Of a stretch of DNA of 64,000 nt, positions 1 to 64,000 are shown piece after piece. Under the pieces are notes generated by a model. That model was not told the DNA's origin. It made no database searches and saw nothing but the letters and a program-made list of their open reading frames with translations. Source of the DNA: an uncultured Armatimonadota bacterium. GTDB taxonomy: Bacteria; Armatimonadota; Fimbriimonadia; Fimbriimonadales; Fimbriimonadaceae. Every line of letters begins with the position of its first letter. The first letter of the stretch is position 1. A program made the position numbers and the translations under genes. The DNA is taken from the NCBI GenBank assembly GCA_903927025.1, contig CAIYLG010000016.1, positions 1 to 64,000 on the forward strand, written 5' to 3'.

Positions 1-23
1 ATGAGGGTAAAGCCTTTCTTCAT
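1..23 (-). CDS. Prepilin-like protein, 5' end only
   Basis: Read on the minus strand, the first bases of the window encode MKKGFTL, the start of a type IV prepilin N-terminal signal (short basic leader, Gly cleaved by prepilin peptidase, then Phe-Thr-Leu). A purine-rich AAAGGA stretch lies upstream of the ATG at 23-21. The gene runs out of the window, so only about seven codons are seen. It would be the third prepilin-like gene in a row on this strand. The identification rests on the short N-terminal motif and the neighbours. Confidence 0.6.
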
Positions 24-376
24 GGTGGATGTGTTTCCTTTAATCTTCCTAAGCGACTCTCGCCGCCTGATGAGATGATTGTCCGCCAATCACAACAAAC
101 CCTCAAGTCGCAGTTACAGGGTCCTATAGGGAGGGTAGCGGAATAGAAGTACACGCCTCCGAACGCCAACGGCGTTCTTCTCCACCGAGCCTAGGGTTAA
201 ACTCGCAACGCGAGGACTACCCTAGGACCCGGAAGGCCAATGAAACAACCGAACAGCGGCTGCGTCTCTGAACCCTCGGCGTGCATAAAAACCATGGACG
301 GTTCCGCATTCTTCGGGACGCAACCGCATCGCCGTTGTCGCGCGCCGCATCGTCGCTCCCCGACCGAAAGACAAAA
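24..376. other. Intergenic region with nested hairpins
   Basis: No convincing gene is seen between the edge prepilin and the terminator at 377. Two inverted repeats stand out: GAACGCC/GGCGTTC (161-177, 3-nt loop), and CCTAGGGT/ACCCTAGG (190-226) enclosing CTCGC/GCGAG (202-214). On the minus strand they lie between the terminator of the 424-819 gene and the start at 23, so they may be transcribed leader structures or dispersed palindromes. The 13-mer CCCTCAAGTCGCA at 100-112 recurs upstream of the next prepilin. Confidence 0.5.
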
Positions 377-407
377 AGAGCCCCTGGGATGGAATCCCAG
401 GGGCTCT
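377..407 (-). terminator. Rho-independent terminator of prepilin gene
   Basis: A perfect 14-bp stem (377-390 with 394-407) and a 3-nt loop are followed on the minus strand by TTTTTGT. It sits 17 bp after the stop of the prepilin gene at 424-819 and is a textbook intrinsic terminator for that gene. Confidence 0.9.
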
Positions 408-423
408 CAAGAAGTGGGGAGAA

Positions 424-819
424 CTAGCCTCCGGTGTAGCCGAGTGTGTACGTGGCAGGAGTCCACGTTCCACAGTTGCTTCCAGAGTTGGCAGAGACCA
501 GACACTGTGTGCCTGTAGGAGTAACTGTGTATCCAGTTGTCGTACCTGTGCAAGGATTGTTCGGGAGCGAACCACCCATATCCGTTGCGTAGTCTGCAAG
601 CGTCGAGTCATAACCGCCGCCAAGAGCGATGGCCTTGCTCTGTACTGCAGTGGCAAGAGCTCGAGCATTTGAGTTGGCTGCGCCCTGTCGGCTGGCGTTA
701 ACCGAGCTGAGGTAGGAAGGCAGTGCGATGGCAGTCAAAATGCCTAGAATCAAAACGACGACGAGTAGTTCAATGAGCGTGAAGCCCTTTCGGTTGGATT
801 GTGTTTGGATGTTTTTCAT
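424..819 (-). CDS. Type IV prepilin-like protein (pilin/pseudopilin)
   Basis: A 131-residue protein with a class III signal: a basic leader ending in RKG, then FTLIELLVVVLILGILTAI, with Glu at mature position 5 and the hydrophobic helix used for pilin packing. The C-terminal domain is small and has two Cys pairs (CTGTTTG... and CLVSANSGSNC), likely disulfides. It would be cleaved and N-methylated by a prepilin peptidase such as PilD and used in a type IV pilus or type II-like pseudopilus. It is strongly related to the adjacent 985-1368 gene (shared SVNASRQG and NPCTGT), so the pair looks like a local duplication. A strong terminator follows. Confidence 0.93.
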   Translation of the reverse strand: MKNIQTQSNRKGFTLIELLVVVLILGILTAIALPSYLSSVNASRQGAANSNARALATAVQSKAIALGGGYDSTLADYATDMGGSLPNNPCTGTTTGYTVTPTGTQCLVSANSGSNCGTWTPATYTLGYTGG

Positions 820-894
820 ATTCTTGCGTCCATGCGGATCTCGAAACGGCGACTTCCGCGCCGACGTGAATCAGATTGCGGCCATTGGACCTAC

Positions 895-907
895 CCCTCA
901 AGTCGCA
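895..907 (-). promoter_or_regulatory. 13-bp element shared upstream of two prepilin genes
   Basis: CCCTCAAGTCGCA occurs here, 76 bp upstream of the prepilin start at 819, and again at 100-112, 77 bp upstream of the edge prepilin start at 23. The same sequence at the same distance suggests a common promoter or activator site, or simply a conserved duplicated upstream region. No such copy was seen above the prepilin starting at 1368. Confidence 0.4.
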
Positions 908-984
908 ATAATCAGGTCACTCGGTTATGGTAATTGTTTTACACCTAGTAATACAACTATGCTTGGTCACATAAATCAGCTACA

Positions 985-1368
985 TCAATGTCCTAGCGTA
1001 TAGGTCTTTGGCGTCCAGGTTCCGCAGTTAGTGCCGACTGAAGCTGCAACTTGACATTGGTTGCCGCTTGCAGTGATTGAATAGCCGGTGTTCGTTCCCG
1101 TGCACGGATTGATCGGGATCATCCCTCCCATATCCGTTAGATAATCTGCAAGCGTCGTATCGTAGCTGCCCGTAGTGATCGCCCGGCTTTGTATCGCAGT
1201 GGCGAGTGTCCTAGCGTTTGTATTCGCCGACCCCTGACGGCTGGCATTCACGGAATTGATGTAAGAAGGCAACGCCACCGCAGTCAATATTCCCAACATC
1301 AGTACAACTACCAAAAGTTCAACCAGTGTGAATCCACGTCGAAGGGACACCTTGAGTGCTTGTTTCAT
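985..1368 (-). CDS. Type IV prepilin-like protein (pilin/pseudopilin)
   Basis: A 127-residue paralogue of the 424-819 protein. The N-terminus has a basic leader, then RRG|FTLVELLVVVLMLGILTAV, the prepilin peptidase site and helix with Glu5. The C-terminal half keeps the same Cys arrangement and the NPCTGTNTGY and NCGTWTPKTYTLG blocks. The 165-bp gap to the next prepilin, with its own upstream element there, suggests separate transcription. Function as major or minor pilin cannot be told from sequence. Confidence 0.92.
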   Translation of the reverse strand: MKQALKVSLRRGFTLVELLVVVLMLGILTAVALPSYINSVNASRQGSANTNARTLATAIQSRAITTGSYDTTLADYLTDMGGMIPINPCTGTNTGYSITASGNQCQVAASVGTNCGTWTPKTYTLGH

Positions 1369-1517
1369 GGCTACCAGCCAATCTGGTCTTCGGAAGGATC
1401 ACGACAAAATTAACGTCATCATTTCGAACCTCAATAGATTTGCTGGCATCACCGCAATCCCGGCACACCACTGCTACCCGGGACAGTAGATGCTGTGAAG
1501 CACTCAACAGGGTCGCA

Positions 1518-3125
1518 ATGATAAGATGTCTTATCTTGAAGCGACTCGCCATTCCCGTCGTTCTGTTCTCCATTGTCTTAGCCGGGTGTGGCAAAGGAGG
1601 ATTCTCCGAAAGAAATGCCGCGGGCAAAGTAGGAGTTTTTCGATATGCGATGGAGGCAGCACCGACAACGTTCGACCCTGGAAAGGTCCAAGACGTTGAC
1701 ACAACCGATTTGATCTCGAACGTTTTCGAGGGGCTCGTTGCGTACGGTGAGAAGAACACCATCGAGACCCGAGTGGCGGACAGCTACTCCTCACCTGACA
1801 ATGGCAAAACCTGGATTTTCAAACTTCGACATGGGGTCAAATTCCACAACGGGCGAGAGGTAACCGCGGAGGACTTCAGTTGGACCCTCGACCGCAACTG
1901 CTCCAAGGAATTGGGGTCCCCTACCGCGCTCAATTACCTAGGCGACATAGAAGGCGTTGAGGACCGTGCCAACGGAAGAACCGACCACATCGCCGGAGTG
2001 AGCGTCGTGGACCCTTACACACTAAAGATTGAGCTTGACCAGCCGAGGCCCTACTTCATCGGAAAGATGACGTACCCGTGCGCCTTCGTACTCTGTAAGG
2101 AAGCGGTCAAAACCGGATCGATTGACAAGCCTGAGCAGGCAGTTGGCAGTGGCCCATTCAAGATTGATGCCTACCTTCCCCAGCAACAGGTCAACCTCTC
2201 CGCTTTCAAGTCTTACTACGGAGGTGCACCGCTCATCGAAAAAATTGAGCGCCCGATCATCAAGGACCCATCTACTCGCCTGATTAAGTACAAGGCTGGC
2301 GAGCTGGACCTCCTTCGTATGGACCGAAAAGACGTTGTGGGAGCCCAGTCCGACTCCAAGCTCAAGGCGCAGCTCGATTTCGAACAGCGTCCCGCTATCT
2401 ACTATCTGGGCGTCAACGAGCAGGAATGTCCTCAGCTGAAAGACCAGCGAGTCCGGCGCGCGATCGCGATGTCCATCGACCGCACACGGCTGGCGAAGGA
2501 TCTGTTGGGCGGAATGCAGGAGGCCCACGGCCTGATAGCACCCGGCGTCATGGGCTTTAGGGACAACTACGCTGGCCTACCCTTTAACCCAACCGGTGCC
2601 AAAGCTTCGCTGGCCGAAGCGGGATTCCCGGAGGGCAAAGGCTTCCCTGCCATCGACCTCGTCTACCGAGAAGGAGCTGGCGATGCTCAAATCTGTTGCG
2701 AAGCCATCCAGCAAATGCTGAAGCAGAACCTGGGAATCACCGTGAACGTGCGCGTGATGGAGTGGAGCGGATTCCTGGCGGCACGAAATGAGAACAAGCT
2801 TCAGCTTTACTTCCTGTCTTGGTACGCTGACTATCTGGACCCTCAAAACTTCCTCAGCTTCCTTCTCGCAGGCGACGCCAAGCTGAACCACGACGGTTAC
2901 AAGAATGATAAATTCGACGATCTGTGCAAGAAAGCCGACTCAATCCTAGATGAAAAGCAAAGGCTCGAACTCTACAGTCAGGCAGAGGATGTCGCCGTCA
3001 TGGATGCAGCAAGGATTCCTCTCTACTTCCAGCGGGATGCAGTCCTGCATAGCCCGAGAGTGACAGGGATCCGACACAATCTGTTCGGGCAGCTCCCCAA
3101 CACCACCGTCAAGGTGGTCGGTTAA
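1518..3125 (+). CDS. ABC transporter substrate-binding lipoprotein, peptide/nickel family 5
   Basis: The frame is open from 1356, but the ATG at 1518 begins a lipoprotein signal peptide (MIRCLILKRL, a hydrophobic core, then LAGC with the lipidated Cys at 24), so the product is about 535 residues. The body is typical of DppA/OppA family 5 binding proteins: the N-terminal FDPGKVQDVDT and NVFEGLVAY segments, the WIFKLRHGVKFHNGREVTAEDF block, and later RRAIAMSIDR. It would capture oligopeptides or similar ligands outside the inner membrane for an ABC importer. No permease or ATPase genes lie next to it. coaD follows after only 2 bp and may be co-transcribed. Confidence 0.9.
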   Translation: MIRCLILKRLAIPVVLFSIVLAGCGKGGFSERNAAGKVGVFRYAMEAAPTTFDPGKVQDVDTTDLISNVFEGLVAYGEKNTIETRVADSYSSPDNGKTWIFKLRHGVKFHNGREVTAEDFSWTLDRNCSKELGSPTALNYLGDIEGVEDRANGRTDHIAGVSVVDPYTLKIELDQPRPYFIGKMTYPCAFVLCKEAVKTGSIDKPEQAVGSGPFKIDAYLPQQQVNLSAFKSYYGGAPLIEKIERPIIKDPSTRLIKYKAGELDLLRMDRKDVVGAQSDSKLKAQLDFEQRPAIYYLGVNEQECPQLKDQRVRRAIAMSIDRTRLAKDLLGGMQEAHGLIAPGVMGFRDNYAGLPFNPTGAKASLAEAGFPEGKGFPAIDLVYREGAGDAQICCEAIQQMLKQNLGITVNVRVMEWSGFLAARNENKLQLYFLSWYADYLDPQNFLSFLLAGDAKLNHDGYKNDKFDDLCKKADSILDEKQRLELYSQAEDVAVMDAARIPLYFQRDAVLHSPRVTGIRHNLFGQLPNTTVKVVG

Positions 3126-3127
3126 TC

Positions 3128-3616
3128 ATGCGCAGACTCGCGATCTATCCCGGCTCCTTCGACCCTCCCACGCTTGGCCACCTCGACGTTATCGAACGCG
3201 CCTCACGGATGTTTGATGAGCTGATCGTCACCATAGGAGTGAACTCTTCCAAGAAGCCAATGCTGAGTGTTGAGGAACGTACCCGGGCTCTCACAGCCGC
3301 AACTCTCCATTTGGGGAATGTGCGCATTTCTGAGTTCTCCGGGCTTCTGGTGAACTACGCCCAGTCTGTGGGTGCTAAATCCATCGTGCGGGGCCTCCGA
3401 GCAACCGCCGACTTTGAATATGAATTTCAGATGGCGATGGTCAACCGTCGACTGAACGACCAAGTGGATACCGTGTTCTTAATGACGAAGTGGGAGCATA
3501 GCTACTTGAGCAGTTCAATCGTTCGGGAGGTCGCCGTGCTTGGCGGTGACTACTCCGGACTCGTACCGGCCGCAGTGGTTCCAATCATTGCCAAGGCGCT
3601 TGACACGAGCGCCTAG
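3128..3616 (+). CDS. coaD: Phosphopantetheine adenylyltransferase
   Basis: A 162-residue protein of the usual CoaD length. It starts with RLAIYPGSFDPPTLGHLDVI, which carries the nucleotidyltransferase T/HxGH motif (TLGH), and later has VRGLRATADFEYEF and the SSSIVREVAVLGGD block that binds ATP phosphates. It makes dephospho-CoA from 4'-phosphopantetheine and ATP in the cytoplasm, the penultimate step of CoA synthesis. It lies 2 bp behind the binding-protein gene and converges with the membrane protein gene ending at 3626. Confidence 0.97.
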   Translation: MRRLAIYPGSFDPPTLGHLDVIERASRMFDELIVTIGVNSSKKPMLSVEERTRALTAATLHLGNVRISEFSGLLVNYAQSVGAKSIVRGLRATADFEYEFQMAMVNRRLNDQVDTVFLMTKWEHSYLSSSIVREVAVLGGDYSGLVPAAVVPIIAKALDTSA

Positions 3617-3625
3617 GTGAGGCGC

Positions 3626-5560
3626 TCAAAGGATCTTGTGATGCTGATACGCGCGGATAGAGTTAGCCTCGTTTGGAAGCGTCACATTTGCGTTGATGAA
3701 CCGCTGGTTCTCGAATAGCTGCAGCCCAACGCCCATTAGGTAAACGACTCCGAAACCGACAAGCCCAACACAAGCGGCGTTCCGTGCGATCGCAAACGAC
3801 TTTCCGGAGAACAGCAGACCAACCAGTGTTGCGGCAAGGGTTCCAATGAGGACGGCAGTTCCTGGGCTGCCCTCGACAACTATCATTTCGCAACACAAGA
3901 ATCCGCCCAAACAAATCATCCATAAGGAGATCATGACCGTCAGAGCCGACACGATCCTCGACGCGGTTCCTTCCTTAAGCTGACCAGTAAGGAGGGTAAC
4001 CATCACGAAGGCGAAAACTCCCCAAAGGACTAGGTCGTTTCGGGACAATGCACCTAAGATGAGCACAGCCCAACTTCCCCACTTGGCAAATCCAGGGCGA
4101 TCATCATCCTTTGCGAACTTATTTGCCGCCAAACTCGCGGCCATGGCGAGCGCCAATATTGTCAGCTTAAGCTCCACTTCCGGTGTCTTTAGCAATGGTA
4201 GTGCGCACAGGATCGCAAGCAATGGAATGAGATAAGTCACCACCCGCTTCGGAAGATTGAGCACACCCGCCATCCAAAGGCTGGCCCCTACCACAATGGG
4301 AACGGCATACTCTGCTTCGCCGCAGCAGCTTTCACTCGCTACGAAGACGAGGGATGCGGCTAATGCGAATCCCGCATGGGGAGTGATAAGACGCAGCCAC
4401 TCAAATTTGGACTTTGCAGAGCGAAGCGCAATTGCCGCAAACGGCACCCAGATCATGAGGCAGATGATCGCCGTGATCGGTGCCGCGAGCCCGATTCCAG
4501 TCGCAGTCTTCCAGTTTCCCTGTTGGCCAATTTGCTCGAAAAGGGCCGTGTTCTTATTAAAATACTGCTGCATCGCCACTGTGAACTGGTCCAAGTCTTG
4601 AAGCAGCGCACGGGTTCCATGAGGAATCGCTGGGAGTTTCGCCGCTGCGATACGTCTATCAAAGCCGTCTGCAATGTCTGGCCATGCGACTGCTGATATG
4701 TGCCCAACTCCACCGCCATTGGCGTTCACGACTTTCTCCATGCAGGCTTCCATGATCGCTTGACGCGCCACAAGGATGCCGATCGCAGCGTCCTCATTCT
4801 TTGTGAGGAGACTGAGGGAGTAGACCAAGTCTCTCTTTTCGGCGAGAGAGCCATGGCGGTTGATGTACATCCCGAGGAAATTAATATCCGAGACATCCAT
4901 CAACGAGGTCCGAGACTGGACCGCCATTCTAACGATCTCTCCTCTGTACCCTTTTGCCTGTAGCGCGGCATGGTCGAACGCCAAGGCCTGTTCTCTGATG
5001 TGGCTGGAGTATTGCGACTTAGTGCGACAAGAAGTCAGAGCCGCCTGCATCTGGACGATATCGTCCGAAAACATACTCAGCATCGCCCGCATCAGGGGGA
5101 AATAGACATTGCTCGGCTCCAGCCGCTCACCGATCGCGCAGGCTTCGATTCCGCGATTGATCCGTCTTTTCCGATCTTCGGTATCCCGATTCACTCTTCG
5201 GGGTGAATCGGGAGTTCCCCAAACAGTTTCGCAAGCCGCTCGAATGTACATCGCGCAACCGAGAGCATCATTCGGATTCTGCTTCAGGTTGCTCCACAAC
5301 TCGTTTTCGCGCTCGGAACCAAAAAGGCAGAACGCGCGGGCAAGAACTTGGTCAGAAGAATTTCCCGAGTAGGTACTTGGGCTAAATAGCCAATCTGGAA
5401 CCGCTTCCGACGGCATGCCGATGTTTCGGGAACCGTTCCGCACCTTGCTCGGCGAAAGCATGTCGAGTTGGTTCTTCAAGACCCAAGAAGAACCCGGGTT
5501 CACCGCGACGGTCCCAAAAATGGCAGCCACGATCAGGAAGCAGATGAGAATCGGTCTCAA
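3626..5560 (-). CDS. Large membrane protein of unknown function, last gene of ECF sigma operon
   Basis: A 644-residue protein I do not recognise. It opens with a signal-anchor-like segment (residues 1-25), then a soluble, probably extracytoplasmic helical region to about residue 350 with paired Cys (CLFGSE, CAMYIRAACE). The last 290 residues hold many hydrophobic segments, about eight or nine membrane spans. The soluble part vaguely resembles helical repeat scaffolds, but no family was identified. The ATG overlaps the stop of the upstream 106-residue gene by 4 bp, so it is translationally coupled to the sigma factor operon, and it may take part in signal sensing or be the regulated output. 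Confidence 0.75.
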   Translation of the reverse strand: MRPILICFLIVAAIFGTVAVNPGSSWVLKNQLDMLSPSKVRNGSRNIGMPSEAVPDWLFSPSTYSGNSSDQVLARAFCLFGSERENELWSNLKQNPNDALGCAMYIRAACETVWGTPDSPRRVNRDTEDRKRRINRGIEACAIGERLEPSNVYFPLMRAMLSMFSDDIVQMQAALTSCRTKSQYSSHIREQALAFDHAALQAKGYRGEIVRMAVQSRTSLMDVSDINFLGMYINRHGSLAEKRDLVYSLSLLTKNEDAAIGILVARQAIMEACMEKVVNANGGGVGHISAVAWPDIADGFDRRIAAAKLPAIPHGTRALLQDLDQFTVAMQQYFNKNTALFEQIGQQGNWKTATGIGLAAPITAIICLMIWVPFAAIALRSAKSKFEWLRLITPHAGFALAASLVFVASESCCGEAEYAVPIVVGASLWMAGVLNLPKRVVTYLIPLLAILCALPLLKTPEVELKLTILALAMAASLAANKFAKDDDRPGFAKWGSWAVLILGALSRNDLVLWGVFAFVMVTLLTGQLKEGTASRIVSALTVMISLWMICLGGFLCCEMIVVEGSPGTAVLIGTLAATLVGLLFSGKSFAIARNAACVGLVGFGVVYLMGVGLQLFENQRFINANVTLPNEANSIRAYQHHKIL

Positions 5561-5877
5561 CTTATCCTCCTGGCGAGCGATGGAACCGACGCATGTCGAC
5601 CCGGTACCGTCGCCTGCTGATCCATGAATTCCTTCAAGGCGTACTGGTCAAGCAGGATTCGATGGGGTGGGGCTCCCTGGGCGGAATGGCTCCCCGAGCC
5701 ACATAACGAGATAAACAGAAAGGCAGCCAGCGCTGCACCTGCGGGGGCAAGAATGAGGCTAAGGATTCCAAAGCCCCTTCGGGGCGGAATCGAGAGACAA
5801 GGAGTTGGGACGGACTCAAGATCCGCATAGAAAGCTGAGAGATGCTCCAAACCATCACCTTTTCTCACCGCTCCCAC
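5557..5877 (-). CDS. Single-pass membrane protein, possible anti-sigma-like partner
   Basis: A 106-residue protein with about 33 N-terminal residues, one hydrophobic span (FGILSLILAPAGAALAAFLFISL) and a short C-terminal tail. It overlaps the sigma factor gene upstream by 13 bp and the membrane protein downstream by 4 bp, so the three genes form a tight operon. Genes in this position after an ECF sigma factor often encode membrane anti-sigma factors, but no ZAS/HxxxCxxC motif is seen and the cytoplasmic part is short. The role is inferred from position only. Confidence 0.65.
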   Translation of the reverse strand: MGAVRKGDGLEHLSAFYADLESVPTPCLSIPPRRGFGILSLILAPAGAALAAFLFISLCGSGSHSAQGAPPHRILLDQYALKEFMDQQATVPGRHASVPSLARRIS

Positions 5878-6371
5878 CTCCGCTGAAATTCTTTCCTTGC
5901 AGTATTCAGCCGGGATGCCACAGTGCCTTCTGGAATCCCCAGAGCCTCGGCAATCTCACGGTAGGAGAGTCCCTGACCCATTGCCATTCCAAGCAGCACC
6001 CGGTCTGTCGGCTTCATTCCCTGCAGTACTTGGAGGACGGCAAGAGAATCTGAGATAGCGTCAGTCGAAGCGACAGGCTCATTGAGAGGCTCGGATCGCC
6101 GGGACCGCTTGAGATGCCTAAGAGCCTGCCTCACCGTCACTTTTCGAACCCATGCTTGGGGTTGAGTGGTCTCGTCCAAAGCGGTTCGGTTCGAGATGAG
6201 TACCAGCATCACCTCCTGGGCAACGTCCTCCGCCCCATCAGGCTCGCCACAAATGGAAAGCGCACACCGAAACACAAACTCGCGATAATCAGCGGGTTCG
6301 TCGCCCGAATGTTGGCGCTCAATTGGCGCGGCAACATCCCGACTCCACCTAGCGTTGAGAACTATGGCCAT
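5865..6371 (-). CDS. RNA polymerase sigma factor, ECF/sigma-70 family
   Basis: A 168-residue protein. Region 2 is visible as FVFRCALSICGEPDGAEDVAQEVMLVLI (residues about 32-60), with QAWVRKVTVRQALRHLKR following. Region 4 is SYREIAEALGIPEGTVASRLNTARKEF (about 137-163), the -35-binding helix-turn-helix. It would direct core RNA polymerase to a small regulon. It is first in an operon with a one-span membrane protein and a large membrane protein, the usual arrangement for signal-controlled ECF factors, and is divergent from uvrC with an 82-bp gap. Confidence 0.93.
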   Translation of the reverse strand: MAIVLNARWSRDVAAPIERQHSGDEPADYREFVFRCALSICGEPDGAEDVAQEVMLVLISNRTALDETTQPQAWVRKVTVRQALRHLKRSRRSEPLNEPVASTDAISDSLAVLQVLQGMKPTDRVLLGMAMGQGLSYREIAEALGIPEGTVASRLNTARKEFQRRWER

Positions 6372-6453
6372 TGTTACAACCTAAGAGCATCGAACCAGAC
6401 GTTTCCTTCGAAGAATATTTCAGACCCTGTTCTGTAACAGAATAAAAGCCTTC

Positions 6454-8409
6454 ATGTCGAAAGATCAGCTCCCCGAATTGGTGCAGGACAAGCTTAAGCT
6501 GCTTCCTGGCAAACCGGGATGCTACATTTACCGAAATCTCAAGGGCGAGGTGCTTTACGTTGGCAAGGCCATCTCGCTGAAGAACCGAGTTCGAAGCTAT
6601 TTTCAGGAATCCACCCGCCATGGCATCCGCATCGCGCGCATGGTCAGCAAGGTCGAGGACATCGAGTGGATTGTCGTCGACTCCGAACTCGAGGCGCTGG
6701 TGCTGGAATGCAACCTGATCAAGCAGCACCGGCCGCCGTTCAACGTGCGTCTGCGAGACGACAAGAGCTATCCCTACATCGTGGTGACCAACGAGAAATA
6801 CCCTCGGGTTCTTTTTACGCGAAAGGTTCGCAAGGATGGCTCCCACTACTTCGGCCCGTATACCAGCGCCTTCAATGTCCGCGACTCTCTGCAGCTCCTC
6901 CATAAGATCTTCCCGCTAATTCCATGCGGAAAGAGCTGGAGCGGTCGCGAAGAGCAGCGCCCATGTCTCTACTATCACCTTGGCCGCTGTCTGGCACCCT
7001 GCGCGGGGCTGAGTGATCGTGGGGAGTATCAGAAGGTCATCGATAAGGTCGAGCGCTTCCTCAATGGCAAGGAAGAGTCCATCGTTGAAGATCTCAAAAC
7101 GGAGATGGCGGCGGCAGTTGAGGAGCTGGACTTCGAGCGCGCAGCCAAAATCCGCGACCAAGTTGTGGCGATCGACAGCGTTCTTCAGCGCCAGAAAGTC
7201 CTCACCCACGACCAGGTCGACCAAGACGTGATCGCCGTCGTCAAAGACGAGCGAGGATCAGCCGTCCAGATGCTGTATATTCGGGGCGGCAAGCTCATCG
7301 GCCAGCGCCAGTACATGCTGGATGGTGCGGCCGATTCCAGCCCCTCCGAAGCGGTTCAGGAGTTCGTCAAACAGTATTACTCGGACGCCCCAGACCTTCC
7401 CCGTGAGATTTTGCTGCCGGTGGAGATCGAAGAGCGCAACATCATCCAGTCATGGCTCCGGCAGCGAAAAGGATCTGCCGTCACGGTTGAAGTCCCTCAA
7501 CAAGGCGAGAAGTCTCGCCTTGTCGATTTGGCCGCCGCCAACGCCGAACAGGCACTGAACCAGTTCTCCATCGAGGTTGAGCAAAAGGAGCAGTGGGCGG
7601 AAGATGCGATGTCTCAACTCCAGGATGCCGTCGGACTGGAAAGCCCACCCATTCGCGTGGAAGGGTACGACATCTCCAACATCCAGGGCACGTCGCCAGT
7701 CGGCTCCATGGTGGTCTGCGAGAACGGACAAGCGACAAAGGCCGAGTATCGGCGGTTTAAGGTGCGATATCACCCGGAGAGCCCCAACGACTTCGCGATG
7801 ATGCACGAGGTCCTCACCCGTCGCCTTCGCGCCTACATCGACGGCGATGAGAAGTTCCAGAAGCTCCCCGACCTCATCATGATCGACGGCGGCAAGGGCC
7901 AACTCGGCGCCGCTCTAAAGGCGAGGGACGAACTAGGACTCACCGTTCCCATGCTCGGTCTCGCCAAGCGGCATGAGCTCCTGTACGTCCCCAACGAGCC
8001 ACCCGCCGCTTTCGAGAATCCTGAACTTTTCGCGCGCGCCAAGGAGAAGATCGCAGCAGACGGGAAGAAAGACGCGGATTACAGCTACGAACGGCCCGCA
8101 CCAAGGGAGTACACCTTCCGCGAAATCGAGCTTCCTCTCAACTCCCCCGGGCTCATGCTCCTAAGAAAGCTCCGCGACGAAGCCCACCGATTCGCCCTGA
8201 CCTTCCATCGTAAGCTGCGCGACAAGCGAATCAACGGCTCCGCCTTAGAAGAAATCCCCGGCGTCGGCCCCCGCCGCAAGCGCCTGCTGCTGCGTGCGTT
8301 TGGATCTCTCGAGGCGGTTCGCAGGGCAACCGTAGAGGAGATCGCCGCCGTGCCCACGATGACCAAGTCGCTGGCGGAGAAGGTGCGCGAGTATCTCTCG
8401 GAAGGCTAG
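6454..8409 (+). CDS. uvrC: Excinuclease ABC subunit C
   Basis: A 651-residue UvrC of normal length. The N-terminal GIY-YIG nuclease (GCYIYRNLKGEVLYVGKAISLKNRV, residues about 22-50) makes the 3' incision. A Cys cluster (CGKSWSG...CLYYHLGRCLAPC) follows. The UVR motif (EELDFERAAKIRDQV, about 222-236) contacts UvrB. The RNase H-like 5' nuclease has GYDISNIQGTSPVGSMVVCENG and MIDGGKGQL. Two helix-hairpin-helix motifs end the protein (IPGVGPRRKRLLLRAFGS). It works with UvrA and UvrB in nucleotide excision repair. Confidence 0.98.
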   Translation: MSKDQLPELVQDKLKLLPGKPGCYIYRNLKGEVLYVGKAISLKNRVRSYFQESTRHGIRIARMVSKVEDIEWIVVDSELEALVLECNLIKQHRPPFNVRLRDDKSYPYIVVTNEKYPRVLFTRKVRKDGSHYFGPYTSAFNVRDSLQLLHKIFPLIPCGKSWSGREEQRPCLYYHLGRCLAPCAGLSDRGEYQKVIDKVERFLNGKEESIVEDLKTEMAAAVEELDFERAAKIRDQVVAIDSVLQRQKVLTHDQVDQDVIAVVKDERGSAVQMLYIRGGKLIGQRQYMLDGAADSSPSEAVQEFVKQYYSDAPDLPREILLPVEIEERNIIQSWLRQRKGSAVTVEVPQQGEKSRLVDLAAANAEQALNQFSIEVEQKEQWAEDAMSQLQDAVGLESPPIRVEGYDISNIQGTSPVGSMVVCENGQATKAEYRRFKVRYHPESPNDFAMMHEVLTRRLRAYIDGDEKFQKLPDLIMIDGGKGQLGAALKARDELGLTVPMLGLAKRHELLYVPNEPPAAFENPELFARAKEKIAADGKKDADYSYERPAPREYTFREIELPLNSPGLMLLRKLRDEAHRFALTFHRKLRDKRINGSALEEIPGVGPRRKRLLLRAFGSLEAVRRATVEEIAAVPTMTKSLAEKVREYLSEG

Positions 8410-8424
8410 CCACCTCCGGATCCC

Positions 8425-8450
8425 CTCCTTTCGCCTGCGAAAAGAAGGAG
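8425..8450. terminator. Hairpin between convergent genes
   Basis: CTCCTT/AAGGAG plus TCGC/GCGA, with a short bulge, forms a stem between uvrC and the converging permease gene. It is of the same design as hairpins at 49391 and 49542 (pyrimidine CTCCTT or CCTTCC, then TCGC, and complements). It probably acts as a bidirectional terminator. Confidence 0.55.
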
Positions 8451-8456
8451 TCCGAT

Positions 8457-9374
8457 TTACTTGATGCCGCTCATCACGATGCCCTTCACGAAGTACCTCT
8501 GCCCGAGCAGGAACATCACGATGAGCGGGATCATGACCAGCACGGATCCCGACATCAGCAGTTCCCACCGCTCCTGATTCAGCGCCTGGTAAGTGCGCAA
8601 ACCAAGTTCCAGAGTCTGCTTCTCGGGGGAACTGAGGTAGATCAGCGGGCCCATGAAGTCCTTCCACGTGTATACAAAGGCGAAGATGCCGATGGTCGCG
8701 AGGGCGGCGCCGGAGTTCGGCATGATGATTCTCCAGAAGATGGTGGAGTGACTGGCGCCGTCCAAAAACGCGGCCTCGTCCAGTTCCCGAGGGATGCCCA
8801 TCATGAACTGGCGCATCAGGAAGATATTAAATGCGCCGCCGCCGAACCAGGCGGGGATGATCAGGGGATTGAAGCTGTCTACCCAGTGCAGATACTTGTA
8901 CATGATGAACGTCGGGATCATCACGACCAGTCCCGGCAACATCATCGTGCTGAGGAGCAACATGAACAGTCGATCCCGCCCTCGGAAGCGAAGCCGAGCA
9001 AACGGGTACGCAACCAGGCTGGACGAAACCAAAACTCCTGCGGTTGAAAAGGTGGCGATGATCGCCGAGTTCTTGAAGAACAGGAAGAACGGCGCGTTTG
9101 GGTTGTCCAGAACCGTCTTGAAGTTCTCAAATGTGAGGTTCTTGGGCCAAGACCAAACCGAACTGGCGGCGATCTCCTGCGTGGACTTCAGGGACATCAC
9201 CACCATCATGTACAGCGGCATCATGAAGACGACTGCGCCGATCACTAGCACCAACCAAAGGATGACGCGGGCCACCGCGGTCGCTCGCTCCGCACGCTTT
9301 GCGGCAATGCGATATTTTTGGTAGTCAATCGCGTCCAGCGCGCCGCTATCCGTGGGTTTTTCTACTGACTGCAT
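8457..9374 (-). CDS. Carbohydrate ABC transporter permease, MalG type
   Basis: A 305-residue inner-membrane protein with six hydrophobic segments and the cytoplasmic EAA loop (DEAAFLDGASHSTIFWRIIMPNSGAAL), typical of CUT1-family second permeases. An N-terminal cytoplasmic tail of about 38 residues precedes the first span. It pairs with the permease half of the gene just upstream (27-bp gap) to import a sugar or oligosaccharide. No ATPase gene is present here, so a shared MsmX/MalK-type ATPase elsewhere is likely. Confidence 0.94.
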   Translation of the reverse strand: MQSVEKPTDSGALDAIDYQKYRIAAKRAERATAVARVILWLVLVIGAVVFMMPLYMMVVMSLKSTQEIAASSVWSWPKNLTFENFKTVLDNPNAPFFLFFKNSAIIATFSTAGVLVSSSLVAYPFARLRFRGRDRLFMLLLSTMMLPGLVVMIPTFIMYKYLHWVDSFNPLIIPAWFGGGAFNIFLMRQFMMGIPRELDEAAFLDGASHSTIFWRIIMPNSGAALATIGIFAFVYTWKDFMGPLIYLSSPEKQTLELGLRTYQALNQERWELLMSGSVLVMIPLIVMFLLGQRYFVKGIVMSGIK

Positions 9375-9401
9375 CTTAATTTCGCCCCCAGTTCGCGTGC
9401 A

Positions 9402-11819
9402 TCATTTCGCGTCCGCCTCGTAATAAACCCACTTGCTCGCTTTGAACTGCACCAAGGTGACGAGCAGGATAATCGCGAACAGTACCCATGCTCCCGCCGA
9501 GGCATAGCCCATTCGCAGGGACTCAAAAGCGTTTTGGTACAGCTTGTACATGTAGAAGCGGGTGCTGTCATTGGGTCCTCCCTGCGTCATCACGATCGCC
9601 TGGGTGAACACCTGGAAGCTTCCAATGAACCCAGTGACCATCGAGAAGAAGAGGGTCGGAGTCAGCATCGGCAGAGTAATCGCCTTAAACCGCTTGAAGA
9701 CGCCGGCTCCGTCAAGGGTCGCCGCCTCATAGTAATGCTGAGGAATGTTCTGAAGACCCGCGATCATGATGATCATGCCGCCACCAGCGAACCAGATCGA
9801 CATCAGAATCAGCGATGGAAGCGCGAACTTCTCGCTTCCCAGCCAGTCCACGTGCTTGCCGGGAGTGCCTGCGATGATGCTGAGCTGATCCCCCAACCAA
9901 GTGCCGTGAGATCCATAGATCACCGCGTTCAACAAGCCGTTGTCTGGGTTAAAGATCTTGCGAAAGATTAGCGAAGAAGCAACGAGGCTTGCCAGCGAAG
10001 GAACGTAGTAGACCGCTCGGAACAGCGGGATTCCTTTCACTTTCTGGTTCAGCAAAAGCGCAAGCATCAGCGCGGTGAAAATCCCCATCGGCACGGAGAA
10101 AATCGTGTAGATCAGGGTCACACCCATGCTCTTCCAGAACAGGGGGTCCACTGCGCCGCTCTCCACATAGTTCTGCACGCCGCGCCACTTGGCAGGAGTG
10201 ATGATGTCCCAGTCGGCAAAGCTCATCAGGAACGATAAAATCATCGGTCCCAGGGTGAACACCGCCACGCCAATTAGCCAAGGCGAAATGAATTTGTAGG
10301 CAGCGCGATTTTCGATCTGCTCCCGCTTGGAGTAGCGCACACCGCGTTCCGGCCAGAAGGTCCAGCCGACGATTCCTGCGATGATCAGAAGTCCAATCGC
10401 AACGCCGATTGTCCAGTTGAAATCACCGAGATGCTCGTCCTTCAGCATCGCGTCGAGGCGAACCTGACCGTTCTTCTGGGCGGCCTGCAGGATTGGTTCC
10501 GCCTTCGACTGGCCGCTCCAAACGAGGTCGAGGCCAGAACTGAGGCGCTCGTTCACGCTCGGCCAGTAGTAGGCCGATGGTTCGAATCTTACAAAAGGAA
10601 CCGCTTGGTCGGTTGCCAGAATGTTGTGCGGATACTCTTGGTCCTTCGGAGTGGTCGGCCCCGGAGCCCATACGCCCGGAGTGAGCGCAAGAGCCTTGAT
10701 TGCCGGCTGGGCGATTCCAGCCTTGGCCATCGCCGCCATCGCGACAGGACCCGCCATAAACTTCGTCAGCTTCCAGGCTTCATCCGGATGGGGGGTCCCT
10801 CGGAAGATGCAGTAACCGGACCCACCGGTGGGTGCAGACCGAGAACCGTCCGCAAAAGCTGGAAACTGGGTGAGATCCCAGTCAAAGAACCCTTCCTTGC
10901 CCGGCACAAGGTCTTTGCGCATCTGCGGCGTCACCCAGATGCCGTTCTGGTACATCGCGATCTTCTTCGAGACAAACAGCTGCTGTGCGGTCGCCATCAG
11001 CACCCCGGTCGTCTCGGTCGAGTTCGGCATGTAGTGGAACTCGTTCATGAAGTCGGAGGCGTACTGATACGCCTTTACCGTCTTCGGCTGGGCAATCGTC
11101 ACTTGAGTGGGATGCTCGGAATCGTTGGCATAGGCGCCACCGCTCGAGTAAGTAAACGTTCTCGCCAGAAGCTCAGGGTAATCGGAGGCGAACGCCCAAC
11201 GGTTCACCTTGCCGCTGGAATCCTTCTTCACCAGCTGCTGGCAGACCCAAACGAAGTCCTTCTCCTTCAGTTCTGGCCGGACCTTGTAGTCCCAGGTCCA
11301 AGTGCCGTCCGGATACGGGATCCCCGCTTCCTTGAAGGCTTCCTTGTTGTAATAGATCAATCCAATCGGAGCGATGTCTCGCGGAAGAACAAAGAGCTGG
11401 CCCTTGTAGGTGTGGGTATCCACAATCGGCTTGTAGTACGCCTTGATGTCAAAACCCGGCGTCTTGTCCATGAACGGGTTGAGGGGCAGAAGCGCTCCCT
11501 TGGCCGCCAGGGCCTGGAAATGTCCAGGGTCCATCATCGCCACATCGGGCGGAACGTTTGCTGCGTACAGCAGCAGCATCTTTTGGTGATAGACGTTGTA
11601 GTCGGGAATCGGCTCGAGCTTGACCTTAATATCCGGGTTCTCTTTCTCAAACTGCTGAAGCAGCCCCTTGATGATGGTGAGAGAGATATCGCCATCCCAA
11701 ACCGTGAACTGGAGGACGACAGGATCTTTGGCCGACGCAAGGCCGGAACACAAAAGGGCTAGCAGGCACAGGAAAACCCGGCCAGCAGCCTTGCTGACAA
11801 AGCGAGAAATCAGTTTCAT
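9402..11819 (-). CDS. Sugar ABC transporter: binding protein fused to permease (MalE-MalF type)
   Basis: One 805-residue frame without interruption. Residues 1-30 are a signal peptide. About 31-465 form a family 1 extracellular binding protein (VVLQFTVWDGDISL, GTWTWDYKVRPELKEKDF, WKLTKFMAGPVAM). A membrane span follows at about 468-492 (WTIGVAIGLLIIAGIVGWTFW). About 515-805 form a MalF-like permease (FISPWLIGVAVFTLGPMILSFL) with the EAA loop EAATLDGAGVFKRFKAITLPML. The binding protein would thus be tethered to its own transporter. It precedes the MalG-type gene. Separate proteins are the usual state, so this is a real domain fusion, unless a sequencing error removed a stop. Confidence 0.92.
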   Translation of the reverse strand: MKLISRFVSKAAGRVFLCLLALLCSGLASAKDPVVLQFTVWDGDISLTIIKGLLQQFEKENPDIKVKLEPIPDYNVYHQKMLLLYAANVPPDVAMMDPGHFQALAAKGALLPLNPFMDKTPGFDIKAYYKPIVDTHTYKGQLFVLPRDIAPIGLIYYNKEAFKEAGIPYPDGTWTWDYKVRPELKEKDFVWVCQQLVKKDSSGKVNRWAFASDYPELLARTFTYSSGGAYANDSEHPTQVTIAQPKTVKAYQYASDFMNEFHYMPNSTETTGVLMATAQQLFVSKKIAMYQNGIWVTPQMRKDLVPGKEGFFDWDLTQFPAFADGSRSAPTGGSGYCIFRGTPHPDEAWKLTKFMAGPVAMAAMAKAGIAQPAIKALALTPGVWAPGPTTPKDQEYPHNILATDQAVPFVRFEPSAYYWPSVNERLSSGLDLVWSGQSKAEPILQAAQKNGQVRLDAMLKDEHLGDFNWTIGVAIGLLIIAGIVGWTFWPERGVRYSKREQIENRAAYKFISPWLIGVAVFTLGPMILSFLMSFADWDIITPAKWRGVQNYVESGAVDPLFWKSMGVTLIYTIFSVPMGIFTALMLALLLNQKVKGIPLFRAVYYVPSLASLVASSLIFRKIFNPDNGLLNAVIYGSHGTWLGDQLSIIAGTPGKHVDWLGSEKFALPSLILMSIWFAGGGMIIMIAGLQNIPQHYYEAATLDGAGVFKRFKAITLPMLTPTLFFSMVTGFIGSFQVFTQAIVMTQGGPNDSTRFYMYKLYQNAFESLRMGYASAGAWVLFAIILLVTLVQFKASKWVYYEADAK

Positions 11820-11886
11820 CTTCGAACTGCGGATACGGTCTGAATTCCAACCTTGGAATTCAGCAGGTCAACGACCGGAAATAATG

Positions 11887-12435
11887 TTACACCCTTGCTT
11901 TCTCGCGAGGCAAAGTTTGAGCCCCTGTTTCGGGCCGATAAACTTCTTGCTTCCCTTTCTCAATGGAAGTCATCACCTTGCCAACCACGCCTTCGAGCTG
12001 GGACAGCACATCAAACGCGTACTTTTCCGCGCCGCGTCGCATGTTCACAGCATCTCGGTCTGCGGCATTGCGGATCTCTTCGCTTTGAGCTTTGCTCAGC
12101 TTGAGGATTTCGCTCTCGGCAACCATTCGCTCCTGCTGAATCTTTGCCTGCTCCACGATGCGGTCGCTTTCGCGCTTGGCTTCCTGGAGGACGCGCTCCG
12201 CTTCCTTCTTGGCGCTTTCCAGCGTCATCACGGCATCTTCTTTCGCAGAATCGATGAGCCGCTCCGATTCGCGTACGTTGTTGACCGCAGTCCGAAGCTC
12301 CTGAGGAAGAGAGGCTCGAATCTTGGTGATCTGCATGCTGACCTCTTCTCGGTTGAGTCCCCAAGTTACAGGGCCAAAGGTGGGTGCAGAGTCAATAATC
12401 TGATTGAGATCGTCGAGTAGCCGGAGAATATCCAT
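11887..12435 (-). CDS. Coiled-coil protein, DivIVA/ATP-synthase-b-like
   Basis: A 182-residue, highly charged protein. Residues about 45-165 are a long helix rich in Ala, Glu, Lys and Arg with heptad character (AKKEAERVLQEAKRESDRIVEQAKIQQERMVAESEI is one stretch, split here for description: AKKEAERVLQEAK, then RESDRIVEQAK). No membrane span is seen. Such proteins are often listed as DivIVA-like or V-type ATPase subunit H-like and may organise cell poles or division, but low-complexity coiled coils attract false matches. It stands alone between the transporter and the PfkB kinase gene. Confidence 0.8.
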   Translation of the reverse strand: MDILRLLDDLNQIIDSAPTFGPVTWGLNREEVSMQITKIRASLPQELRTAVNNVRESERLIDSAKEDAVMTLESAKKEAERVLQEAKRESDRIVEQAKIQQERMVAESEILKLSKAQSEEIRNAADRDAVNMRRGAEKYAFDVLSQLEGVVGKVMTSIEKGKQEVYRPETGAQTLPREKARV

Positions 12436-12547
12436 GGATGTACCGTCAGGAGGGGCTTGGATATTGTGGCACGGGTTTTTCCGTTAACAAAACGGAAATT
12501 TAGGGCCGCAATGTGGAAATCGCAGGCGCAAACCAATTAGACGCCGT

Positions 12548-13471
12548 TTAGAGATACTGGCGACTGACCTGGTCATGTTCCGAAACGTAGGCAAGAACCT
12601 CGTCGATGCTGGGAACATCGGTCGTTGCGCCCAACGCTCGGCAACTGAGGCAACCCGCCGCAGAAGCATATTGAAGGCACTTGGGTGTCTCCCAGCCCTG
12701 ATCCAGGCCGAACAGCATTCCAGCGCGAAACATATCGCCTGCTCCCGTCGTGTCCACCACGTTTGGCGTGGGAAACGGAGGATAGGAGCGAGCTGGCATC
12801 GTTGGGGAGCCAGCGACGAAGCCATTGGGTCCGTCGCTCAGCACGGTGAAGCATCCATAACGGGCGATCCAGGACTTCACCCACTGCACATTCTTTTGCG
12901 TGTTGTTGCGGTGTCCGGCCCAGTCCGTACTGCTCTGCCAGAAGGATCCTTCCGCAATCGGTTCCTCTTCCCTAATGAAGTCCATCAGGTAGGTCCGCAT
13001 TCCTGCCTCATTGGCCAACCGCGTCATCTCTCGGGATGGGCGGTCCATGTTCGGCTCGGCGGTAAACCAAGCTCCAGACTGGAACGGCAGCGAACCTGCC
13101 GCAAAAACGGGATGCATTCCTGCAAAACCGCGACCAAACATCGTGCGCTCGCCATCTGGAGTCACATAGATGTCGCAAACCGGGGTGGGGTCCGATTGAT
13201 CGTCCGCAACCGACCTAAGCTTGAGCAGCGAGCTTCGAAGCCCCTTGTCATCCAGGAGTTCGTTGAGCAGATCAGCATCCGGGCCAGATCCGAGGCTATT
13301 GCCCGCGAGGCAGACCTGTCTTCCCCACTTCACAAGGGCGTTTGCGGTATTCGCCGCTTCGCCTCCCAGCATCAGCGCCTCATCTTGGACCTCTGTATAG
13401 CCGCCGGGTGCGGGCAACTGAGGGACGCGCCGCAGACGATCGAGGCAGATCGTGCCAAAGACAAGAATCAA
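12548..13471 (-). CDS. PfkB-family carbohydrate/nucleoside kinase
   Basis: A 307-residue ribokinase-fold kinase. The N-terminal ILVFGTICLDRL and GGEAANTANAL segments fit PfkB signature 1, and DTTGAGDMFRAGML (240-253) is signature 2, with Asp246 as the predicted catalytic base and the GAGD anion hole. It phosphorylates a sugar, nucleoside or similar small molecule with ATP. Substrate cannot be assigned. It stands alone with a gap on both sides. Confidence 0.92.
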   Translation of the reverse strand: MILVFGTICLDRLRRVPQLPAPGGYTEVQDEALMLGGEAANTANALVKWGRQVCLAGNSLGSGPDADLLNELLDDKGLRSSLLKLRSVADDQSDPTPVCDIYVTPDGERTMFGRGFAGMHPVFAAGSLPFQSGAWFTAEPNMDRPSREMTRLANEAGMRTYLMDFIREEEPIAEGSFWQSSTDWAGHRNNTQKNVQWVKSWIARYGCFTVLSDGPNGFVAGSPTMPARSYPPFPTPNVVDTTGAGDMFRAGMLFGLDQGWETPKCLQYASAAGCLSCRALGATTDVPSIDEVLAYVSEHDQVSRQYL

Positions 13472-13553
13472 CGTCTAAAGGATACCGGGCAATCTGACGA
13501 CAAAACCAAGATGCTTGAAGCGGCACACCTAAGGCAGGCGGTACGATTCTGGT

Positions 13554-13931
13554 GTGATCTGGCTCCAGGGCGGGCTCTGCTTTCTCATCTGGCTGGGCTA
13601 CGGCGTGTTTCAAATGCGGCGTGCCCAAGAGGTGCGCACTTGGTCTGTTTCGATCCCGAGGTCGAAAAGGGGGCTTCTTGCCGCCGGTCTTCTCGTCGGT
13701 TCGATTATTCCCATCTTCGCCGCACTCACTTTTTCACTGAAACTGAACGGCTTTGGCCCCAACGGCATGAAGCCAATCGTATGGATAGCGGCCGCCCTCC
13801 TCGGGCTCCTTTTCGTCCACGGCCAGACACTGGCAACCGCACTCCTGGTGACCTCAGCCCAAGAATCAGTAACCGAAGCTAGGCGTGAAGCGTCTAGCAC
13901 TCAAGAAACTTCACCAAAGGATCCAACATGA
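13554..13931 (+). CDS. Small two- to three-span membrane protein, unknown
   Basis: A 125-residue protein with hydrophobic segments near residues 1-20, 41-64 and 75-98 and a polar C-terminal tail (SAQESVTEARREASSTQE). I do not recognise a family. Its stop overlaps the start of the next gene (ATGA at 13928-13931), so the two are translationally coupled and probably work together. Confidence 0.75.
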   Translation: MIWLQGGLCFLIWLGYGVFQMRRAQEVRTWSVSIPRSKRGLLAAGLLVGSIIPIFAALTFSLKLNGFGPNGMKPIVWIAAALLGLLFVHGQTLATALLVTSAQESVTEARREASSTQETSPKDPT

Positions 13932-14515
13932 AGCACCTCATTCCCAGCATCGCCCTCGCATTCGGAATTCTTGCCGGAGCCAGCGCCCAGGTCACCCCAA
14001 ACGGGGCCCACAGCGACGTCATCAACATGAAGATCCATGAGGTGGACATGCTCCTGCAGATCATGCCGCTTCTCTTAACCAAGGATCAGATCAACCACAA
14101 AATCGTCCCCGCCATCGAAAAGGCGCGCGATCAGTTCAAGAAGGAACTGGCTTTTGAGGATGACGAGCTCGCCAAGATCGAACCTCTCGCCGATGAGGCG
14201 ATTAAAAACGCCTATGAGAAGGGCGCTTACCCTCCTCGAACGATCACGGGCGAAATCGCCGGTAAGGAAAGCAAGCTGGAGATCCAGCGCAAGGTATTCA
14301 TGGGCGTTCTGATCCAGAACATGCAGGAAGTCCTGGACGCCACCCTTGATTCCGGCCAAAAGAAAGTCATTCTAGGCTCGTTCGACACCGGCTTCATCGA
14401 CCCCACCGCAAAGCCAGGGTCGGTCACCGACGACAAGAAAATGCGCTTCTTTATCCAGCGCATCTTCCTAGACCCGACCAGCTACGAAATCCTAAAGAAA
14501 CTCGGCAACAAATAG
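13928..14515 (+). CDS. Secreted helical protein, unknown
   Basis: A 195-residue protein with a clear signal peptide (MKHLIPSIALAFGILAGASA|Q). The mature part is charged and mostly helical (MPLLLTKDQINHKIVPAIEKARDQFKKEL). No catalytic motif is visible. It shares a 4-bp overlap with the membrane protein gene before it. The LTKDQ...IVPAIEKAR pattern recalls periplasmic Spy/DUF-type helical chaperone-like proteins, but that is only an impression. Confidence 0.78.
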   Translation: MKHLIPSIALAFGILAGASAQVTPNGAHSDVINMKIHEVDMLLQIMPLLLTKDQINHKIVPAIEKARDQFKKELAFEDDELAKIEPLADEAIKNAYEKGAYPPRTITGEIAGKESKLEIQRKVFMGVLIQNMQEVLDATLDSGQKKVILGSFDTGFIDPTAKPGSVTDDKKMRFFIQRIFLDPTSYEILKKLGNK

Positions 14516-14544
14516 CCCGGACTCTACAACCGAAAAAAGCCTCC

Positions 14545-14735
14545 CAATCCCAAAGGGATTGCTTCTGTTGAAGCTAGGGTTGGCCGTTCGCAGAACGGCC
14601 AACCCTAATACACCGGCGTAACCAAAAGGCTCAACCCCGAAGCGGGTTGTTTACCCGTAAAGGCGTCTGAGTCTAATTCCAGCGGGTATGCGGCGGCACA
14701 AAATTCCCGCAGACTCAACCCACGGTGGGGTTGAG
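14545..14735. repeat. Cluster of five palindromes in an intergenic region
   Basis: Within 190 bp there are CAATCCC/GGGATTG (14545-14561), a perfect 14-bp stem AGGGTTGGCCGTTC/GAACGGCCAACCCT with a GCA loop (14576-14606), CAACCC/GGGTTG (14632-14649), TGAGTCT/AGACTCA (14668-14674 with 14711-14717) containing GCGGG/CCCGC, and CTCAACCC/GGGTTGAG (14714-14735). They lie between convergent genes. The first may terminate the 13928-14515 operon. The rest look like a cluster of repetitive palindromic elements of the REP kind. Confidence 0.7.
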
Positions 14736-14752
14736 GTAATCGAGCCGGAAAT

Positions 14753-15259
14753 CTACGGAGCGTAGGTTCGCTCTACGGTCTGATTCATCTCCGCGACAAA
14801 GTCGCGGAGCTCTTCTGCGTAGGCTTCCAACTTGTCACTAAGCCCTGAATCCGTCGCACCCAAGATCCGCACCGCGAGCAGACCCGCGTTGGCGGCGTTG
14901 CCGATTGCGACGGTTGCCACTGGGATACCGGCTGGCATCTGCACGATGGAATACAGAGAATCGACCCCGCCTAGCGCTTTGGTCTGAACGGGAATTCCGA
15001 TCACGGGGAGGGTGGTCAGAGATGCCACCATCCCGGGCAGATGAGCGGCTCCCCCAGCGGCGGCGATAATCACTTTCAGGCCGCGCTCCTTGGCGGTCTT
15101 GGCGTACTCCACCATCGCGTCTGGGGTCCGGTGGGCGCTGACCACCTTGATTTCGTAGGAGACGCCGAACTTCTCGAGGATCTTTGCCGCAGGTTCAACC
15201 GTTTCCAGGTCGCTCTTGCTGCCCATGATAATGCCCACCAACAGGTCCATGGCCATCAT
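14753..15259 (-). CDS. purE: 5-(carboxyamino)imidazole ribonucleotide mutase
   Basis: A 168-residue class I Pur[21 protein letters not shown] (residues about 8-27) and the [11 protein letters not shown] segment are the family signature, with [23 protein letters not shown] following. It converts N5-CAIR to CAIR in purine synthesis. The third Met (ATG at 15250) is an equally plausible start. purC lies nearby on the same strand with waaA between them, so the three may be one transcript. Confidence 0.97.
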
Positions 15260-15300
15260 CTTACTTCTGCGCCTTGGCGCTTAACTCACGCTTATCAAAG

Positions 15301-16566
15301 TTAACGGGAATCGGCCTTGGTCGCCTCAAGTGCGATGGTCTCGGCATACCGCTTCGTAGCCCCCAAATTTTGGGCGACAAGCTCCCGGGCGGCATCACCA
15401 GCCAACTTCCGCTTCGCCGGGTCATCCAGCAGCTCTTTAATCGCAGCTGCGAGTTCCTCCGCAGTACGGCATACCTGGGCTGCACCCGCAACATCTGCCA
15501 TGGCCGCCGAATCTCGAAAATTCTGCATGTAGGGCCCGTGCAGCACTGGCTTGCCATGCGCCAAGGGCTGAATCAGGTTCTGTCCGCCAAGGTTCTCAAA
15601 CCCGCCGCCGATGACGACTAGGTCGGAAACGCAGTAGATCGAACTCAGTTCCCCGTAGGTGTCCAAAATCACGTAGGGGCCAGTTTCACCCTTGGAACGC
15701 AGGGCAACCGCGCCGGTTTCTTGCTTGACCAGAGCGGCAAGGCTGTCCACACGCTCCAAATGCCGTGGCGCGTGAATCACATTAAGTCGATCGAGCCCAA
15801 CCTGCTTGATGGCCGCAATCACGAGTCGCTCTTCTTCCTCTCCACGTGTCGACCCGACAACCAGCGTGCATCGGCTGGCATCTAGGCCCAGCTTCTGCTT
15901 CCACTCGACAGGGTCCGCATCCAGACCCTGGACCGCTTGGTCAAACTTCATGTTGCCGAGGACGGTGGCGTCCCGTGCCCCAAGGAGCTGAATCCGCTCC
16001 AAATCGGCAGGCGACTGCATGAGGCAGCGATCCATCTCCTTTAGCAGTGCGCGGTAATAGAACCGGAGGTGCTTGGAAATTCTAAAGTTGCGGTCGCTGA
16101 TTCGGCCGTTCACCAAAACGGTTCTGGCCCCCATCACCTTGGCGGCCCAGAGGAAGTTCATCCAAAGCTCCGTCTCCATGATCGCCACCACATCGGGCCG
16201 CACCTTCTGCATAGCAGAGAGCTGGAAGCGGGCGACATCGATCGGGAAATACACCAAATGATCAAAAAGCCCCGCCTCAGCATCTCGCGCGGTCTGGTGG
16301 CCGCTGCTGGTGGTGACGCTCACCACGATCTCGTAATTGGGGAGGGTGCGTCGAAGCTCCTTCAGCAACGGCGTCGCCGCAACGAACTCGCCCACCGACA
16401 CGGTGTGAAGCCAAACTCGCTTGCGCTCTCCCCGCTTGGGGATGTCGTACATTCCCTGCCTTTCCGTCCAGTTCGGCTGCTCCTTGCGGCGTCGGGCGCG
16501 CACGATCATCCAGACGAGCCAGATCGGCGAGAGCACCGTGAGCAAAAGGTTGTAGAGCAGAAACAT
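15301..16566 (-). CDS. waaA: 3-deoxy-D-manno-octulosonic acid transferase
   Basis: A 421-residue protein with an N-terminal membrane anchor (residues 1-23), then WLHTVSVGEFVAATPLLKEL, which holds the catalytic Glu of WaaA/KdtA (VSVGE). METELWMNFL and LVNGRISDRNF follow, and the C-terminal half has VVIGGGFENLGGQNLIQPLAHGKPV, the CMP-Kdo binding GT-B domain. It adds Kdo to lipid A at the inner membrane, which shows the cell makes LPS. It sits between purE and purC on one strand. Confidence 0.95.
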   Translation of the reverse strand: MFLLYNLLLTVLSPIWLVWMIVRARRRKEQPNWTERQGMYDIPKRGERKRVWLHTVSVGEFVAATPLLKELRRTLPNYEIVVSVTTSSGHQTARDAEAGLFDHLVYFPIDVARFQLSAMQKVRPDVVAIMETELWMNFLWAAKVMGARTVLVNGRISDRNFRISKHLRFYYRALLKEMDRCLMQSPADLERIQLLGARDATVLGNMKFDQAVQGLDADPVEWKQKLGLDASRCTLVVGSTRGEEEERLVIAAIKQVGLDRLNVIHAPRHLERVDSLAALVKQETGAVALRSKGETGPYVILDTYGELSSIYCVSDLVVIGGGFENLGGQNLIQPLAHGKPVLHGPYMQNFRDSAAMADVAGAAQVCRTAEELAAAIKELLDDPAKRKLAGDAARELVAQNLGATKRYAETIALEATKADSR

Positions 16567-16580
16567 AGTGAGTGCCGCGC

Positions 16581-17498
16581 CTAAACCGTGAACGGCTTGC
16601 TGACGAGCCTCTCATACGCTTCGACATACTTCTCGCGCGTCTTCGCCACGATGTCGTCGGGGAGCACCGGGCCTGGCGGTCGCTTGTCCCATGCGAGCGT
16701 TTCCAGGTAGTCGCGCACAAACTGTTTGTCGTAGCTGGGCTGGGGGTGCCCCGGTTCATAAAGATCTGCCTGCCAGAAGCGAGAGCTGTCCGGAGTCAGC
16801 GCCTCGTCGATCCAAATGATTCCATCCTCGGTTTCGCCAAACTCGAATTTTGTGTCGGCAAGGATCAGCCCCTTCGTCGCCGCATATTCAGAGGCCAGAG
16901 CGAAGATCTCCAAGGTTTTCTGCTGTACAAACTCTGCTGTCTCTTTGCCGACGACATCGGCGGCCTGCTGGAATGAGATGTTCTCGTCGTGCCCCGTCTG
17001 GGCTTTGGTCGCAGGCGTAAAGATCGGTTCCGCCAGCTTGCTGGACTCCACGAGGCCCTCTGGGAGCGATAGACCGTGAACGCCGCCCCCAGACTTGCGA
17101 TACTCCTTGAGGAGCGATCCGCTAATGTATCCGCGCGCGACGCACTCGATGGTGAGCGGGTTTGCTTTCTTGGCAACAGTGGCACGTCCTGCAAGTTCAG
17201 GCTGAGGCTGCTTGCATCGCTTCTGCACTTCGGCATCATCCACCGAGATGATGTGGTTGGGGCATACGTCCGCAAACTTCTCGAACCAGAAGGCGCTCAT
17301 CTGGTTGAGAATGCGCCCCTTATCGGGAATTCCGTTCGCCATGATGCAGTCGAACGCAGAGATTCGGTCAGTGGCCACGATCAGCAGCTCATTCCCTAAA
17401 TCGTAAACTTCGCGAACCTTGCCAACCTTGGCGGGAGGCAGTCCAAACAGAGCGGTGTGGAGCAGTTCCGGCATACCCTTAAAGTATGGCAGGACCAC
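16581..17498 (-). CDS. purC: Phosphoribosylaminoimidazole-succinocarboxamide synthase
   Basis: A 305-residue SAICAR synthetase of the longer type. GKVREVYDLGNELLIVATDRISAFD (residues about 26-50) is the ATP-binding signature, ECVARGYISGSLLKEY and the DTKFEFGETEDGIIWIDEALTPDSSRFW block are diagnostic. It joins CAIR and aspartate. The start is a GTG at 17498; the ATG at 17474 (MPELLHT) is an alternative. Its 5' end is 53 bp from the divergent PII-like gene. Confidence 0.97.
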   Translation of the reverse strand: MVLPYFKGMPELLHTALFGLPPAKVGKVREVYDLGNELLIVATDRISAFDCIMANGIPDKGRILNQMSAFWFEKFADVCPNHIISVDDAEVQKRCKQPQPELAGRATVAKKANPLTIECVARGYISGSLLKEYRKSGGGVHGLSLPEGLVESSKLAEPIFTPATKAQTGHDENISFQQAADVVGKETAEFVQQKTLEIFALASEYAATKGLILADTKFEFGETEDGIIWIDEALTPDSSRFWQADLYEPGHPQPSYDKQFVRDYLETLAWDKRPPGPVLPDDIVAKTREKYVEAYERLVSKPFTV

Positions 17499-17551
17499 AC
17501 CCCGCTTCCCCTGCCCGCCGCCATGTATCCGTAACGGGTAAAACCGGCACC

Positions 17552-17890
17552 ATGACGCGCGTTACGTGCTACATCCGCCCCCATAAGCTTGAGGCGGTCA
17601 AATCAGCGATTGCCGCCCTCGGAGTTTCCGGCATGAGCGTGTCCGACGTCCGCGGACAGGGCAATTCCCCAGAGAAGACCGACTGGTTCGGCGGCACTGA
17701 GGGACTCATCGCCTTGCCGATATGCACCCGCGTAGAAGTGGTGGCCCATGACGTCCTTAAGGACGACATTATTCGTGCCGTCATTGAGAACGCCCACACC
17801 GGGGAGCCTGGGGATGGGAAGATTTTTATCGAGCCGATGCTGGATGCGATCCGCATTCGCACCGAGGAACGCGGAGAAGCCGCGGTTTGA
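17552..17890 (+). CDS. PII-family signalling protein lacking the uridylylation tyrosine
   Basis: The start is taken at the ATG at 17552 because MTRVTCYIRPHKLEAVKSAI matches the canonical PII N-terminus; this gives 112 residues, the normal size. The B-loop (HTGEPGDGKIF) and C-terminal RIRTEERGEAAV are present. The T-loop aligns without gaps, but the position equal to Tyr51 of GlnB is Phe46 (TDWFGGTEG). It should bind ATP/ADP and perhaps 2-oxoglutarate as a trimer, but cannot be uridylylated at that site. No amtB or glnA lies next to it. Confidence 0.92.
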   Translation: MTRVTCYIRPHKLEAVKSAIAALGVSGMSVSDVRGQGNSPEKTDWFGGTEGLIALPICTRVEVVAHDVLKDDIIRAVIENAHTGEPGDGKIFIEPMLDAIRIRTEERGEAAV

Positions 17891-17948
17891 ATCGAATTCT
17901 TAGGCGGATTCTTCCGTCATACTTGTCGCTACTGGAATTCTGAATAAG

Positions 17949-19808
17949 ATGAACGTCCTACTTTTTGCCTCCGCGTTTCTCGCGCTAGCATCCCCCGCAA
18001 AAGCGCCAGTCAAGGTCCATGTTGATGCCAAAAACGGCGATATCATCACGGGCGAAGTCACTTTCAAAGTCACCGTCGACTCACAAAATCTGGTCACCCA
18101 GGTCGAGTTCTACGTCAACGACGACCTGCGGGACAAGGCAACCAGCACCCCCTACAAGTTCTCAATGGACTCGCTCAATGAGCCTGAAGGCACCGTCAAG
18201 CTGCGCTTCAAGGCATATACGTCGGAGGGGGAAACCGGCGAAGACTCCGTGAGCGTCAAGATTTACAGCGGCCTAGATAAGGGCGGCGACTTTCATCTTC
18301 AGGCAGGTATTACTGCCCTTCAGGATGGCAAGTGGGACACTGCAATCACAGAGGGGCGAATCGCTCTTAAGGCAGACCCCAAGCTCAACCAGGCTCGCCT
18401 CGTGATCGCCCGAGCGTATCTGCGCAAGGGAGTGATGGACAAGGCTCAGAAGTTTGCTGAAGACGCCGTGACCAACGACGCCAGCAACCCCAACGCCCTG
18501 GACATCCTGTCGATCATCAACCTGCAGAAGGCATTCAGCACCTATGACCGCGGCGCGGGCGACAAGAACGAAACTCTGAAGAGCATCGGCGAATCTCTGA
18601 AGAACGCAGTAGAAGCTCGCCGCAAGGCACTGGACACTCGATTTGATTCTGTTGGCGCGCCAACAGACAAGACGCTGGTGGCCTATTCCGACGCCGCCCT
18701 TCGCAGCGGACGATACGGGCTTGCCATCTCGATCCTCAAGCAGGCATTTGGCCAGGATGAGTCTCGAACCGATTTTGCCAACCGCCTCGCCTTTGCTCAG
18801 ATTCGAGTGGGCGCATTCAATGATGCTCTTCAGACTCTTGAGAATCTGAAGCGCAATCACGGAACGTTCGATACCTACACCACTGCCACCATGGCCGTGC
18901 TTCTCGCCGAGAAGGGCGACGTGGTCGGTTCGGACAATATGATCAAGGATGCCATCGTCTCCGACGGCGACAACCCCATCGTCACCACCGCTCAGGCCTA
19001 CATCGCGCTCAAGTTCGTGCGAACCCGGCTTGAGAACGTGAACACGATGAGCCTGAACTACGACGACCTGACGGGCAAGGACTCAGCGCGGGCACTTGAC
19101 GCACGCAACACCTTGAGCCAGATCCTGAAGCAACTTGCCAAGGACCAGGGACAGCGCACCGAAGTGAACTACTACCTGTGCGCCCTCAACAACAAGCTTC
19201 AGAACTACGAAACCGCCACTCACTATTTTGAGGCGGCTGTTCTCGCTGAGCCAACGAACTACGATGCCTATATCGAGCAGGGCAACAAGTCGATTCAGGT
19301 GACGATGCTGGGAACGATCACTCCTGAGGAGAAGGCGTTCCTGTATGCCAATGCGCGAACGATGTTCACCGCCGCGCTGCAGGCGCGACCAGCTTCTGCA
19401 GCCGCCCTCACCGGTCTGTCCCTCGTCGCCACGTTCGAGGCCAACCCAGAGGCAGGCATCAAGTGGGGCAAGGCCGCCATCGCTGCTGAACCCGAGTATG
19501 CTGCCGGCCACATCGCCCTCAGCGTCGCCTCGTCGCTTGGCGCGATCAGCCTAAGCGGTCAGGCCACCAAGCTCCGCGACAACAACAAGAACCTGACCTC
19601 GAACAGTGAGCGACAGGCAAACGAGCTGAAGGCACGAGAGATCGAGTCGACCGGCCTCAAGTACACCACCCTCGCCCGCACCGAGCTCCGCGCCGCTGAG
19701 AAGCTGGACAAGAAGATCGAAGGCGCCGAGCTCAGCCGAGCCCCCGCCGCTTGGAGATACTTCAACGTAGGAGGCCGAGTCCCCGTCCTCCCCGCCCCAA
19801 GCAACTAG
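17949..19808 (+). CDS. Secreted TPR protein with N-terminal Ig-like domain
   Basis: A 619-residue protein. Residues 1-20 are a signal peptide. About 21-105 form a bacterial Ig-like fold (VKVHVDAKNGDIITGEVTF, VEFYVNDDLRDKAT, KLRFKAYTSEGETGEDSVSV). From about 115 on there are tetratricopeptide-like helices (ITEGRIALKADPKLNQARLVIARAYLRKG; YYLCALNNKLQNYETATHYFEAAVLAEPTNYDAY). It is likely a periplasmic or surface scaffold. A strong terminator follows 19 bp after the stop. Confidence 0.85.
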   Translation: MNVLLFASAFLALASPAKAPVKVHVDAKNGDIITGEVTFKVTVDSQNLVTQVEFYVNDDLRDKATSTPYKFSMDSLNEPEGTVKLRFKAYTSEGETGEDSVSVKIYSGLDKGGDFHLQAGITALQDGKWDTAITEGRIALKADPKLNQARLVIARAYLRKGVMDKAQKFAEDAVTNDASNPNALDILSIINLQKAFSTYDRGAGDKNETLKSIGESLKNAVEARRKALDTRFDSVGAPTDKTLVAYSDAALRSGRYGLAISILKQAFGQDESRTDFANRLAFAQIRVGAFNDALQTLENLKRNHGTFDTYTTATMAVLLAEKGDVVGSDNMIKDAIVSDGDNPIVTTAQAYIALKFVRTRLENVNTMSLNYDDLTGKDSARALDARNTLSQILKQLAKDQGQRTEVNYYLCALNNKLQNYETATHYFEAAVLAEPTNYDAYIEQGNKSIQVTMLGTITPEEKAFLYANARTMFTAALQARPASAAALTGLSLVATFEANPEAGIKWGKAAIAAEPEYAAGHIALSVASSLGAISLSGQATKLRDNNKNLTSNSERQANELKAREIESTGLKYTTLARTELRAAEKLDKKIEGAELSRAPAAWRYFNVGGRVPVLPAPSN

Positions 19809-19827
19809 CCGCTGGCTAGGAAGGCAG

Positions 19828-19861
19828 AAAGAGGCTGACAACGAGAGTTGTCAGCCTCTTT
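19828..19861. terminator. Rho-independent terminator
   Basis: A perfect 15-bp stem (19828-19842 with 19847-19861), a GAGA tetraloop, and flanking A and T runs end the TPR gene transcript just before the tRNA gene. Confidence 0.88.
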
Positions 19862-19958
19862 GCGTTCACGTCCCCCTACTCTACGGAACCAAAATCAATC
19901 AACGGCCGCCCAAGCTCTGCATCCCAGCCAACGCCCAAGGTATCATCCTTTTCGGTCG

Positions 19959-20035
19959 CGGGGCGTGGCGCAGTTTGGTAGCGCGCTTCCATGGGGTGGA
20001 AGAGGTCGCACGTTCGAATCGTGTCGCCCCGACCA
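19959..20035 (+). tRNA. tRNA-Pro (GGG)
   Basis: A 77-nt cloverleaf with a 7-bp acceptor stem (CGGGGCG/CGCCCCG), D-arm GGCGCAGTTTGGTAGCGC, anticodon stem CTTCC/GGAAG around the loop ATGGGGT with anticodon GGG at 19993-19995, T-loop GTTCGAATC, and encoded CCA. Its 3' half from 19988 is repeated at 33501, which marks it as the integration site of the island. Confidence 0.96.
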
Positions 20036-20042
20036 GATTTTT
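19988..20042 (+). repeat. Left attachment repeat (attL) of the tRNA-Pro island
   Basis: These 55 bases, from the anticodon stem to TTTTT past the tRNA 3' end, recur exactly at 33501-33555 in direct orientation. A tRNA 3' end copied at the far border of an island is the classic trace of tyrosine-integrase insertion. The tRNA gene itself stays intact on this side. Confidence 0.93.
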
Positions 20043-20092
20043 GAACCTAAACCCCGTTCTTTCTTCCACTTTAGTGCGGGCTAAAGTGCCTT

Positions 20093-20114
20093 GGTCTCTC
20101 AATTGGTCTCTCAA
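20093..20114. repeat. Paired GGTCTCTCAA repeats, left end of first module
   Basis: Two copies of GGTCTCTCAA begin 12 bp apart, about one helical turn, between attL and the integrase start. Similar pairs occur at 29164/29175, 29361/29372 and 33408/33419. Position near att sites suggests arm-type integrase binding sites. Confidence 0.65.
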
Positions 20115-20137
20115 CGGACTCCCGTAGACTGTTTTCC

Positions 20138-21307
20138 GTGGCGTCGAAAGCAGACAACAGGGACGGTTCTTGCAAGGAAATCCTCACGGGGAAACTCGCT
20201 GGCAAGTGGCGTGTCCAGTTCACCTACGAGGACGAGTTCTACCGCAAGCAGCGCGTTTCCCGCATCTTCCCCAACAGAAGTGAAGCCAAGGATTTCCTCA
20301 AAGACCTCATTCGAGGAGCGAAGATTGAATCGGCGAAGGAGAAGAAAGAACTCACCCTTGGCGGGTGGTTCGACTGGCTGGCTGAAAACGACTGGCCGGA
20401 ATCTCTCGATGAGAAGACCATTAACAACCGGCAGGGCCGGTTCAACAAACATGTCCGATCTACGTTTGGCAATGTACCGCTCACCAAGATCGATCCTTTA
20501 ACCGTCCGGGCCTTCTACAAACGCTTGCGCTCCGATGGTGTAGGAGATGCAACTGTCCACGGCATTAAGGCCAACCTCGTCCGGGTTTTCAATCAAGCGG
20601 TGAGCCCGTATGGCCGGGTTCCTATGACCCACGCGAATCCCTTCCGCCTCACCATTGCCACACCAACGCTCAGCCACGTCTTGAGTCGCGACCAAATCAT
20701 CACACTCGGCTACTTCGGCTCGGTGACTCGGCTGAATTCGCGGTTCCGCCACCTTAGGTCAGCGGGCTACATTGCCGTATTTGAAACGCCGTTCTTTAGC
20801 CAGAACCTCTATGTGGCCGGTAGAGCCGCCACGCGTGTTCTCCGTGAGGGAGTCGAACAGTTACTGTCCAGGCGACTGCCGTCTCCGCGATTCGTTCAAC
20901 ATGCGCTCGCCGTGACTGATACGCGAATAGCCCTCATGAGACAGGGATGCTCTGATTGGCGATTTGAACCCCAACTGCGGCATTCCTTCCTGTACGGTGG
21001 CCGAACCATTGAAATCCGACCGGACGGGATGGTCCGTCGTGACGGCGTTATGACCCTATTGGAGGTCGATATGGGGCATGTCGATCCCGCGAAGTTTGCG
21101 AGAAAACTCGCAGGGTATCAGGCATTCAAGGATTCCGGAGAACTCCCCCGCCTCTGGGGAGAGCGAACACTTGCTGTTCAAACCATTACGACCGGCCCCT
21201 TGCGACGGGCACGATTGGCTCGCCTTTGTCCTGGGAATTCTGAGATTTGCTTCGGCTTCCTAACATTTAACGATCTGAGCATCGAAGTTGTGGGAGGCTG
21301 GAGTTGA
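20138..21307 (+). CDS. Chimeric protein: integrase N-terminal domains fused to a replication-relaxation-like domain
   Basis: A 389-residue protein. Residues about 10-70 are the AP2-like arm-binding domain of tyrosine integrases (GKLAGKWRVQFTYEDEFYRKQ), and about 75-175 are the SAM-like core-binding domain (TFGNVPLTKIDPLTVRAFYKRL). After NPFRLTIATPT the expected catalytic domain is absent: no HxxR or active-site Tyr box is seen. Instead LSRDQIITLGYFGSVTRLNSRFRHLRSAGYI and later RPDGMVRRDGVMTLLEVDMGH resemble replication-relaxation proteins. The start is GTG at 20138. It may bind att DNA without cutting it. Confidence 0.8.
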   Translation: MASKADNRDGSCKEILTGKLAGKWRVQFTYEDEFYRKQRVSRIFPNRSEAKDFLKDLIRGAKIESAKEKKELTLGGWFDWLAENDWPESLDEKTINNRQGRFNKHVRSTFGNVPLTKIDPLTVRAFYKRLRSDGVGDATVHGIKANLVRVFNQAVSPYGRVPMTHANPFRLTIATPTLSHVLSRDQIITLGYFGSVTRLNSRFRHLRSAGYIAVFETPFFSQNLYVAGRAATRVLREGVEQLLSRRLPSPRFVQHALAVTDTRIALMRQGCSDWRFEPQLRHSFLYGGRTIEIRPDGMVRRDGVMTLLEVDMGHVDPAKFARKLAGYQAFKDSGELPRLWGERTLAVQTITTGPLRRARLARLCPGNSEICFGFLTFNDLSIEVVGGWS

Positions 21308-21792
21308 TTCTCTGCGCGAATTGCAAACGGCTTTGGCCGGAAGGGACAACCTGGTGCGGCAACTGCCGACGGACACTTAGCAAGCGCATCTGTCCGGAGG
21401 GCCATATCAGTCCGGTCTACGCCAACTGCTGCTCGACTTGCGGATCGTCGAAATTGACACCGGGAACGAGGTCGTTGAGGTTTCGACCACTGTCGTGGTT
21501 GGTGGTGGCCGGCATGGTAGTCATGCTCGCGCCTTTTGCCCTGAGTCTGCTAGGAACCGGGCTCCAAGCAGTCTATGTATGGTTTATTAACGTCGTCTTT
21601 GAACGGCTGATCGTGCTTGGTCTCTTTAGCTGGATCGCGGGATTGATCTTGGGTGAGCGAGCACGAAAGGTCATCAGCGATCTCTGGCATGCCGTGTTTC
21701 GACTCCTTATCAGTGGCCTGTTAGCAATTCCACGCGCGTTCTTCAGGAGGAGGTTTCACTACCGCCACGATGAGGACGCGCCGCATCAGTAA
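21304..21792 (+). CDS. Zinc-ribbon membrane protein, unknown
   Basis: A 162-residue protein starting at a TTG that overlaps the stop of the previous gene. Two zinc-ribbon-like Cys sets are present (CANCKRLWPEGTTWCGNC and CPEGH...CCSTCGSSK, residues 4-50), then two hydrophobic segments (about 62-87 and 92-118) and a basic tail. It is typical cargo-adjacent small membrane protein and has no assignable function. The overlap suggests co-translation with the chimeric integrase gene. Confidence 0.7.
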   Translation: MILCANCKRLWPEGTTWCGNCRRTLSKRICPEGHISPVYANCCSTCGSSKLTPGTRSLRFRPLSWLVVAGMVVMLAPFALSLLGTGLQAVYVWFINVVFERLIVLGLFSWIAGLILGERARKVISDLWHAVFRLLISGLLAIPRAFFRRRFHYRHDEDAPHQ

Positions 21793-21852
21793 GGCAAATC
21801 AATGGTGCCGAACCAGGACATGTACTGAATATTTTCAGATTTTGGCGTGTTT

Positions 21853-21908
21853 TTGCACGGAACCTTTTAATTCATTGTATAGTGTGATCGCGCGATCATG
21901 CGATCACA
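21853..21908 (+). promoter_or_regulatory. Promoter with overlapping palindromic operator for the conjugation operon
   Basis: A -10-like TATAGT lies at 21878-21883 with TTGCAC at 21853-21858 (19-bp spacer, so a weak match). Directly over and after the -10 is the perfect inverted repeat TGTGATCGC (21883-21891) with GCGATCACA (21900-21908), spaced by GCGATCAT, itself partly palindromic. It lies 19 bp before the start codon of the first gene. The arrangement is that of a repressor-controlled promoter; the Phd-like domain in the third gene is one candidate DNA binder. Confidence 0.55.
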
Positions 21909-21927
21909 TGACTGAGTGGAGAAATCT

Positions 21928-22116
21928 ATGCCCCGACCTACAATTGCTGAGCTCGAAAAAATTCTTCAAAACGAACAGGAAACTGAAATCGAAATTCTGC
22001 CAAATGGTGAAGTTCGCGCCAAAGGACAGACATCCCAGGCGGAACTTGGAAACAGGAAGCCACTGACGATGCGAGAAAACCTAGGCGGTGAGTACTCACA
22101 GAAGGAACACCGTTGA
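21928..22116 (+). CDS. 62-residue operon leader protein, possible modifier or accessory peptide
   Basis: The ATG at 21928 is chosen because GGAG sits 7 bp upstream; a GTG at 21916 would add four residues. The product is short and acidic, with the motif TIAELEKILQNE followed by IEILPNGEVRA, then a polar tail ending in ENLGGEYSQKEHR. A Gly-Gly eight residues from the end is the kind of site a JAB protease could trim to expose a conjugatable tail. The sequence does not look like a full beta-grasp ubiquitin fold. It heads the operon and overlaps the E2-like gene by 4 bp. Confidence 0.7.
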   Translation: MPRPTIAELEKILQNEQETEIEILPNGEVRAKGQTSQAELGNRKPLTMRENLGGEYSQKEHR

Positions 22117-22487
22117 ACATTCAGCGCATCCGAGCCGAAGTAGCGCAGGCGAGCAACCAGTTTGCTTATGTTGAGGCGCACCCCACTGAGGAAGGCGGAG
22201 TCTATGTCCGAGCAGCAATGCAGACATCAGCTGAGAAGACGTACTTCATTTCGATTTTCTTTCCCGAATATCCCAATCGAACTCCGAAGGTGTATATCAC
22301 GAATCCAAAACTTGGGGCGAGCCCTCACCAATACAACGACGGAACGATTTGTTACCTGCATCCAAATATGTGGAACCCAGGAACTCACAATCTAACCTTT
22401 GTGCTCGGCAGGATCGCTAAGTGGCTCAATAAATACGAGGTCTGGCTTGTTCGGGGAAAGTGGCCAGGCGCGGAGGTTCCGCACTAA
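22113..22487 (+). CDS. E2-like ubiquitin-conjugating fold protein (prokaryotic E2)
   Basis: A 124-residue protein starting at TTG 22113 with AAGGA upstream. The N-terminal half (YFISIFFPEYPNRTPKVYITNP) matches the E2 beta-meander and the Pro-rich segment. Then comes SPHQYNDGTICYLHPNMWNPG with the predicted catalytic Cys80, His72, and Trp87 in the WNPG motif, and an amphipathic helix ending in LNKYEVW. This is the layout of bacterial E2 family B proteins. It would accept an activated modifier from the E1-like protein encoded three genes on. Its stop abuts the next start. Confidence 0.87.
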   Translation: MNIQRIRAEVAQASNQFAYVEAHPTEEGGVYVRAAMQTSAEKTYFISIFFPEYPNRTPKVYITNPKLGASPHQYNDGTICYLHPNMWNPGTHNLTFVLGRIAKWLNKYEVWLVRGKWPGAEVPH

Positions 22488-23027
22488 ATGCCACTTGATT
22501 TTGGCTTGCTTTCCATGACTGAGTTGAGGACCCGTCCCGGCGAGATCCTAGATCGAGTCGCCAACAATGGTGAGGCATTTGTCATTGAGTCAAATAGCCG
22601 TCGCAAGGCCTGTTTGGTTCCACTCTCGTTCTTCTTCCCAGACGTTTCACCGGCACGCATTAGTGCCGAGATGCAAGAGCTTGCGGATCGTGGCGAGGAA
22701 CCCCGAACGACGTTTACCGTAGGGCGAGAACTAGCCTTTCGCTTCGATGCAAATCTCGATGACAACACTACGGTAGAGATACTAATTCTCCTCCCGCATG
22801 GATATCCAAGTAGTTGCCCGAAGGTCTATGCCAATCCCATTTCAGAAGAAGCGCCGCACCGATGGGCGGATGGCGCGCTCTGCCTCTATGGAGTTATGAC
22901 TGGGTGGAATCCTGGCAAGCACACCGTACTGACCACATTGAACCTAACTCGCCAATGGCTTAAGCACTACGACACGTGGCTGAAATGCCACGAATGGCCC
23001 ACCCCGGAGAATTTAATATATGAATGA
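22488..23027 (+). CDS. Second E2-like protein with N-terminal Phd/YefM-antitoxin-like segment
   Basis: A 179-residue protein. Residues about 9-50 (LSMTELRTRPGEILDRVANN, then GEAFVIESNSRRKACLVPL) follow the Phd/YefM pattern: helix with R and E, LLDRV, a loop, then beta strand and LVPL. Residues about 75-175 repeat the E2 layout: LPHGYPSSCPKVYANP, APHRWADGALCLYGVMTGWNPG with Cys132 and Trp140, and RQWLKHYDTW. Both E2-like genes keep the same active-site frame, so this is a paralogue with an added DNA-binding or dimerising domain. An ATG at 22515 is an alternative start inside the Phd part. Overlaps the E1 gene by 8 bp. Confidence 0.85.
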   Translation: MPLDFGLLSMTELRTRPGEILDRVANNGEAFVIESNSRRKACLVPLSFFFPDVSPARISAEMQELADRGEEPRTTFTVGRELAFRFDANLDDNTTVEILILLPHGYPSSCPKVYANPISEEAPHRWADGALCLYGVMTGWNPGKHTVLTTLNLTRQWLKHYDTWLKCHEWPTPENLIYE

Positions 23028-23868
23028 AGATCAACTTTTTGCGCGAATAGCGCCGCTCTTTGATGTTGGGCAGTTTGGCGAAGCCAAAGTCTTGATTGCA
23101 GGCTGTGGATCTGGTGGCGGGCAAGTCGCATTGCAGCTCGCAATGGCAGGTGTACGTAACTTTGACTTGTTCGACACAGACACGTTAGAAGCCGAGAATG
23201 TCATTCGCCATGTATGCGGAAGACGCTACGTAGGTCAGCAAAAAGTCGATGCGCTAGCCGACGTTCTTCTTGATCGCAACCCAGCCATTCAAATCAACAA
23301 ATTCAATGCTGACCTCATGGAGTGTTCAGATCTCGGCTATCGCATTTCACAGAGTACGGTTGTTGTGCTAGCAACTGATAATGAACCAACCCGGTATCGA
23401 ATTAACCAGCTATGTGTAGAAACCGAAACACCTTTTGTTATCGGTCGAGTATTCACGAGAGGAATCGGCGGCGAAGTCTTTGGCTATCGACCGAACGAAG
23501 GCGGGTGCCTGGCGTGTTTGGAGAGTGTCTTGGAGCGGACACAGTTTCGGGATGGCATTCGGGAAATAGACTTAGTCTCAGACGATGAGCGAGAAAAAAT
23601 CTATGGGCTTGAGATTGCTGAAATCAAAGACTCGCCCGGCTTAAACGTAGACATTGCATTCATTACGTGCTTCCACACACGTTTTGTTCTTGACGCTATC
23701 GCGCGGTCATTGCCTGAGCGACCAACGCATCTCCCACCAATTGATAACAACTACCTGGTGTGGGGGAATCGACCGGTCCAGCCATTCCAAAAGAACTTTG
23801 AAATTCAAAGAATCAGTCTCCAACCTCAAGAAGGCTGTCTGATCTGCCACCAGGGAGGCACTGAATGA
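23020..23868 (+). CDS. ThiF/E1-like adenylyltransferase
   Basis: A 282-residue E1-like protein. The Rossmann nucleotide loop is VLIAGCGSGGGQVALQLAMAG (residues 24-44), followed by the acidic FDTDTLEAENVIRHV and the adenylation segment GRRYVGQQKVDAL. VVLATDNEPTRYRINQLC is typical of ThiF. CxxC pairs at 163-166 (CLAC) and near the C-terminus (CLIC) could bind zinc. It should adenylate the C-terminus of a modifier and hand it to an E2. It lacks a ubiquitin-fold domain. Start and stop overlap both neighbours, so translation is coupled. Confidence 0.93.
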   Translation: MNEDQLFARIAPLFDVGQFGEAKVLIAGCGSGGGQVALQLAMAGVRNFDLFDTDTLEAENVIRHVCGRRYVGQQKVDALADVLLDRNPAIQINKFNADLMECSDLGYRISQSTVVVLATDNEPTRYRINQLCVETETPFVIGRVFTRGIGGEVFGYRPNEGGCLACLESVLERTQFRDGIREIDLVSDDEREKIYGLEIAEIKDSPGLNVDIAFITCFHTRFVLDAIARSLPERPTHLPPIDNNYLVWGNRPVQPFQKNFEIQRISLQPQEGCLICHQGGTE

Positions 23869-24860
23869 AGTGGTTTCAAGCGAAAAACATAAAGATCATC
23901 GTGCCACATGCTGCCTTGATGACGATCTTTGATGAATGCGACCGATTTGATCGGGACGAGACTGGAGGCCGGATAGTTGGTGTCTTCAAGGAAGAAAGAG
24001 GCATTCTTACCTTGACCATCTCTGGTCTGATTGAGGCTGGCCCGAAGGCAGAGCGATCACCGACCTATTACTTAGGTGATGTCGATTACCAAGAAGATAC
24101 CTTCCGCAAAATTGAGAGCGTGCACCCCGAAGTTGAGCACCTTGGCAATTGGCATACACATCATGTAAACGGTTTATCAAGATTGAGCGGTGGCGATCTC
24201 GCTACCTACCAACGCACGGTCAACCATCCAAATCAGAACACGCCTTTTTTTTACGCCCTACTGGTCGTCGCAAGACAGAAGAGCAAGGACCCGCTTCAAA
24301 GGTATAGCCTAAAGCATTATGTATTCCGACCGAATGATGATCGGGTTCACGAAGTATCAGCCAACATGGTCGAGATTACTGAGGGGCCGCTAATTTGGCC
24401 ATCTGACCCTGACCCTGTGTCAAGTTCGGAATCTCCGGAGGATATTCCGAGTGCGGATCCCCAGGCTCGTTCGAACCCTGAGCATTCGCCAGTAGAGTTA
24501 GGAGAAAAATCCGTTATCGCAAAGCCAGAACGAGTGTATGACCGCGATATTATCGGAGAGTTTTACCGGGGAGTTCGCCCGTACACCGCCCCACAGCTTG
24601 GCTTGTATTGGCGGGGACCGATTGAACTAGCTAACGGCCAAAAGACGGAAGTCATTGTGCTTGAGGATGCTTCCAGCACGGAACCCACGTATTCCGTGAC
24701 GCTGAGACTACCGACCGAATCCTTGATCGCAGTCGGAGAACAATTGGCTAAGCGGGATTTCCCTTCGGCACGATCTGCGCTCATAACGGCAGAACGAAGT
24801 TGTAACCGGATTCTTTTCGAGCTTGGTGGGGGTTCGAAGTTACCGGATGAAGCGAATTAG
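23865..24860 (+). CDS. JAB/JAMM-family metalloprotease (deconjugase-like)
   Basis: A 331-residue protein. Residues about 10-180 form a JAB/Mov34 domain: DETGGRIVG with Glu32, then NWHTHHVNGLSRLSGGD, giving His97, His99, Ser108 and Asp111. The spacing between HxH and SxxD is one residue longer than the usual seven. From about 185 to 225 the chain is Pro/Ser/Glu-rich and probably a linker, and the C-terminal 100 residues form a separate domain (REFYRGVRPYTAPQLGLYW-like). It would process the modifier or cleave it from targets. It overlaps the E1 gene by 4 bp. Confidence 0.9.
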   Translation: MKWFQAKNIKIIVPHAALMTIFDECDRFDRDETGGRIVGVFKEERGILTLTISGLIEAGPKAERSPTYYLGDVDYQEDTFRKIESVHPEVEHLGNWHTHHVNGLSRLSGGDLATYQRTVNHPNQNTPFFYALLVVARQKSKDPLQRYSLKHYVFRPNDDRVHEVSANMVEITEGPLIWPSDPDPVSSSESPEDIPSADPQARSNPEHSPVELGEKSVIAKPERVYDRDIIGEFYRGVRPYTAPQLGLYWRGPIELANGQKTEVIVLEDASSTEPTYSVTLRLPTESLIAVGEQLAKRDFPSARSALITAERSCNRILFELGGGSKLPDEAN

Positions 24861-24870
24861 GAGGAAAGGC

Positions 24871-25731
24871 ATGGATATTTTTACACTTTACGCCGGCCAG
24901 GGCGACTTGGCAGCAATTCGCTCCGGAAAGGAAGCAGTTATCATTGATGCGCACATGCCCACCTGCGAGGGCGTGACCGCAGTACAAATTGAAAAGGGGC
25001 TCGACCATTACCTTGAAAGGTCAAATGTTCGTGGCCTAGTGATCACCGGTCTCGATAAGGATCACGCATGTCCGGCTGGAGTCGATTCGATCTTAACGAG
25101 GTTTGAACCGGACTGGGTGATGTACCCGACGTACTACAAGGCGACGGAAGCTGCAACCGAGGTCTTCGCGATAATCGACCGCCATGTAAAGCGACGGTTG
25201 ATGTCTAGTCGACCTCTGCTTAGAAAGTCCGTACGTGTCGATCGTTGTGACCACCGTTATTTCACGGACTTGGCAGATGAATTCGCATTCGAACTCTTCT
25301 CTCCACACATGGAGGACATGGACTCTTCGAACAATAGCAGCATCGTTCTCAAGGTTACTGGGCTTGATTCTACGGGCTTCAGTTACTTAGTTACTGGCGA
25401 CACAGAATCTGGTCGATGGGAAACCATCAATAGAATATTCGGGCATGACCTCAAGTCCGATGTAATGTCGGCTCCCCATCACGGGGCTCGCACGGGAGTC
25501 AATGCAGAGACGCTGCTCCTGGTGGAGCCCAATACCGTCCTCATCAGTGCCGGCGTTGACAATTCCTATGGCCATCCCTATTCATGTGCTGTCACTGCCT
25601 ATCAGGCTATCGCAGAGCACGTGTTCTCAACCCACGCAGAGTTAGGTTCTTGCCTGTTTACTCGGCGATCAGGAACGGATTTTGAAACGACTCTTGTTCG
25701 CCACTTCGAGCCTGAGCTATCGGTTGTATAG
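24871..25731 (+). CDS. ComEC-type MBL-fold protein with altered metal motif
   Basis: The ATG at 24871 is preceded by AGGAGG at 6 bp and makes a 286-residue protein; the upstream frame is ignored. FTLYAGQGDLAAIRSGKEAVIIDAHM is the MBL N-terminus. The metal motif reads TGLDKDHACPAG: the first His of THxHxDH is Gly and the second is Asp. Later motifs include YLVTGD and SAPHHGARTG, both normal for ComEC-like MBL proteins. It may bind one metal or be inactive. It lies 10 bp behind the JAB gene. Confidence 0.85.
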   Translation: MDIFTLYAGQGDLAAIRSGKEAVIIDAHMPTCEGVTAVQIEKGLDHYLERSNVRGLVITGLDKDHACPAGVDSILTRFEPDWVMYPTYYKATEAATEVFAIIDRHVKRRLMSSRPLLRKSVRVDRCDHRYFTDLADEFAFELFSPHMEDMDSSNNSSIVLKVTGLDSTGFSYLVTGDTESGRWETINRIFGHDLKSDVMSAPHHGARTGVNAETLLLVEPNTVLISAGVDNSYGHPYSCAVTAYQAIAEHVFSTHAELGSCLFTRRSGTDFETTLVRHFEPELSVV

Positions 25732-25745
25732 CCTTGGATCAGCGA

Positions 25746-26561
25746 ATGAATTTTGCCACACAAAGTCTCATGAAAAAAGGCGTGCTTAATCGATACCAGC
25801 TTCAGGCCCGAGTATTCCCGGCAAGTCTGGCACTTCTCCCGGTCATTGCCGTGCCAATTGCGTGGGACAAGGACTTCCTTAACGCCACGAAGCCCCTCAT
25901 TGGCATCGTTTGCGGATCCGGGTTTGTTCTTCTCTTGGCACAGGTAGGTCGCGATCGAGGGCAACGTGTTCAGGACAAGCTCGTTGACGCTTGGGGAGGT
26001 CTTCTTACGACCGTTTTCCTTCGACACAGGAATGAGCGGATCGATGCCGTCAGCAAAGCCAGATATCATTCCCTCCTCGCAAAACATATTCCCGGAATCA
26101 CATTTCCGACTCCTGAACAGGAGTCCGCTGATCCAAAAGCTGCGGACGCTATCTACGCATCATCTGGCGAGTTCTTGAAAAACCACACGCGGGACCAAAA
26201 GAAGTTCGAAGTCCTCTTTATTGAGAACATCGACTACGGGTTTCGGCGAAATCTGTTCGGGCTCAAGCCGGTCGGTATTTTGGCTTGCATCATCGGTACA
26301 GTCGGCTGTGGGTGGAAACTTTGGCTTGACCACGTCGGTTCAACGCCTGGAGTTTCGCCAGTGGCTTTGTTAGGAACGTTACTTGGAGTGGTATTGGGAC
26401 TCGCCTGGATCTTCCTCATTAATCAGCGATGGGTTGAACGTGCCGCCGAGTCGTATGCGCTCCAGTTACTGCGCTCGATCGATCAAATAGGGGGCAAACC
26501 GAAAGCAAAGTCTCCTGAAGTCAAGACTGCTCGAAAGAGCACCAAAGCTAACAAGGATTAA
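25746..26561 (+). CDS. Multi-span membrane protein of the conjugation operon
   Basis: About 271 residues from ATG 25746 (a TTG at 25734 is possible). Two hydrophobic segments (about residues 24-40 and 51-67) precede a soluble part with QVGRDRGQRVQDKLVDAWGG, TRDQKKFEVLF and YGFRRNLFGLKPVG, then two more spans (about 182-201 and 212-233) and a Lys-rich tail. This four-span, cytosolic-domain plan is seen in several putative membrane effectors of bacterial immune operons, but I cannot name a family. A role as a membrane-active effector is inference. Confidence 0.75.
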   Translation: MNFATQSLMKKGVLNRYQLQARVFPASLALLPVIAVPIAWDKDFLNATKPLIGIVCGSGFVLLLAQVGRDRGQRVQDKLVDAWGGLLTTVFLRHRNERIDAVSKARYHSLLAKHIPGITFPTPEQESADPKAADAIYASSGEFLKNHTRDQKKFEVLFIENIDYGFRRNLFGLKPVGILACIIGTVGCGWKLWLDHVGSTPGVSPVALLGTLLGVVLGLAWIFLINQRWVERAAESYALQLLRSIDQIGGKPKAKSPEVKTARKSTKANKD

Positions 26562-26566
26562 TTACC

Positions 26567-27691
26567 ATGGGTATCGAGATTGACCTCTTAAAAGTTGGAG
26601 ACGCATCGAAGAGTGGCGATGCCATCACCGTTCGGTTCGGCAAGCTCGACGGAAATCGCGACGAGCAAACGGTACTCGTGATTGACACCGGATTCGCTGC
26701 CACCGGCACGGAAATCGTTGACCACGTCAAAAAGCACTACGGCACCGATTACATCGACCTGCTTGTCTGCACACATCCTGACCTTGATCATGCCGGAGGT
26801 CTTGAGACGGTGATCCAAGATCTAACACCGAAAGAAATTTGGATGCACTTGCCCTGGGAGCACTCAGCTGATATTCGCAATCTCTTCCATGACGGTCGGA
26901 TCACTGACGCCAGCTTGGACCGTCGAGTGCGCGAGGCGTACGATCATATTCACGATGCCTATGCACTCTCACTTGAACTTGAGATACCGGTAACGGAGCC
27001 GTTTAGTGATGGCGCAGAAGTTTTGCCACATCGAGAGAATGGACTCTATGTGCTCGGTCCAACCAAAGCCGCCTACCAAGCCTTACTACCCGATTTTAGG
27101 GGCACACCCAAAGCGAAGGAGAAAGCAAGACTTCAGGCTTTGACCGACTCTGTCCGAGCATTTTTCGCAAGTGCATCGGCGGCGGTCTCTAAAGCCTTCG
27201 AGAACTGGGGAATTGAAACGCTCAAAGATCCGGGCTCCAGTGCTACTGCCGCAGAAAATAATTCGAGCGCAATACTGTTGTTAATTGTAGACGACAAGCA
27301 ATACCTGTTCGCCGGTGATGCTGGGGTTGAGGGTTTGCAGACCGCGCTAGATTGCGCAAGTGATCTTGGCATTGATTTGAAAGATTCTGTATTCCTAAAG
27401 GTCCCACACCACGGCAGCAAACATAACGTCGGCCCGACTGTACTTAATCAACTAATCGGCGAACCACTGCCCAATCAGCCAACCAATCACAAAATGACGT
27501 GCGTAATAACCTCTACTGCGGGCGACGAGGGCCATCCTGCTCAAAAGGTGGTAAATGCCTTGCTGAGGCGCGGCGCTTTTGTCACGAGCACGGAGGATGG
27601 GAACAAACTTCATCATGCGGGTTGCCCGATGCGCCAAGGTTGGTCACCAATAGGCACGATGGTCTTGCATTCTGAAGTGGAGGACGACTAA
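26567..27691 (+). CDS. ComEC-type MBL-fold hydrolase
   Basis: A 374-residue protein. VIDTGFAATGTEIVDHVK, then VCTHPDLDHAGGLETV carries the metal motif (HxDxDH). YLFAGDAG and FLKVPHHGSKHNVG supply the later metal ligands. A region of about 80 residues between (PDFRGTPKAKEKARLQ...) is an insertion. The intact motif predicts an active hydrolase, perhaps on nucleic acid or a phosphate ester. It begins 5 bp after the membrane gene. It is a second paralogue in the operon. Confidence 0.88.
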   Translation: MGIEIDLLKVGDASKSGDAITVRFGKLDGNRDEQTVLVIDTGFAATGTEIVDHVKKHYGTDYIDLLVCTHPDLDHAGGLETVIQDLTPKEIWMHLPWEHSADIRNLFHDGRITDASLDRRVREAYDHIHDAYALSLELEIPVTEPFSDGAEVLPHRENGLYVLGPTKAAYQALLPDFRGTPKAKEKARLQALTDSVRAFFASASAAVSKAFENWGIETLKDPGSSATAAENNSSAILLLIVDDKQYLFAGDAGVEGLQTALDCASDLGIDLKDSVFLKVPHHGSKHNVGPTVLNQLIGEPLPNQPTNHKMTCVITSTAGDEGHPAQKVVNALLRRGAFVTSTEDGNKLHHAGCPMRQGWSPIGTMVLHSEVEDD

Positions 27692-27825
27692 ATAAGGGCC
27701 GCGGTAAGGGCTTTAGGGTGTCTAGCTGGCGAAATCAGATCAATTGCAGTGAAAGCGCGAGAACAAACCGCGACGCAGTACAATTACAGTGTGATTGAGG
27801 CAACTGTGGTTCATGAGGAAGGCAG

Positions 27826-29124
27826 TTGAAATCAAAAGGTGCTATGAGAGTCTCTCCCGTCATCGTAACCACGATTTTCCATCCTGTGGGCCAGGGACTG
27901 TTTGTCTCCGGCAGCTTCTATGGCAACGATTGCACAAGGAAATTCACTTGGTTTTTTGACTGCGGAGCACATCACGACCAAGGGCCTGTCGAGAGTGAAG
28001 TAAATCGGCTCGAAACCGAGCTCCACAAATACCCGGTTGATATGTTTTGCATATCTCACTTTGACAAAGACCATATAAGCGGAGCACAACTGCTTCTTCA
28101 AGGGCTGGGTGCGAAAGTCCTGATCCTTCCCTATATGAATCTGACTGATCGCATGCAACTCTTAATTGAGGAGGGGGCGGACGACTGGTACGCAGACTTT
28201 CTAGTCGACCCTGCGGCATTCATTTTTAGAATTACTGAAGGTAGGACACGAGTGATCTACGTTGAGGGTGGACCTGATCAACCTGATCAACCGCCAGATC
28301 TAGATGATCCAGATCAAGAGGACTCAAATGATAGTCGGGATGACAATTATCCGTTGAACCCACATTTTCCTCAGGGCGATCCCGTCTCGGTGGCAGATGC
28401 TCCCGGGTTGCATGCCCTGGGAAAGCAAGCTCACGCGGAGGTCATCACGCACGACCAGACGGTCAGTTTGGGTGGGCGGTGGGAGTTCGTCTTCTTCAAT
28501 GAAACCAGGAGAAATAAACCCATTGCTAAGTTACAGGATGATGTGCTTGCACTTGTCAATGAGAATCGGCACGAAGACGGAACATACAACGGAAAGGAAA
28601 TGCTCTGCGAACTGCGAAAACTTTACGAAGTCTGTTTCGGCTATGGAGGGCAGAATGCTAACCGAATATCGCTTGTGATGTATTCAGGCCCAACAAAACG
28701 GCGAAGCGCAAGCTTTCCGCCGTTCCGGCACCACCCGAAATATCATCGGTATTGCTGGGAAATCATGGAGAGCTTTGATATTATCGCTCCCAATACGGAT
28801 GTTCGTGATCAGGGCACACTAGTTTTGGGCACACTGCTAACAGGAGATATCTTCTTTGACCGGGAGCCAAAGATACGCGCCGCCGAGGTCCATTACTCGC
28901 CAAAAAGATGGCGTAGGATAGACATCCTCCAAGTACCACATCACGGTTCAAGTCACTCATGGTATGCCGGTGCGTCCGCACTGTTCAATAATCGAGTGAG
29001 CGTCTTTTCGGCAGGATCGGGAAGTCGAAGACATCCTGGGGCGATGGTGAAGGGCGACCTGGTAAATAGCGGCCCAACGTACGTCAACGAACACAAAGGG
29101 CTGTTCTTGGTTGGTTGGATCTAA
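27826..29124 (+). CDS. ComEC-type MBL-fold hydrolase, third paralogue
   Basis: A 432-residue protein. WFFDCGAHHDQGPVESEV, then FCISHFDKDHISGAQLLLQ carries the metal motif (HxDxDH), and ILQVPHHGSSHSW the later His pair. An acidic low-complexity stretch (PDQPDQPPDLDDPDQEDSND, residues about 150-170) splits the domain. The start may be TTG 27826 (GAGGAAGG upstream) or ATG 27844. A 134-bp gap separates it from the second MBL gene, so it may also have its own promoter. It is the last gene of the first module. Confidence 0.85.
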   Translation: MKSKGAMRVSPVIVTTIFHPVGQGLFVSGSFYGNDCTRKFTWFFDCGAHHDQGPVESEVNRLETELHKYPVDMFCISHFDKDHISGAQLLLQGLGAKVLILPYMNLTDRMQLLIEEGADDWYADFLVDPAAFIFRITEGRTRVIYVEGGPDQPDQPPDLDDPDQEDSNDSRDDNYPLNPHFPQGDPVSVADAPGLHALGKQAHAEVITHDQTVSLGGRWEFVFFNETRRNKPIAKLQDDVLALVNENRHEDGTYNGKEMLCELRKLYEVCFGYGGQNANRISLVMYSGPTKRRSASFPPFRHHPKYHRYCWEIMESFDIIAPNTDVRDQGTLVLGTLLTGDIFFDREPKIRAAEVHYSPKRWRRIDILQVPHHGSSHSWYAGASALFNNRVSVFSAGSGSRRHPGAMVKGDLVNSGPTYVNEHKGLFLVGWI

Positions 29125-29163
29125 CGGAACTGCCGTGGCCATGGCACTTGGTCAGTTCAATTT

Positions 29164-29381
29164 GGTCTCTCAACGGTCTCTCAACAGGTGGGTACAATCA
29201 AGGACGGTCGCGAACCCCTGTAGACTCAAAATCGTGCGGTTGAGGCCGCAATTTTCTCTATGGGGTCGAGAGAGGATGCGGCAGACTCTTTCGCGCAGTA
29301 AGTAGGTTTCTGGCTAAAAACCTATTGCAATCAGACCACTAACGTTCGATTATTAGGCTCGGTCTCTCAAAGGTCTCTCAA
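29164..29381. repeat. Internal module boundary: two GGTCTCTCAA pairs around a degraded att core
   Basis: A pair at 29164 and 29175 is followed by CTGTAGACTCAAAAT (29218-29232), TGCGG/CCGCA (29235-29250), and TCTATGGGGTCGAGAGAGG, a degraded match to the tRNA-Pro att core. A second pair starts at 29361 and 29372. The first half has the same order as the right border at 33408-33555. The 293-bp gap between genes 29124 and 29418 holds nothing else I can name. Confidence 0.7.
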
Positions 29382-29417
29382 TGCGGGGAAGAGTGCCGGG
29401 AATGCGCAATTTTAGGT

Positions 29418-30635
29418 TCAAAACGTGCCGCATGACATCTTCCAATCCGTGGAAGAACCAAACCAAGGCATCAAATCAATCTTGTTGCCCTTATCACTAG
29501 CATGGTCCGAGATATATTGGACCATTGAATGAATCAAACTAGGCGCCACTTCCAGATTCCCGTAATGTTGGCGTTCAATATTGGCAATTGAAGCCACCGT
29601 CAATTCTTCGCCAGCCGACGCGACCATACGTGCAAGTCGAGACCCGACAGAGAATCTGGTCTTGAAAACAAAAACAAGCGCACGAACAATGTTCAGCGCT
29701 ACAAACGGTGTCGAAGGGTTATTCACCTCGACTATTCTGTCAAGCATTCCATTAAAAAACTGCCCCTCACCGTCGTATAGTCGTCTTTCTCGACCTGGCT
29801 TAGTCCAAGTTTCGATGGCCACTGCTTCAATGTTCAGAAAAGTCGTATTGGGCAACTCTTCGAAAGACGGGATAACACCTTTGTTCTGTGTGAAATACAG
29901 CGTCTTGTCGAGCGGCCAAATATCAAAGCACCAATTCTGTCTTTCCAGCTGGAATCCGCCGAAACGCGTTCTCCTGTTTAATCTGGCAGTTAAGAATCCG
30001 ATATGATCCTCGATCTCTTGCGTCTTGATGTTGCTAACTACAATATCTATGTCGCGGGGAATACGACGCTCATTCTGATTAACTAGAGCTAGCCGTGATA
30101 GGCATCTAAGCAAGTTTTCTTCTGGATTTAACGTATGTTCCTCACCGGTATGCGCACAGGCCCCTGAGATGGTTTCTTGTTGAAGTCGCTCAAGTAAATC
30201 GCTTACTGTTCGAGATACGTTCTGAGCGTGCGCATACTTAGAGTGATTCTTGCCTCTCGAAGTTTGAATACAGGATAACAGAAAATGTTCATCTGAAAAA
30301 GCAAGCTGGTGCCCAATGTCGTGAAGAAGAGCCGCTAAACGGAGGTAATCGCTGTCGACTATTCGAGCCCTTTCGGCAATGCATTCTGCGTTGGAAACAA
30401 CATCGGACAAATGAGATGGTGCTCGATTACTGCCATGCTGTTTCTGGCGATACAACCTATTGAATAAAATGTCCCTAACGGAACCTCCGAATAAGACCGA
30501 TTTCCATTGCAGCGTCTCTAAGTCGTCAACAAACTGGACGACGGGCTGACGCCACAGGGCGTCACTAGTAAGGAAACGCGCAGTATCCTTACGAAGACTT
30601 GCCTTTAGGTCGTCGAGTGGATTAAGCGTGGCCAT
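29418..30635 (-). CDS. Nucleotidyltransferase with an inserted HD domain
   Basis: A 405-residue protein. VLFGGSVRDILFNR (48-61) is the Pol-beta-type GG motif of CCA-adding/poly(A) polymerase-like enzymes. The matching DxD (RDIDIVV, Asp195 and Asp197) comes only 140 residues later. Between them LRLAALLHDIGHQLAFSDEHF (98-118) is an HD phosphohydrolase core with His-Asp 105-106. FDIWPLD supplies a third acidic position. So an HD domain appears inserted in the nucleotidyltransferase. The gene overlaps the dGTPase gene by 14 bp and likely acts with it. Confidence 0.8.
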   Translation of the reverse strand: MATLNPLDDLKASLRKDTARFLTSDALWRQPVVQFVDDLETLQWKSVLFGGSVRDILFNRLYRQKQHGSNRAPSHLSDVVSNAECIAERARIVDSDYLRLAALLHDIGHQLAFSDEHFLLSCIQTSRGKNHSKYAHAQNVSRTVSDLLERLQQETISGACAHTGEEHTLNPEENLLRCLSRLALVNQNERRIPRDIDIVVSNIKTQEIEDHIGFLTARLNRRTRFGGFQLERQNWCFDIWPLDKTLYFTQNKGVIPSFEELPNTTFLNIEAVAIETWTKPGRERRLYDGEGQFFNGMLDRIVEVNNPSTPFVALNIVRALVFVFKTRFSVGSRLARMVASAGEELTVASIANIERQHYGNLEVAPSLIHSMVQYISDHASDKGNKIDLMPWFGSSTDWKMSCGTF

Positions 30636-32007
30636 CTGTTAATTCAGAGTGTAGTCGAACAGCAAAGCCGTCCGTCATCCCGCAGATATAGTCTGTCAGT
30701 AGGAGACATCGATAGTACATAACGTTTGCAGGTGGATCTCCGACTGCCTTTTGGAAGACTCTTGCGTAATTCTCAGAGACTAAAAGCCCTGCCTTTCCTT
30801 CAAACGTTTTTGTACGTGGCTTGGCTCCTAACTTCAACGGGTAGTCGGAGATCCCAGTCCACAAGATGTCCATCAGATTCCCGATGATTCTCAGGCCAGT
30901 TAACTCAAGCTTAAGAATCGCAGGAACTCCAAACACTTTTGCTCCCTTGATTGATTCAAGTGAACGGTGCAGCTCTGACGCGTCGCATTCGGAAACCAGA
31001 TCTCCCTTAAACTCTCCATTCATGATTGAGACGTAATTGTCTTGAAAAACCTTCCGCACGGATTCCACTAGAACTGAGATCATCGCAGTTCGAAAGGCAG
31101 TGACCTTCTCGTCGTCTGTAAACGGTCGCTCTGCTGATCTGTCGGGATCGAGGATGCTCATTATTCTTGTATCGATGTCTTCAAGCCCTATGCCAGCTTG
31201 CGAGATCCAATCCTCAACGTCGCTGAATCGCAACACGCCACGCTTAACCGCATCCTCGATGTCTGCTGTTGCATTTACGATATCGTCAGCGGCTTCTACA
31301 ATAAAAGTGATTGGATTTCGTGAACGGCCAGTTGAGCATTCTTGCTGAACTTCATTTACGAACGGCTCTTCTGCGAAGAAATAGCCTGGCTTCCTATGAG
31401 CATGCTCCGAGGAGTCTTTGTCTGCCTCGACAGAATTTGCGGTGTATTTGAGGCAGGCAGAATAACTCCCGTACGTAAGATTCAGGCCAGCAGACTCGCC
31501 TAACACCTGCAAACTGCGCACGAGCCTGAGGGACTGTGCGTTACCTTCGAAGTACAGGAAATCATTCCTCTGTTGCGGAGTCATCGAACTGAATTTTTTC
31601 TTGAAGTCGGAATCTCTCTTAATCTTCGACTTAAACCACTCTCTGATTGCATCCTCACCAGCGTGGCCAAAGGGAGGATTTCCGAGGTCGTGGACCAGCG
31701 CCGCCGTTGCCGCAAGAGTTTCTACGTCTCTCTGCTTTTCCGCATTCCAATCGAGTTCAGTGGCTTTCATCACAGGCTCCACAGCGGCAGCTATTCCACG
31801 GGATAGACTCGAAACTTCCAGAGTATGGGTCAACCGCGTCCGAATCGAGTCATTTGCTTCAAGTGGAAATACTTGCGTCTTGTCCTGCAGACGTTTGAAA
31901 GGAGTTGAGAAAATTATGCGTCCGTAATCCCTCTCAAAGGCCGACCGATGATCGCTTAGTCGCGACTCGCGCTTTCGATTAAAGTTCAGTAATCTATCCC
32001 AGTCCAT
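30622..32007 (-). CDS. dGTPase-like HD dNTP triphosphohydrolase
   Basis: The ATG at 32007 has AAGGGA 6 bp upstream and gives MDWDRLLNFNRKRESR, the normal family N-terminus; the product is about 461 residues. DYGRIIFSTPFKRLQDKTQVFPL, RTRLTHTLEVSSLSRG (first His), AALVHDLGNPPFGHAGE (HD pair) are diagnostic of dGTPase/dNTPase. It hydrolyses dNTPs to nucleoside and triphosphate. Such enzymes can stop phage by draining dNTPs. Downstream it overlaps the nucleotidyltransferase-HD gene. Confidence 0.92.
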   Translation of the reverse strand: MDWDRLLNFNRKRESRLSDHRSAFERDYGRIIFSTPFKRLQDKTQVFPLEANDSIRTRLTHTLEVSSLSRGIAAAVEPVMKATELDWNAEKQRDVETLAATAALVHDLGNPPFGHAGEDAIREWFKSKIKRDSDFKKKFSSMTPQQRNDFLYFEGNAQSLRLVRSLQVLGESAGLNLTYGSYSACLKYTANSVEADKDSSEHAHRKPGYFFAEEPFVNEVQQECSTGRSRNPITFIVEAADDIVNATADIEDAVKRGVLRFSDVEDWISQAGIGLEDIDTRIMSILDPDRSAERPFTDDEKVTAFRTAMISVLVESVRKVFQDNYVSIMNGEFKGDLVSECDASELHRSLESIKGAKVFGVPAILKLELTGLRIIGNLMDILWTGISDYPLKLGAKPRTKTFEGKAGLLVSENYARVFQKAVGDPPANVMYYRCLLLTDYICGMTDGFAVRLHSELTDGHA

Positions 32008-32244
32008 TTCGTTCCCTTGGTGCCCAAAATCGCGAATTTTCAGTATACAGGCAGGACAACTGAAGCGCCGCATTTGAACGGTACTGCCCTTGTCAGTTAG
32101 TTTGGCTTCAGACTGAGCGAGAAAGAATTCCGCAGTCGCTCCCCACCAGACATCATCACCTTGACACGGACACTTGCCATATCTTTGATCAAAAAGTCGA
32201 CAGTGTTGACTACCTACTGGCTGTTCAAGGCAGTTTGGAGGCAC
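32008..32244 (-). other. Possible zinc-ribbon extension of the dGTPase frame
   Basis: The dGTPase frame stays open for 79 codons upstream to a GTG at 32244 that lacks a visible ribosome site. The translation has Cys pairs (KCPCQGDDVWW, later RRFSCPACIL) that look like a zinc-binding segment, so it may be a real N-terminal domain or an unrelated small gene. Evidence from the start site favours the shorter protein. Confidence 0.4.
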
Positions 32245-32457
32245 TAGATTAGTTTACTTGTACCTGATATATAGCAACTGATTCGATTTCCTGCGTTTGT
32301 TTGATTCGAACAGTGTGTGCTACTAGAAACTTGGCTTTCTTCCTCGGACGCTTCAAGATCAGGACGAGAATGTTCTCGCGAGAATCGACTCAGCCTTCGC
32401 AACTCTATCTGGAGTGTTTGTCATCCAAAAACCCTGATTACTTGCTTGCACAGCGGA

Positions 32458-33234
32458 TCACAACTGAAACACTTTGGCTTCAAGCTGGAAGGAAGCTTCT
32501 TGTATGAAGAGCGGGTAGCCGATCAGGAGATTACTACGACGCTCTTCCTCACCGACATAATAATACAGCTCATTGGAAATCGACCTCTTCTTGTAAACGC
32601 ATTTCACCCGGCGTGGCTCCAAGACGATTCCTCCTAGCTCGCGGAGAATCTCGACAGGTTTCGGACCAGCCCTTTTTTGATTCAGATGAACAAACCGACC
32701 GGCCTCACTTGGAAAGCACTGTTCAAGTAAGGCGTGCAGTGCCGACTTTCCTGACCATGTGCCGGAATAACCGCCGTCAGCTGAACTCGGGTGTGCGATG
32801 AGCAATAAAAAGGTGCCTTGAGCTTCCCACTTTGGTGAAGCTGGGTCGTAATCTTCAGCGTATGGTTCTGCGCTCCAGAAAATCAACTCCCGGAGGTCTA
32901 GATCGGCGTCTTTAGGCACTGGGACCACGACCTTAGTCACGGTTGTCACTTCCGTAACAAACATTCGCGACGCCGATTGGGTATCAACATGACTCGGAGG
33001 TCGACCGTAATCAATGTCTTTTGCCATGTACAGTAAATGCTCAACTCTACTCGCTGCCTCATGATCTGTCCAAGCTCGCGGTCGCTGAACACTTTTACCG
33101 CTCGCCTTTAGGCTTGCGATACCTGCTTCGAACCCTGCTTCACGGATCGTGTTCATCGCCTCTGGTTCGTTTGCCTGCTCCAGATATCCAAGCATTCTCT
33201 GGCGATCAAGATACAAATACTCCACGAACGCCAT
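32458..33234 (-). CDS. Unknown protein, first gene of dNTPase module
   Basis: A 258-residue protein starting MAFVEYLYLDRQRMLGYLEQ after a GAGGAA site. It is soluble, with a beta-rich middle (MFVTEVTTVTKVVVPVPKDADLDLREL, shown in pieces: MFVTEVTTV and VVVPVPKD) and PVEILRELGGIVLEPRRVKCVYKKR near the end. I recognise no family. The 213-bp gap to the dGTPase frame and the same orientation suggest one operon or closely linked transcription. It could be a sensor or regulator for the nucleotide-hydrolysing genes, but this is inference. Confidence 0.65.
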   Translation of the reverse strand: MAFVEYLYLDRQRMLGYLEQANEPEAMNTIREAGFEAGIASLKASGKSVQRPRAWTDHEAASRVEHLLYMAKDIDYGRPPSHVDTQSASRMFVTEVTTVTKVVVPVPKDADLDLRELIFWSAEPYAEDYDPASPKWEAQGTFLLLIAHPSSADGGYSGTWSGKSALHALLEQCFPSEAGRFVHLNQKRAGPKPVEILRELGGIVLEPRRVKCVYKKRSISNELYYYVGEEERRSNLLIGYPLFIQEASFQLEAKVFQL

Positions 33235-33407
33235 TTCCTCAGGTTACACTATTGCGGCAGCCTTCGAAACTGGGCATTAGATATGCACTCCAAACCCAGA
33301 ATCCAATCATTCGTTCGTCTGGTGACACCAAACGAAATGCATCGGAATCCTGTAGTCGCTATGTGCCCGGAGAAACGGCTTCGGAAAAGATAGACCCCAC
33401 GGCGCTT

Positions 33408-33555
33408 GGTCTCTCAAAGGTCTCTCAATTGGTGGAGAAAACCAGGTACTCAGAGAGACGCCTGTAGACTCAAAATTGTGCGGTTGTACCCGCAATTTCC
33501 TCCATGGGGTGGAAGAGGTCGCACGTTCGAATCGTGTCGCCCCGACCAGATTTTT
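33408..33555 (+). repeat. Right attachment region (attR) of the island
   Basis: Order: GGTCTCTCAA pairs at 33408 and 33419, CTGTAGACTCAAAAT (33462), TTGTGCGG/CCGCAA hairpin, then the exact 55-bp copy of the tRNA-Pro 3' end at 33501-33555. The same order, degraded, is seen at 29164 and 36756. It marks the right border of the island and the old tRNA-distal sequence begins after it. Confidence 0.9.
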
Positions 33556-33599
33556 TTCTTGCCAATTCCCCGTTCCTGATTCGAGACTAAGGGGTCTGG

Positions 33600-33803
33600 A
33601 TGAACTACTTCGTCGAAGTTGAGCATGAAACCGATGGGCGCTGGATGGCCGAAGTGCCAGAGCTACCAGGCGTGTTAGCCTACGCCGCGACGTCCGATGA
33701 AGCCGTAGTCAAAGCAGAGACTCTTGCCCTGCGTGTTATGGCCGATCGCCTGGAGCAAGGCGAAGTCAAAGCGCAAACCATCCATCTGGCTGTCACCGCA
33801 TGA
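33600..33803 (+). CDS. HicB-family antitoxin-like protein
   Basis: A 67-residue protein, MNYFVEVEHETDGRWMAEVPELPGVLAYAATSDEA, the short HicB fold (partial RNase H-like sheet) with the conserved ExPxLPG block. It lacks a C-terminal DNA-binding extension. Its stop overlaps the start of a broken hicA by ATGA. A diverged copy lies at 36988-37191. It may remain expressed, but its toxin partner is defective. Confidence 0.85.
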   Translation: MNYFVEVEHETDGRWMAEVPELPGVLAYAATSDEAVVKAETLALRVMADRLEQGEVKAQTIHLAVTA

Positions 33804-34020
33804 ACGATTGGGCATCGGCCAAAGCGAAGCAAGTTCTAGGTGCGTTGCTTCGGGATTGATGGACCATAAAGCGTCAAACCGGTTCGCAACGCACCCTGTC
33901 CAAACCTGGTTATCCTGACTTCGTATTCGCGTTTCACGACGGATTTAGAGATTGGACCTCGAATGCTTGCCCGAATTGTTAAGAATACGGGTCCATCTCC
34001 AAGGGATGTGTACGGTGTAT
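33800..34020 (+). pseudogene. Broken hicA toxin gene
   Basis: From the ATG at 33800 the reading is MNDWASAKAKQVLGALLRD, stop, then WTIKRQTGSQRTLSKPGYPDFVFAFH, then a frameshift into IGPRMLARI-like sequence, followed by AKNTG-like residues. GSHRTL-like and PHP/FAFH positions match HicA, the small dsRBD-like mRNA interferase. An in-frame stop and an indel disrupt it. The second copy at 37188 keeps the C-terminal frame but has lost the N-terminal half. Confidence 0.75.
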
Positions 34021-34436
34021 TTGTGTCAGGAGGCTTGTGCGCCGTAACCCTCGGTAGGCGAAGGAGCTTCGCACGTTTGTAGCGAAGCGACATCTCACCT
34101 TAGACCAATGAACGAAGTGAATCGGGACGAATCGTGTCGCCCCGACCAGGTCTCAGGTATGCGCTTGATTCCCTCGGAACTTGAAAATCATTTGCCCCAA
34201 ACCGCGTCGCGTCTTGGTCATGTGCGCCGTAGCTTTAGCGAAGGAGCAAGCGCCGCCCGCACGGCGGGCATCAACAGGATTTGACTCACATTGCTGATCA
34301 AAGGGTAGGCGACTAACGCTGGAAACGGATCGAACCCGGCCAATGGAGCGAACTTATCGAGGCCACTCAGACCAGCACTATGCGCTTCGTTTACGCTCTT
34401 TTCCGCACGCAGTGCGTGCTGGTAGGTCGGGAGTGG
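34021..34436. other. Gene-free region with a third partial tRNA-Pro copy
   Basis: No gene is seen. A 22-bp exact match to the tRNA-Pro 3' end (CGAATCGTGTCGCCCCGACCAG) lies at 34128-34149. Two imperfect copies of a GTGCGCCGTA...GCGAAGGAGC segment lie near 34036 and 34222. These look like debris from repeated insertion at the same tRNA. Confidence 0.6.
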
Positions 34437-34580
34437 CTATACTCGCCGGCCCTTCAGAAGTCGGATGATCAAAACGACCACTGCGATGACCAAGAGGATG
34501 TGGATCAGACTGCCCGCGATGTGAAAGGCAAAGCCACCAAGCCACATGATGACGAGAACGACGATGATGAGTTCAAGCAT
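34437..34580 (-). CDS. 47-residue Lmo0937-type membrane protein
   Basis: On the minus strand the frame from ATG 34580 reads MLELIIVVLVIMWLGGFAFH, then IAGSLIHILLVIAVVVLIIR and a basic LLKGRRV end. Two hydrophobic segments with the MWLGG turn are the hallmark of the Lmo0937 family of small membrane proteins, frequent near stress and metal genes. Function is unknown. Confidence 0.8.
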   Translation of the reverse strand: MLELIIVVLVIMWLGGFAFHIAGSLIHILLVIAVVVLIIRLLKGRRV

Positions 34581-34737
34581 ATGGGTGCTCCATCCCGATG
34601 AGACGCCCACCTTCGCAAGAGTGTTCCCTTATCATGTCTAGTACTTGGACGCGACTGGCAGGCGGAACCAAATTGACGATAGTTGAGTCGAACGACGAGC
34701 ACCGAAGCCCGGATTTAAGCTCTCCTCCCTTAGGTAA

Positions 34738-35331
34738 ATGACATCCCCCACAACCTCCAGTCCACACGCCGCCGTCGAACAGAACGTCGATGCCATCGTT
34801 GCCTTAGCCCTGGCCGAGGAGCAGTCCGTCACGCGCCATCAGAGAGCCATTGAGAAGATGGTCTCTGTGCTCGCCTTGCCGGCATTTCTCTTCTGTATGC
34901 TTGGGCTGACCGTGGCCTGGGTTGGCCTCAACGTCGGCTTGGGCGCATTGGGGAAGGTGCCGCTCGACCCGCCACCTTTTGGCTGGCTCCAATCCGGGAT
35001 CAGCGTGGTCGCCCTCGTGATCACTTCCGTCGTCGTGATCACCCAACACCGTCAAGGCAAACTCGCCGCTCGGAATGCCCAGTTAGACCTTCACGTGAAC
35101 CTCCTCGTCGACCAAAAAGTAACCAAAATCATCCAATTGCTCGAAGAGCTGCGAACAGACTCTCCGCATCTTAAAGACCGAAAAGACGAGGTCGCGGAAG
35201 AGCTTCAGATCGCCCACGATCCGGCCCTCGTCGTTTCCCGACTTGCCGAAAAGCTGACGGACATGATGGTTGGCGATCTGTCACAAGCCGGGCCGTCGTC
35301 CGAGAATGAATCGATTGCGAGAACCCAGTGA
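34738..35331 (+). CDS. DUF1003-like membrane protein
   Basis: A 197-residue protein with two spans (about 45-70 and 84-102, FLFCMLGLTVAWVGLNVG and SGISVVALVITSVVVITQ), then RQGKLAARNAQLDLHVNLLVDQKVTKIIQLLEEL, the conserved C-terminal helix of DUF1003 proteins. Role unknown. It precedes the AI-2E family permease by 58 bp on the same strand. Confidence 0.8.
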   Translation: MTSPTTSSPHAAVEQNVDAIVALALAEEQSVTRHQRAIEKMVSVLALPAFLFCMLGLTVAWVGLNVGLGALGKVPLDPPPFGWLQSGISVVALVITSVVVITQHRQGKLAARNAQLDLHVNLLVDQKVTKIIQLLEELRTDSPHLKDRKDEVAEELQIAHDPALVVSRLAEKLTDMMVGDLSQAGPSSENESIARTQ

Positions 35332-35389
35332 CCGCGAAGTGGAGAGACTCGATCCTCATGGAAACTAGCCGCCCAAGGCGGGAAATGAT

Positions 35390-36700
35390 ATGAGCCTTCT
35401 CAACCACGAACTTCGATTCCCGCAGGCAAGCAAGATCGTTGCAGCCAAGGCAATCAGCGTCCTTATTCTGATCTACTTCGCATACGTGGGAAGAGAGATG
35501 TGGCTGCCGCTTGGCCTTGCCTTCCTCCTTGCTTTGGTTCTGGACCCGATCGTCGATCGGATGGAACTAAGAGGATGGAACCGGACTCGGGCCTCCGCGT
35601 TTATCTTTGGCAGTTTTCTCCTCATTACCGCAGGCTCGTTGGTGCTCGCCTATCCCCGCATCATGGCCCAAGCAGGGACCTTGCAAAGGGGATTCGAGAA
35701 ATACTTTCCCGATCCTTCGCATGCCGGCCTGCTGCGTTCATTCCGTGGCATGGGACTCCCTCCAGCGCTTGCGAACGGATCGGTCGCAACGGTAGAGGGA
35801 GCTCGGAATACCATTCAGCACTCCTCACACTGGCTTGGGGACTACGGGATCGCCCTGGCCACAAACGCGATCTGGATCGTTATCATCCCCGTCATCGCGT
35901 TCTATACATTGCGGGACTTCCACATGATCTTGGCCAAGGGCCTGCTCCTCGTGCCGCAAGCGCGTCGAGACCTTGTCCAAACCGCGGTTGCCGAAGTCAC
36001 CATCGTCTTCGGCAAATACCTTCGGGGACTAGCCATCGTTTCGGTGCTAAACGGGGTTGCGACGGCGGCGCTCCTCACTGCCATTCGAGTTCCGGGAGCC
36101 CTGATCCTCGGCGTGGTCGCCGGGCTGCTATATAGCGTGCCGTACGTCGGCGCACTTCTGACCCTCGCCCTCACCGCATGCGTGGCCTTCGTCGGGGGTG
36201 GGCCAAATATGCTCTTGCTCGCGGTCGGGCTCAGCACCGTGCTCCACCAGATCATTTTTGATCAGATCATCAGCCCGCGCGTACTCGGCGGCCACGTGGG
36301 CCTTCACCCCATTTTGAGCATCATTGCGCTCCTCTTTGGCAACGTACTTTTGGGAATCATTGGGATGATTCTCGCGGTTCCAATCGCCGCCTGCATCCAA
36401 CTCGCTGTCTTGGCGATTCTCCCCAAACTCTCCCTCGAAATCCCAATTCAATTGCAGATTCCGGAAGCCAAAGAGGAAGTTGCCACAAACCTAACGGAGA
36501 CCAAGAAGGAAAATCCAGATAAGACTGCTTCAGAAGTGATGCGCGCGGCGGTCTCCGCGGCGGTCGAGTTTGTTGACGAAGCCGCGAGTTCATCTATCCC
36601 AGATGCTTTGCTGGCGAAACCGGTGAGCGACGCCAACGTCGATCCGCTAGACTCAATTGCGATCGTTGTCCCGGCGCAAAAGGATCCGGAACAATCGTAA
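35390..36700 (+). CDS. AI-2E family transporter (PerM/TqsA-like)
   Basis: A 436-residue protein with about eight spans. Family marks are LPLGLAFLLALVLDPIVDRMELRGWNRTRAS near the N-terminus, IIPVIAFYTLRDF, GKYLRGLAIVSVLNGVA, and DQIISPRVLGGHVGLHPILSIIALLFG. The last 90 residues are polar and may be a cytoplasmic tail. Members export diverse small molecules or ions; the substrate cannot be told. Confidence 0.9.
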   Translation: MSLLNHELRFPQASKIVAAKAISVLILIYFAYVGREMWLPLGLAFLLALVLDPIVDRMELRGWNRTRASAFIFGSFLLITAGSLVLAYPRIMAQAGTLQRGFEKYFPDPSHAGLLRSFRGMGLPPALANGSVATVEGARNTIQHSSHWLGDYGIALATNAIWIVIIPVIAFYTLRDFHMILAKGLLLVPQARRDLVQTAVAEVTIVFGKYLRGLAIVSVLNGVATAALLTAIRVPGALILGVVAGLLYSVPYVGALLTLALTACVAFVGGGPNMLLLAVGLSTVLHQIIFDQIISPRVLGGHVGLHPILSIIALLFGNVLLGIIGMILAVPIAACIQLAVLAILPKLSLEIPIQLQIPEAKEEVATNLTETKKENPDKTASEVMRAAVSAAVEFVDEAASSSIPDALLAKPVSDANVDPLDSIAIVVPAQKDPEQS

Positions 36701-36755
36701 CTCTCACTCGGAGCGTATCTACCTGCGTAAAGTTCGCGTAACCGGAGAGCCCTGT

Positions 36756-36939
36756 GGTCTCTCAATCGGCATAAGCGCAAGGCGACCTTCAGACACGTCT
36801 GTAGACTCGAAATCCTTGCGGAGAACCTAGTTATATTTCCATGGCGTGGAAGTCGAAGATCCCGCCTAGCAAAGCGAGGGAAATGCAGCCGTAGGCGGAA
36901 TCGGGAAGGTCGCACGTTTAAATCGTGTCGCCTCGACCA
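36756..36939 (+). repeat. Relic attachment site, diverged copy of attR
   Basis: One GGTCTCTCAA (36756-36765), CTGTAGACTCGAAAT (36799-36813), TCCATGGCGTGGAAG at 36838, then a 50-bp insertion with an inverted repeat (CCGCCTA...TAGGCGG), and AGGTCGCACGTTTAAATCGTGTCGCCTCGACCA to 36939. This is the attR order at 33408-33555 with mutations and one insertion. It is followed by a second hicB, just as attR is by the first. Confidence 0.75.
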
Positions 36940-36987
36940 TTAACTCTTTCAAATCCCCCCAAGTTCACTCTGGATTCCAAGGTCGAC

Positions 36988-37191
36988 ATGAATTACTTCG
37001 TCAAAGTTGAGCAAGAAACCGATCGGCGCCGGATCGCCGAGGTGCCTAAGCTCCATCGCGTGCTCGCGAATGGCGCCACCTCAGACGAAGCAAGCATCAA
37101 AGCGGAATCCCTTGCGCCTCGAGTCATGGCAGATCGACTCGAGCAGGGTGAAGCCAAAGCTCAGTCCATCCACCTAACCGTCGCCGCATGA
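36988..37191 (+). CDS. HicB-like protein, diverged duplicate
   Basis: 67 residues, about 73% identical by eye to the 33600 protein. The conserved LPG is now LHR and other core residues are basic, so it is probably decaying. The start is the ATG at 36988, equal in position to the first copy, although the frame is open from 36925. Followed by a broken hicA. Confidence 0.7.
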   Translation: MNYFVKVEQETDRRRIAEVPKLHRVLANGATSDEASIKAESLAPRVMADRLEQGEAKAQSIHLTVAA

Positions 37192-37345
37192 GCGAGTGGC
37201 CATGAGCCAAGCGCCAAACATGATCGCACCGCACTCTATCCAAGCCCGGTTATCCTGACTTCGTTTTTGCATTTCACAAAGGAGAGGAGATTGGACCTCG
37301 AATGCTTGCCGGGATGTCTAAGAATACGGGTCTAGCTCCAAGCGA
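37188..37345 (+). pseudogene. Broken hicA toxin gene, second copy
   Basis: After MSEWP and a stop, the frame recovers SKPGYPDFVFAFHKGEEIGP and RMLAGMSKNTGLAPSETW-like residues in frames that do not join to the start. The C-terminal half is better preserved than in the first copy. The 155 bp up to the fucosidase gene hold only a short open frame (37349-37504, 51 codons) that I do not support as a gene. Confidence 0.65.
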
Positions 37346-37500
37346 GACATGGGGCAACGCTTCTGGAAATTCAACCGCCTGATGCACGAGAAGAAGGGAA
37401 TTGGACCACGCATCATCGAGCTATCGGGGCAAAACAGTGCGACTGGAATGACCAATGGTGGCGAGATCGTGACGAGGAGGCGCTTCGTCGCCGACCAACA

Positions 37501-38994
37501 ATGATAATCTCGAATCTCATGGATCCAACCATCACTCGACGCACCGTACTTCAACTCATGGGCCTCGCGGCGATCTCGCCGAGTTGCCTTGCGGAAGGAG
37601 CCAAGTTGAGCTTAGCGACTCGCAATCCCGTTATGGACCAGGGCATACGGCAGCTCTCGAACCAAGACGTCAGTTGGCTGCTCGACGAAAAGTTCGGCAT
37701 GTTCATTCATTGGGGGCTATACGCCGGGCGCGGACATGGCGAATGGATGATGCACAGCGAGGCGATTTCGCCGGAAAAATACAGACAATTCGCGTTCGAC
37801 AACAACAGCGACGAGTATTTCGCCGCTGACAAATTCGATCCTTCCGCCTGGGCCTCTCTCGCAAAGCAGGCCGGTATGCGATGGATGTGCCTCACCGCCC
37901 GGCATCACGATGGGTTTTGCCTTTTTAACAGTCCCCACCCGAATGCGTTCTCATCGCAGCAATCTCACGGAAGAGACTTCGTCGACGAATACGTGAAGGC
38001 GTGCCGCGCATCGGGCCTGCGCGTTGGCCTCTACTTTTCACCGATCAATTGGCGCTATCCCGGCTACTACGACGTCTCCGGAACGGACTGCAAGCCAAAT
38101 CCATTTGGCTATAAGACGGATCCGTCCCACAAGGAAAACGCCCGGCTCATGAAGGAGGAAAACTACGCCAACGTCCATTGGCTGATGACGAAGTACGGCA
38201 AGATCGACCACGTTTTCTGGGATGGCGGCTGGCTGGGCGAGCAGGGATCGGACGCCGATGCCGCCTACTTCAACGAACCCGGACTGCACATGTCGCCCGA
38301 AAACCAGTGGCAGATCGCCCCCCCGTACGTCGAATACGACGCTCAGCACCGTCCGCTCGGCATCATGGGCGTTACAAGAAGGCATCAACCGAAAGCGGTT
38401 GTGAATCCACGATACGGGTGGGTAGGCGACTATAAGGACGAGGAAGGCGGAGCCGAAGTGAAGGGCCCGATCCGCGACAAAGATCTCTTCCAGAAGTGCA
38501 TGACTACAGCAGGCGCCTGGGGATACGATCGAGGAGCCATCGAGAGCGGTCATGTGATCTCGCCGGAGGCCATCGTCGAGATGCTCGTCAACTGCGTCGT
38601 TCGAGGAATGGTCCTGTTACTGAACGTGGGTCCCGACCGGCACGGCGTGATTCCGGCAGAGGTGGCGAACTCTCTTACTGCCACAGGAAAGTGGCTCTCC
38701 CAGGCTGGGGAAAGTGTCTACAAAACGCGTGGAGGTCCCTGGCAGCCTGAAGACCGCCGGATAGGGTACTGCTCCCACAAGAACAAGGTTTACGTCCACC
38801 TGATGAAGGAGCTGCAAGGCCCAGAGTTCTCGGTGCCCGCAGGCTCCTACCGCCCGATGGCAGCCCGCGACCTGATAAGCGGAACCAAGCTCACATGGGA
38901 AACCTCCGGGGAATGGATCATCTTCAAAGGGATGCCGGCAGGAGCCATGCCAAACCGCGTCGCGGTGATCGAATTCGACCGAAACATGAACTAA
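37501..38994 (+). CDS. Alpha-L-fucosidase, GH29
   Basis: A 497-residue enzyme. A Tat-like signal is seen (TRRTVLQLMGLAAI), with ATG 37519 as an alternative start. FGMFIHWGLYAGRGHGEWMMH, MRWMCLTARHHDGFCLF and GLRVGLYFSPINWRYPGYY are GH29 signatures. KIDHVFWDGGW holds the predicted nucleophile Asp. It would release L-fucose from glycans in the periplasm or outside. Confidence 0.93.
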   Translation: MIISNLMDPTITRRTVLQLMGLAAISPSCLAEGAKLSLATRNPVMDQGIRQLSNQDVSWLLDEKFGMFIHWGLYAGRGHGEWMMHSEAISPEKYRQFAFDNNSDEYFAADKFDPSAWASLAKQAGMRWMCLTARHHDGFCLFNSPHPNAFSSQQSHGRDFVDEYVKACRASGLRVGLYFSPINWRYPGYYDVSGTDCKPNPFGYKTDPSHKENARLMKEENYANVHWLMTKYGKIDHVFWDGGWLGEQGSDADAAYFNEPGLHMSPENQWQIAPPYVEYDAQHRPLGIMGVTRRHQPKAVVNPRYGWVGDYKDEEGGAEVKGPIRDKDLFQKCMTTAGAWGYDRGAIESGHVISPEAIVEMLVNCVVRGMVLLLNVGPDRHGVIPAEVANSLTATGKWLSQAGESVYKTRGGPWQPEDRRIGYCSHKNKVYVHLMKELQGPEFSVPAGSYRPMAARDLISGTKLTWETSGEWIIFKGMPAGAMPNRVAVIEFDRNMN

Positions 38995-39092
38995 AAGGCT
39001 CTTGGCGAAGCGCGCGTCGTCCTAATCACGAGGAAGCTTGAACGACATTCTTTACAAGCCATCGGCACGTTCCGCCTGCCAGCATCGCCGGG

Positions 39093-39821
39093 CTAGTGCC
39101 CTTGGGCCCGGACAAACGCAAATGTCTTGACCACAATTTCCACCTCTTTCCCATCTGTCGGCGGCTTTCCTTCGAACAGCCACAGATTGAAGTGAAGGGG
39201 AATCTTGTTTTGAGTGATGGAGTGCTTGGCATCGGAGGGACGGTGATTCCACTCGTCAATCTTGTTTGTCACTGAGTCGATGGGCTGGTGACCGCCGAGC
39301 ACCCAATAGTGAACTCCCTCAGCAGACCAGGCATACCTCTGAGTGGTGAAGGCCCCGTCAAGAGAGAGATTGAAACCGTGGCTCTCCTTCTTCCCCTGCG
39401 TATCGTTGGGATAAACCGTCCACCAGCTGTTCTTCTCCTTCGCGTTCCCCCATTTGGCATATTCGATGTCGATCTCCTTGGTGCCATCTGGGCCAGCGTA
39501 CGAGAACATCGAGAACACAATGTTGGGATCGAGATGGTCGATTCGTCCTTCGACTTGGCACTGATAAGTTCCAAAGCCCAATGGTGCGCTGGTCCAAATC
39601 TCAGCACAGCTCCACTTGCCGCCTGCGTTCGTGATCTTCAGATGGAGAAAGCCCTTGTCATCCACTCTAACGTTTGACCGATCCCAATCGTTTGGCCCTG
39701 GGCCCTGCGACTTCGCAGCGCGAACGTGCCATTCATAGCCTTGCCATCGAATCATTTCCGGGGTGGCGCTGAGTTGCATCCTGGCCGTCAGTGAGAGAAG
39801 GAGGAGAGAAGAAAATGACAT
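39093..39821 (-). CDS. GH16-type glycoside hydrolase/lectin fold protein
   Basis: A 242-residue protein with a short signal-like N-terminus. The beta-jelly-roll carries KEIDIEYAKWG, matching the GH16 EIDIE catalytic motif, plus GTYQCQVEGRIDHLDPNIVFSMFSYAGPDG. It probably cleaves a beta-glucan, though GH16 includes agarases, carrageenases and others. It lies tail to tail with the fucosidase. Confidence 0.88.
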   Translation of the reverse strand: MSFSSLLLLSLTARMQLSATPEMIRWQGYEWHVRAAKSQGPGPNDWDRSNVRVDDKGFLHLKITNAGGKWSCAEIWTSAPLGFGTYQCQVEGRIDHLDPNIVFSMFSYAGPDGTKEIDIEYAKWGNAKEKNSWWTVYPNDTQGKKESHGFNLSLDGAFTTQRYAWSAEGVHYWVLGGHQPIDSVTNKIDEWNHRPSDAKHSITQNKIPLHFNLWLFEGKPPTDGKEVEIVVKTFAFVRAQGH

Positions 39822-39953
39822 AGGCGATTGGAGTCGATGCTACCTTGCGGCGTCTGGAACAGTATCGCGAAGGATCTCCAACGCTGGCAGCTTGTCGGCC
39901 GGACTGATGAGGCAACGTGCCGAATCAGAACTTTGATCGGTGATCGGTGATCT

Positions 39954-40454
39954 TCAGTCTTCGTTGACCGCGTGGTAGAGATAGAACATGAAGGCGGACA
40001 GAGCTACATTGAGTCCATACAGAATCATCATCACCAAAGCCGCTGCCCCCAGCTTCAGCATTGGGGAGAGCATCATCATTGAAAGCAGTCCGCAGGCGAT
40101 TTGGGCACTGAGGAAGAACACGATCACGCTGCGCAGCACGTCCCATTTGAAGACCAATGCAGTGCCCACTAAGGCGGTGAAGACCCCGGAGCCGACTCCC
40201 AGCATATTGGCCTTGCCGCCGGTAAGCACGCCAGAACTCGCCAGGATTCCAAAGCCACCACTGAGGATGTAGTAACCCGAGATAATGTAATAGGTGACCA
40301 CGAGCCACGTAGGCGGCCCCCAGCTATAGCTCGGCCTGTTGGGAATGTCGGCAGCTCCCTGGACCCGCGCCGCTCGCGAGACGTCCGCACCGCAAAACTG
40401 GCAACGTACAAAGGTGTCGGGCAGCGAGTTGTTACAAGAAGGGCACTTTATCAC
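39954..40454 (-). CDS. Zinc-ribbon membrane protein, unknown
   Basis: The GTG at 40454 is taken as start because it gives VIKCPSCNNSLPDTFVRCQFCGADV, a zinc ribbon (CPSC...CQFC) right at the N-terminus; the product has 166 residues. Four hydrophobic segments follow (about 50-75, 82-103, 107-130, 136-160). I recognise no function. Confidence 0.75.
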   Translation of the reverse strand: MIKCPSCNNSLPDTFVRCQFCGADVSRAARVQGAADIPNRPSYSWGPPTWLVVTYYIISGYYILSGGFGILASSGVLTGGKANMLGVGSGVFTALVGTALVFKWDVLRSVIVFFLSAQIACGLLSMMMLSPMLKLGAAALVMMILYGLNVALSAFMFYLYHAVNED

Positions 40455-40488
40455 GTACCCTAATCTAGTAGAACGGCGGGGTGACGTC

Positions 40489-40524
40489 AAGAGGGGCGAG
40501 CCTGTCAACAGTCTCGCCCCTCTT
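40489..40524. terminator. Strong inverted repeat
   Basis: AAGAGGGGCGAG (40489-40500) and CTCGCCCCTCTT (40513-40524) form a perfect 12-bp stem. It lies 35 bp upstream of the zinc-ribbon gene start, so it may be a leader structure of that gene or a boundary element rather than a terminator. Confidence 0.55.
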
Positions 40525-41209
40525 AGACTTTGCGGTTACTGGACAGCATGGCATTACCTTGTCCGTGGGCGCCCGGGCATTGAGCCCGCATTCAAAAAGA
40601 GGTTTCAACCCCGTTTTAGTAGGTTTCCGCAGATTCAGGAAGGTGATGAACCCCCATGCAAGTTCTGGCGCAGATCTGAATCCCTGTACCGCTCACGTAA
40701 CGAAATCCAGTAGGCTCTGCCACTTCGTGGGGGACCGCAATGCGGCTCTCGGACTTTATTTCGACTTTTCCAGATCCACGGGTAAGCCGCTGGGGCGGCT
40801 TACCCGTGGCTAGTTTGCTGAACCTCTATGAGGTATTTGGGGAAAGTAGCTTAACCATATTTGACAGCCTATCCGTGTTCAGCAAACCAACCCACGGAGG
40901 ACGACGTAAAGACGATTCCGCCCTCCAAGTTCCCGCCATATAAGGGCGGAACAAGGTTCCGATAAGTAAAGAATCAAGATTCCTGGAATCACTTTTTGGC
41001 GGCTAACTTTGCCCCGCTAAACGATTACAATCCTCTCCACATCGCCTAGTGAGATACGAGAACCCCGTGTGCATTGCCTCATGCTCTTTACTGAAGAGCA
41101 TTGGGCGGTTAGGCTCATTCAGGTTCAAATTCTGGGTGAGATCGAGCAGCGTGGCTCTGTTTGCTAGGCGTTAAGGGAGACTCTTTTTCGCAATTGTCTA
41201 AGGAACCAC
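40525..41209. other. 685-bp gene-free region with hairpins
   Basis: No supported gene. It contains a perfect 15-bp stem with a TGGG loop (40776-40790 with 40795-40809) and ATGCTCTT/AAGAGCAT (41081-41101). The region before the porin gene could hold its promoter or an untranslated RNA; I see no known RNA family. Confidence 0.5.
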
Positions 41210-42766
41210 ATGACTAATCGATCGAAGTATCTGAAGCCTGTATTGTCTTTGACTTCCATTGTTGTTGCTACATCCTCGTTTGCCACCGGGAACAGCTGGG
41301 CGGGGCTCGCTCCACTCTTCAGGTCCATCATCGATGCACAGCCAGCGACGCTAAAAACCACCCCGGGTACCGACTTGGGTCAGCCACTCATCCCAAAGGA
41401 TCCCGCCAAGCAGCCTGCGGTGGCATCCTCTCTCGGCACGGTCAAATTGAAATGGCCGTCCCTCGTGGGCCAATCGCCAGCCGCTGCGAAGCCTGTTCAA
41501 GCAGGGCAACCGGGATCCGATCCTGACTCAAGATGGTGGCCACACCCCCTCAATTCACCACCCTTTCCCCTTGCGGACTGGATCAGCGAGAGCCAGCAAC
41601 CGATAGGCGAAACTTGGGACGTGGGTGACGGCCCCTTGCAGAAGGCACTGATTGGCGACAAGTGGGACAAGCAGCGCATCCGCCTTTACGGATGGCTTGA
41701 CTTTGGCTACACGGAGAGCACGTCCAAGCACAGTAACTTTCCGCTTTCATACGGCACGATCCCTAATCTGCCCGTCCTCGATCAGGAAGTCATCCGACTT
41801 GAGCGTATGCCCGACACTGTTCAGACCACTAAAAATGACTGGGGCTTTAGGGTTACACAGATCTTCGGCACCGACTACCGGTATCTCATCGGTGACGGCT
41901 ACTTCTTTGATCAGCTCCAGAAGCGAAACCTAATGTATGGCTACGATCTGCCCGAATTTTATGGGTTGCTCTACTATCCCAAGCTAGCGCCTCTCGGTGG
42001 TGTCGTACAAATTGGCCGATATATCTCACCGGCGGATGTTGAGTGTCAGCTCGCTCCTCAAAACTATCTTTACTCCCACACTCTCATGTATACGGTCGAT
42101 CCATATACATACACCGGCGTCAATCTGCAGCAGCAGTGGAGCAAAACCTGGTCGACGATGATTGGCTTCGACGCTGGCAACGATAAGAGCTGGTGGGAGA
42201 AGTCGAGAGAGCCAAACTTTGAGTTCCTCGTGGGATGGCACTCGCCCGACAACAAGGACGACGTTTGGATTGGCCCGGACCAGATCGGAAATGGCCACTT
42301 CTCATGGGGCCATGACAGCGAGCAGCTCTTCACCACCACTTGGGGCCACAAGTTCAACGATCGCTGGCACATTCAAAGCGAGCACTACTACATGTGGTCG
42401 TACGATGCTTTGATGGGCGGCACGGAGACTGATGGCCCCGCCCAGACATTCGCCGGTGGCGGCGGTCCCGGAAAGCAGATCCCTGGCATGTCCCATGCCA
42501 ATGGCTACACGTCCTACCTGATGTACCAATCGGATAAGTGGAGCTACTATACGTTCCGAACCGACATGCTGAATGACCCTCAGGGCTGGAGAACGGGCAT
42601 TCCGGGAAATCAGTACAGTCTCACCCTTGGCTACTGCCACTGGCTGAGCCCAACAACCACGTTCCGACCGGAACTTCGATACGACTGGGCCGATCACCAA
42701 GCCTTTGACAACGGTACGAGAAAGACCCAGATCACTCTAGCTGCCGACATTATCATCCACTTCTAA
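41210..42766 (+). CDS. Outer-membrane beta-barrel porin, BBP2-like
   Basis: A 518-residue protein with a signal peptide, about 120 residues of Pro/Ala-rich linker, then a barrel region from about 160 with alternating aromatic strands (IRLYGWLDFGYTEST, FRVTQIFGTDYRYL, TFRPELRYDWADHQAFDNG) and a C-terminal Phe (IIIHF) as used for BAM recognition. FGTDYRYLIGDGYFFDQL recalls the putative OmpL-like beta-barrel porin-2 group. It likely admits solutes and precedes the efflux genes. Confidence 0.85.
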   Translation: MTNRSKYLKPVLSLTSIVVATSSFATGNSWAGLAPLFRSIIDAQPATLKTTPGTDLGQPLIPKDPAKQPAVASSLGTVKLKWPSLVGQSPAAAKPVQAGQPGSDPDSRWWPHPLNSPPFPLADWISESQQPIGETWDVGDGPLQKALIGDKWDKQRIRLYGWLDFGYTESTSKHSNFPLSYGTIPNLPVLDQEVIRLERMPDTVQTTKNDWGFRVTQIFGTDYRYLIGDGYFFDQLQKRNLMYGYDLPEFYGLLYYPKLAPLGGVVQIGRYISPADVECQLAPQNYLYSHTLMYTVDPYTYTGVNLQQQWSKTWSTMIGFDAGNDKSWWEKSREPNFEFLVGWHSPDNKDDVWIGPDQIGNGHFSWGHDSEQLFTTTWGHKFNDRWHIQSEHYYMWSYDALMGGTETDGPAQTFAGGGGPGKQIPGMSHANGYTSYLMYQSDKWSYYTFRTDMLNDPQGWRTGIPGNQYSLTLGYCHWLSPTTTFRPELRYDWADHQAFDNGTRKTQITLAADIIIHF

Positions 42767-42780
42767 CAGCAATGCCGCTG

Positions 42781-42817
42781 CGAAGGGCGGTCGTTCTAAA
42801 CGAGCGGCCGTCCTTCG
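42781..42817. terminator. Imperfect hairpin after the porin gene
   Basis: CGAAGGGCGG and CCGTCCTTCG pair with one mismatch 15 bp after the porin stop. A likely terminator without a clear T-tract. Confidence 0.5.
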
Positions 42818-43025
42818 AGGAAGGGGGGCGTCTTGCCCTGATCAAAGATCAAATTGCGCATCGTCGGTCCGCACTTTGGCAAGAGGCGATGAGATGCCGT
42901 GCGAGGGTGCATGGCCCTTTATCCCAAGAACGTGGAGACGCGCTGTCCCCTACCTAGTTATCGACTAGCCCTACCCAATTGAAATGTTGCTCAATATCCT
43001 CACACCCTCCCAATTTGTGCTCGCA

Positions 43026-44459
43026 ATGGTCTCCTCGAGTCTGAAGGAGAGGAAGAGCCGGACCATCCACGTCAAAGAGCCACAGCGATCGATTCGAGTT
43101 CTGACGATCTCGCTTTGCGCCGTCCCGACAATTGGATGGTGTCAGGCAACCCAAAATACGCCGCCGGTGTCTCCTCTCGACCCAATCCCACAGGTGGAAC
43201 TTCCCGTCTCGGTACCAGCCGCGGGGCAACTCTCCCTCAGTCAGGCGCTGCAGATGGGCCTGAAGCAGAACCCTCAGATCTCCGGAGCAAAGAGCTCGAT
43301 CGTGAGTGCAAGGGAGAACTACAATAGCCAAAAAGCCCCCATCAACCCGTACCTCACCTATGGTGCTCCCAACAATGAGGTAGCGCCGGGCGACTACGGA
43401 GCTGGCTTCACCCAGGGCACCAACTACACTTTCTATTACACGCTGGAGACAAACGGTGCCCAAAAATTCAGGGCACGGCAAGCGCGCGAGCTTTTTCACC
43501 AGGCTGAATTCGACGCTCGCACAACCGGATTGTCGTTATCCCTGAGCATCATCGACGCCTATGTCAGCCTCCAAATCGCGAACCGTGCTCTGGAAGTTGA
43601 GCAGTCCATCTACGGGAACATGGTCAAGCTCGGTGAGCTCACCAATAAGCGATACCTAGCGGGTGCAGGAACCCAAGCGGACGCGATCCGCGCCCACATT
43701 GCCGCGATTCAAGAGCAGCAGAACGTGATTCAGGACGTCGCCAACGTCAACTCTGCCCGGGCCGCCCTGCGCAACCAAATGGGGCTTCCCCAAAATGCGC
43801 CGATCGACGCGGTCGAGCCCCTCGCCTACAAACCAGAACCGGCGGGAGATCTTGCCGACCTGACGCGCCGGGCCGAGTTAAGCAGGCCGGAACTGCGCTC
43901 CGCGAACGCAAACCTTGAATCTCTGAAGGCTGTGCCCGGCTTGGAAAGGTCTCAATACTTCCCCAACATCTTCCTGGCCAGAGACTTCGGAAACGATGGC
44001 TTCATTTGGGTCGGCGTCAACATCCCATTCGATCTCGGAAGCATCCGCGGTCAAGTACGAAAGGCAGAAGCCGACGTTAAGACCCAGCGTGCGCAGGTTG
44101 AGCAGGAACGCCAAAGCGTCGACCTCGACGTGAGATCGTCCTACATCAATCTCGTTGCCGCGCAAAAGCAGGTGGCAACCTATGAAGGGGGCGTGATGTC
44201 GATGTCCCAAACCCTCGTCGATCAGATTCGGCACGGCTACGAGCTAGGCGCCAACACGATCGTCGATGTTGTCACTGCTGAGAACACCTATAGAAGCGTT
44301 GAGAGTGCCTACACCATCGCGGTAGGCAACTACATTCAGGCGCTTTACACGCTAAGGCACTCCATTGGCGACTTGCCGGATGCCTTCTCCAATTCGACCT
44401 TATCCCTATCGAACCTATTGCCTTCGGCATCGGTTCCGGCGGCGGAGACCAAGAAATGA
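43026..44459 (+). CDS. TolC-family outer-membrane efflux protein
   Basis: About 477 residues from ATG 43026 (frame open from 42984). After a signal region come the two OEP repeats: LSLSQALQMGLKQNPQISGAKSSI and RAELSRPELRSANANLESLKAV, with coiled-coil segments (QAEFDARTTGLSLSLSIIDAY). It forms the outer-membrane tunnel for the adaptor and RND pump that follow. It overlaps the adaptor gene by 4 bp. Confidence 0.92.
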   Translation: MVSSSLKERKSRTIHVKEPQRSIRVLTISLCAVPTIGWCQATQNTPPVSPLDPIPQVELPVSVPAAGQLSLSQALQMGLKQNPQISGAKSSIVSARENYNSQKAPINPYLTYGAPNNEVAPGDYGAGFTQGTNYTFYYTLETNGAQKFRARQARELFHQAEFDARTTGLSLSLSIIDAYVSLQIANRALEVEQSIYGNMVKLGELTNKRYLAGAGTQADAIRAHIAAIQEQQNVIQDVANVNSARAALRNQMGLPQNAPIDAVEPLAYKPEPAGDLADLTRRAELSRPELRSANANLESLKAVPGLERSQYFPNIFLARDFGNDGFIWVGVNIPFDLGSIRGQVRKAEADVKTQRAQVEQERQSVDLDVRSSYINLVAAQKQVATYEGGVMSMSQTLVDQIRHGYELGANTIVDVVTAENTYRSVESAYTIAVGNYIQALYTLRHSIGDLPDAFSNSTLSLSNLLPSASVPAAETKK

Positions 44460-46213
44460 GCAACGACAACCACAAGCCCAATCCATCGGAAGAGACTCCG
44501 CAGAACCGAATTTCGTCACCTCAAGGCGAGCATGTCGACGAGAGTGGACTCGTCCACGGCGTCCCACAGTCTTCGCGCTCTGCATCCACAAGGGTGCAGG
44601 TCGTGGCAGTCGGCGTGGTGGCAGTTGTTCTACTCGGGGTGATTGTGATCACCAAGTCCAACGCCCAAACCAAGGCAAAGCCAGCAGCCGCCAATGCGCT
44701 CAATCCCACTCAAATGATCGTCACGCAGGCGGCGGCTGAAGCGGTGGAACTGAAGACGGCCCCGGTGACGCTTGAATCTGGGACGCTGACGATTCACACG
44801 AACGGTGTGGTCCACTTCTCACCCTATAGCACTATCAATGTAAGCCCGCGCCTCGTCGGAAAGATTCAATCCGTATTTGTGAAGGTTGGAGATCGCGTCA
44901 CAACTGGCCAGCCTCTGGCCAACCTTTTGAGCACCGACGCCGCGATCGCCGTAGCCGCCGCAAAAGACGCGGACCAGCAATTGAAGCTCACCACCGTGAC
45001 CCTCACGACGGCGAGAAAGCAGTTTGTCGCGGGAACGCCAGAGGTGACTGCGGCTGAAGCTGCCCTCATCTCGGCCCACGAGAATACGCTTTACACCAAG
45101 AGAATGCTTGCGCTGACCCGCGAGCAGAACGGCATCGGTGGATTCACGGACAAGCCGCTTACCGACGCACAAAGTGCCGCAAAGCAGGCAGAAACCCAGC
45201 TTGCTCAAGATCTCAAAGACCTCCAGCTTGACCAGAAAGCGTACGATCGCACCTCAAAGCTCTTTGGATACGGCGTCGCCGCAAAGTCCGACGTCGAAGT
45301 TGCCGAAGACGCCCTTGGCAAGCAGAAGGACGCTGTATCCAACGACAGAGAGCAGCTCAGAATCGTCAAGACAACCCTCGAGCGCGAACAGAAGGCCTAT
45401 AGCACCAAGCTGTACGCAAACCAGGCGGTTCGGCAGGCGCAAACCACCTACGAGCAAGCCGTCATCCAGGAGCGAACCGCTGCGACAGCGGTGACAATGG
45501 CGAAGGCAGCCCTGCTTCACGACCTCAAGCAGGCGGAGCACGATTACCAATCCGCTATCGCCGATGACAAAGCGGCACACAACGTTCTCAGCGCTTATGA
45601 CAATCCCACGCCAGAAGGGGTCATCGTCATCCGCTCGCCGGCATCGGGAGTCATCACATCCCGAAACATCAACCCCGGCCAAATGGTGGACCAGACGGGC
45701 GAGACGCCGTGGCAGATGATGACGGTAGTGAATTCGGGGATGGTCTACGTCGATGCCCAGGTCTACGAAAAGGACATGGTTGGCATCAAGCTCGGAGAGC
45801 GCGTCGCGATCACCTCGGAGGCGCTGCCACCCCACTTTTCTGCGACCGGCATCGTCGACTTCGTCTCCCCTTCCCTTGATGCGACCACCCACGCCATGTC
45901 GGTACGGGCGGAGATCCAGAATCCATCCGGCCTTCTGAAGGACGGCATGTTCGTGAGCACGGTGATCGACTTAGGAAAGTCTTCGCCATTCCCATCCACT
46001 CCCGTCGTGCCCCTTGAATCGGTTGTGCACGACGGCAACGACGACTTTGTCTTCGTCGTGATTGGCAAGGGCAAGTACGACCGCCGCCAGGTGACGCTGG
46101 GCGAGCAGAGAGGTGAAAGCAGTGTCGCAATCACGAAAGGTCTGACCGGAAAAGAGACGATCGTGACCCATGGCGCCCTCTACCTAGGCGCTGGCGGAAC
46201 CACCGTCGATTAA
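44456..46213 (+). CDS. RND efflux periplasmic adaptor, CzcB/CusB type
   Basis: A 585-residue membrane-fusion protein. One span (about residues 45-65), a barrel-lipoyl entry (INVSPRLVGKIQSVFVKVGDRVTTGQPLANL), a long coiled-coil hairpin (about 165-370), the second lipoyl half (VIRSPASGVITSRNINPGQMVDQ), and a C-terminal beta-barrel (GLTGKETIVTHGALYLGAGG). It bridges the TolC-type and RND proteins. The hairpin is long for the family. The RND gene begins 17 bp after its stop. Confidence 0.92.
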   Translation: MSNDNHKPNPSEETPQNRISSPQGEHVDESGLVHGVPQSSRSASTRVQVVAVGVVAVVLLGVIVITKSNAQTKAKPAAANALNPTQMIVTQAAAEAVELKTAPVTLESGTLTIHTNGVVHFSPYSTINVSPRLVGKIQSVFVKVGDRVTTGQPLANLLSTDAAIAVAAAKDADQQLKLTTVTLTTARKQFVAGTPEVTAAEAALISAHENTLYTKRMLALTREQNGIGGFTDKPLTDAQSAAKQAETQLAQDLKDLQLDQKAYDRTSKLFGYGVAAKSDVEVAEDALGKQKDAVSNDREQLRIVKTTLEREQKAYSTKLYANQAVRQAQTTYEQAVIQERTAATAVTMAKAALLHDLKQAEHDYQSAIADDKAAHNVLSAYDNPTPEGVIVIRSPASGVITSRNINPGQMVDQTGETPWQMMTVVNSGMVYVDAQVYEKDMVGIKLGERVAITSEALPPHFSATGIVDFVSPSLDATTHAMSVRAEIQNPSGLLKDGMFVSTVIDLGKSSPFPSTPVVPLESVVHDGNDDFVFVVIGKGKYDRRQVTLGEQRGESSVAITKGLTGKETIVTHGALYLGAGGTTVD

Positions 46214-46230
46214 GGACGGAGTGTTGCCAA

Positions 46231-49200
46231 ATGATTAACAGACTTATTTACCTGGCCATACACCACCGTGTGTCGGTGCTCCTCACCGCCTTCGTCCTAT
46301 TGGTTTGGGGCGCCTACAGCTACAAGCAGCTCCCGGTTGAAGCGTATCCGGACGTGATGAACACCCAGGTGGTCGTCATGACTCAGTGGCCCGGCCACGC
46401 CGCGGAAGAGATTGAGAAGCAGGTCACCATCCCGCTTGAAATCAGCCTCTACGCAGTGCCGCACGTGCAGGCGATGCGCAGTCGCTCCCTATTCGGCCTT
46501 TCCGCGATCTACCTGACGTTTGAAGACGGCGTGGACGACTATTTCGCCCGCGAACAGATCAACGAAAACATGTCCCAGGCGACGCTTCCAAACGGAATCC
46601 AAGCCAGCATGCAGCCCATGGAAAGCGCAGCCGGTGAAGTGTTGCGTTACATCGTGACCGGCAAAGTACCGCTTAAGAAGCTCAAAGAGATTCAAGACTG
46701 GACCCTCAATCGTGAATTCCTGAGCGTGCCGGGCGTCGTGGACACCGCTATCTTTGGCGGAACCACGAAGGAGTACCAGATTCAGTTGGATCGTCGGAAG
46801 CTCCTGAACTACGGTATCACCGTGGCTCAAGTCGAAAGCGCCGTCACCAACTCAAACGCCAACGGAGGCGGCAACTACATTTCACGAGGCAGCGAAAACT
46901 ACGTCATTCGCGGCGTCGGGCTTCTGAAAGACTCGCAGGACATCGGGATGGTCGTCGTGGGCGAACAGCACGGGACTCCCATCCGGGTGAAAGATGTTGC
47001 GATCGTTCGCAACGGCTTTCTCCCTCGCCTCGGCAAGATCGGAATGACCCTTGGCAATGGCGGACCCAATGTTGACGACGTGGCGATGTCCACCCTCGTC
47101 ATGCGCCGCAACGAGAACGCAAGCGAGGTGCTCGGTCGCATCCACAAAAAGATCGACGACCTGAACACAAAGATCCTGCCCAAGGGCATCAAGATCGTTC
47201 CGATTATCGACCGCACCGATCTCATTGACGTCACGACTCACACCGTGATGCACAACCTCATCGAGGGCGTGATCCTCGTTGTCTGTGTGCTTTTCCTCTT
47301 CCTGGGGAACGTTCGTGCTGCCGTCATCGTGGCGATTACGATTCCGTTTGCGCTCTTATGGGCCTTCTCGTGGATGAACCTGATCCACGTCCCCGCAAAC
47401 CTCATTTCGTTGGGTGCCATTGACTTTGGGGTCATCGTCAACGGCACGGTCATCTTGGTTGAAAACATCTTTCGTCACATGCATCACCGCGGTGACAAGT
47501 CGATGTCAGCGACGATTCTGGCGGCGGCAAGAGAAGTCGACTCAGAGCTGTTCTTCACCACCGTCATCATCGTCGCGGCGTTCATCCCGCTGTTCACGAT
47601 GCAGGGGGTCGAACGGAAGTTCTTCGCCCCGATGGCATACACGGTTGGCTTGGCGGTGCTCGGGTCGCTGATCATGGCGCTTGTCATTGCGCCCGCCATT
47701 TGCTACTTGATCTTTCGAGGCAAGGTTGTCGACAACGAGCGAAGGTGGCTCACCTGGCTGACGAACGGGTATCGAAAGGTTCTGACCGTCGCGCTCCACC
47801 ACCCTTGGGTCACGCTGGCCATCGGTGCCGCCGTGGTCGTTGAGTCCATTGTGATCCTGCCGCTGTTGGGTACCGAGTTCCTTCCCCACCTCGATGAAGG
47901 AAACCTCTATATTCGCGCTTCGTTCCCGCAGACGGTCTCGCTTCAGGAATCGGCTCATCGCGTCGTCAAGATTCGTGAGATCGTCGCCTCCTTCCAGCCG
48001 GTCGATCTGATTCAGTCTCAGATTGGGCGTCCAGACGATGCCCAGGACGTCTCCGGCTATGACAACTCTGAGAGTTTGGTGAACTTAAAGCCTTACAGCG
48101 AGTGGAAGGGATACGCCAACAAGGAAGAGCTCATCCGCGCCATGAGCAAGCGACTGAATGAGATTCCAGGAATCTCGTTCAACTTCTCTCAGAATATTGA
48201 GGATAACGTTGAGGAAGCCATCACCGGTGTCAAAGGTGAACTTGCCCTAAAGCTGTTCGGCGACAACCTCGACGTTCTGGAAAGCAAAGCGGAAGAGATT
48301 CGCAAGGTCATGTCGAAGATACGAGGCGTCGTCGACCTATCCGTATTCCGCGAGACAGGCGAGCCTCAAGTTCAGGTTGTCGTAGACCGAGCAAAGTGTG
48401 CCCGGTACGGTTTGAACACGTCCGACGTTCAAGATGCGGTCCAGACTCAAATTGGCGGCCAAGACTTCACGACGATTCTCGATGGCGAGAAGCGCTTCGG
48501 CGTTCGAATTGGACTCCGATCGGACCTGGCCAGCAACATCACCAAGATTCGCGACGTGCAGATCGACACCGCCGAAGGGTTTAAGATCCCCCTTTCAATG
48601 GTGGCGAACGTCAAAGATGCTCGTGGCGCTTCTTTCATCTATCGCGAAGGGGGCCGCAGGTTCATCGCCATCAAGTTTGGCGTACGAGACCGCGATATCG
48701 GCGGTGCGGTGGCAGAAGCAGAGCGGACGGTGGCTGAAAGAGTGAAGCTGCCCGAGAACTACTTCACCGTCTTCTCCGGCGAGTTTGAGAACATGCAAAG
48801 GGCGGCAGCTCGCCTTGCGATCATCATTCCGATCACCTTTGCCGTTGTCTGCCTCATCCTCTACATCCTGTTCGGCCGGGCTTCGCGAACCTTCATCGTC
48901 ATGATGAACGTTCCGATCGCGGTATCCGGAGGAGTGTTCCTCCTGTATTCGGGTGGCTACCACCTGTCGGTCTCAGCCGCGGTTGGGTTTATCGCCCTGT
49001 TCGGCGTCGCCGTGCAGAACGCGGTGATCAAGGTATCCCAGATCGACCACCTGTGCCTTCAGGGAGAAGACGTGTTCAACTCCGTACTGGATGGCGCCGC
49101 CTCCCGACTAAGGCCAATCCTGATGACGGCCCTACTCGCAACCGTCGGACTCATCCCAGCGGCAATCTCGACGGGAATCGGGTCGGACGTTCAGAAACCG

Positions 49201-49341
49201 CTGGCCGTCGCCATTATCGGCGGAATGGTCACAGACGTGATCATTGGCACCCTATTCGTCCTACCCGTGCTCTACCTGCTGATGGCGCAAAAGTATCCAG
49301 CGGTCCCCAAGACCGTAAGGAGCGGAGCTCAGACCGATTGA
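46231..49341 (+). CDS. Heavy-metal efflux RND pump, CzcA/CusA family
   Basis: A 1036-residue RND protein with 12 spans and two large periplasmic loops. The fourth-span motif is AIDFGVIVNGTVILVENIF, so the CzcA-type triad Asp/Asp/Glu reads Asp398, Asn404, Glu411: the second acidic residue is changed. Typical sequences include YPDVMNTQVVVMTQWPGHAAEEIEKQVTIPLE. It exports divalent metal ions with proton import. A strong hairpin follows at 49391. Confidence 0.95.
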   Translation: MINRLIYLAIHHRVSVLLTAFVLLVWGAYSYKQLPVEAYPDVMNTQVVVMTQWPGHAAEEIEKQVTIPLEISLYAVPHVQAMRSRSLFGLSAIYLTFEDGVDDYFAREQINENMSQATLPNGIQASMQPMESAAGEVLRYIVTGKVPLKKLKEIQDWTLNREFLSVPGVVDTAIFGGTTKEYQIQLDRRKLLNYGITVAQVESAVTNSNANGGGNYISRGSENYVIRGVGLLKDSQDIGMVVVGEQHGTPIRVKDVAIVRNGFLPRLGKIGMTLGNGGPNVDDVAMSTLVMRRNENASEVLGRIHKKIDDLNTKILPKGIKIVPIIDRTDLIDVTTHTVMHNLIEGVILVVCVLFLFLGNVRAAVIVAITIPFALLWAFSWMNLIHVPANLISLGAIDFGVIVNGTVILVENIFRHMHHRGDKSMSATILAAAREVDSELFFTTVIIVAAFIPLFTMQGVERKFFAPMAYTVGLAVLGSLIMALVIAPAICYLIFRGKVVDNERRWLTWLTNGYRKVLTVALHHPWVTLAIGAAVVVESIVILPLLGTEFLPHLDEGNLYIRASFPQTVSLQESAHRVVKIREIVASFQPVDLIQSQIGRPDDAQDVSGYDNSESLVNLKPYSEWKGYANKEELIRAMSKRLNEIPGISFNFSQNIEDNVEEAITGVKGELALKLFGDNLDVLESKAEEIRKVMSKIRGVVDLSVFRETGEPQVQVVVDRAKCARYGLNTSDVQDAVQTQIGGQDFTTILDGEKRFGVRIGLRSDLASNITKIRDVQIDTAEGFKIPLSMVANVKDARGASFIYREGGRRFIAIKFGVRDRDIGGAVAEAERTVAERVKLPENYFTVFSGEFENMQRAAARLAIIIPITFAVVCLILYILFGRASRTFIVMMNVPIAVSGGVFLLYSGGYHLSVSAAVGFIALFGVAVQNAVIKVSQIDHLCLQGEDVFNSVLDGAASRLRPILMTALLATVGLIPAAISTGIGSDVQKPLAVAIIGGMVTDVIIGTLFVLPVLYLLMAQKYPAVPKTVRSGAQTD

Positions 49342-49390
49342 CGCGGCTTAGCTAATTGGTTGTCTAGAACAAGGCCCCCCTTTAAGAGTC

Positions 49391-49434
49391 ATCCCCCGCC
49401 TTCCTTTCGCCCGTGCGAGAGGAAGGCGGGGGAT
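49391..49434. terminator. Strong hairpin after the RND gene
   Basis: Perfect 15-bp arms (49391-49405 with 49420-49434), and TCGC/GCGA inside. It ends the efflux operon. Confidence 0.8.
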
Positions 49435-49633
49435 GGAGAGCCCCGACTCGTCGGGGCGCACACGACTAACTCGTTCGCGCTCAAACTCCAAGGTTATCCA
49501 CATGCTCCCGAGCCTAGACGGCTCGGCTCTCCATCCCTAGCCCTTCCTCTCGGCGAGCGAAAGGAAGGAACATCTGGTTGAAATGCTTAGGGTTGGTTGC
49601 CCTGACACGACTAGACCCCGTATAACTTCATAG
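49435..49633. repeat. Palindrome cluster between efflux genes
   Basis: CCCCGAC/GTCGGGG, GAGCC/GGCTC and CCTTCC/GGAAGG (49542-49568) follow each other. The last resembles the hairpins at 8425 and 49391. No gene is seen. Confidence 0.55.
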
Positions 49634-50197
49634 ATGCTTCAGTGGGTCATCGCGGCTATTGCGGCATTTGCGTCGGCGAACCTTGATGACCTCTTCCTGC
49701 TTGTCGCTTGGCTTGGCGATCCCAAGTTAAAACCTGGGCACGTTTACGCCGGTCAATTCCTTGGATTTGGAGCACTTGCGCTTGTGAGCGCCGGTTGCGC
49801 AGCACTCGCGATACGCATCTCCGGCCATTACTTGGCGTTCCTGGGCATCGCTCCAATATTGCTGGGACTCCATCGACTTTGGAGGCCCGAGAACGGTGAT
49901 GAGGAAGAGTTGGCATCCGGTCGGCATACATCCAAAATCCTGACCGTCGCGACGCTGACGATCGTGAATGGAACTGACGACTTCGCCGTCTTCATCCCAC
50001 TACTTGCCAAGGCAGGACAGTTAGCCCTGCCATTAATTCTGATTGTCTTCTTTGTGATGACGGCCGTCTGGTGTGCCGTTGCAACCGTGTTGGCAAGTCA
50101 CCGGATCGTGGCCAACTTGCTGAGCAAATGGGGACATCGTTTGATGCCCGTCGTGCTGATCGCGCTGGGAATCTACATCCTCTCCGGAGCCTTTTGA
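49634..50197 (+). CDS. CadD-like cadmium/cation transporter
   Basis: A 187-residue membrane protein of about six spans. The conserved start AAFASANLDDLFLLVAWL and the TIVNGTDDFAVFIPLLAKAG repeat, each with Asn/Asp in a membrane helix, are marks of the CadD/LysE-like family. It would move Cd2+ or another cation. It follows the RND operon but has its own gap of 290 bp. Confidence 0.9.
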   Translation: MLQWVIAAIAAFASANLDDLFLLVAWLGDPKLKPGHVYAGQFLGFGALALVSAGCAALAIRISGHYLAFLGIAPILLGLHRLWRPENGDEEELASGRHTSKILTVATLTIVNGTDDFAVFIPLLAKAGQLALPLILIVFFVMTAVWCAVATVLASHRIVANLLSKWGHRLMPVVLIALGIYILSGAF

Positions 50198-50234
50198 CGT
50201 ACGGCGCAAGGTTGATCAACCGATCAAGCGAGCA

Positions 50235-50597
50235 CTAGCCGTGAGTCCCAACCTGATTGTCCTTTTTAGGCTGAACGTACCTCTCGACATTGACATCCCA
50301 AGTGACGACAAGTCCTTCCACTGCCATCGCCTCCAGATCAGCGAGGAACAGATCGATCCGCTCTGGGGAGTCGAATATTTGGATCACAACCGGCAGGTCC
50401 TCCGAATTGCGAAAAATCGCAGTCGTGTGGATTCGGCTGTTGGCGCCAAAGCCCATCATCCCTCTGGTTGCGCTTGCTCCCGCAAGTCCGCGCTCACGTG
50501 CCTTTTCAACAATGGCAGCGTAAAGCGGTTTTCCCTGCCAATGATCGAACTCGCCCACATAGATGGCCAGCGCCTTTGCTTTGCCTTCGATTTTCAA
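50235..50597 (-). CDS. DUF190 PII-like protein
   Basis: A 120-residue protein with KALAIYVGEFDHWQGKPLYAAIVEKARERGLAGASATRGMMGFG (shown in parts: AIYVGEFDHWQGKPLY and ATRGMMGFG), the DUF190 signature, and LPVVIQIFDSPERIDLFL. Members have a PII-like fold and often accompany the fluoride channel CrcB. It converges with the CadD-like gene by 37 bp; no crcB is visible. Confidence 0.9.
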   Translation of the reverse strand: MKIEGKAKALAIYVGEFDHWQGKPLYAAIVEKARERGLAGASATRGMMGFGANSRIHTTAIFRNSEDLPVVIQIFDSPERIDLFLADLEAMAVEGLVVTWDVNVERYVQPKKDNQVGTHG

Positions 50598-50883
50598 AAT
50601 GTGCCTCCAGGGATCAGCGACAGCAAAAGAGTTCGAGTCAAATCCCGAAACCTGTCAACTTCACCGTGCCCTAAGTATATAGAAGGTTTCCGGCAAACCA
50701 TTTGTTTCAGGGTGAGGCGATTTCTTCGTACGCAAAACCAATTTCGTGGCAACGAGCCGCAGACAAGGCATAGCCGCATGGTTTGCCTGTTTGTCCCCTA
50801 GGAAGCACTTCCGCCTGTCCACTATTCATACAGTTTTCACTTGCATCGGAAAGCCGAGCAGCGGGGCCACCCATACTCGCCTT

Positions 50884-51786
50884 ATGGTCAAGACGTTCTC
50901 TCGGTTATTTCTCGCAGGTGCGATCTGGACAGTGGCACTCAGCCAAGCTTTCGGTGGGATCTGGATTCTCCGGCAGATGACGCATACCGGTGACTCCGGC
51001 GTAATCGATTCCAACGGGATCGACAGCGTGGGCTTTGCACCGAACTTCACCGCACTCACCGAATGGTCGGTTGATGCCAAGCCCAAGAAACTTCATGAGA
51101 TCTCAGTCGGCGGTTATCACTTGGAACGCGCCATTGTGAAGAACGATCTCAGCGAGGTTATCGGGAGCTACCAAGATGGCGCCACACAAAAGTGGATTGT
51201 CTATAACTTTGCCCGAATGCTGAAGGACTCAAAGGTAACCACGATTTCGCCGCCGCCTAACTTTGTCATCGTAGACGCAGCCTATATCGGCGGACATGTG
51301 GCGATGCTAAGTCGCCGAGGCTCGACAGATTTCAATTGCTACGTTGCCGGAGAGGACTTTAGCAAGTGGACCAAGACGTTCGAGACCTCCAACGGAGACC
51401 TCAGCACGCTTGAAGGTTTCACCTATGCGAGGGTCGGCGTGTTTGCGGCGCAGGTCGGGACGAAACTGCTGGGCTCAGACAGTCCCACAAATTGGTGGGA
51501 GCTATTCGGGGGCCACGGCGCGAGTGCGCTTGGCGGCTTTGATCCTCAAACCGGCATCGTCGCGGTCAAGGGGGGCATGGAGGGCAACCAGGTAAAGATC
51601 CTGAGAGCGACCTCCGAAGGCGCGTTGTCAACGATCATGGTGGATGGCTCCCATCAGGTCCAGCAAATCGCCGTTGTCGGAGATATCACCTACGTGCTTT
51701 TGGGCGGCGAAACCGTTCTGGCCTTTGATCGGGATGGAAACCAAATCGCCCGGTTGTGGGGAACGAGCTTGGTGGAAACAGGTTAG
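50884..51786 (+). CDS. Secreted protein, unknown
   Basis: The ATG at 50884 begins a signal peptide (MVKTFSRLFLAGAIWTVALSQAFG), giving 300 residues. The mature part is beta-rich with short repeats such as VKNDLSEVIGSYQDG and ITYVLLGGETVLAFDRDGNQI, suggesting a beta-propeller-like or sandwich fold. No family recognised. Confidence 0.75.
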   Translation: MVKTFSRLFLAGAIWTVALSQAFGGIWILRQMTHTGDSGVIDSNGIDSVGFAPNFTALTEWSVDAKPKKLHEISVGGYHLERAIVKNDLSEVIGSYQDGATQKWIVYNFARMLKDSKVTTISPPPNFVIVDAAYIGGHVAMLSRRGSTDFNCYVAGEDFSKWTKTFETSNGDLSTLEGFTYARVGVFAAQVGTKLLGSDSPTNWWELFGGHGASALGGFDPQTGIVAVKGGMEGNQVKILRATSEGALSTIMVDGSHQVQQIAVVGDITYVLLGGETVLAFDRDGNQIARLWGTSLVETG

Positions 51787-52015
51787 CAGGGGGGCGGTTT
51801 GCACTAGGTGGAACTGGCGCGAGTTTGGAACGGCTGCACGTGCTTTACTCTCCCTAACCCAACAGGGGAGAAAGAAGGTATTCGCGTTTGGCGAATCAAA
51901 CTTTTATAGGCTCTGCGGAACATCACTCCACACTCCAGGTCTAACCTCCGAACTAAACGAACTGTGACAATTTGCAAACGAATTGTCGGGGGCTCACATG
52001 GTTCAGGTGGAAGCA

Positions 52016-52099
52016 ATGGAAACAATTCTGATCGTACTGCTTGTGGTGTTCTTGTTCGGTGGCGGCGGCTGGTATTGGCGAGGCAGGCGCAACCTTTGA
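52016..52099 (+). CDS. 27-residue membrane peptide
   Basis: METILIVLLVVFLFGGGGWY followed by WRGRRNL, after a GGTGGAAG site. One hydrophobic span, then a basic end. It resembles short DUF3309-like hydrophobic peptides. Its stop overlaps the ATG of the reductase gene (52099), so translation would be coupled. Too short to be sure. Confidence 0.5.
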   Translation: METILIVLLVVFLFGGGGWYWRGRRNL

Positions 52100-52803
52100 T
52101 GGATTCGAATGTGGCAAAAGTGGAGACGATCTCTTCGCTGAAGCTCATTTCGTCACACGGTGAAGTTGGCAATGTTCAAACCTTTGTCTTTGAAACCGGC
52201 GGAATTACATGGTTAGCTGGCCAAGCCCAGGCATACCGGTTGCCTCAACTGGGATCGGATGAGAAGGAGAGCGTAAGATGGTTTACTATCTCCTCCTCGC
52301 CAAGCGAGGGGAATATTCACATCTCGACGCGCGTCTCGCAGAGCAAGTTCAAACAAGCCCTCGCAGCGATGGAACCAGGGAACGAAATACAAGCCCATGG
52401 CTTGGAAGGTGACTTCACTTGGGAGGAGTCCGCGGGAGAGCCCGTCGTGTTGGTCGCGGGCGGAATCGGCATCACGCCGTTCCGAAGCATCTTGGTGTCC
52501 CGTCAGGCGGAAGGAAAACGGCTCAATGCGACGCTCTTGTACTTCAACCGCGACGAGGACGTTGCATTTAAGGCAGAGTTAGAAGCCCTTCGCGAAAAAC
52601 ATTCGGACCTGCACTTGGAAGTCATTATCGGCGAGGATGTCTCTGCCCAATCGATTCTTAAACACGCGCCACAAGCTGCAAAACAGCTTGTATACATCTC
52701 GGGCGCAGAACCCATGGTCGAGAAGGTCGGAGCCGATCTGAGCAAGCTTGGTGTTCGTATCAAACAAGACTGCTTCCCAGGCTACGACGAGAAGAACTAC
52801 TGA
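52099..52803 (+). CDS. Ferredoxin/flavodoxin reductase-like FAD/NAD(P)-binding protein
   Basis: The ATG at 52099 is chosen because the coding pattern of the family begins shortly after; 234 residues. RWFTISSSPSEGNIHISTRV is the FAD-binding RxYS motif region, VLVAGGIGITPFRSIL the NAD(P) loop, and YISGAEPMVEKV the later nucleotide motif. The end is DCFPGYDEKNY. It probably transfers electrons between NAD(P)H and a partner protein; no ferredoxin domain is present. Confidence 0.87.
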   Translation: MDSNVAKVETISSLKLISSHGEVGNVQTFVFETGGITWLAGQAQAYRLPQLGSDEKESVRWFTISSSPSEGNIHISTRVSQSKFKQALAAMEPGNEIQAHGLEGDFTWEESAGEPVVLVAGGIGITPFRSILVSRQAEGKRLNATLLYFNRDEDVAFKAELEALREKHSDLHLEVIIGEDVSAQSILKHAPQAAKQLVYISGAEPMVEKVGADLSKLGVRIKQDCFPGYDEKNY

Positions 52804-52905
52804 ATCCCGACCCACGATGGGCCCTTCTTTGCGACGCTGGAATTCGCAAAGCGTAAGAATCAAGCCTAGGTCAGGGTCCGGATGAATTCGTTCAGTGGCG
52901 GCTAT

Positions 52906-53346
52906 TCAATCGCTCTCGCCTCCACCCAATAAACGGAGTTTAAGATAGGTTGCGGACGGCTGGAACCCCAGGGCTTCGTAGAACTCCTCTGCTCGTCGGG
53001 TGGGTACTACCGCCTCGACACAACCGGCCGCCCAAGCGCGATCCAGAACTGCCTGGACCAGGGCCCGGCCGATCCCTTCACCGCGATGGGCTTCATCGAC
53101 GTAGAGCTCGATAATCTCAAGGATTGGACCTCCTGCGAACAACGTGAGCGATCTGTGGGCGAGCAGGTAGCCCACCGCAATTCCGGAGCGCCGGGCAACA
53201 AGAATGTCGCTGTCTTCACCCTCCAACAGCCGAGGATAGTTGCGACCAAACGCCTCACGTGAGGGGGCATAGGATGTCGCGAATCGCTGAAGGAATCCCC
53301 AAATCGCTGTTGCGTCCTCGGTTGTTGCGGGATCGATGGAAAGCAT
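52906..53346 (-). CDS. GNAT-family N-acetyltransferase
   Basis: A 146-residue protein. LEIIELYVDEAHRGEGIGRALVQAVLDRA contains the acetyl-CoA loop RGEGIG, and AEEFYEALGFQPSATYLKL is the normal C-terminal strand. Substrate unknown. Confidence 0.92.
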   Translation of the reverse strand: MLSIDPATTEDATAIWGFLQRFATSYAPSREAFGRNYPRLLEGEDSDILVARRSGIAVGYLLAHRSLTLFAGGPILEIIELYVDEAHRGEGIGRALVQAVLDRAWAAGCVEAVVPTRRAEEFYEALGFQPSATYLKLRLLGGGESD

Positions 53347-53435
53347 GTTTTGTCACCGGCCTGCACAGTCAAAGTCTGGAACGGTGAGCGGTGCTCGCGG
53401 ATGAAAGGCCCTCGGACACGCTGCTCGTAGCGGCT

Positions 53436-53741
53436 CTAAACGCCTTCAACAATCCGGAAGTCCCGCTCAGCCGCGGAGCCCAAGGCCGCAAGTGCCTGCT
53501 TATAGGCTGCACTCTCATACGTTTCAATCGCCCGAGCGAAACTCTCAAACTCAATCACGACGGTCCGCTGCTTGAGCCCTGCCTCGCGTGGTTCGATTGC
53601 GTCCGCCGTACGCACAAGTGCATGGCCTCCGTGCGCTTCTATCGCCGGCAGCGCCAGAGCCGCGTAAGCCTTGATAGCGTCTTCATCAGTTATGGAGTGG
53701 TACTCAACAATCCAATAGCCTTTCTTCATGTTTCTAGGCAT
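53436..53741 (-). CDS. DUF1330 protein
   Basis: A 101-residue ferredoxin-like dimeric alpha/beta-barrel protein. GYWIVEYHSITDEDAIKAYAALALPAIEAHGG and RTVVIEFESFARAIETYESAAYKQAL mark DUF1330. ATG at 53729 (MKKGYW) is an alternative start. Function unknown. Confidence 0.9.
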   Translation of the reverse strand: MPRNMKKGYWIVEYHSITDEDAIKAYAALALPAIEAHGGHALVRTADAIEPREAGLKQRTVVIEFESFARAIETYESAAYKQALAALGSAAERDFRIVEGV

Positions 53742-53762
53742 AGTGTGCCCGAGCCAGGGGAT

Positions 53763-56063
53763 TTAGGGCAATCCGCCAGCGACGATCACCGTATTCGCAC
53801 TGCTGCCAAACATCCGAATCGCGGCGCGGTTGAGGCCCGCGTAAATGATCCTGCCCACACCGCCAGCGGGATTCCCTAGCGAATAGGGACTGCCAACGGT
53901 TGTCAGCGCGTTGATATCTCCGGTCTGAATCTGAAGGTAAGGGTCTGCTCCCACGTTCCAGTAGGCGTAAAACACCTTGCTGGTTCCTGGCTCCCAGGCC
54001 ATTTGCTTATAGCCGGGAAGGTTGGGGATATTGCCGATCTGACTACCTGTTGTGGCAGACATGACCGGCATTCCGAGGTAGCCAGCGGCGGCAACACCGT
54101 AAGGCGTCCAACAAACCGTCGTGCTGGCACCCAAGGATCCAAGCGAACCTCCCGCCGCGCCGGTAAAGCCCTGCGCGTTGATGGTGGCGCTGCTGTACCC
54201 GTTTGGCGTGATGTAGTCGTCTGTGCCAAAAGCTTGTGACCCAGAACTATCAACGGACACCTGCGGGCCGAGGGACGCCATATTGGGTCTCGCCACGCCG
54301 CTGTCAATGATCGCGAGGTTGTTGGGGCGAGGGCTGTAGTTCGAGTCCACCGTCAAGACGATGAAGCTATCCGTGGTGCCCGGCAAAGTGAACAGCTTCG
54401 TGATGAGCTGCCCGCCGATGTTCTGCACGGTGGTGTACACGTTGACGGTTGCGTCGGTTGCCAAGGTGGTCAGGTTGACTCGCGTGATGATGCCGGAGTC
54501 GCTTCCAATGAACAGGTGGTTTCCGTCACCAGAGAGCGCCAAGGCAGTCGGAACCCGACCAATCGAGAACTGATTCGTAATCTGATTGGTCGTCAGGTCG
54601 ATCAGGACGACCTCCGAAGGGTCGATGGGTGAATCAGAAGCGGTGCTAACGTACAGCAGGTTTCTCGCAGCATCGTAACAGATGTCGTTCGAGTCGAGAT
54701 TGTAAGTCTGGATGCCGTTCTGCTGCGTGTAGACAGTGACAGCTGTAGGCGAGCTCACGAGCCCATCGACGGTTGCCTGCACTGTTGCGGACCCCAAATG
54801 TAGTCCGTGTGCAACGCCGCTCTTGGTTATCGAAAGGTTGGACGCACCGCCGGTGACGCTAAAGATAAAGGAGCCGGGCGACACGGCAAGCGGCGAACCG
54901 TTCACGTCGAGAGCACCGACGCTGAGCTGCGTTGTCGTTGAGCCGAGCAAGACCGACTGCCCGCTTGGGACCACAACGCTTTTGACCAAGCCAATAAACT
55001 GCACAGTGCCGAGCGTGCTTCCATCTGGGTTCGTCAGTGTCCCATCCTGCTGAACTGCCACGTTGACGCTGAAGTTCGCAACGATAATGCCGGACAGGCT
55101 TGCCGTGGAATAGAAGGTGCCGGAGAGGCCGTACGTGCCAGGAATGCACTGGGTCGGCGTCTGGTAGGTCTCAGTATGAGCGGAGAGGTCAGTCGAGCGA
55201 TTTCCGGTCCAAGTGAAGTCATTCTGCACGCCACTCGGGTCGTGAAGCAGAAGCTTCACAGAAAGCGCAGAAGAAGGTCCGTTGATGCTGCGGCTACGCT
55301 CCGGCCAGGCGACCGAAACAGATGTTGTTGTCGACCCTACGACAGAGACAGAAGTTGGTGCAGATGTCAGACCGTCAACCGTGACGGTCACGTTGGCAGT
55401 TCCCTTCGCCAATCCGCTGGCTACCCCAGCAGGGGTCAGGCTAAGAAAGGCTCGACCTGAAGCAATTGCGAATTGATACGACCCGGGCGAAATCGCGACA
55501 ATGCTGCCGTTCGCATCGAGCGCAGATGCGGCAAGTTGCGTGGTGTTCGAGCCGACGGTCACAATTTGACTTGCCGCAACGACAACCGAATGAATCGATC
55601 CAGTGAACTGAATGGGGGTCAACGGCGAACCGTTCGCATCCGCTACGGTTCCGCGCGACGTAACGGAAACATTCGCTCCAAAGGTGGCAACCGCGACCCC
55701 TACGGCATCAGCGGATGCGTAAAACACGCCAGAAAGGACAAATTTCCCGGGCAGAAGGGTGGTCATCGACGCATAGGTTTCCGTGTGGGCGAGCACATTT
55801 GTGGACCGGTTCCCAATCCACGAGACATCCGTTTGCTTGCCCGTCGGATCGTGCAGTAGGAACTTCACAGAAAGGCCGGACGAGGGCGCAATAATGCTCT
55901 TTGAACGCACCGGCCAGGCGACCGAGACGGAGGAATTAACCGGCGTGGGCGAAGCAGATTTGCCACCTCCGCCGCCTCCACCGCAGCCCAGGATGATCCA
56001 GAGGAGGCCCACAAGGACAGTCAATCGCATGGCCCAACTACCGATCATTCTATTGCTCAACAT
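53763..56063 (-). CDS. Lipoprotein with duplicated Ig-like module and beta-propeller-like C-terminus
   Basis: The ATG at 56063 has TAAGGG upstream and yields about 766 residues; the longer frame is ignored. A lipobox-like IILGC (Cys27) and a Gly run follow. Residues about 45-247 and 248-450 are two copies of one 200-residue module, each starting SVSVAWP and containing LLHDP(S/T)G, GNRST, AHTETY and TVDGL(T/V)S(A/S)PT. The C-terminal 300 residues (NDICYDAARNLLYVSTASDS, VPTALALSGDGNHLFIGSDSG) look like a YncE-type propeller. Likely a surface or periplasmic adhesion protein. Confidence 0.85.
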   Translation of the reverse strand: MLSNRMIGSWAMRLTVLVGLLWIILGCGGGGGGGKSASPTPVNSSVSVAWPVRSKSIIAPSSGLSVKFLLHDPTGKQTDVSWIGNRSTNVLAHTETYASMTTLLPGKFVLSGVFYASADAVGVAVATFGANVSVTSRGTVADANGSPLTPIQFTGSIHSVVVAASQIVTVGSNTTQLAASALDANGSIVAISPGSYQFAIASGRAFLSLTPAGVASGLAKGTANVTVTVDGLTSAPTSVSVVGSTTTSVSVAWPERSRSINGPSSALSVKLLLHDPSGVQNDFTWTGNRSTDLSAHTETYQTPTQCIPGTYGLSGTFYSTASLSGIIVANFSVNVAVQQDGTLTNPDGSTLGTVQFIGLVKSVVVPSGQSVLLGSTTTQLSVGALDVNGSPLAVSPGSFIFSVTGGASNLSITKSGVAHGLHLGSATVQATVDGLVSSPTAVTVYTQQNGIQTYNLDSNDICYDAARNLLYVSTASDSPIDPSEVVLIDLTTNQITNQFSIGRVPTALALSGDGNHLFIGSDSGIITRVNLTTLATDATVNVYTTVQNIGGQLITKLFTLPGTTDSFIVLTVDSNYSPRPNNLAIIDSGVARPNMASLGPQVSVDSSGSQAFGTDDYITPNGYSSATINAQGFTGAAGGSLGSLGASTTVCWTPYGVAAAGYLGMPVMSATTGSQIGNIPNLPGYKQMAWEPGTSKVFYAYWNVGADPYLQIQTGDINALTTVGSPYSLGNPAGGVGRIIYAGLNRAAIRMFGSSANTVIVAGGLP

Positions 56064-56325
56064 CGAACGGCTACCCTTAACCCATTGACCATACAACAAA
56101 ATCGAGCACCGAAGGGGTTGGAATAGCTTAAGAATGCCGATATACACCTCGCTCAGATAAACCACGCACAACTGCGCTCAGGCAGGCACATAAAAACTCC
56201 TCCTATTAGCCAGAGCTCGGTCGATCTGATTCGCACCACCGAGTTCACTAGTCCTTCAATTGTTCAAAGCCGCCAGGTCAATACATTTGCTGAACGAACG
56301 GATGCCAGCCGACGTCATTTGGAAT

Positions 56326-56472
56326 ATGAACGACTCTCCCAAACGCAGTCCGAGCGTGCGAAATCGCCTCCTCGTCATCGTTGTTCTTTCAGTCCTTGGG
56401 GTCGTTGCCTTGGCGGCAACCGTGCCCGGATTCATTACCGGCCCCATCGGTGGCGCCGTTGCAGGCTACTGA
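56326..56472 (+). CDS. 48-residue membrane peptide
   Basis: From ATG 56326: a polar N-terminus MNDSPKRSPSVRNR, one long hydrophobic span (LLVIVVLSVLGVVALAATVP) and a Gly-rich end. An earlier ATG at 56302 is possible. It lies 46 bp before the hydroxylase gene. The role is unknown. Confidence 0.5.
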   Translation: MNDSPKRSPSVRNRLLVIVVLSVLGVVALAATVPGFITGPIGGAVAGY

Positions 56473-56518
56473 CCGGTGAATCGTCGGGCAGCGAACACCT
56501 CGTTGCCCGCACTTAATA

Positions 56519-57265
56519 ATGAATTCACAGGAGATGCTGAGGCTGTCGCTGGGAGTGTTCGCCAGCGGAACTGTCTTTGTCGCCATTAGTGCGCTGATCT
56601 TCTGGCCACTTGAAGAGCTCTTGGATGGCGACAGGTCGGCGCGGCCAAGGTTCAAAGACCTCGCCTACATGTGGTTCTATCAATCCTATGGACTCTGGAT
56701 TGGGGCGGGAATCCTCTACGAACTCGCCTTTCTCTTCAGAGGTTTGTTGCCGCAGGCATGGAGCCAATTCGCAACACGGCAGCCGTTTTGGCTACAGGCC
56801 ACTGCCGCCTTGCTCATGGCAGAGCTGTGGGTCTACTCAGTTCATCGTCTCTCTCACCGATGGCCCTTCCTTTGGAAGTTCCATCGCGTGCATCATACGC
56901 TTGTCGACATGACTTGGAGCGCAAGTTCCCGGCAGCACCCGGTCGATTTCTTCCTCACCATCGTCGGGGCGAACCTCCCCGCGATGCTCCTGGGCATCGA
57001 TCTGCGGTCCATTGCCCTCTTTATCTTGTTGGAGCGCCTCTACACGGTAATGCTTCACTCCAACCTCAACCTGGATTGGGGCTGGTTCTCCAAGGTCATC
57101 TCCAGCCCCAACGTCCACCGGCTCCACCACTCACCCACCTGCCGGGGCAAGAACTATGCCGGGTTGCTGAGTCTTTTGGACGTTCTCGGGAACACCTATC
57201 AGTCTCCCCGCTCGGCTCCTTTACCGGAAGCGGCCTTAGAGCAAAGTCCAGATACCGTTGCCTAA
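56519..57265 (+). CDS. Fatty acid hydroxylase/sterol desaturase family protein
   Basis: A 248-residue membrane protein with four or five spans and the diiron His boxes HRLSHRWPFLWKFHRVHH and HSNLNLDWGW...HRLHH, the hallmark of the family. It hydroxylates or desaturates a lipid. TGG start context is normal and the ATG is preceded by no strong site. Confidence 0.92.
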   Translation: MNSQEMLRLSLGVFASGTVFVAISALIFWPLEELLDGDRSARPRFKDLAYMWFYQSYGLWIGAGILYELAFLFRGLLPQAWSQFATRQPFWLQATAALLMAELWVYSVHRLSHRWPFLWKFHRVHHTLVDMTWSASSRQHPVDFFLTIVGANLPAMLLGIDLRSIALFILLERLYTVMLHSNLNLDWGWFSKVISSPNVHRLHHSPTCRGKNYAGLLSLLDVLGNTYQSPRSAPLPEAALEQSPDTVA

Positions 57266-57324
57266 CTCTTGACTGGCTGTCACCTGGCCACTTTAGAAAT
57301 GCCTCCCCACGGTATAAGGTTGTT

Positions 57325-57906
57325 GTGAATGACGAACCTAGGGTGCGGGTGCTTGCGCAAGAGGAGCTCTTCCGGAAAGGATTCTTCAAGTGGGTCAATG
57401 TCCGATTCACTTACCGAAAGTTCAATGGCTCCATCTCTGACCCCATTGAGCGGATCGTTTTTGAGCGAGGGGCCAGCGTGGGAATGCTGCTCCACGACAT
57501 CCCATCCAATGAAGTGATCCTAGTTGAGCAAGTCCGGGTGGCGACCCTTCCCTCTGGGCACGGCATGTTGCTAGAGATCCCGGCAGGTGTCATCGAAGGC
57601 AGCGACTCACCCGAGAGCACTGCCCACCGTGAGATTACAGAGGAAACCGGCGCGCAGCCCGCTGAACTGGAGCATATCTCCACCTTCTACCTCTCCCCCG
57701 GCGCATGTTCGGAGCGCCTTCACCTCTTTTACGCTCCCTACCCGAACGGGCTGGACATCAAAGAGTACGCAGGACTGGCCGATGAAAACGAGGACATCCG
57801 CGTCCATCGCCTACCCGTCGCACAGGTGATGGGGATGATCAAAAGTGGCCAGATCGCCGACGCAAAAACGCTCGTCGCCTTGCTGTGGCTCGCTCGTAAC
57901 GCCTAA
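57325..57906 (+). CDS. Nudix hydrolase, ADP-ribose pyrophosphatase-like
   Basis: The GTG at 57325 (AAGG upstream) gives 193 residues; the frame that opens in the previous gene is not used. The Nudix box reads GVIEGSDSPESTAHREITEETGA, with Asp in place of the first box Glu. IPAGVIEG and SPGACSERLHLFYA resemble ADP-ribose pyrophosphatases. Hydrolyses a nucleoside diphosphate derivative. Confidence 0.9.
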   Translation: MNDEPRVRVLAQEELFRKGFFKWVNVRFTYRKFNGSISDPIERIVFERGASVGMLLHDIPSNEVILVEQVRVATLPSGHGMLLEIPAGVIEGSDSPESTAHREITEETGAQPAELEHISTFYLSPGACSERLHLFYAPYPNGLDIKEYAGLADENEDIRVHRLPVAQVMGMIKSGQIADAKTLVALLWLARNA

Positions 57907-58061
57907 GCGCCATTCCCTCCAATCCAAAATCTGTCCGGTACTCAACCGACAGCCGTTCCACCGGCGGCGATAAAGCCGACTATCCCGGCGGAGCCGAATC
58001 AGAGAACACTGGTGAGGATGTCAGGTGTCCCCACTTGGGATTCCCGGCCCTCGGACAAATC

Positions 58062-58421
58062 ATGGCGACAAAAACTCACGAACTCGGGCAAGACATCGTT
58101 TCAACCGTTACTGCAGATACATTTGAGACGCTGGTGCTGAATGCAAGCGGAGAAACGGTGGTCGAATTTATGTCCTATGGCTGCTCCCATTGCCATGCCA
58201 TTGAGCCTATCTTTCAGGAAGTCGCCCGAACGATGGCGGCAACCCAAAACTACTACCGGGTCAATGTCGCCATCGATTCCGATCTCGAACTGAGCTACCA
58301 CATCGAAGGAACACCAACCTTCGTGATGTTTCTGGATGGAGCCGAGGTTGGAAGAGTCGAAGGACCCGACCCAACTCTGTCGAGCCTAACCGCCGCAGTC
58401 ACCCAACCCTATCACTCATGA
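58062..58421 (+). CDS. Thioredoxin-like protein
   Basis: From ATG 58062, 119 residues. VVEFMSYGCSHCHAIEPIFQEVARTM has the active site CSHC in place of CGPC, and GTPTFVMFLDGAEVGRVEG with the cis-Pro is the normal thioredoxin end. It acts in cytoplasmic thiol exchange. Its stop overlaps the next ATG by 4 bp. Confidence 0.93.
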   Translation: MATKTHELGQDIVSTVTADTFETLVLNASGETVVEFMSYGCSHCHAIEPIFQEVARTMAATQNYYRVNVAIDSDLELSYHIEGTPTFVMFLDGAEVGRVEGPDPTLSSLTAAVTQPYHS

Positions 58422-58951
58422 GCGATCTTCTGCCTTTGACCAAGCCCACGCTGCTGTTTGACGGCCAGTGCGCAGTCTGTCGCCGAATCGCTCTGTGGGT
58501 TCAGCGCTCCGCAAAGAATCGAGCGGGTGAATCCAACATCGTGGAGCGACCGATTGGCAACGACCCCGACGAGCTTCGATCTCTGAATGCAAGCCTGAAT
58601 ATATGGGATGCGTATGCAGTGATCCACCTGTTGATGCCGGATGGGTCCATGAAACAGGGAGGAGAAGCGGTCGCCGAAGTGCTGAGGAACCTGCCCAATT
58701 GCCGGTGGTTCGCCTGGAGCTTCCGTGTGGGCGTGTTTGGCCATCGACCGTTTCAGTGGCTTCTGAATGGCGCGTACATAATCCTCTCGAAATCACGCCC
58801 ACTGCTCGGATGCGAAAGCTGCGGAACCCCAAGCCAGTGGATGCAGCCCATTCGGAAGTCCGCGAAATGGGTTCAATCGCTTTTTGTGAAGCCATCGGAG
58901 CAGGCCACAAAAGTGCATTCCACGTCTCGGCCAAGTTCAAAGACTAGCTGA
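58418..58951 (+). CDS. DCC-family (DUF393) thiol oxidoreductase-like protein
   Basis: A 177-residue protein with PTLLFDGQCAVCRRIALWVQ, the DxxCxxC signature of the DCC family, then a hydrophobic segment (RPFQWLLNGAYIILSK). Coupled to the thioredoxin gene by a 4-bp overlap, so the pair may act in one redox step. Confidence 0.88.
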   Translation: MSDLLPLTKPTLLFDGQCAVCRRIALWVQRSAKNRAGESNIVERPIGNDPDELRSLNASLNIWDAYAVIHLLMPDGSMKQGGEAVAEVLRNLPNCRWFAWSFRVGVFGHRPFQWLLNGAYIILSKSRPLLGCESCGTPSQWMQPIRKSAKWVQSLFVKPSEQATKVHSTSRPSSKTS

Positions 58952-58973
58952 GCTTAAAGCTTTCTCTGGGTTA

Positions 58974-61748
58974 TCACCTTTCCGTAGACATAAATCTATA
59001 GTTGCCCGAGCCAAGAGTGAATTCCGCTCTTCCATTCACTAGCCTGGCACCGCTCACGCCAGTTACCTTCGAGAGAGAAACTCCACCCTCCTTCACGCTC
59101 TCCAAGGTCTTCGCCGACAGACTGACTAGGGCAGTCGAGTTGACCGGAATTTCGATCTCGAACTTGATCTGGTCGCCATGCCGAGACCAGTTGCTGACGA
59201 TCTTTCCACGGATGCTGTTATAGCTGCACTTCACCCATTCGAGGCCCGCTGGTGTTTGGGGGTTGACGATGATCTGATCAAAGCCATCCGCCGACGGCGC
59301 GGGGTGAATGCCACCCAGCCACTGGATCATCCACTGGCTCACAGACCCGAACATAGGGTGGTTGTGGGAGTACGTGTTGTCGCTGAACTCCCAGTGCTCC
59401 CATAGGGTTGTCGCCCCATTCTTGAGCATCCACCCCCAGCTTGGAAAGTCGGTTTGAGTGGCAATTCGATAGGCAACGTCGGCGCGACCCTCCCGAGACA
59501 GCACATCCAACATGCATTTGGTGCCCAATATGCCGGTGTTGAGATGACCATGGTGAAGCTCGATATCGCTCAGTAGGTAAGCCATTGCCTTCTGACGAAC
59601 CTCGTCACTGATGATATGGGTGTAGAGAGCAATCGCCTGACACGCTTGGCTTCCCGTACCAACCTTGCCGGAAACAGCATCGACGAACTTAGCCTGGTAG
59701 GCCTTGCTGATCTTTTCGGCGAGTTCCAGGAAATGAGCTTCGTCATCCTTCAATGAGAGTCGGCTCGCGAGGGAGGCCATGATCTTGGCGCTTGCAAAGT
59801 ACATCGGAGTCACATACTCTGGAGAAGGAGTCGGCACGAGGCTCTCATGGTCGCTGAGGCCGTCTGTCACGATGCCGTCTGGATACTGGTTCTCGACCAG
59901 TTGTATCCACTTTTTAGCGGCGACATACTCCTGCTCCGAAATCAACTGATCCCCGTAGTACCGATGAAGCTGATCCACTAAAAGCGGATGCGCCATCGCC
60001 CAGATCACGCCGCAGTATTGGATCCCAACCGAAGGCGCAGTATCCGTGAACATCCCATCGGGCAGGGCATTGTCTGACCAATCTTCAACCGCCTTTGTAT
60101 AGAAGCCGGACATATCAAAGTTGCTCATGAACGCTTCTGAAGTGGCCACAATATCGCCGCCATAACCGAGGCGCTCCCGATGTGGACAGTCGGACTGGAC
60201 GCTAAAGATGTTCGACTTAAACGTCCGGATGCAGATCTCCTGGATGGTGTTGAGCAGCGGGTTGGAACACTCAAATGAGCCAGTAGGCTCGACGTCGGAG
60301 TTGAGTCGAAGCGCGATGACATGGTCCAGTGGAAGCGCCGAGGTCAAGCCCGTGACCTCCAGATATCGGAAGGCGTGAAACGTGAATTGCGGGGTGTAAG
60401 TCTCCTGCCCACCCTTCGCGATGTACGTGTCCGCCTGCCATGCAATCTTGGGTGCACCCGGCCCGCCGATGCTCTCAGAGGTTCCCTGCCGCGTTCCCTT
60501 GATCTGGCCAGCCACGCTGGTCATCGGGTTCAACGTGCCGTCATGGTTGAGCAGTTCGCCGTACCGGAGGTGAAGAGTGGTCCCGGCCGCCACATTCAGC
60601 TTAAGCCGCGCCCAGCCGGCAAAGTTAACCCCCATGTCATAGACGAAGACCCCGGGATGAGGCTGAGTGACCTTGACCGAATTCCAAGTAGCGGTCACTC
60701 GAATGGGAGGTTGCTTGGGCGACTTGAGCGCTCCAATGGGTTCTTCGGCGATGCCCGGAGTGCCCCAGCCTGAGGCATCGAAACCAGGTTTGTCCCAGCC
60801 AAACGGCTCCTTACGAGCATCCGTGACCTCACCCAAATACGTGTTGTTCCCCAAAATGGAACTGGTTCCGACTTTCCAGGTCTCGTCAGTAGAAACGGTG
60901 TCGACAGATCCGTCCGCATATTCAACTCTCAATTGAGCAAGGACCCTCGGTCGCCCAACCGCCAGATGCTCGCGAAGGTTGAATGCGCCAAAGAGCTTAA
61001 GCGGCAACGGGTTGTACCAGCCGTTGCCGAGGTGAATCCCGAGGCAGTTGCCATTGGCAGCGAGTTGGTGAGTGACGTCATAGACGCTGTAGAGCACCCT
61101 CTTGTCAAACTTCGTCCAGCCAGGTTCCAGCACATGGTCCCCGATGCGGCTTCCGTTCAAACTGGCTTCTGAGTATCCGATCCCGGCCATGTAGAGGCGC
61201 GCGCGCCTGACCTTTCCCTTGAGGTTGAACTCCTTTCGGAACATTGGCGCGGGATCGTCTTTGTAGAAGTCTGCATCCGCACTTGGGCTCTTTCTCCCAT
61301 CGTTGATCCACTTCCCCGTCCAGTCCTCCGGTCGGACCAGCCCGATCTCCCAATGGGAAGCTCGACTCCAGGTTGCGACGCCATCTAGGCTCCAGACCTG
61401 GACCTTCCATAAGCATGTTTGGGATGACTTGAGGCCGACTCCCTTGTACGGAATATTGTTCTGCAAAGCACTATCCACCTTGCCGCTGTCCCACAGGTCG
61501 CCAGTGTTGTGGGCGAGAAGATCGGCTGAACTGGCGACTAGAATCCGGTAGGCAGCCTGACTCACTGATCGACCACCGACCGATGATGCAAAAGTCCAAC
61601 TGAGCCGTGGCTCGGGTGTGCCTATGCCAAGCGGCTCAACCTTGTTCTCACATCTCAGGTTCTGCGCACTGAGAGCCGACGTTGTCTTGGTGTTCGCGGC
61701 AGTCATGGAGACCAAACACACCAAGGCAAAAAAATGGAAGAGCCACAT
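58974..61748 (-). CDS. Alpha-L-rhamnosidase, GH78
   Basis: A 924-residue enzyme with a signal peptide (MWLFHFFALVCLVSMTAA). Order: N-terminal Fn3/beta domain (RCENKVEPLGIGTPEPRLSWTF), a DUF-type carbohydrate module (RKEFNLKGKVRRARLYMAGIGYSEASLNGSRIGDHVL), then the (alpha/alpha)6 catalytic barrel with SDCPHRERLGYGGDIVATSEA and MLKNGATTLWEHWEFSDNTYSHNHPMFGSVSQW. It releases L-rhamnose from plant polysaccharides or glycosides. Confidence 0.94.
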   Translation of the reverse strand: MWLFHFFALVCLVSMTAANTKTTSALSAQNLRCENKVEPLGIGTPEPRLSWTFASSVGGRSVSQAAYRILVASSADLLAHNTGDLWDSGKVDSALQNNIPYKGVGLKSSQTCLWKVQVWSLDGVATWSRASHWEIGLVRPEDWTGKWINDGRKSPSADADFYKDDPAPMFRKEFNLKGKVRRARLYMAGIGYSEASLNGSRIGDHVLEPGWTKFDKRVLYSVYDVTHQLAANGNCLGIHLGNGWYNPLPLKLFGAFNLREHLAVGRPRVLAQLRVEYADGSVDTVSTDETWKVGTSSILGNNTYLGEVTDARKEPFGWDKPGFDASGWGTPGIAEEPIGALKSPKQPPIRVTATWNSVKVTQPHPGVFVYDMGVNFAGWARLKLNVAAGTTLHLRYGELLNHDGTLNPMTSVAGQIKGTRQGTSESIGGPGAPKIAWQADTYIAKGGQETYTPQFTFHAFRYLEVTGLTSALPLDHVIALRLNSDVEPTGSFECSNPLLNTIQEICIRTFKSNIFSVQSDCPHRERLGYGGDIVATSEAFMSNFDMSGFYTKAVEDWSDNALPDGMFTDTAPSVGIQYCGVIWAMAHPLLVDQLHRYYGDQLISEQEYVAAKKWIQLVENQYPDGIVTDGLSDHESLVPTPSPEYVTPMYFASAKIMASLASRLSLKDDEAHFLELAEKISKAYQAKFVDAVSGKVGTGSQACQAIALYTHIISDEVRQKAMAYLLSDIELHHGHLNTGILGTKCMLDVLSREGRADVAYRIATQTDFPSWGWMLKNGATTLWEHWEFSDNTYSHNHPMFGSVSQWMIQWLGGIHPAPSADGFDQIIVNPQTPAGLEWVKCSYNSIRGKIVSNWSRHGDQIKFEIEIPVNSTALVSLSAKTLESVKEGGVSLSKVTGVSGARLVNGRAEFTLGSGNYRFMSTER

Positions 61749-61818
61749 GATTGGACTCTATCCTAAAGCAAGGATTCGCCACATGGTAGGCATCTCCAGG
61801 AATTGCCGGGCACTGATC

Positions 61819-63648
61819 CTACATGCTGGGGACTACTGTGGGTGCCGCCTCAATCGTCAGAGTCTCGATAATTCTCTGAACCTCTTCTTCTGGAACGGAA
61901 TGGCCCATCTGTATTGCTGTATCGCGGAGAGCATTCAGGCGTTTGACCAGCGATGGGTGGCTGGCGATGGATTCGTGGAACTTGGTGAAGGTGTGGGGCG
62001 ACGCATTTTGCAGATGGACTTTCGAGAGAGCCACCGCGACGTCAGTGAAGTTGCCAATGACCTCCAAGGCGTACTTGTCAGCGGCGAACTCTGCCTTTCG
62101 CTGAAACGGCGAGCGAACGATCATCAGAATTGGGATAAAAAGAATCGGCGAAGTGAGGAGTCGGCTTGCACCAGCAATCGCCTCCGGAAGCTTCAATGCA
62201 GAAATGCATGCTTGGAGCCAAAAGAATATTGCCCAAATGCCAACGCTGAGGACAACTTGATACGGTACGTGGCGACCCTTTACGTGTCCCAATTCGTGGG
62301 CAATAATGCAGCGACGATCCGAGTCAGAAAGCTTTTGCCGCGCCCCTTGGGTAAGCGCAAGAGTGCCATCGAGCCTCGCAAAGGCATTGGTGGTCGTTGA
62401 GGACTTCAGGACAATCACTCGGCGAAAATTGATGTTCCCCTTGTCAGCCAATTCAACAGCGGCATCGTAATCGACATCTCCAGGACCCAACACAACAGAA
62501 GACTTTCTGCCCGCTGTAAAGCAATAAATGATGATGCCCGCAATCGGGCTGAGCCCTATCGTCCAGACGATCACACGGATAACTGGCACTGGCAAACCGT
62601 ACATCACCTGAGGCGCAAACATCTGGACGAACAGGATATTTGTGAGCAGAAAAACCGGGACCATCAGCAAACCCAAAATCTTGAGCTGTCTGGGCATGGG
62701 AATCTTAGGACCCGATCTGTTCCGGAAGCGAGGACCCGCGATGCTCGCCAACATCAAGCTGAACATCGCAGTCACGAACCAGGGCATCCACCTGTTTGGG
62801 GCAGGCATCCAATTGAACGCATCTCGCATAAGGGCGGGCATCTGGGCCACCATTCCACCCGTCACAGCCAAGACAAAGAAGGGCCGAGGAACGGACTTCT
62901 TGGTATTGCGCGCATCGTATCGAGTCTGCGCCTCGACTAGGGTTTGGGGCGGCGGTGGCGTCAACGTCTGGTTGAGAGGTTTGCCCAGAATCGCCTGCTT
63001 AGCTAGAGTTGCCATTGCAAAGCCGAAAACACCCACCAAGACAATTGCCGCCAACAGGCCATACCAATGTCGATCGGCAGAGACCTTAACGACGTCGGTG
63101 GGTGAGACATCCTTCGGCGACAGGAGCTTCATGGTCTGCAGGTCTTCTCCCTTGAAGTTCACGCTCCAATTCTTGTCTCCGCGAATGCCAACACCCATCG
63201 GCCGAGGCATTCCCCAATCCTTCACGATGTCGACAATGGCTCCCAGGGGAATCGTGGAATCTGAGTGATTCCCGTTTTGCCGGATGTACTTGTTGAATTC
63301 AAGGTCAAATGACCCTATTACTCGGCCCCGCCGGGCACGAACGTATGTGTTGGGAAGCCCAAGCCGCTTGAGCAGTTCCAACACTTTCGGCTTGAGGTCA
63401 TCAAGCCGACTTTTCTCAACAATGATCGTGATGTCAGAGTTGTGGAAGTCTCCACTCGCGACCACAAGGCAACCGTCCGGCTCGGCCGCAGAGAGCACCG
63501 GAAACGTACCGGCATATTCCCCAGACGCATCCTTAATCGCCCGGATGAACGGGTTCGCCGTTCCGCCCTCTTCGTGAATCGACTGTCCCAAGCAACTCCC
63601 AAACACCCCAAGAAACAGGCCGACGCACATGACCACACGGCAAGCCAC
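61819..63648 (-). CDS. M48-family zinc metalloprotease with membrane spans
   Basis: A 609-residue protein. Signal peptide at 1-22, a soluble region, a span near 186-208, more spans (about 255-400), then IIAHELGHVKGRHVPYQV, the HExxH-type zinc motif (HELGH), and FAADKYALEVIGNF with the third zinc ligand. It is of the HtpX/Ste24 type with an unusual extra N-terminal domain. It probably acts in membrane protein quality control. Confidence 0.9.
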   Translation of the reverse strand: MACRVVMCVGLFLGVFGSCLGQSIHEEGGTANPFIRAIKDASGEYAGTFPVLSAAEPDGCLVVASGDFHNSDITIIVEKSRLDDLKPKVLELLKRLGLPNTYVRARRGRVIGSFDLEFNKYIRQNGNHSDSTIPLGAIVDIVKDWGMPRPMGVGIRGDKNWSVNFKGEDLQTMKLLSPKDVSPTDVVKVSADRHWYGLLAAIVLVGVFGFAMATLAKQAILGKPLNQTLTPPPPQTLVEAQTRYDARNTKKSVPRPFFVLAVTGGMVAQMPALMRDAFNWMPAPNRWMPWFVTAMFSLMLASIAGPRFRNRSGPKIPMPRQLKILGLLMVPVFLLTNILFVQMFAPQVMYGLPVPVIRVIVWTIGLSPIAGIIIYCFTAGRKSSVVLGPGDVDYDAAVELADKGNINFRRVIVLKSSTTTNAFARLDGTLALTQGARQKLSDSDRRCIIAHELGHVKGRHVPYQVVLSVGIWAIFFWLQACISALKLPEAIAGASRLLTSPILFIPILMIVRSPFQRKAEFAADKYALEVIGNFTDVAVALSKVHLQNASPHTFTKFHESIASHPSLVKRLNALRDTAIQMGHSVPEEEVQRIIETLTIEAAPTVVPSM

Positions 63649-63849
63649 TGATGCTCTATAGTTGCAATGTGCACGACTTCTCAGTGAACAACTTACTGAC
63701 GCACTGAAAGTCGAGTTTCGATCGAATGATTTTAAGCCTCCAATCGCAAATCTGCTCGATTTTTTGCCGCCCTGATCAGCGATCCTGGGAATTCAGGGTT
63801 CTTCGTTCAAGCACCTAGATTTTCAATTCAGGTGCTTATGCCATGAATC
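63649..63849. other. Gene-free region with a hairpin
   Basis: No supported gene. AAGCACCT/AGGTGCTT form a stem near 63809-63839. Confidence 0.4.
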
Positions 63850-63899
63850 TGTAGCCTTGCCAACGGACCCCGTCTTGAAAACTCGGGGAGCAGGCTACA
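63850..63899 (+). promoter_or_regulatory. Possible structured leader
   Basis: TGTAGCC (63850-63856) pairs with GGCTACA (63893-63899), enclosing CCCCG/CGGGG (63868-63872 with 63884-63888) with an 11-nt loop. It ends 4 bp before the ATG at 63904 and could mask the ribosome site GGAG at 63887. I know no matching RNA family. Confidence 0.4.
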
Positions 63900-63903
63900 C
63901 CCC

Positions 63904-64000
63904 ATGCAGTCAATCGACCTGCATCAATTTGTGCAGCTTCCTGAACCCACCCTCAACTGGCTCGAATACGTTGCACTCTTTAAGGATTCCGCCAAAGACG
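63904..64000 (+). CDS. Partial gene at window edge, unknown
   Basis: From ATG 63904 the frame is open to the end: MQSIDLHQFVQLPEPTLNWL and so on (32 codons). No family can be told. Confidence 0.45.
   Translation, partial: MQSIDLHQFVQLPEPTLNWLEYVALFKDSAKD

Follow-up and report, generated by a model that had tools for sequence, protein, structure and literature searches.

A 62-residue protein with a conserved C-terminal GEY tag, candidate stand-alone modifier of a probably anti-phage E1-E2-JAB operon

The window, that is the whole stretch of 64,000 nucleotides that was analysed, carries a 13.5-kb genomic island (19988-33555) lying between exact 55-bp repeats (Table 1). An operon on this island opens with a gene for a 62-residue protein, followed in order by genes for an E2, a Phd/YefM-E2 fusion, a ThiF-type E1, a JAB metallopeptidase, a lactamase-fold protein and a probable membrane protein. 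From the family names, the island location and the partners involved, the operon is probably an anti-phage defence system. The island also holds two further lactamase-fold proteins (26567-27691 and 27826-29124), the former with a full-length match (4.5e-86) to the PADLOC candidate PDC-M48B, as well as a dGTPase-like HD protein (30622-32244, minus strand; PADLOC dGTPase 2e-68) that, together with a second HD protein at 29418-30635, probably constitutes a separate defence module.

Table 1. Features of the island and of the operon, with window coordinates and the basis of each assignment
Feature	Position	Strand	Basis
Left attachment-type repeat, overlapping tRNA-Pro(ggg) 19959-20035	19988..20042	+	exact 55-bp repeat
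Integrase-N / replication-relaxation-like ORF of the island	20138..21307	+	Pfam Phage_int_SAM_3 and Replic_Relax
First operon gene, coding for the 62-aa tail protein (candidate stand-alone modifier)	21928..22116	+	ORF, overlap with E2 start, pN/pS; conserved in ten further operons
Conserved C-terminal tag KPLTMRENLGGEY	22057..22095	+	alignments; single occurrence of the motif in window and in genome
SQKEHR, variable extension beyond the conserved Tyr, missing from five relatives	22096..22113	+	comparison of relatives
E2 (ubiquitin-conjugating fold), invariant Cys80	22113..22487	+	PADLOC E2 1e-16, Pfam UQ_con 2e-4
Second E2-like domain, in fusion with a Phd/YefM antitoxin domain	22488..23027	+	Pfam PhdYeFM 3e-7, PADLOC E2 2e-10
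ThiF-type E1, two Zn-type Cys pairs, without the Cap2 catalytic-loop Cys	23020..23868	+	Pfam ThiF 5e-32
JAB metallopeptidase, intact E, HxH, S, D, with C-terminal alpha-beta4-alpha2 domain	23865..24860	+	PADLOC JAB 2e-14
Metallo-beta-lactamase-fold protein (ComEC/6A-MBL-like), no C-terminal Gly tail	24871..25731	+	ComEC_Rec2 5e-23, 6A-MBL_enzyme 7e-9 (NCBIfam)
Probable membrane protein, possible effector	25734..26561	+	hydrophobic segments in ORF
Right attachment-type repeat	33501..33555	+	exact 55-bp repeat

The ATG start of the first gene is preceded by GGAG, and its TGA stop (22114-22116) shares bases with the TTG at which the E2 gene begins (22113). Comparison with its relative in the locus L002, which is 76% identical, gave a pS of 0.78 (saturated) and a pN of 0.14 in the coding frame, a contrast absent from both shifted frames; the ORF is therefore a genuine gene under purifying selection. 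Its product, MPRPTIAELEKILQNEQETEIEILPNGEVRAKGQTSQAELGNRKPLTMRENLGGEYSQKEHR, ends in KPLTMRENLGGEYSQKEHR, and the earlier note had correctly read it as 62 residues with a Gly-Gly followed by exactly eight more (EYSQKEHR). The same note had imagined a modifier outside the ubiquitin fold, in the manner of Pup, and the AlphaFold2 model agrees: a helix (residues 6-14) and a hairpin (21-31) are predicted, with low confidence elsewhere (mean pLDDT 65), so that the protein is predicted to be largely disordered and not beta-grasp, a prediction only moderately strong and subject to the usual caution for a short sequence. No ubiquitin-like match above the cut-offs was obtained with Pfam and NCBIfam, and no family name with these two collections, PHROGs or PADLOC. 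Profile matches in the PDB were to designed beta-trefoils and covered only the ILPNGEV hairpin, and were taken as coincidence. Among the named phage records, searches for the small protein gave no match, or two chance-level hits.

The enzymes encoded downstream place the operon in the broad E1-E2-JAB conjugation kind, their sequences indicating an adenylating-type E1, a cysteine-bearing E2 and an intact JAB metal site. Profile searches of the PDB match the first E2 to known E2s, and its cysteine does not vary across the aligned relatives. In the second E2-like domain the alignment shows Ser in place of Cys in Mesorhizobium, for which reason the Phd-E2 fusion may be a UEV-like partner. The E1 matches ThiF, MoeB and MccB in the PDB, MccB at 2e-20, and in 6/6 E1s aligned with two Cap2 proteins the Cap2 cysteine segment GCGxxxxPYSxxD is replaced by PGLNVD or SGLSID. 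The JAB protein keeps E32, H97, H99, S108 and D111 invariant among its aligned relatives, and its predicted model matches Rpn11 and BRCC36 in Foldseek; the modelled order of elements in its C-terminal domain resembles the E2/RWD fold, in topology only. In Mesorhizobium (L007) a patatin phospholipase, recognised by gene order and a Patatin match, takes the last position of the operon in place of the membrane protein, which fits an exchangeable effector there. Pfam and NCBIfam scans found no ubiquitin-like gene above cut-off in the operon, and to the reach of these scans the absence of a beta-grasp gene asserted in the earlier note holds. Two other proteins of the operon were considered as modifier and rejected: the JAB protein, whose own near-terminal GGG (ELGGGSKLPDEAN) is not conserved, and the lactamase, suggested by canonical 6A-MBL, whose C-terminus is not conserved in operons of the window type.

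Eleven operons, the one in the window included, were collected from Acidobacteriota, Binatia, Mesorhizobium, Cyanobacteria and one CBASS locus, and in 11/11 a small protein ending in or near [GA]EY stands directly before the E2. Ten of them were reached through the E1 or the E2; the second Binatia copy was met first through the small protein, then through the E2 too. An E1 scan of genome contigs yielded operons in three cyanobacteria and in one MAG each of Acidobacteriaceae and Binatia, an E1 search of plasmids the Mesorhizobium operon, and whole-genome searches the second Binatia copy, two more cyanobacteria and an acidobacterial CBASS operon, G192. The locus L002, from a different collection, is a window-type operon in an Acidobacteriaceae genome, and the E2 profile run against 290 Acidobacteriota genomes recovered the G192 variant only. 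The small protein is missing from the weaker E2 matches (L015-L017, L069), which belong to CBASS or other operon types. The Binatia MAG (G292) contains two divergent copies of the window-type operon (L003, L025). In L017, a 60-aa ORF (1947-2129, ending AQEATRFA) lies between the E2 and the E1 of a different JAB-E2-E1 operon, and is similar to the N-terminal part of the longer L069 E1. The gene order of G192 is cyclase, small GEY protein, E2, E1, JAB, a second tagged protein and a SAVED protein; the second tagged protein has 117 aa, is unrelated to the small one and ends in SILRDARGEYRE, while the cyclase ends FPREVGQ, with the caution that VGQ likewise holds a near-terminal Gly. In this acidobacterial CBASS operon (L072; 4419-4772 and 7084-7293, both on the minus strand) the [KR]GEY tag is carried twice, by a 69-aa protein after the cyclase and by the 117-aa protein, which is helical, after the JAB.

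Conservation of the small protein converges on its C-terminal tag, which reads KP[LI]T[MF]RE[ND]LGGEY with minor changes in the acidobacterial, Binatia, rhizobial and phage proteins, and LRDx[KR]GEY in cyanobacteria and G192 (LRDx[KR][GA]EY with the Ala variant). G54, E55 and Y56 are invariant in 22 aligned sequences; one further cyanobacterium, outside this alignment, has Ala for Gly (KAEY). Conservation of the Gly-Gly, on which the idea of a modifier had been staked, is thus partial: the Gly beside EY is invariant bar this one Ala, as is EY itself, but Lys or Arg replaces the first Gly in the cyanobacterial and CBASS-linked members, and the doublet is limited to one branch. The Mesorhizobium protein and four cyanobacterial proteins stop exactly at the Tyr; the remaining members continue for 2-13 residues, the bacterial ones for 3-8, and nothing in these extensions is conserved apart from the first residue: in 20 of 21 extended tails it is one of A, G, S and T (binomial probability of about 3e-9 when set against the other tail positions, with no correction for relatedness). 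Since the residues beyond the Tyr are variable or absent, the functional end of the protein appears to lie at or just before it. At the DNA level, a degenerate pattern encoding [LI]T[MF]R[ED][ND]LGGEY has a single match in the window and none in 100 shuffles, and a shortened version of it has a single match in the 5.25-Mb genome. Among 7,693 ORFs of the collected loci, a C-terminal [RK][ED]x(1,3)[GA]EY was found in members of the family and in two other proteins only, the second tagged protein of G192 and a Phd-like phage protein; the tag, carried by these two as well, is portable between proteins.

Stand-alone members bearing the tag were found in thirteen distinct viral genomes (fifteen contigs), the viral contigs having been searched with alignments of the small protein and with a DNA pattern for the tag alone. 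Their neighbours include a P22-type portal and coat (L045), terminase and portal (L049) and a major capsid gene (L035), and two copies of the tag protein occur on one viral contig (L044, L060). The Phd-like protein, of Phd/YefM type and 72 aa, is encoded on the viral contig L052 (7830-8045) with the tail GPKPLTFREDLGGEYAQ, ending FREDLGGEYAQ; a Phd domain is common to it and to the second E2 fusion of the window operon. Two other viral proteins (L050, 4122-4286; L051, near 8001) keep the N-terminal TIDELEK...ILPNGE without the GGEY tag. A search of sixteen viral records, fragments among them, turned up no ThiF (E1) gene. The phage copies could be decoys, hijackers or something unrelated. Portability of the tag and its presence in phages both go beyond what the earlier note had proposed.

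Taken together, we propose that the 62-residue protein is a stand-alone conjugation partner of non-ubiquitin fold, a tail protein, serving a probably anti-phage E1-E2-JAB operon related to 6A-MBL and type II CBASS, and we give this reading a probability of roughly 0.58. It is the best candidate for the missing modifier of the operon, conjugation itself being inferred. In its favour count the position before the E2 in all eleven operons, the invariance of [GA]EY with variable or absent residues past the Tyr, the portable tag, the tailless lactamases of the window-type operons, the predicted disorder without a beta-grasp, the intact E2 and JAB active sites, and the precedent of cGAS (PMC10097602). 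The idea of a modifier has survived the refuting condition set in the earlier note, a Gly-Gly not conserved among homologues, and is best worded as a conserved tag protein that stands alone and is a probable conjugation partner, with a putative processing site.

In the mechanism we envisage, the JAB would trim the variable extension where there is one, and the exposed C-terminus would be adenylated by the E1, as its ThiF-type family suggests. The acyl group would then probably pass straight to the E2 cysteine, given that the E1 has no Cap2 catalytic-loop cysteine; the E2, perhaps with the Phd-E2 partner, would join the protein to a target, and the JAB would reverse the reaction. The effector arm would consist of the lactamase-fold enzyme together with the membrane protein or patatin. 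Where the JAB would cut is less clear than a trimming site at Gly-Gly implied: the extension is variable and dispensable, as that claim supposed, but conservation ends only after the Tyr and five proteins stop naturally at [GA]EY, which makes trimming after Gly-Gly one of two options. A cut before EY would leave a Gly/Ala end, as in cGAS, and a cut after the Tyr would give the end found naturally in those five proteins; the odds are near even, slightly favouring Gly.

Several observations count against a modifier. A Tyr would be unusual as the C-terminus of an E1 substrate, and if EY is cut off its invariance lacks an explanation. Phage copies retain the tag though an E1 gene was not found in their contigs, and a binding motif would give the same conservation. 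These last two points, with the conservation of the whole KP[LI]T[MF]RE[ND]LGGEY stretch beyond its last residues, would suit an accessory or docking protein whose tag is a short binding motif, recruiting or regulating the E1, the E2, the JAB or a sensor, and is never activated, the actual modifier being a different protein. Such a role is rather unlikely in our estimate, as the tag sits at the very C-terminus in all members, exactly at the Tyr in five, and as the window-type lactamases, without the 6A-MBL Gly tail, leave no other obvious substrate. The close homologues in thirteen viral genomes, several beside portal, capsid or terminase genes, raise the different thought that the small protein began as a phage protein and was captured; the operon would then monitor or attack the form borne by phages, its own copy serving as a mimic or a brake. 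We consider this improbable: what the cyanobacterial and CBASS-linked members have in common with the phage proteins is confined to the tag and the hairpin, and the phage copies turn up in several distinct gene neighbourhoods, in the manner of cargo.

Microcin C7 offers a further model, in which MccB, a ThiF-type adenylating enzyme without the E1 cysteine, acts on the C-terminus of the MccA peptide. By analogy, the E1 of the operon would adenylate the C-terminus of the small protein to yield a modified peptide instead of a protein conjugate, and its match to MccB, its lack of the Cap2 cysteine and a short substrate predicted to be mostly disordered would all be in keeping with this. The microcin pathway, however, has no E2 or JAB, whereas an E2 with intact cysteine and a JAB, neither needed for peptide modification, are always present here, and neither an exporter nor a tailoring enzyme was seen; peptide modification is accordingly very improbable.

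A wider version of the modifier reading, in which a portable C-terminal [GA]EY conjugation tag on stand-alone non-ubiquitin proteins serves a family of E1-E2-JAB defence operons and the phage copies are decoys that jam or divert the machinery, is put forward only tentatively and is itself doubtful. If the small protein is conjugated, the tag shared with phage proteins would allow an arms race over such a tag to be tested directly in laboratory strains.

Set beside known systems, the small protein recalls Pup in being small, largely disordered (as predicted here) and outside the ubiquitin fold with a near-terminal Gly-Gly. Pup, unlike it, depends on the glutamine-synthetase-like ligase PafA and the side chain of a C-terminal Glu; the window operon has an E1, an E2 and a JAB in place of PafA/Dop partners, and its first protein ends in GGEY or GGEY plus an extension, not in GG[EQ]. 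Family searches gave no sequence similarity to Pup. In Bil and the other ubiquitin-like operons of bacteria (types 6d and 6e, and later work) the small proteins are beta-grasp with a C-terminal Gly; the operon resembles them in its small first-gene protein, E1, E2 and JAB, and differs in that its small protein is not predicted to be beta-grasp. A literature search that did not extend to the key Bil and Cap2 papers found none naming 6A-MBL or describing this operon.

The nearest comparison by gene content is 6A-MBL (NCBIfam NF058523/NF058524), which corresponds to operon type 6a of Iyer, Burroughs and Aravind 2006 (PMC1779556) and likewise sets E2, E1 and JAB modules next to a metallo-beta-lactamase with the ubiquitin-fold gene absent. 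In the window these modules are separate genes far below the curated cut-offs: against the fused E2-E1-JAB model the best scores are 50 and 47 bits (cut-off 320). The lactamase-fold gene reaches 35 bits with 6A-MBL_enzyme (cut-off 220), ComEC scoring higher. A fused 6A-MBL protein gave no match at 1e-20 in the window genome; six Acidobacteriota pass the cut-off. The extra Phd-E2 protein is another difference, and so is the location of the tail, which is carried in the window by the 62-residue protein and in 6A-MBL by the lactamase. In the six canonical acidobacterial loci (L074-L079), the lactamase beside the fused protein ends in PRVG, HRVG, HRVG, PQAG, PRAG-GC or PRAG-SEL, and this conserved Gly tail suggests that the 6A-MBL lactamase is itself activated by E1/E2; window-type lactamases end in unrelated residues (SVV, EVR, QAA).

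Type II CBASS (Cap2/Cap3) shares E1/E2 and JAB relatives with the operon, and G192, one of the operon's relatives, is itself a CBASS operon. The protein conjugated there, a cGAS-type cyclase, is also non-beta-grasp and is attached through a C-terminal Gly/Ala (PMC10097602). No CD-NTase was found among the scanned proteins of the window operon, whereas the relative L072 has one; the window E1 lacks the Cap2 catalytic cysteine, and the tag in the window is on a small stand-alone protein. In E1-E2-JAB operons without a ubiquitin-like gene, an obvious modifier has been missing since the 2006 description, and CBASS solved one case, with the cyclase as the conjugated protein. Given that CBASS and 6A-MBL enzymes carry the tail while the window-type lactamases are tailless and the small protein is tagged, the simplest reading, by analogy, is that a tail normally found on the enzyme is here a separate protein; if that protein is conjugated, it would represent a second solution, in which the tail has been uncoupled from the enzyme and placed on an almost unfolded protein of ~60 residues.
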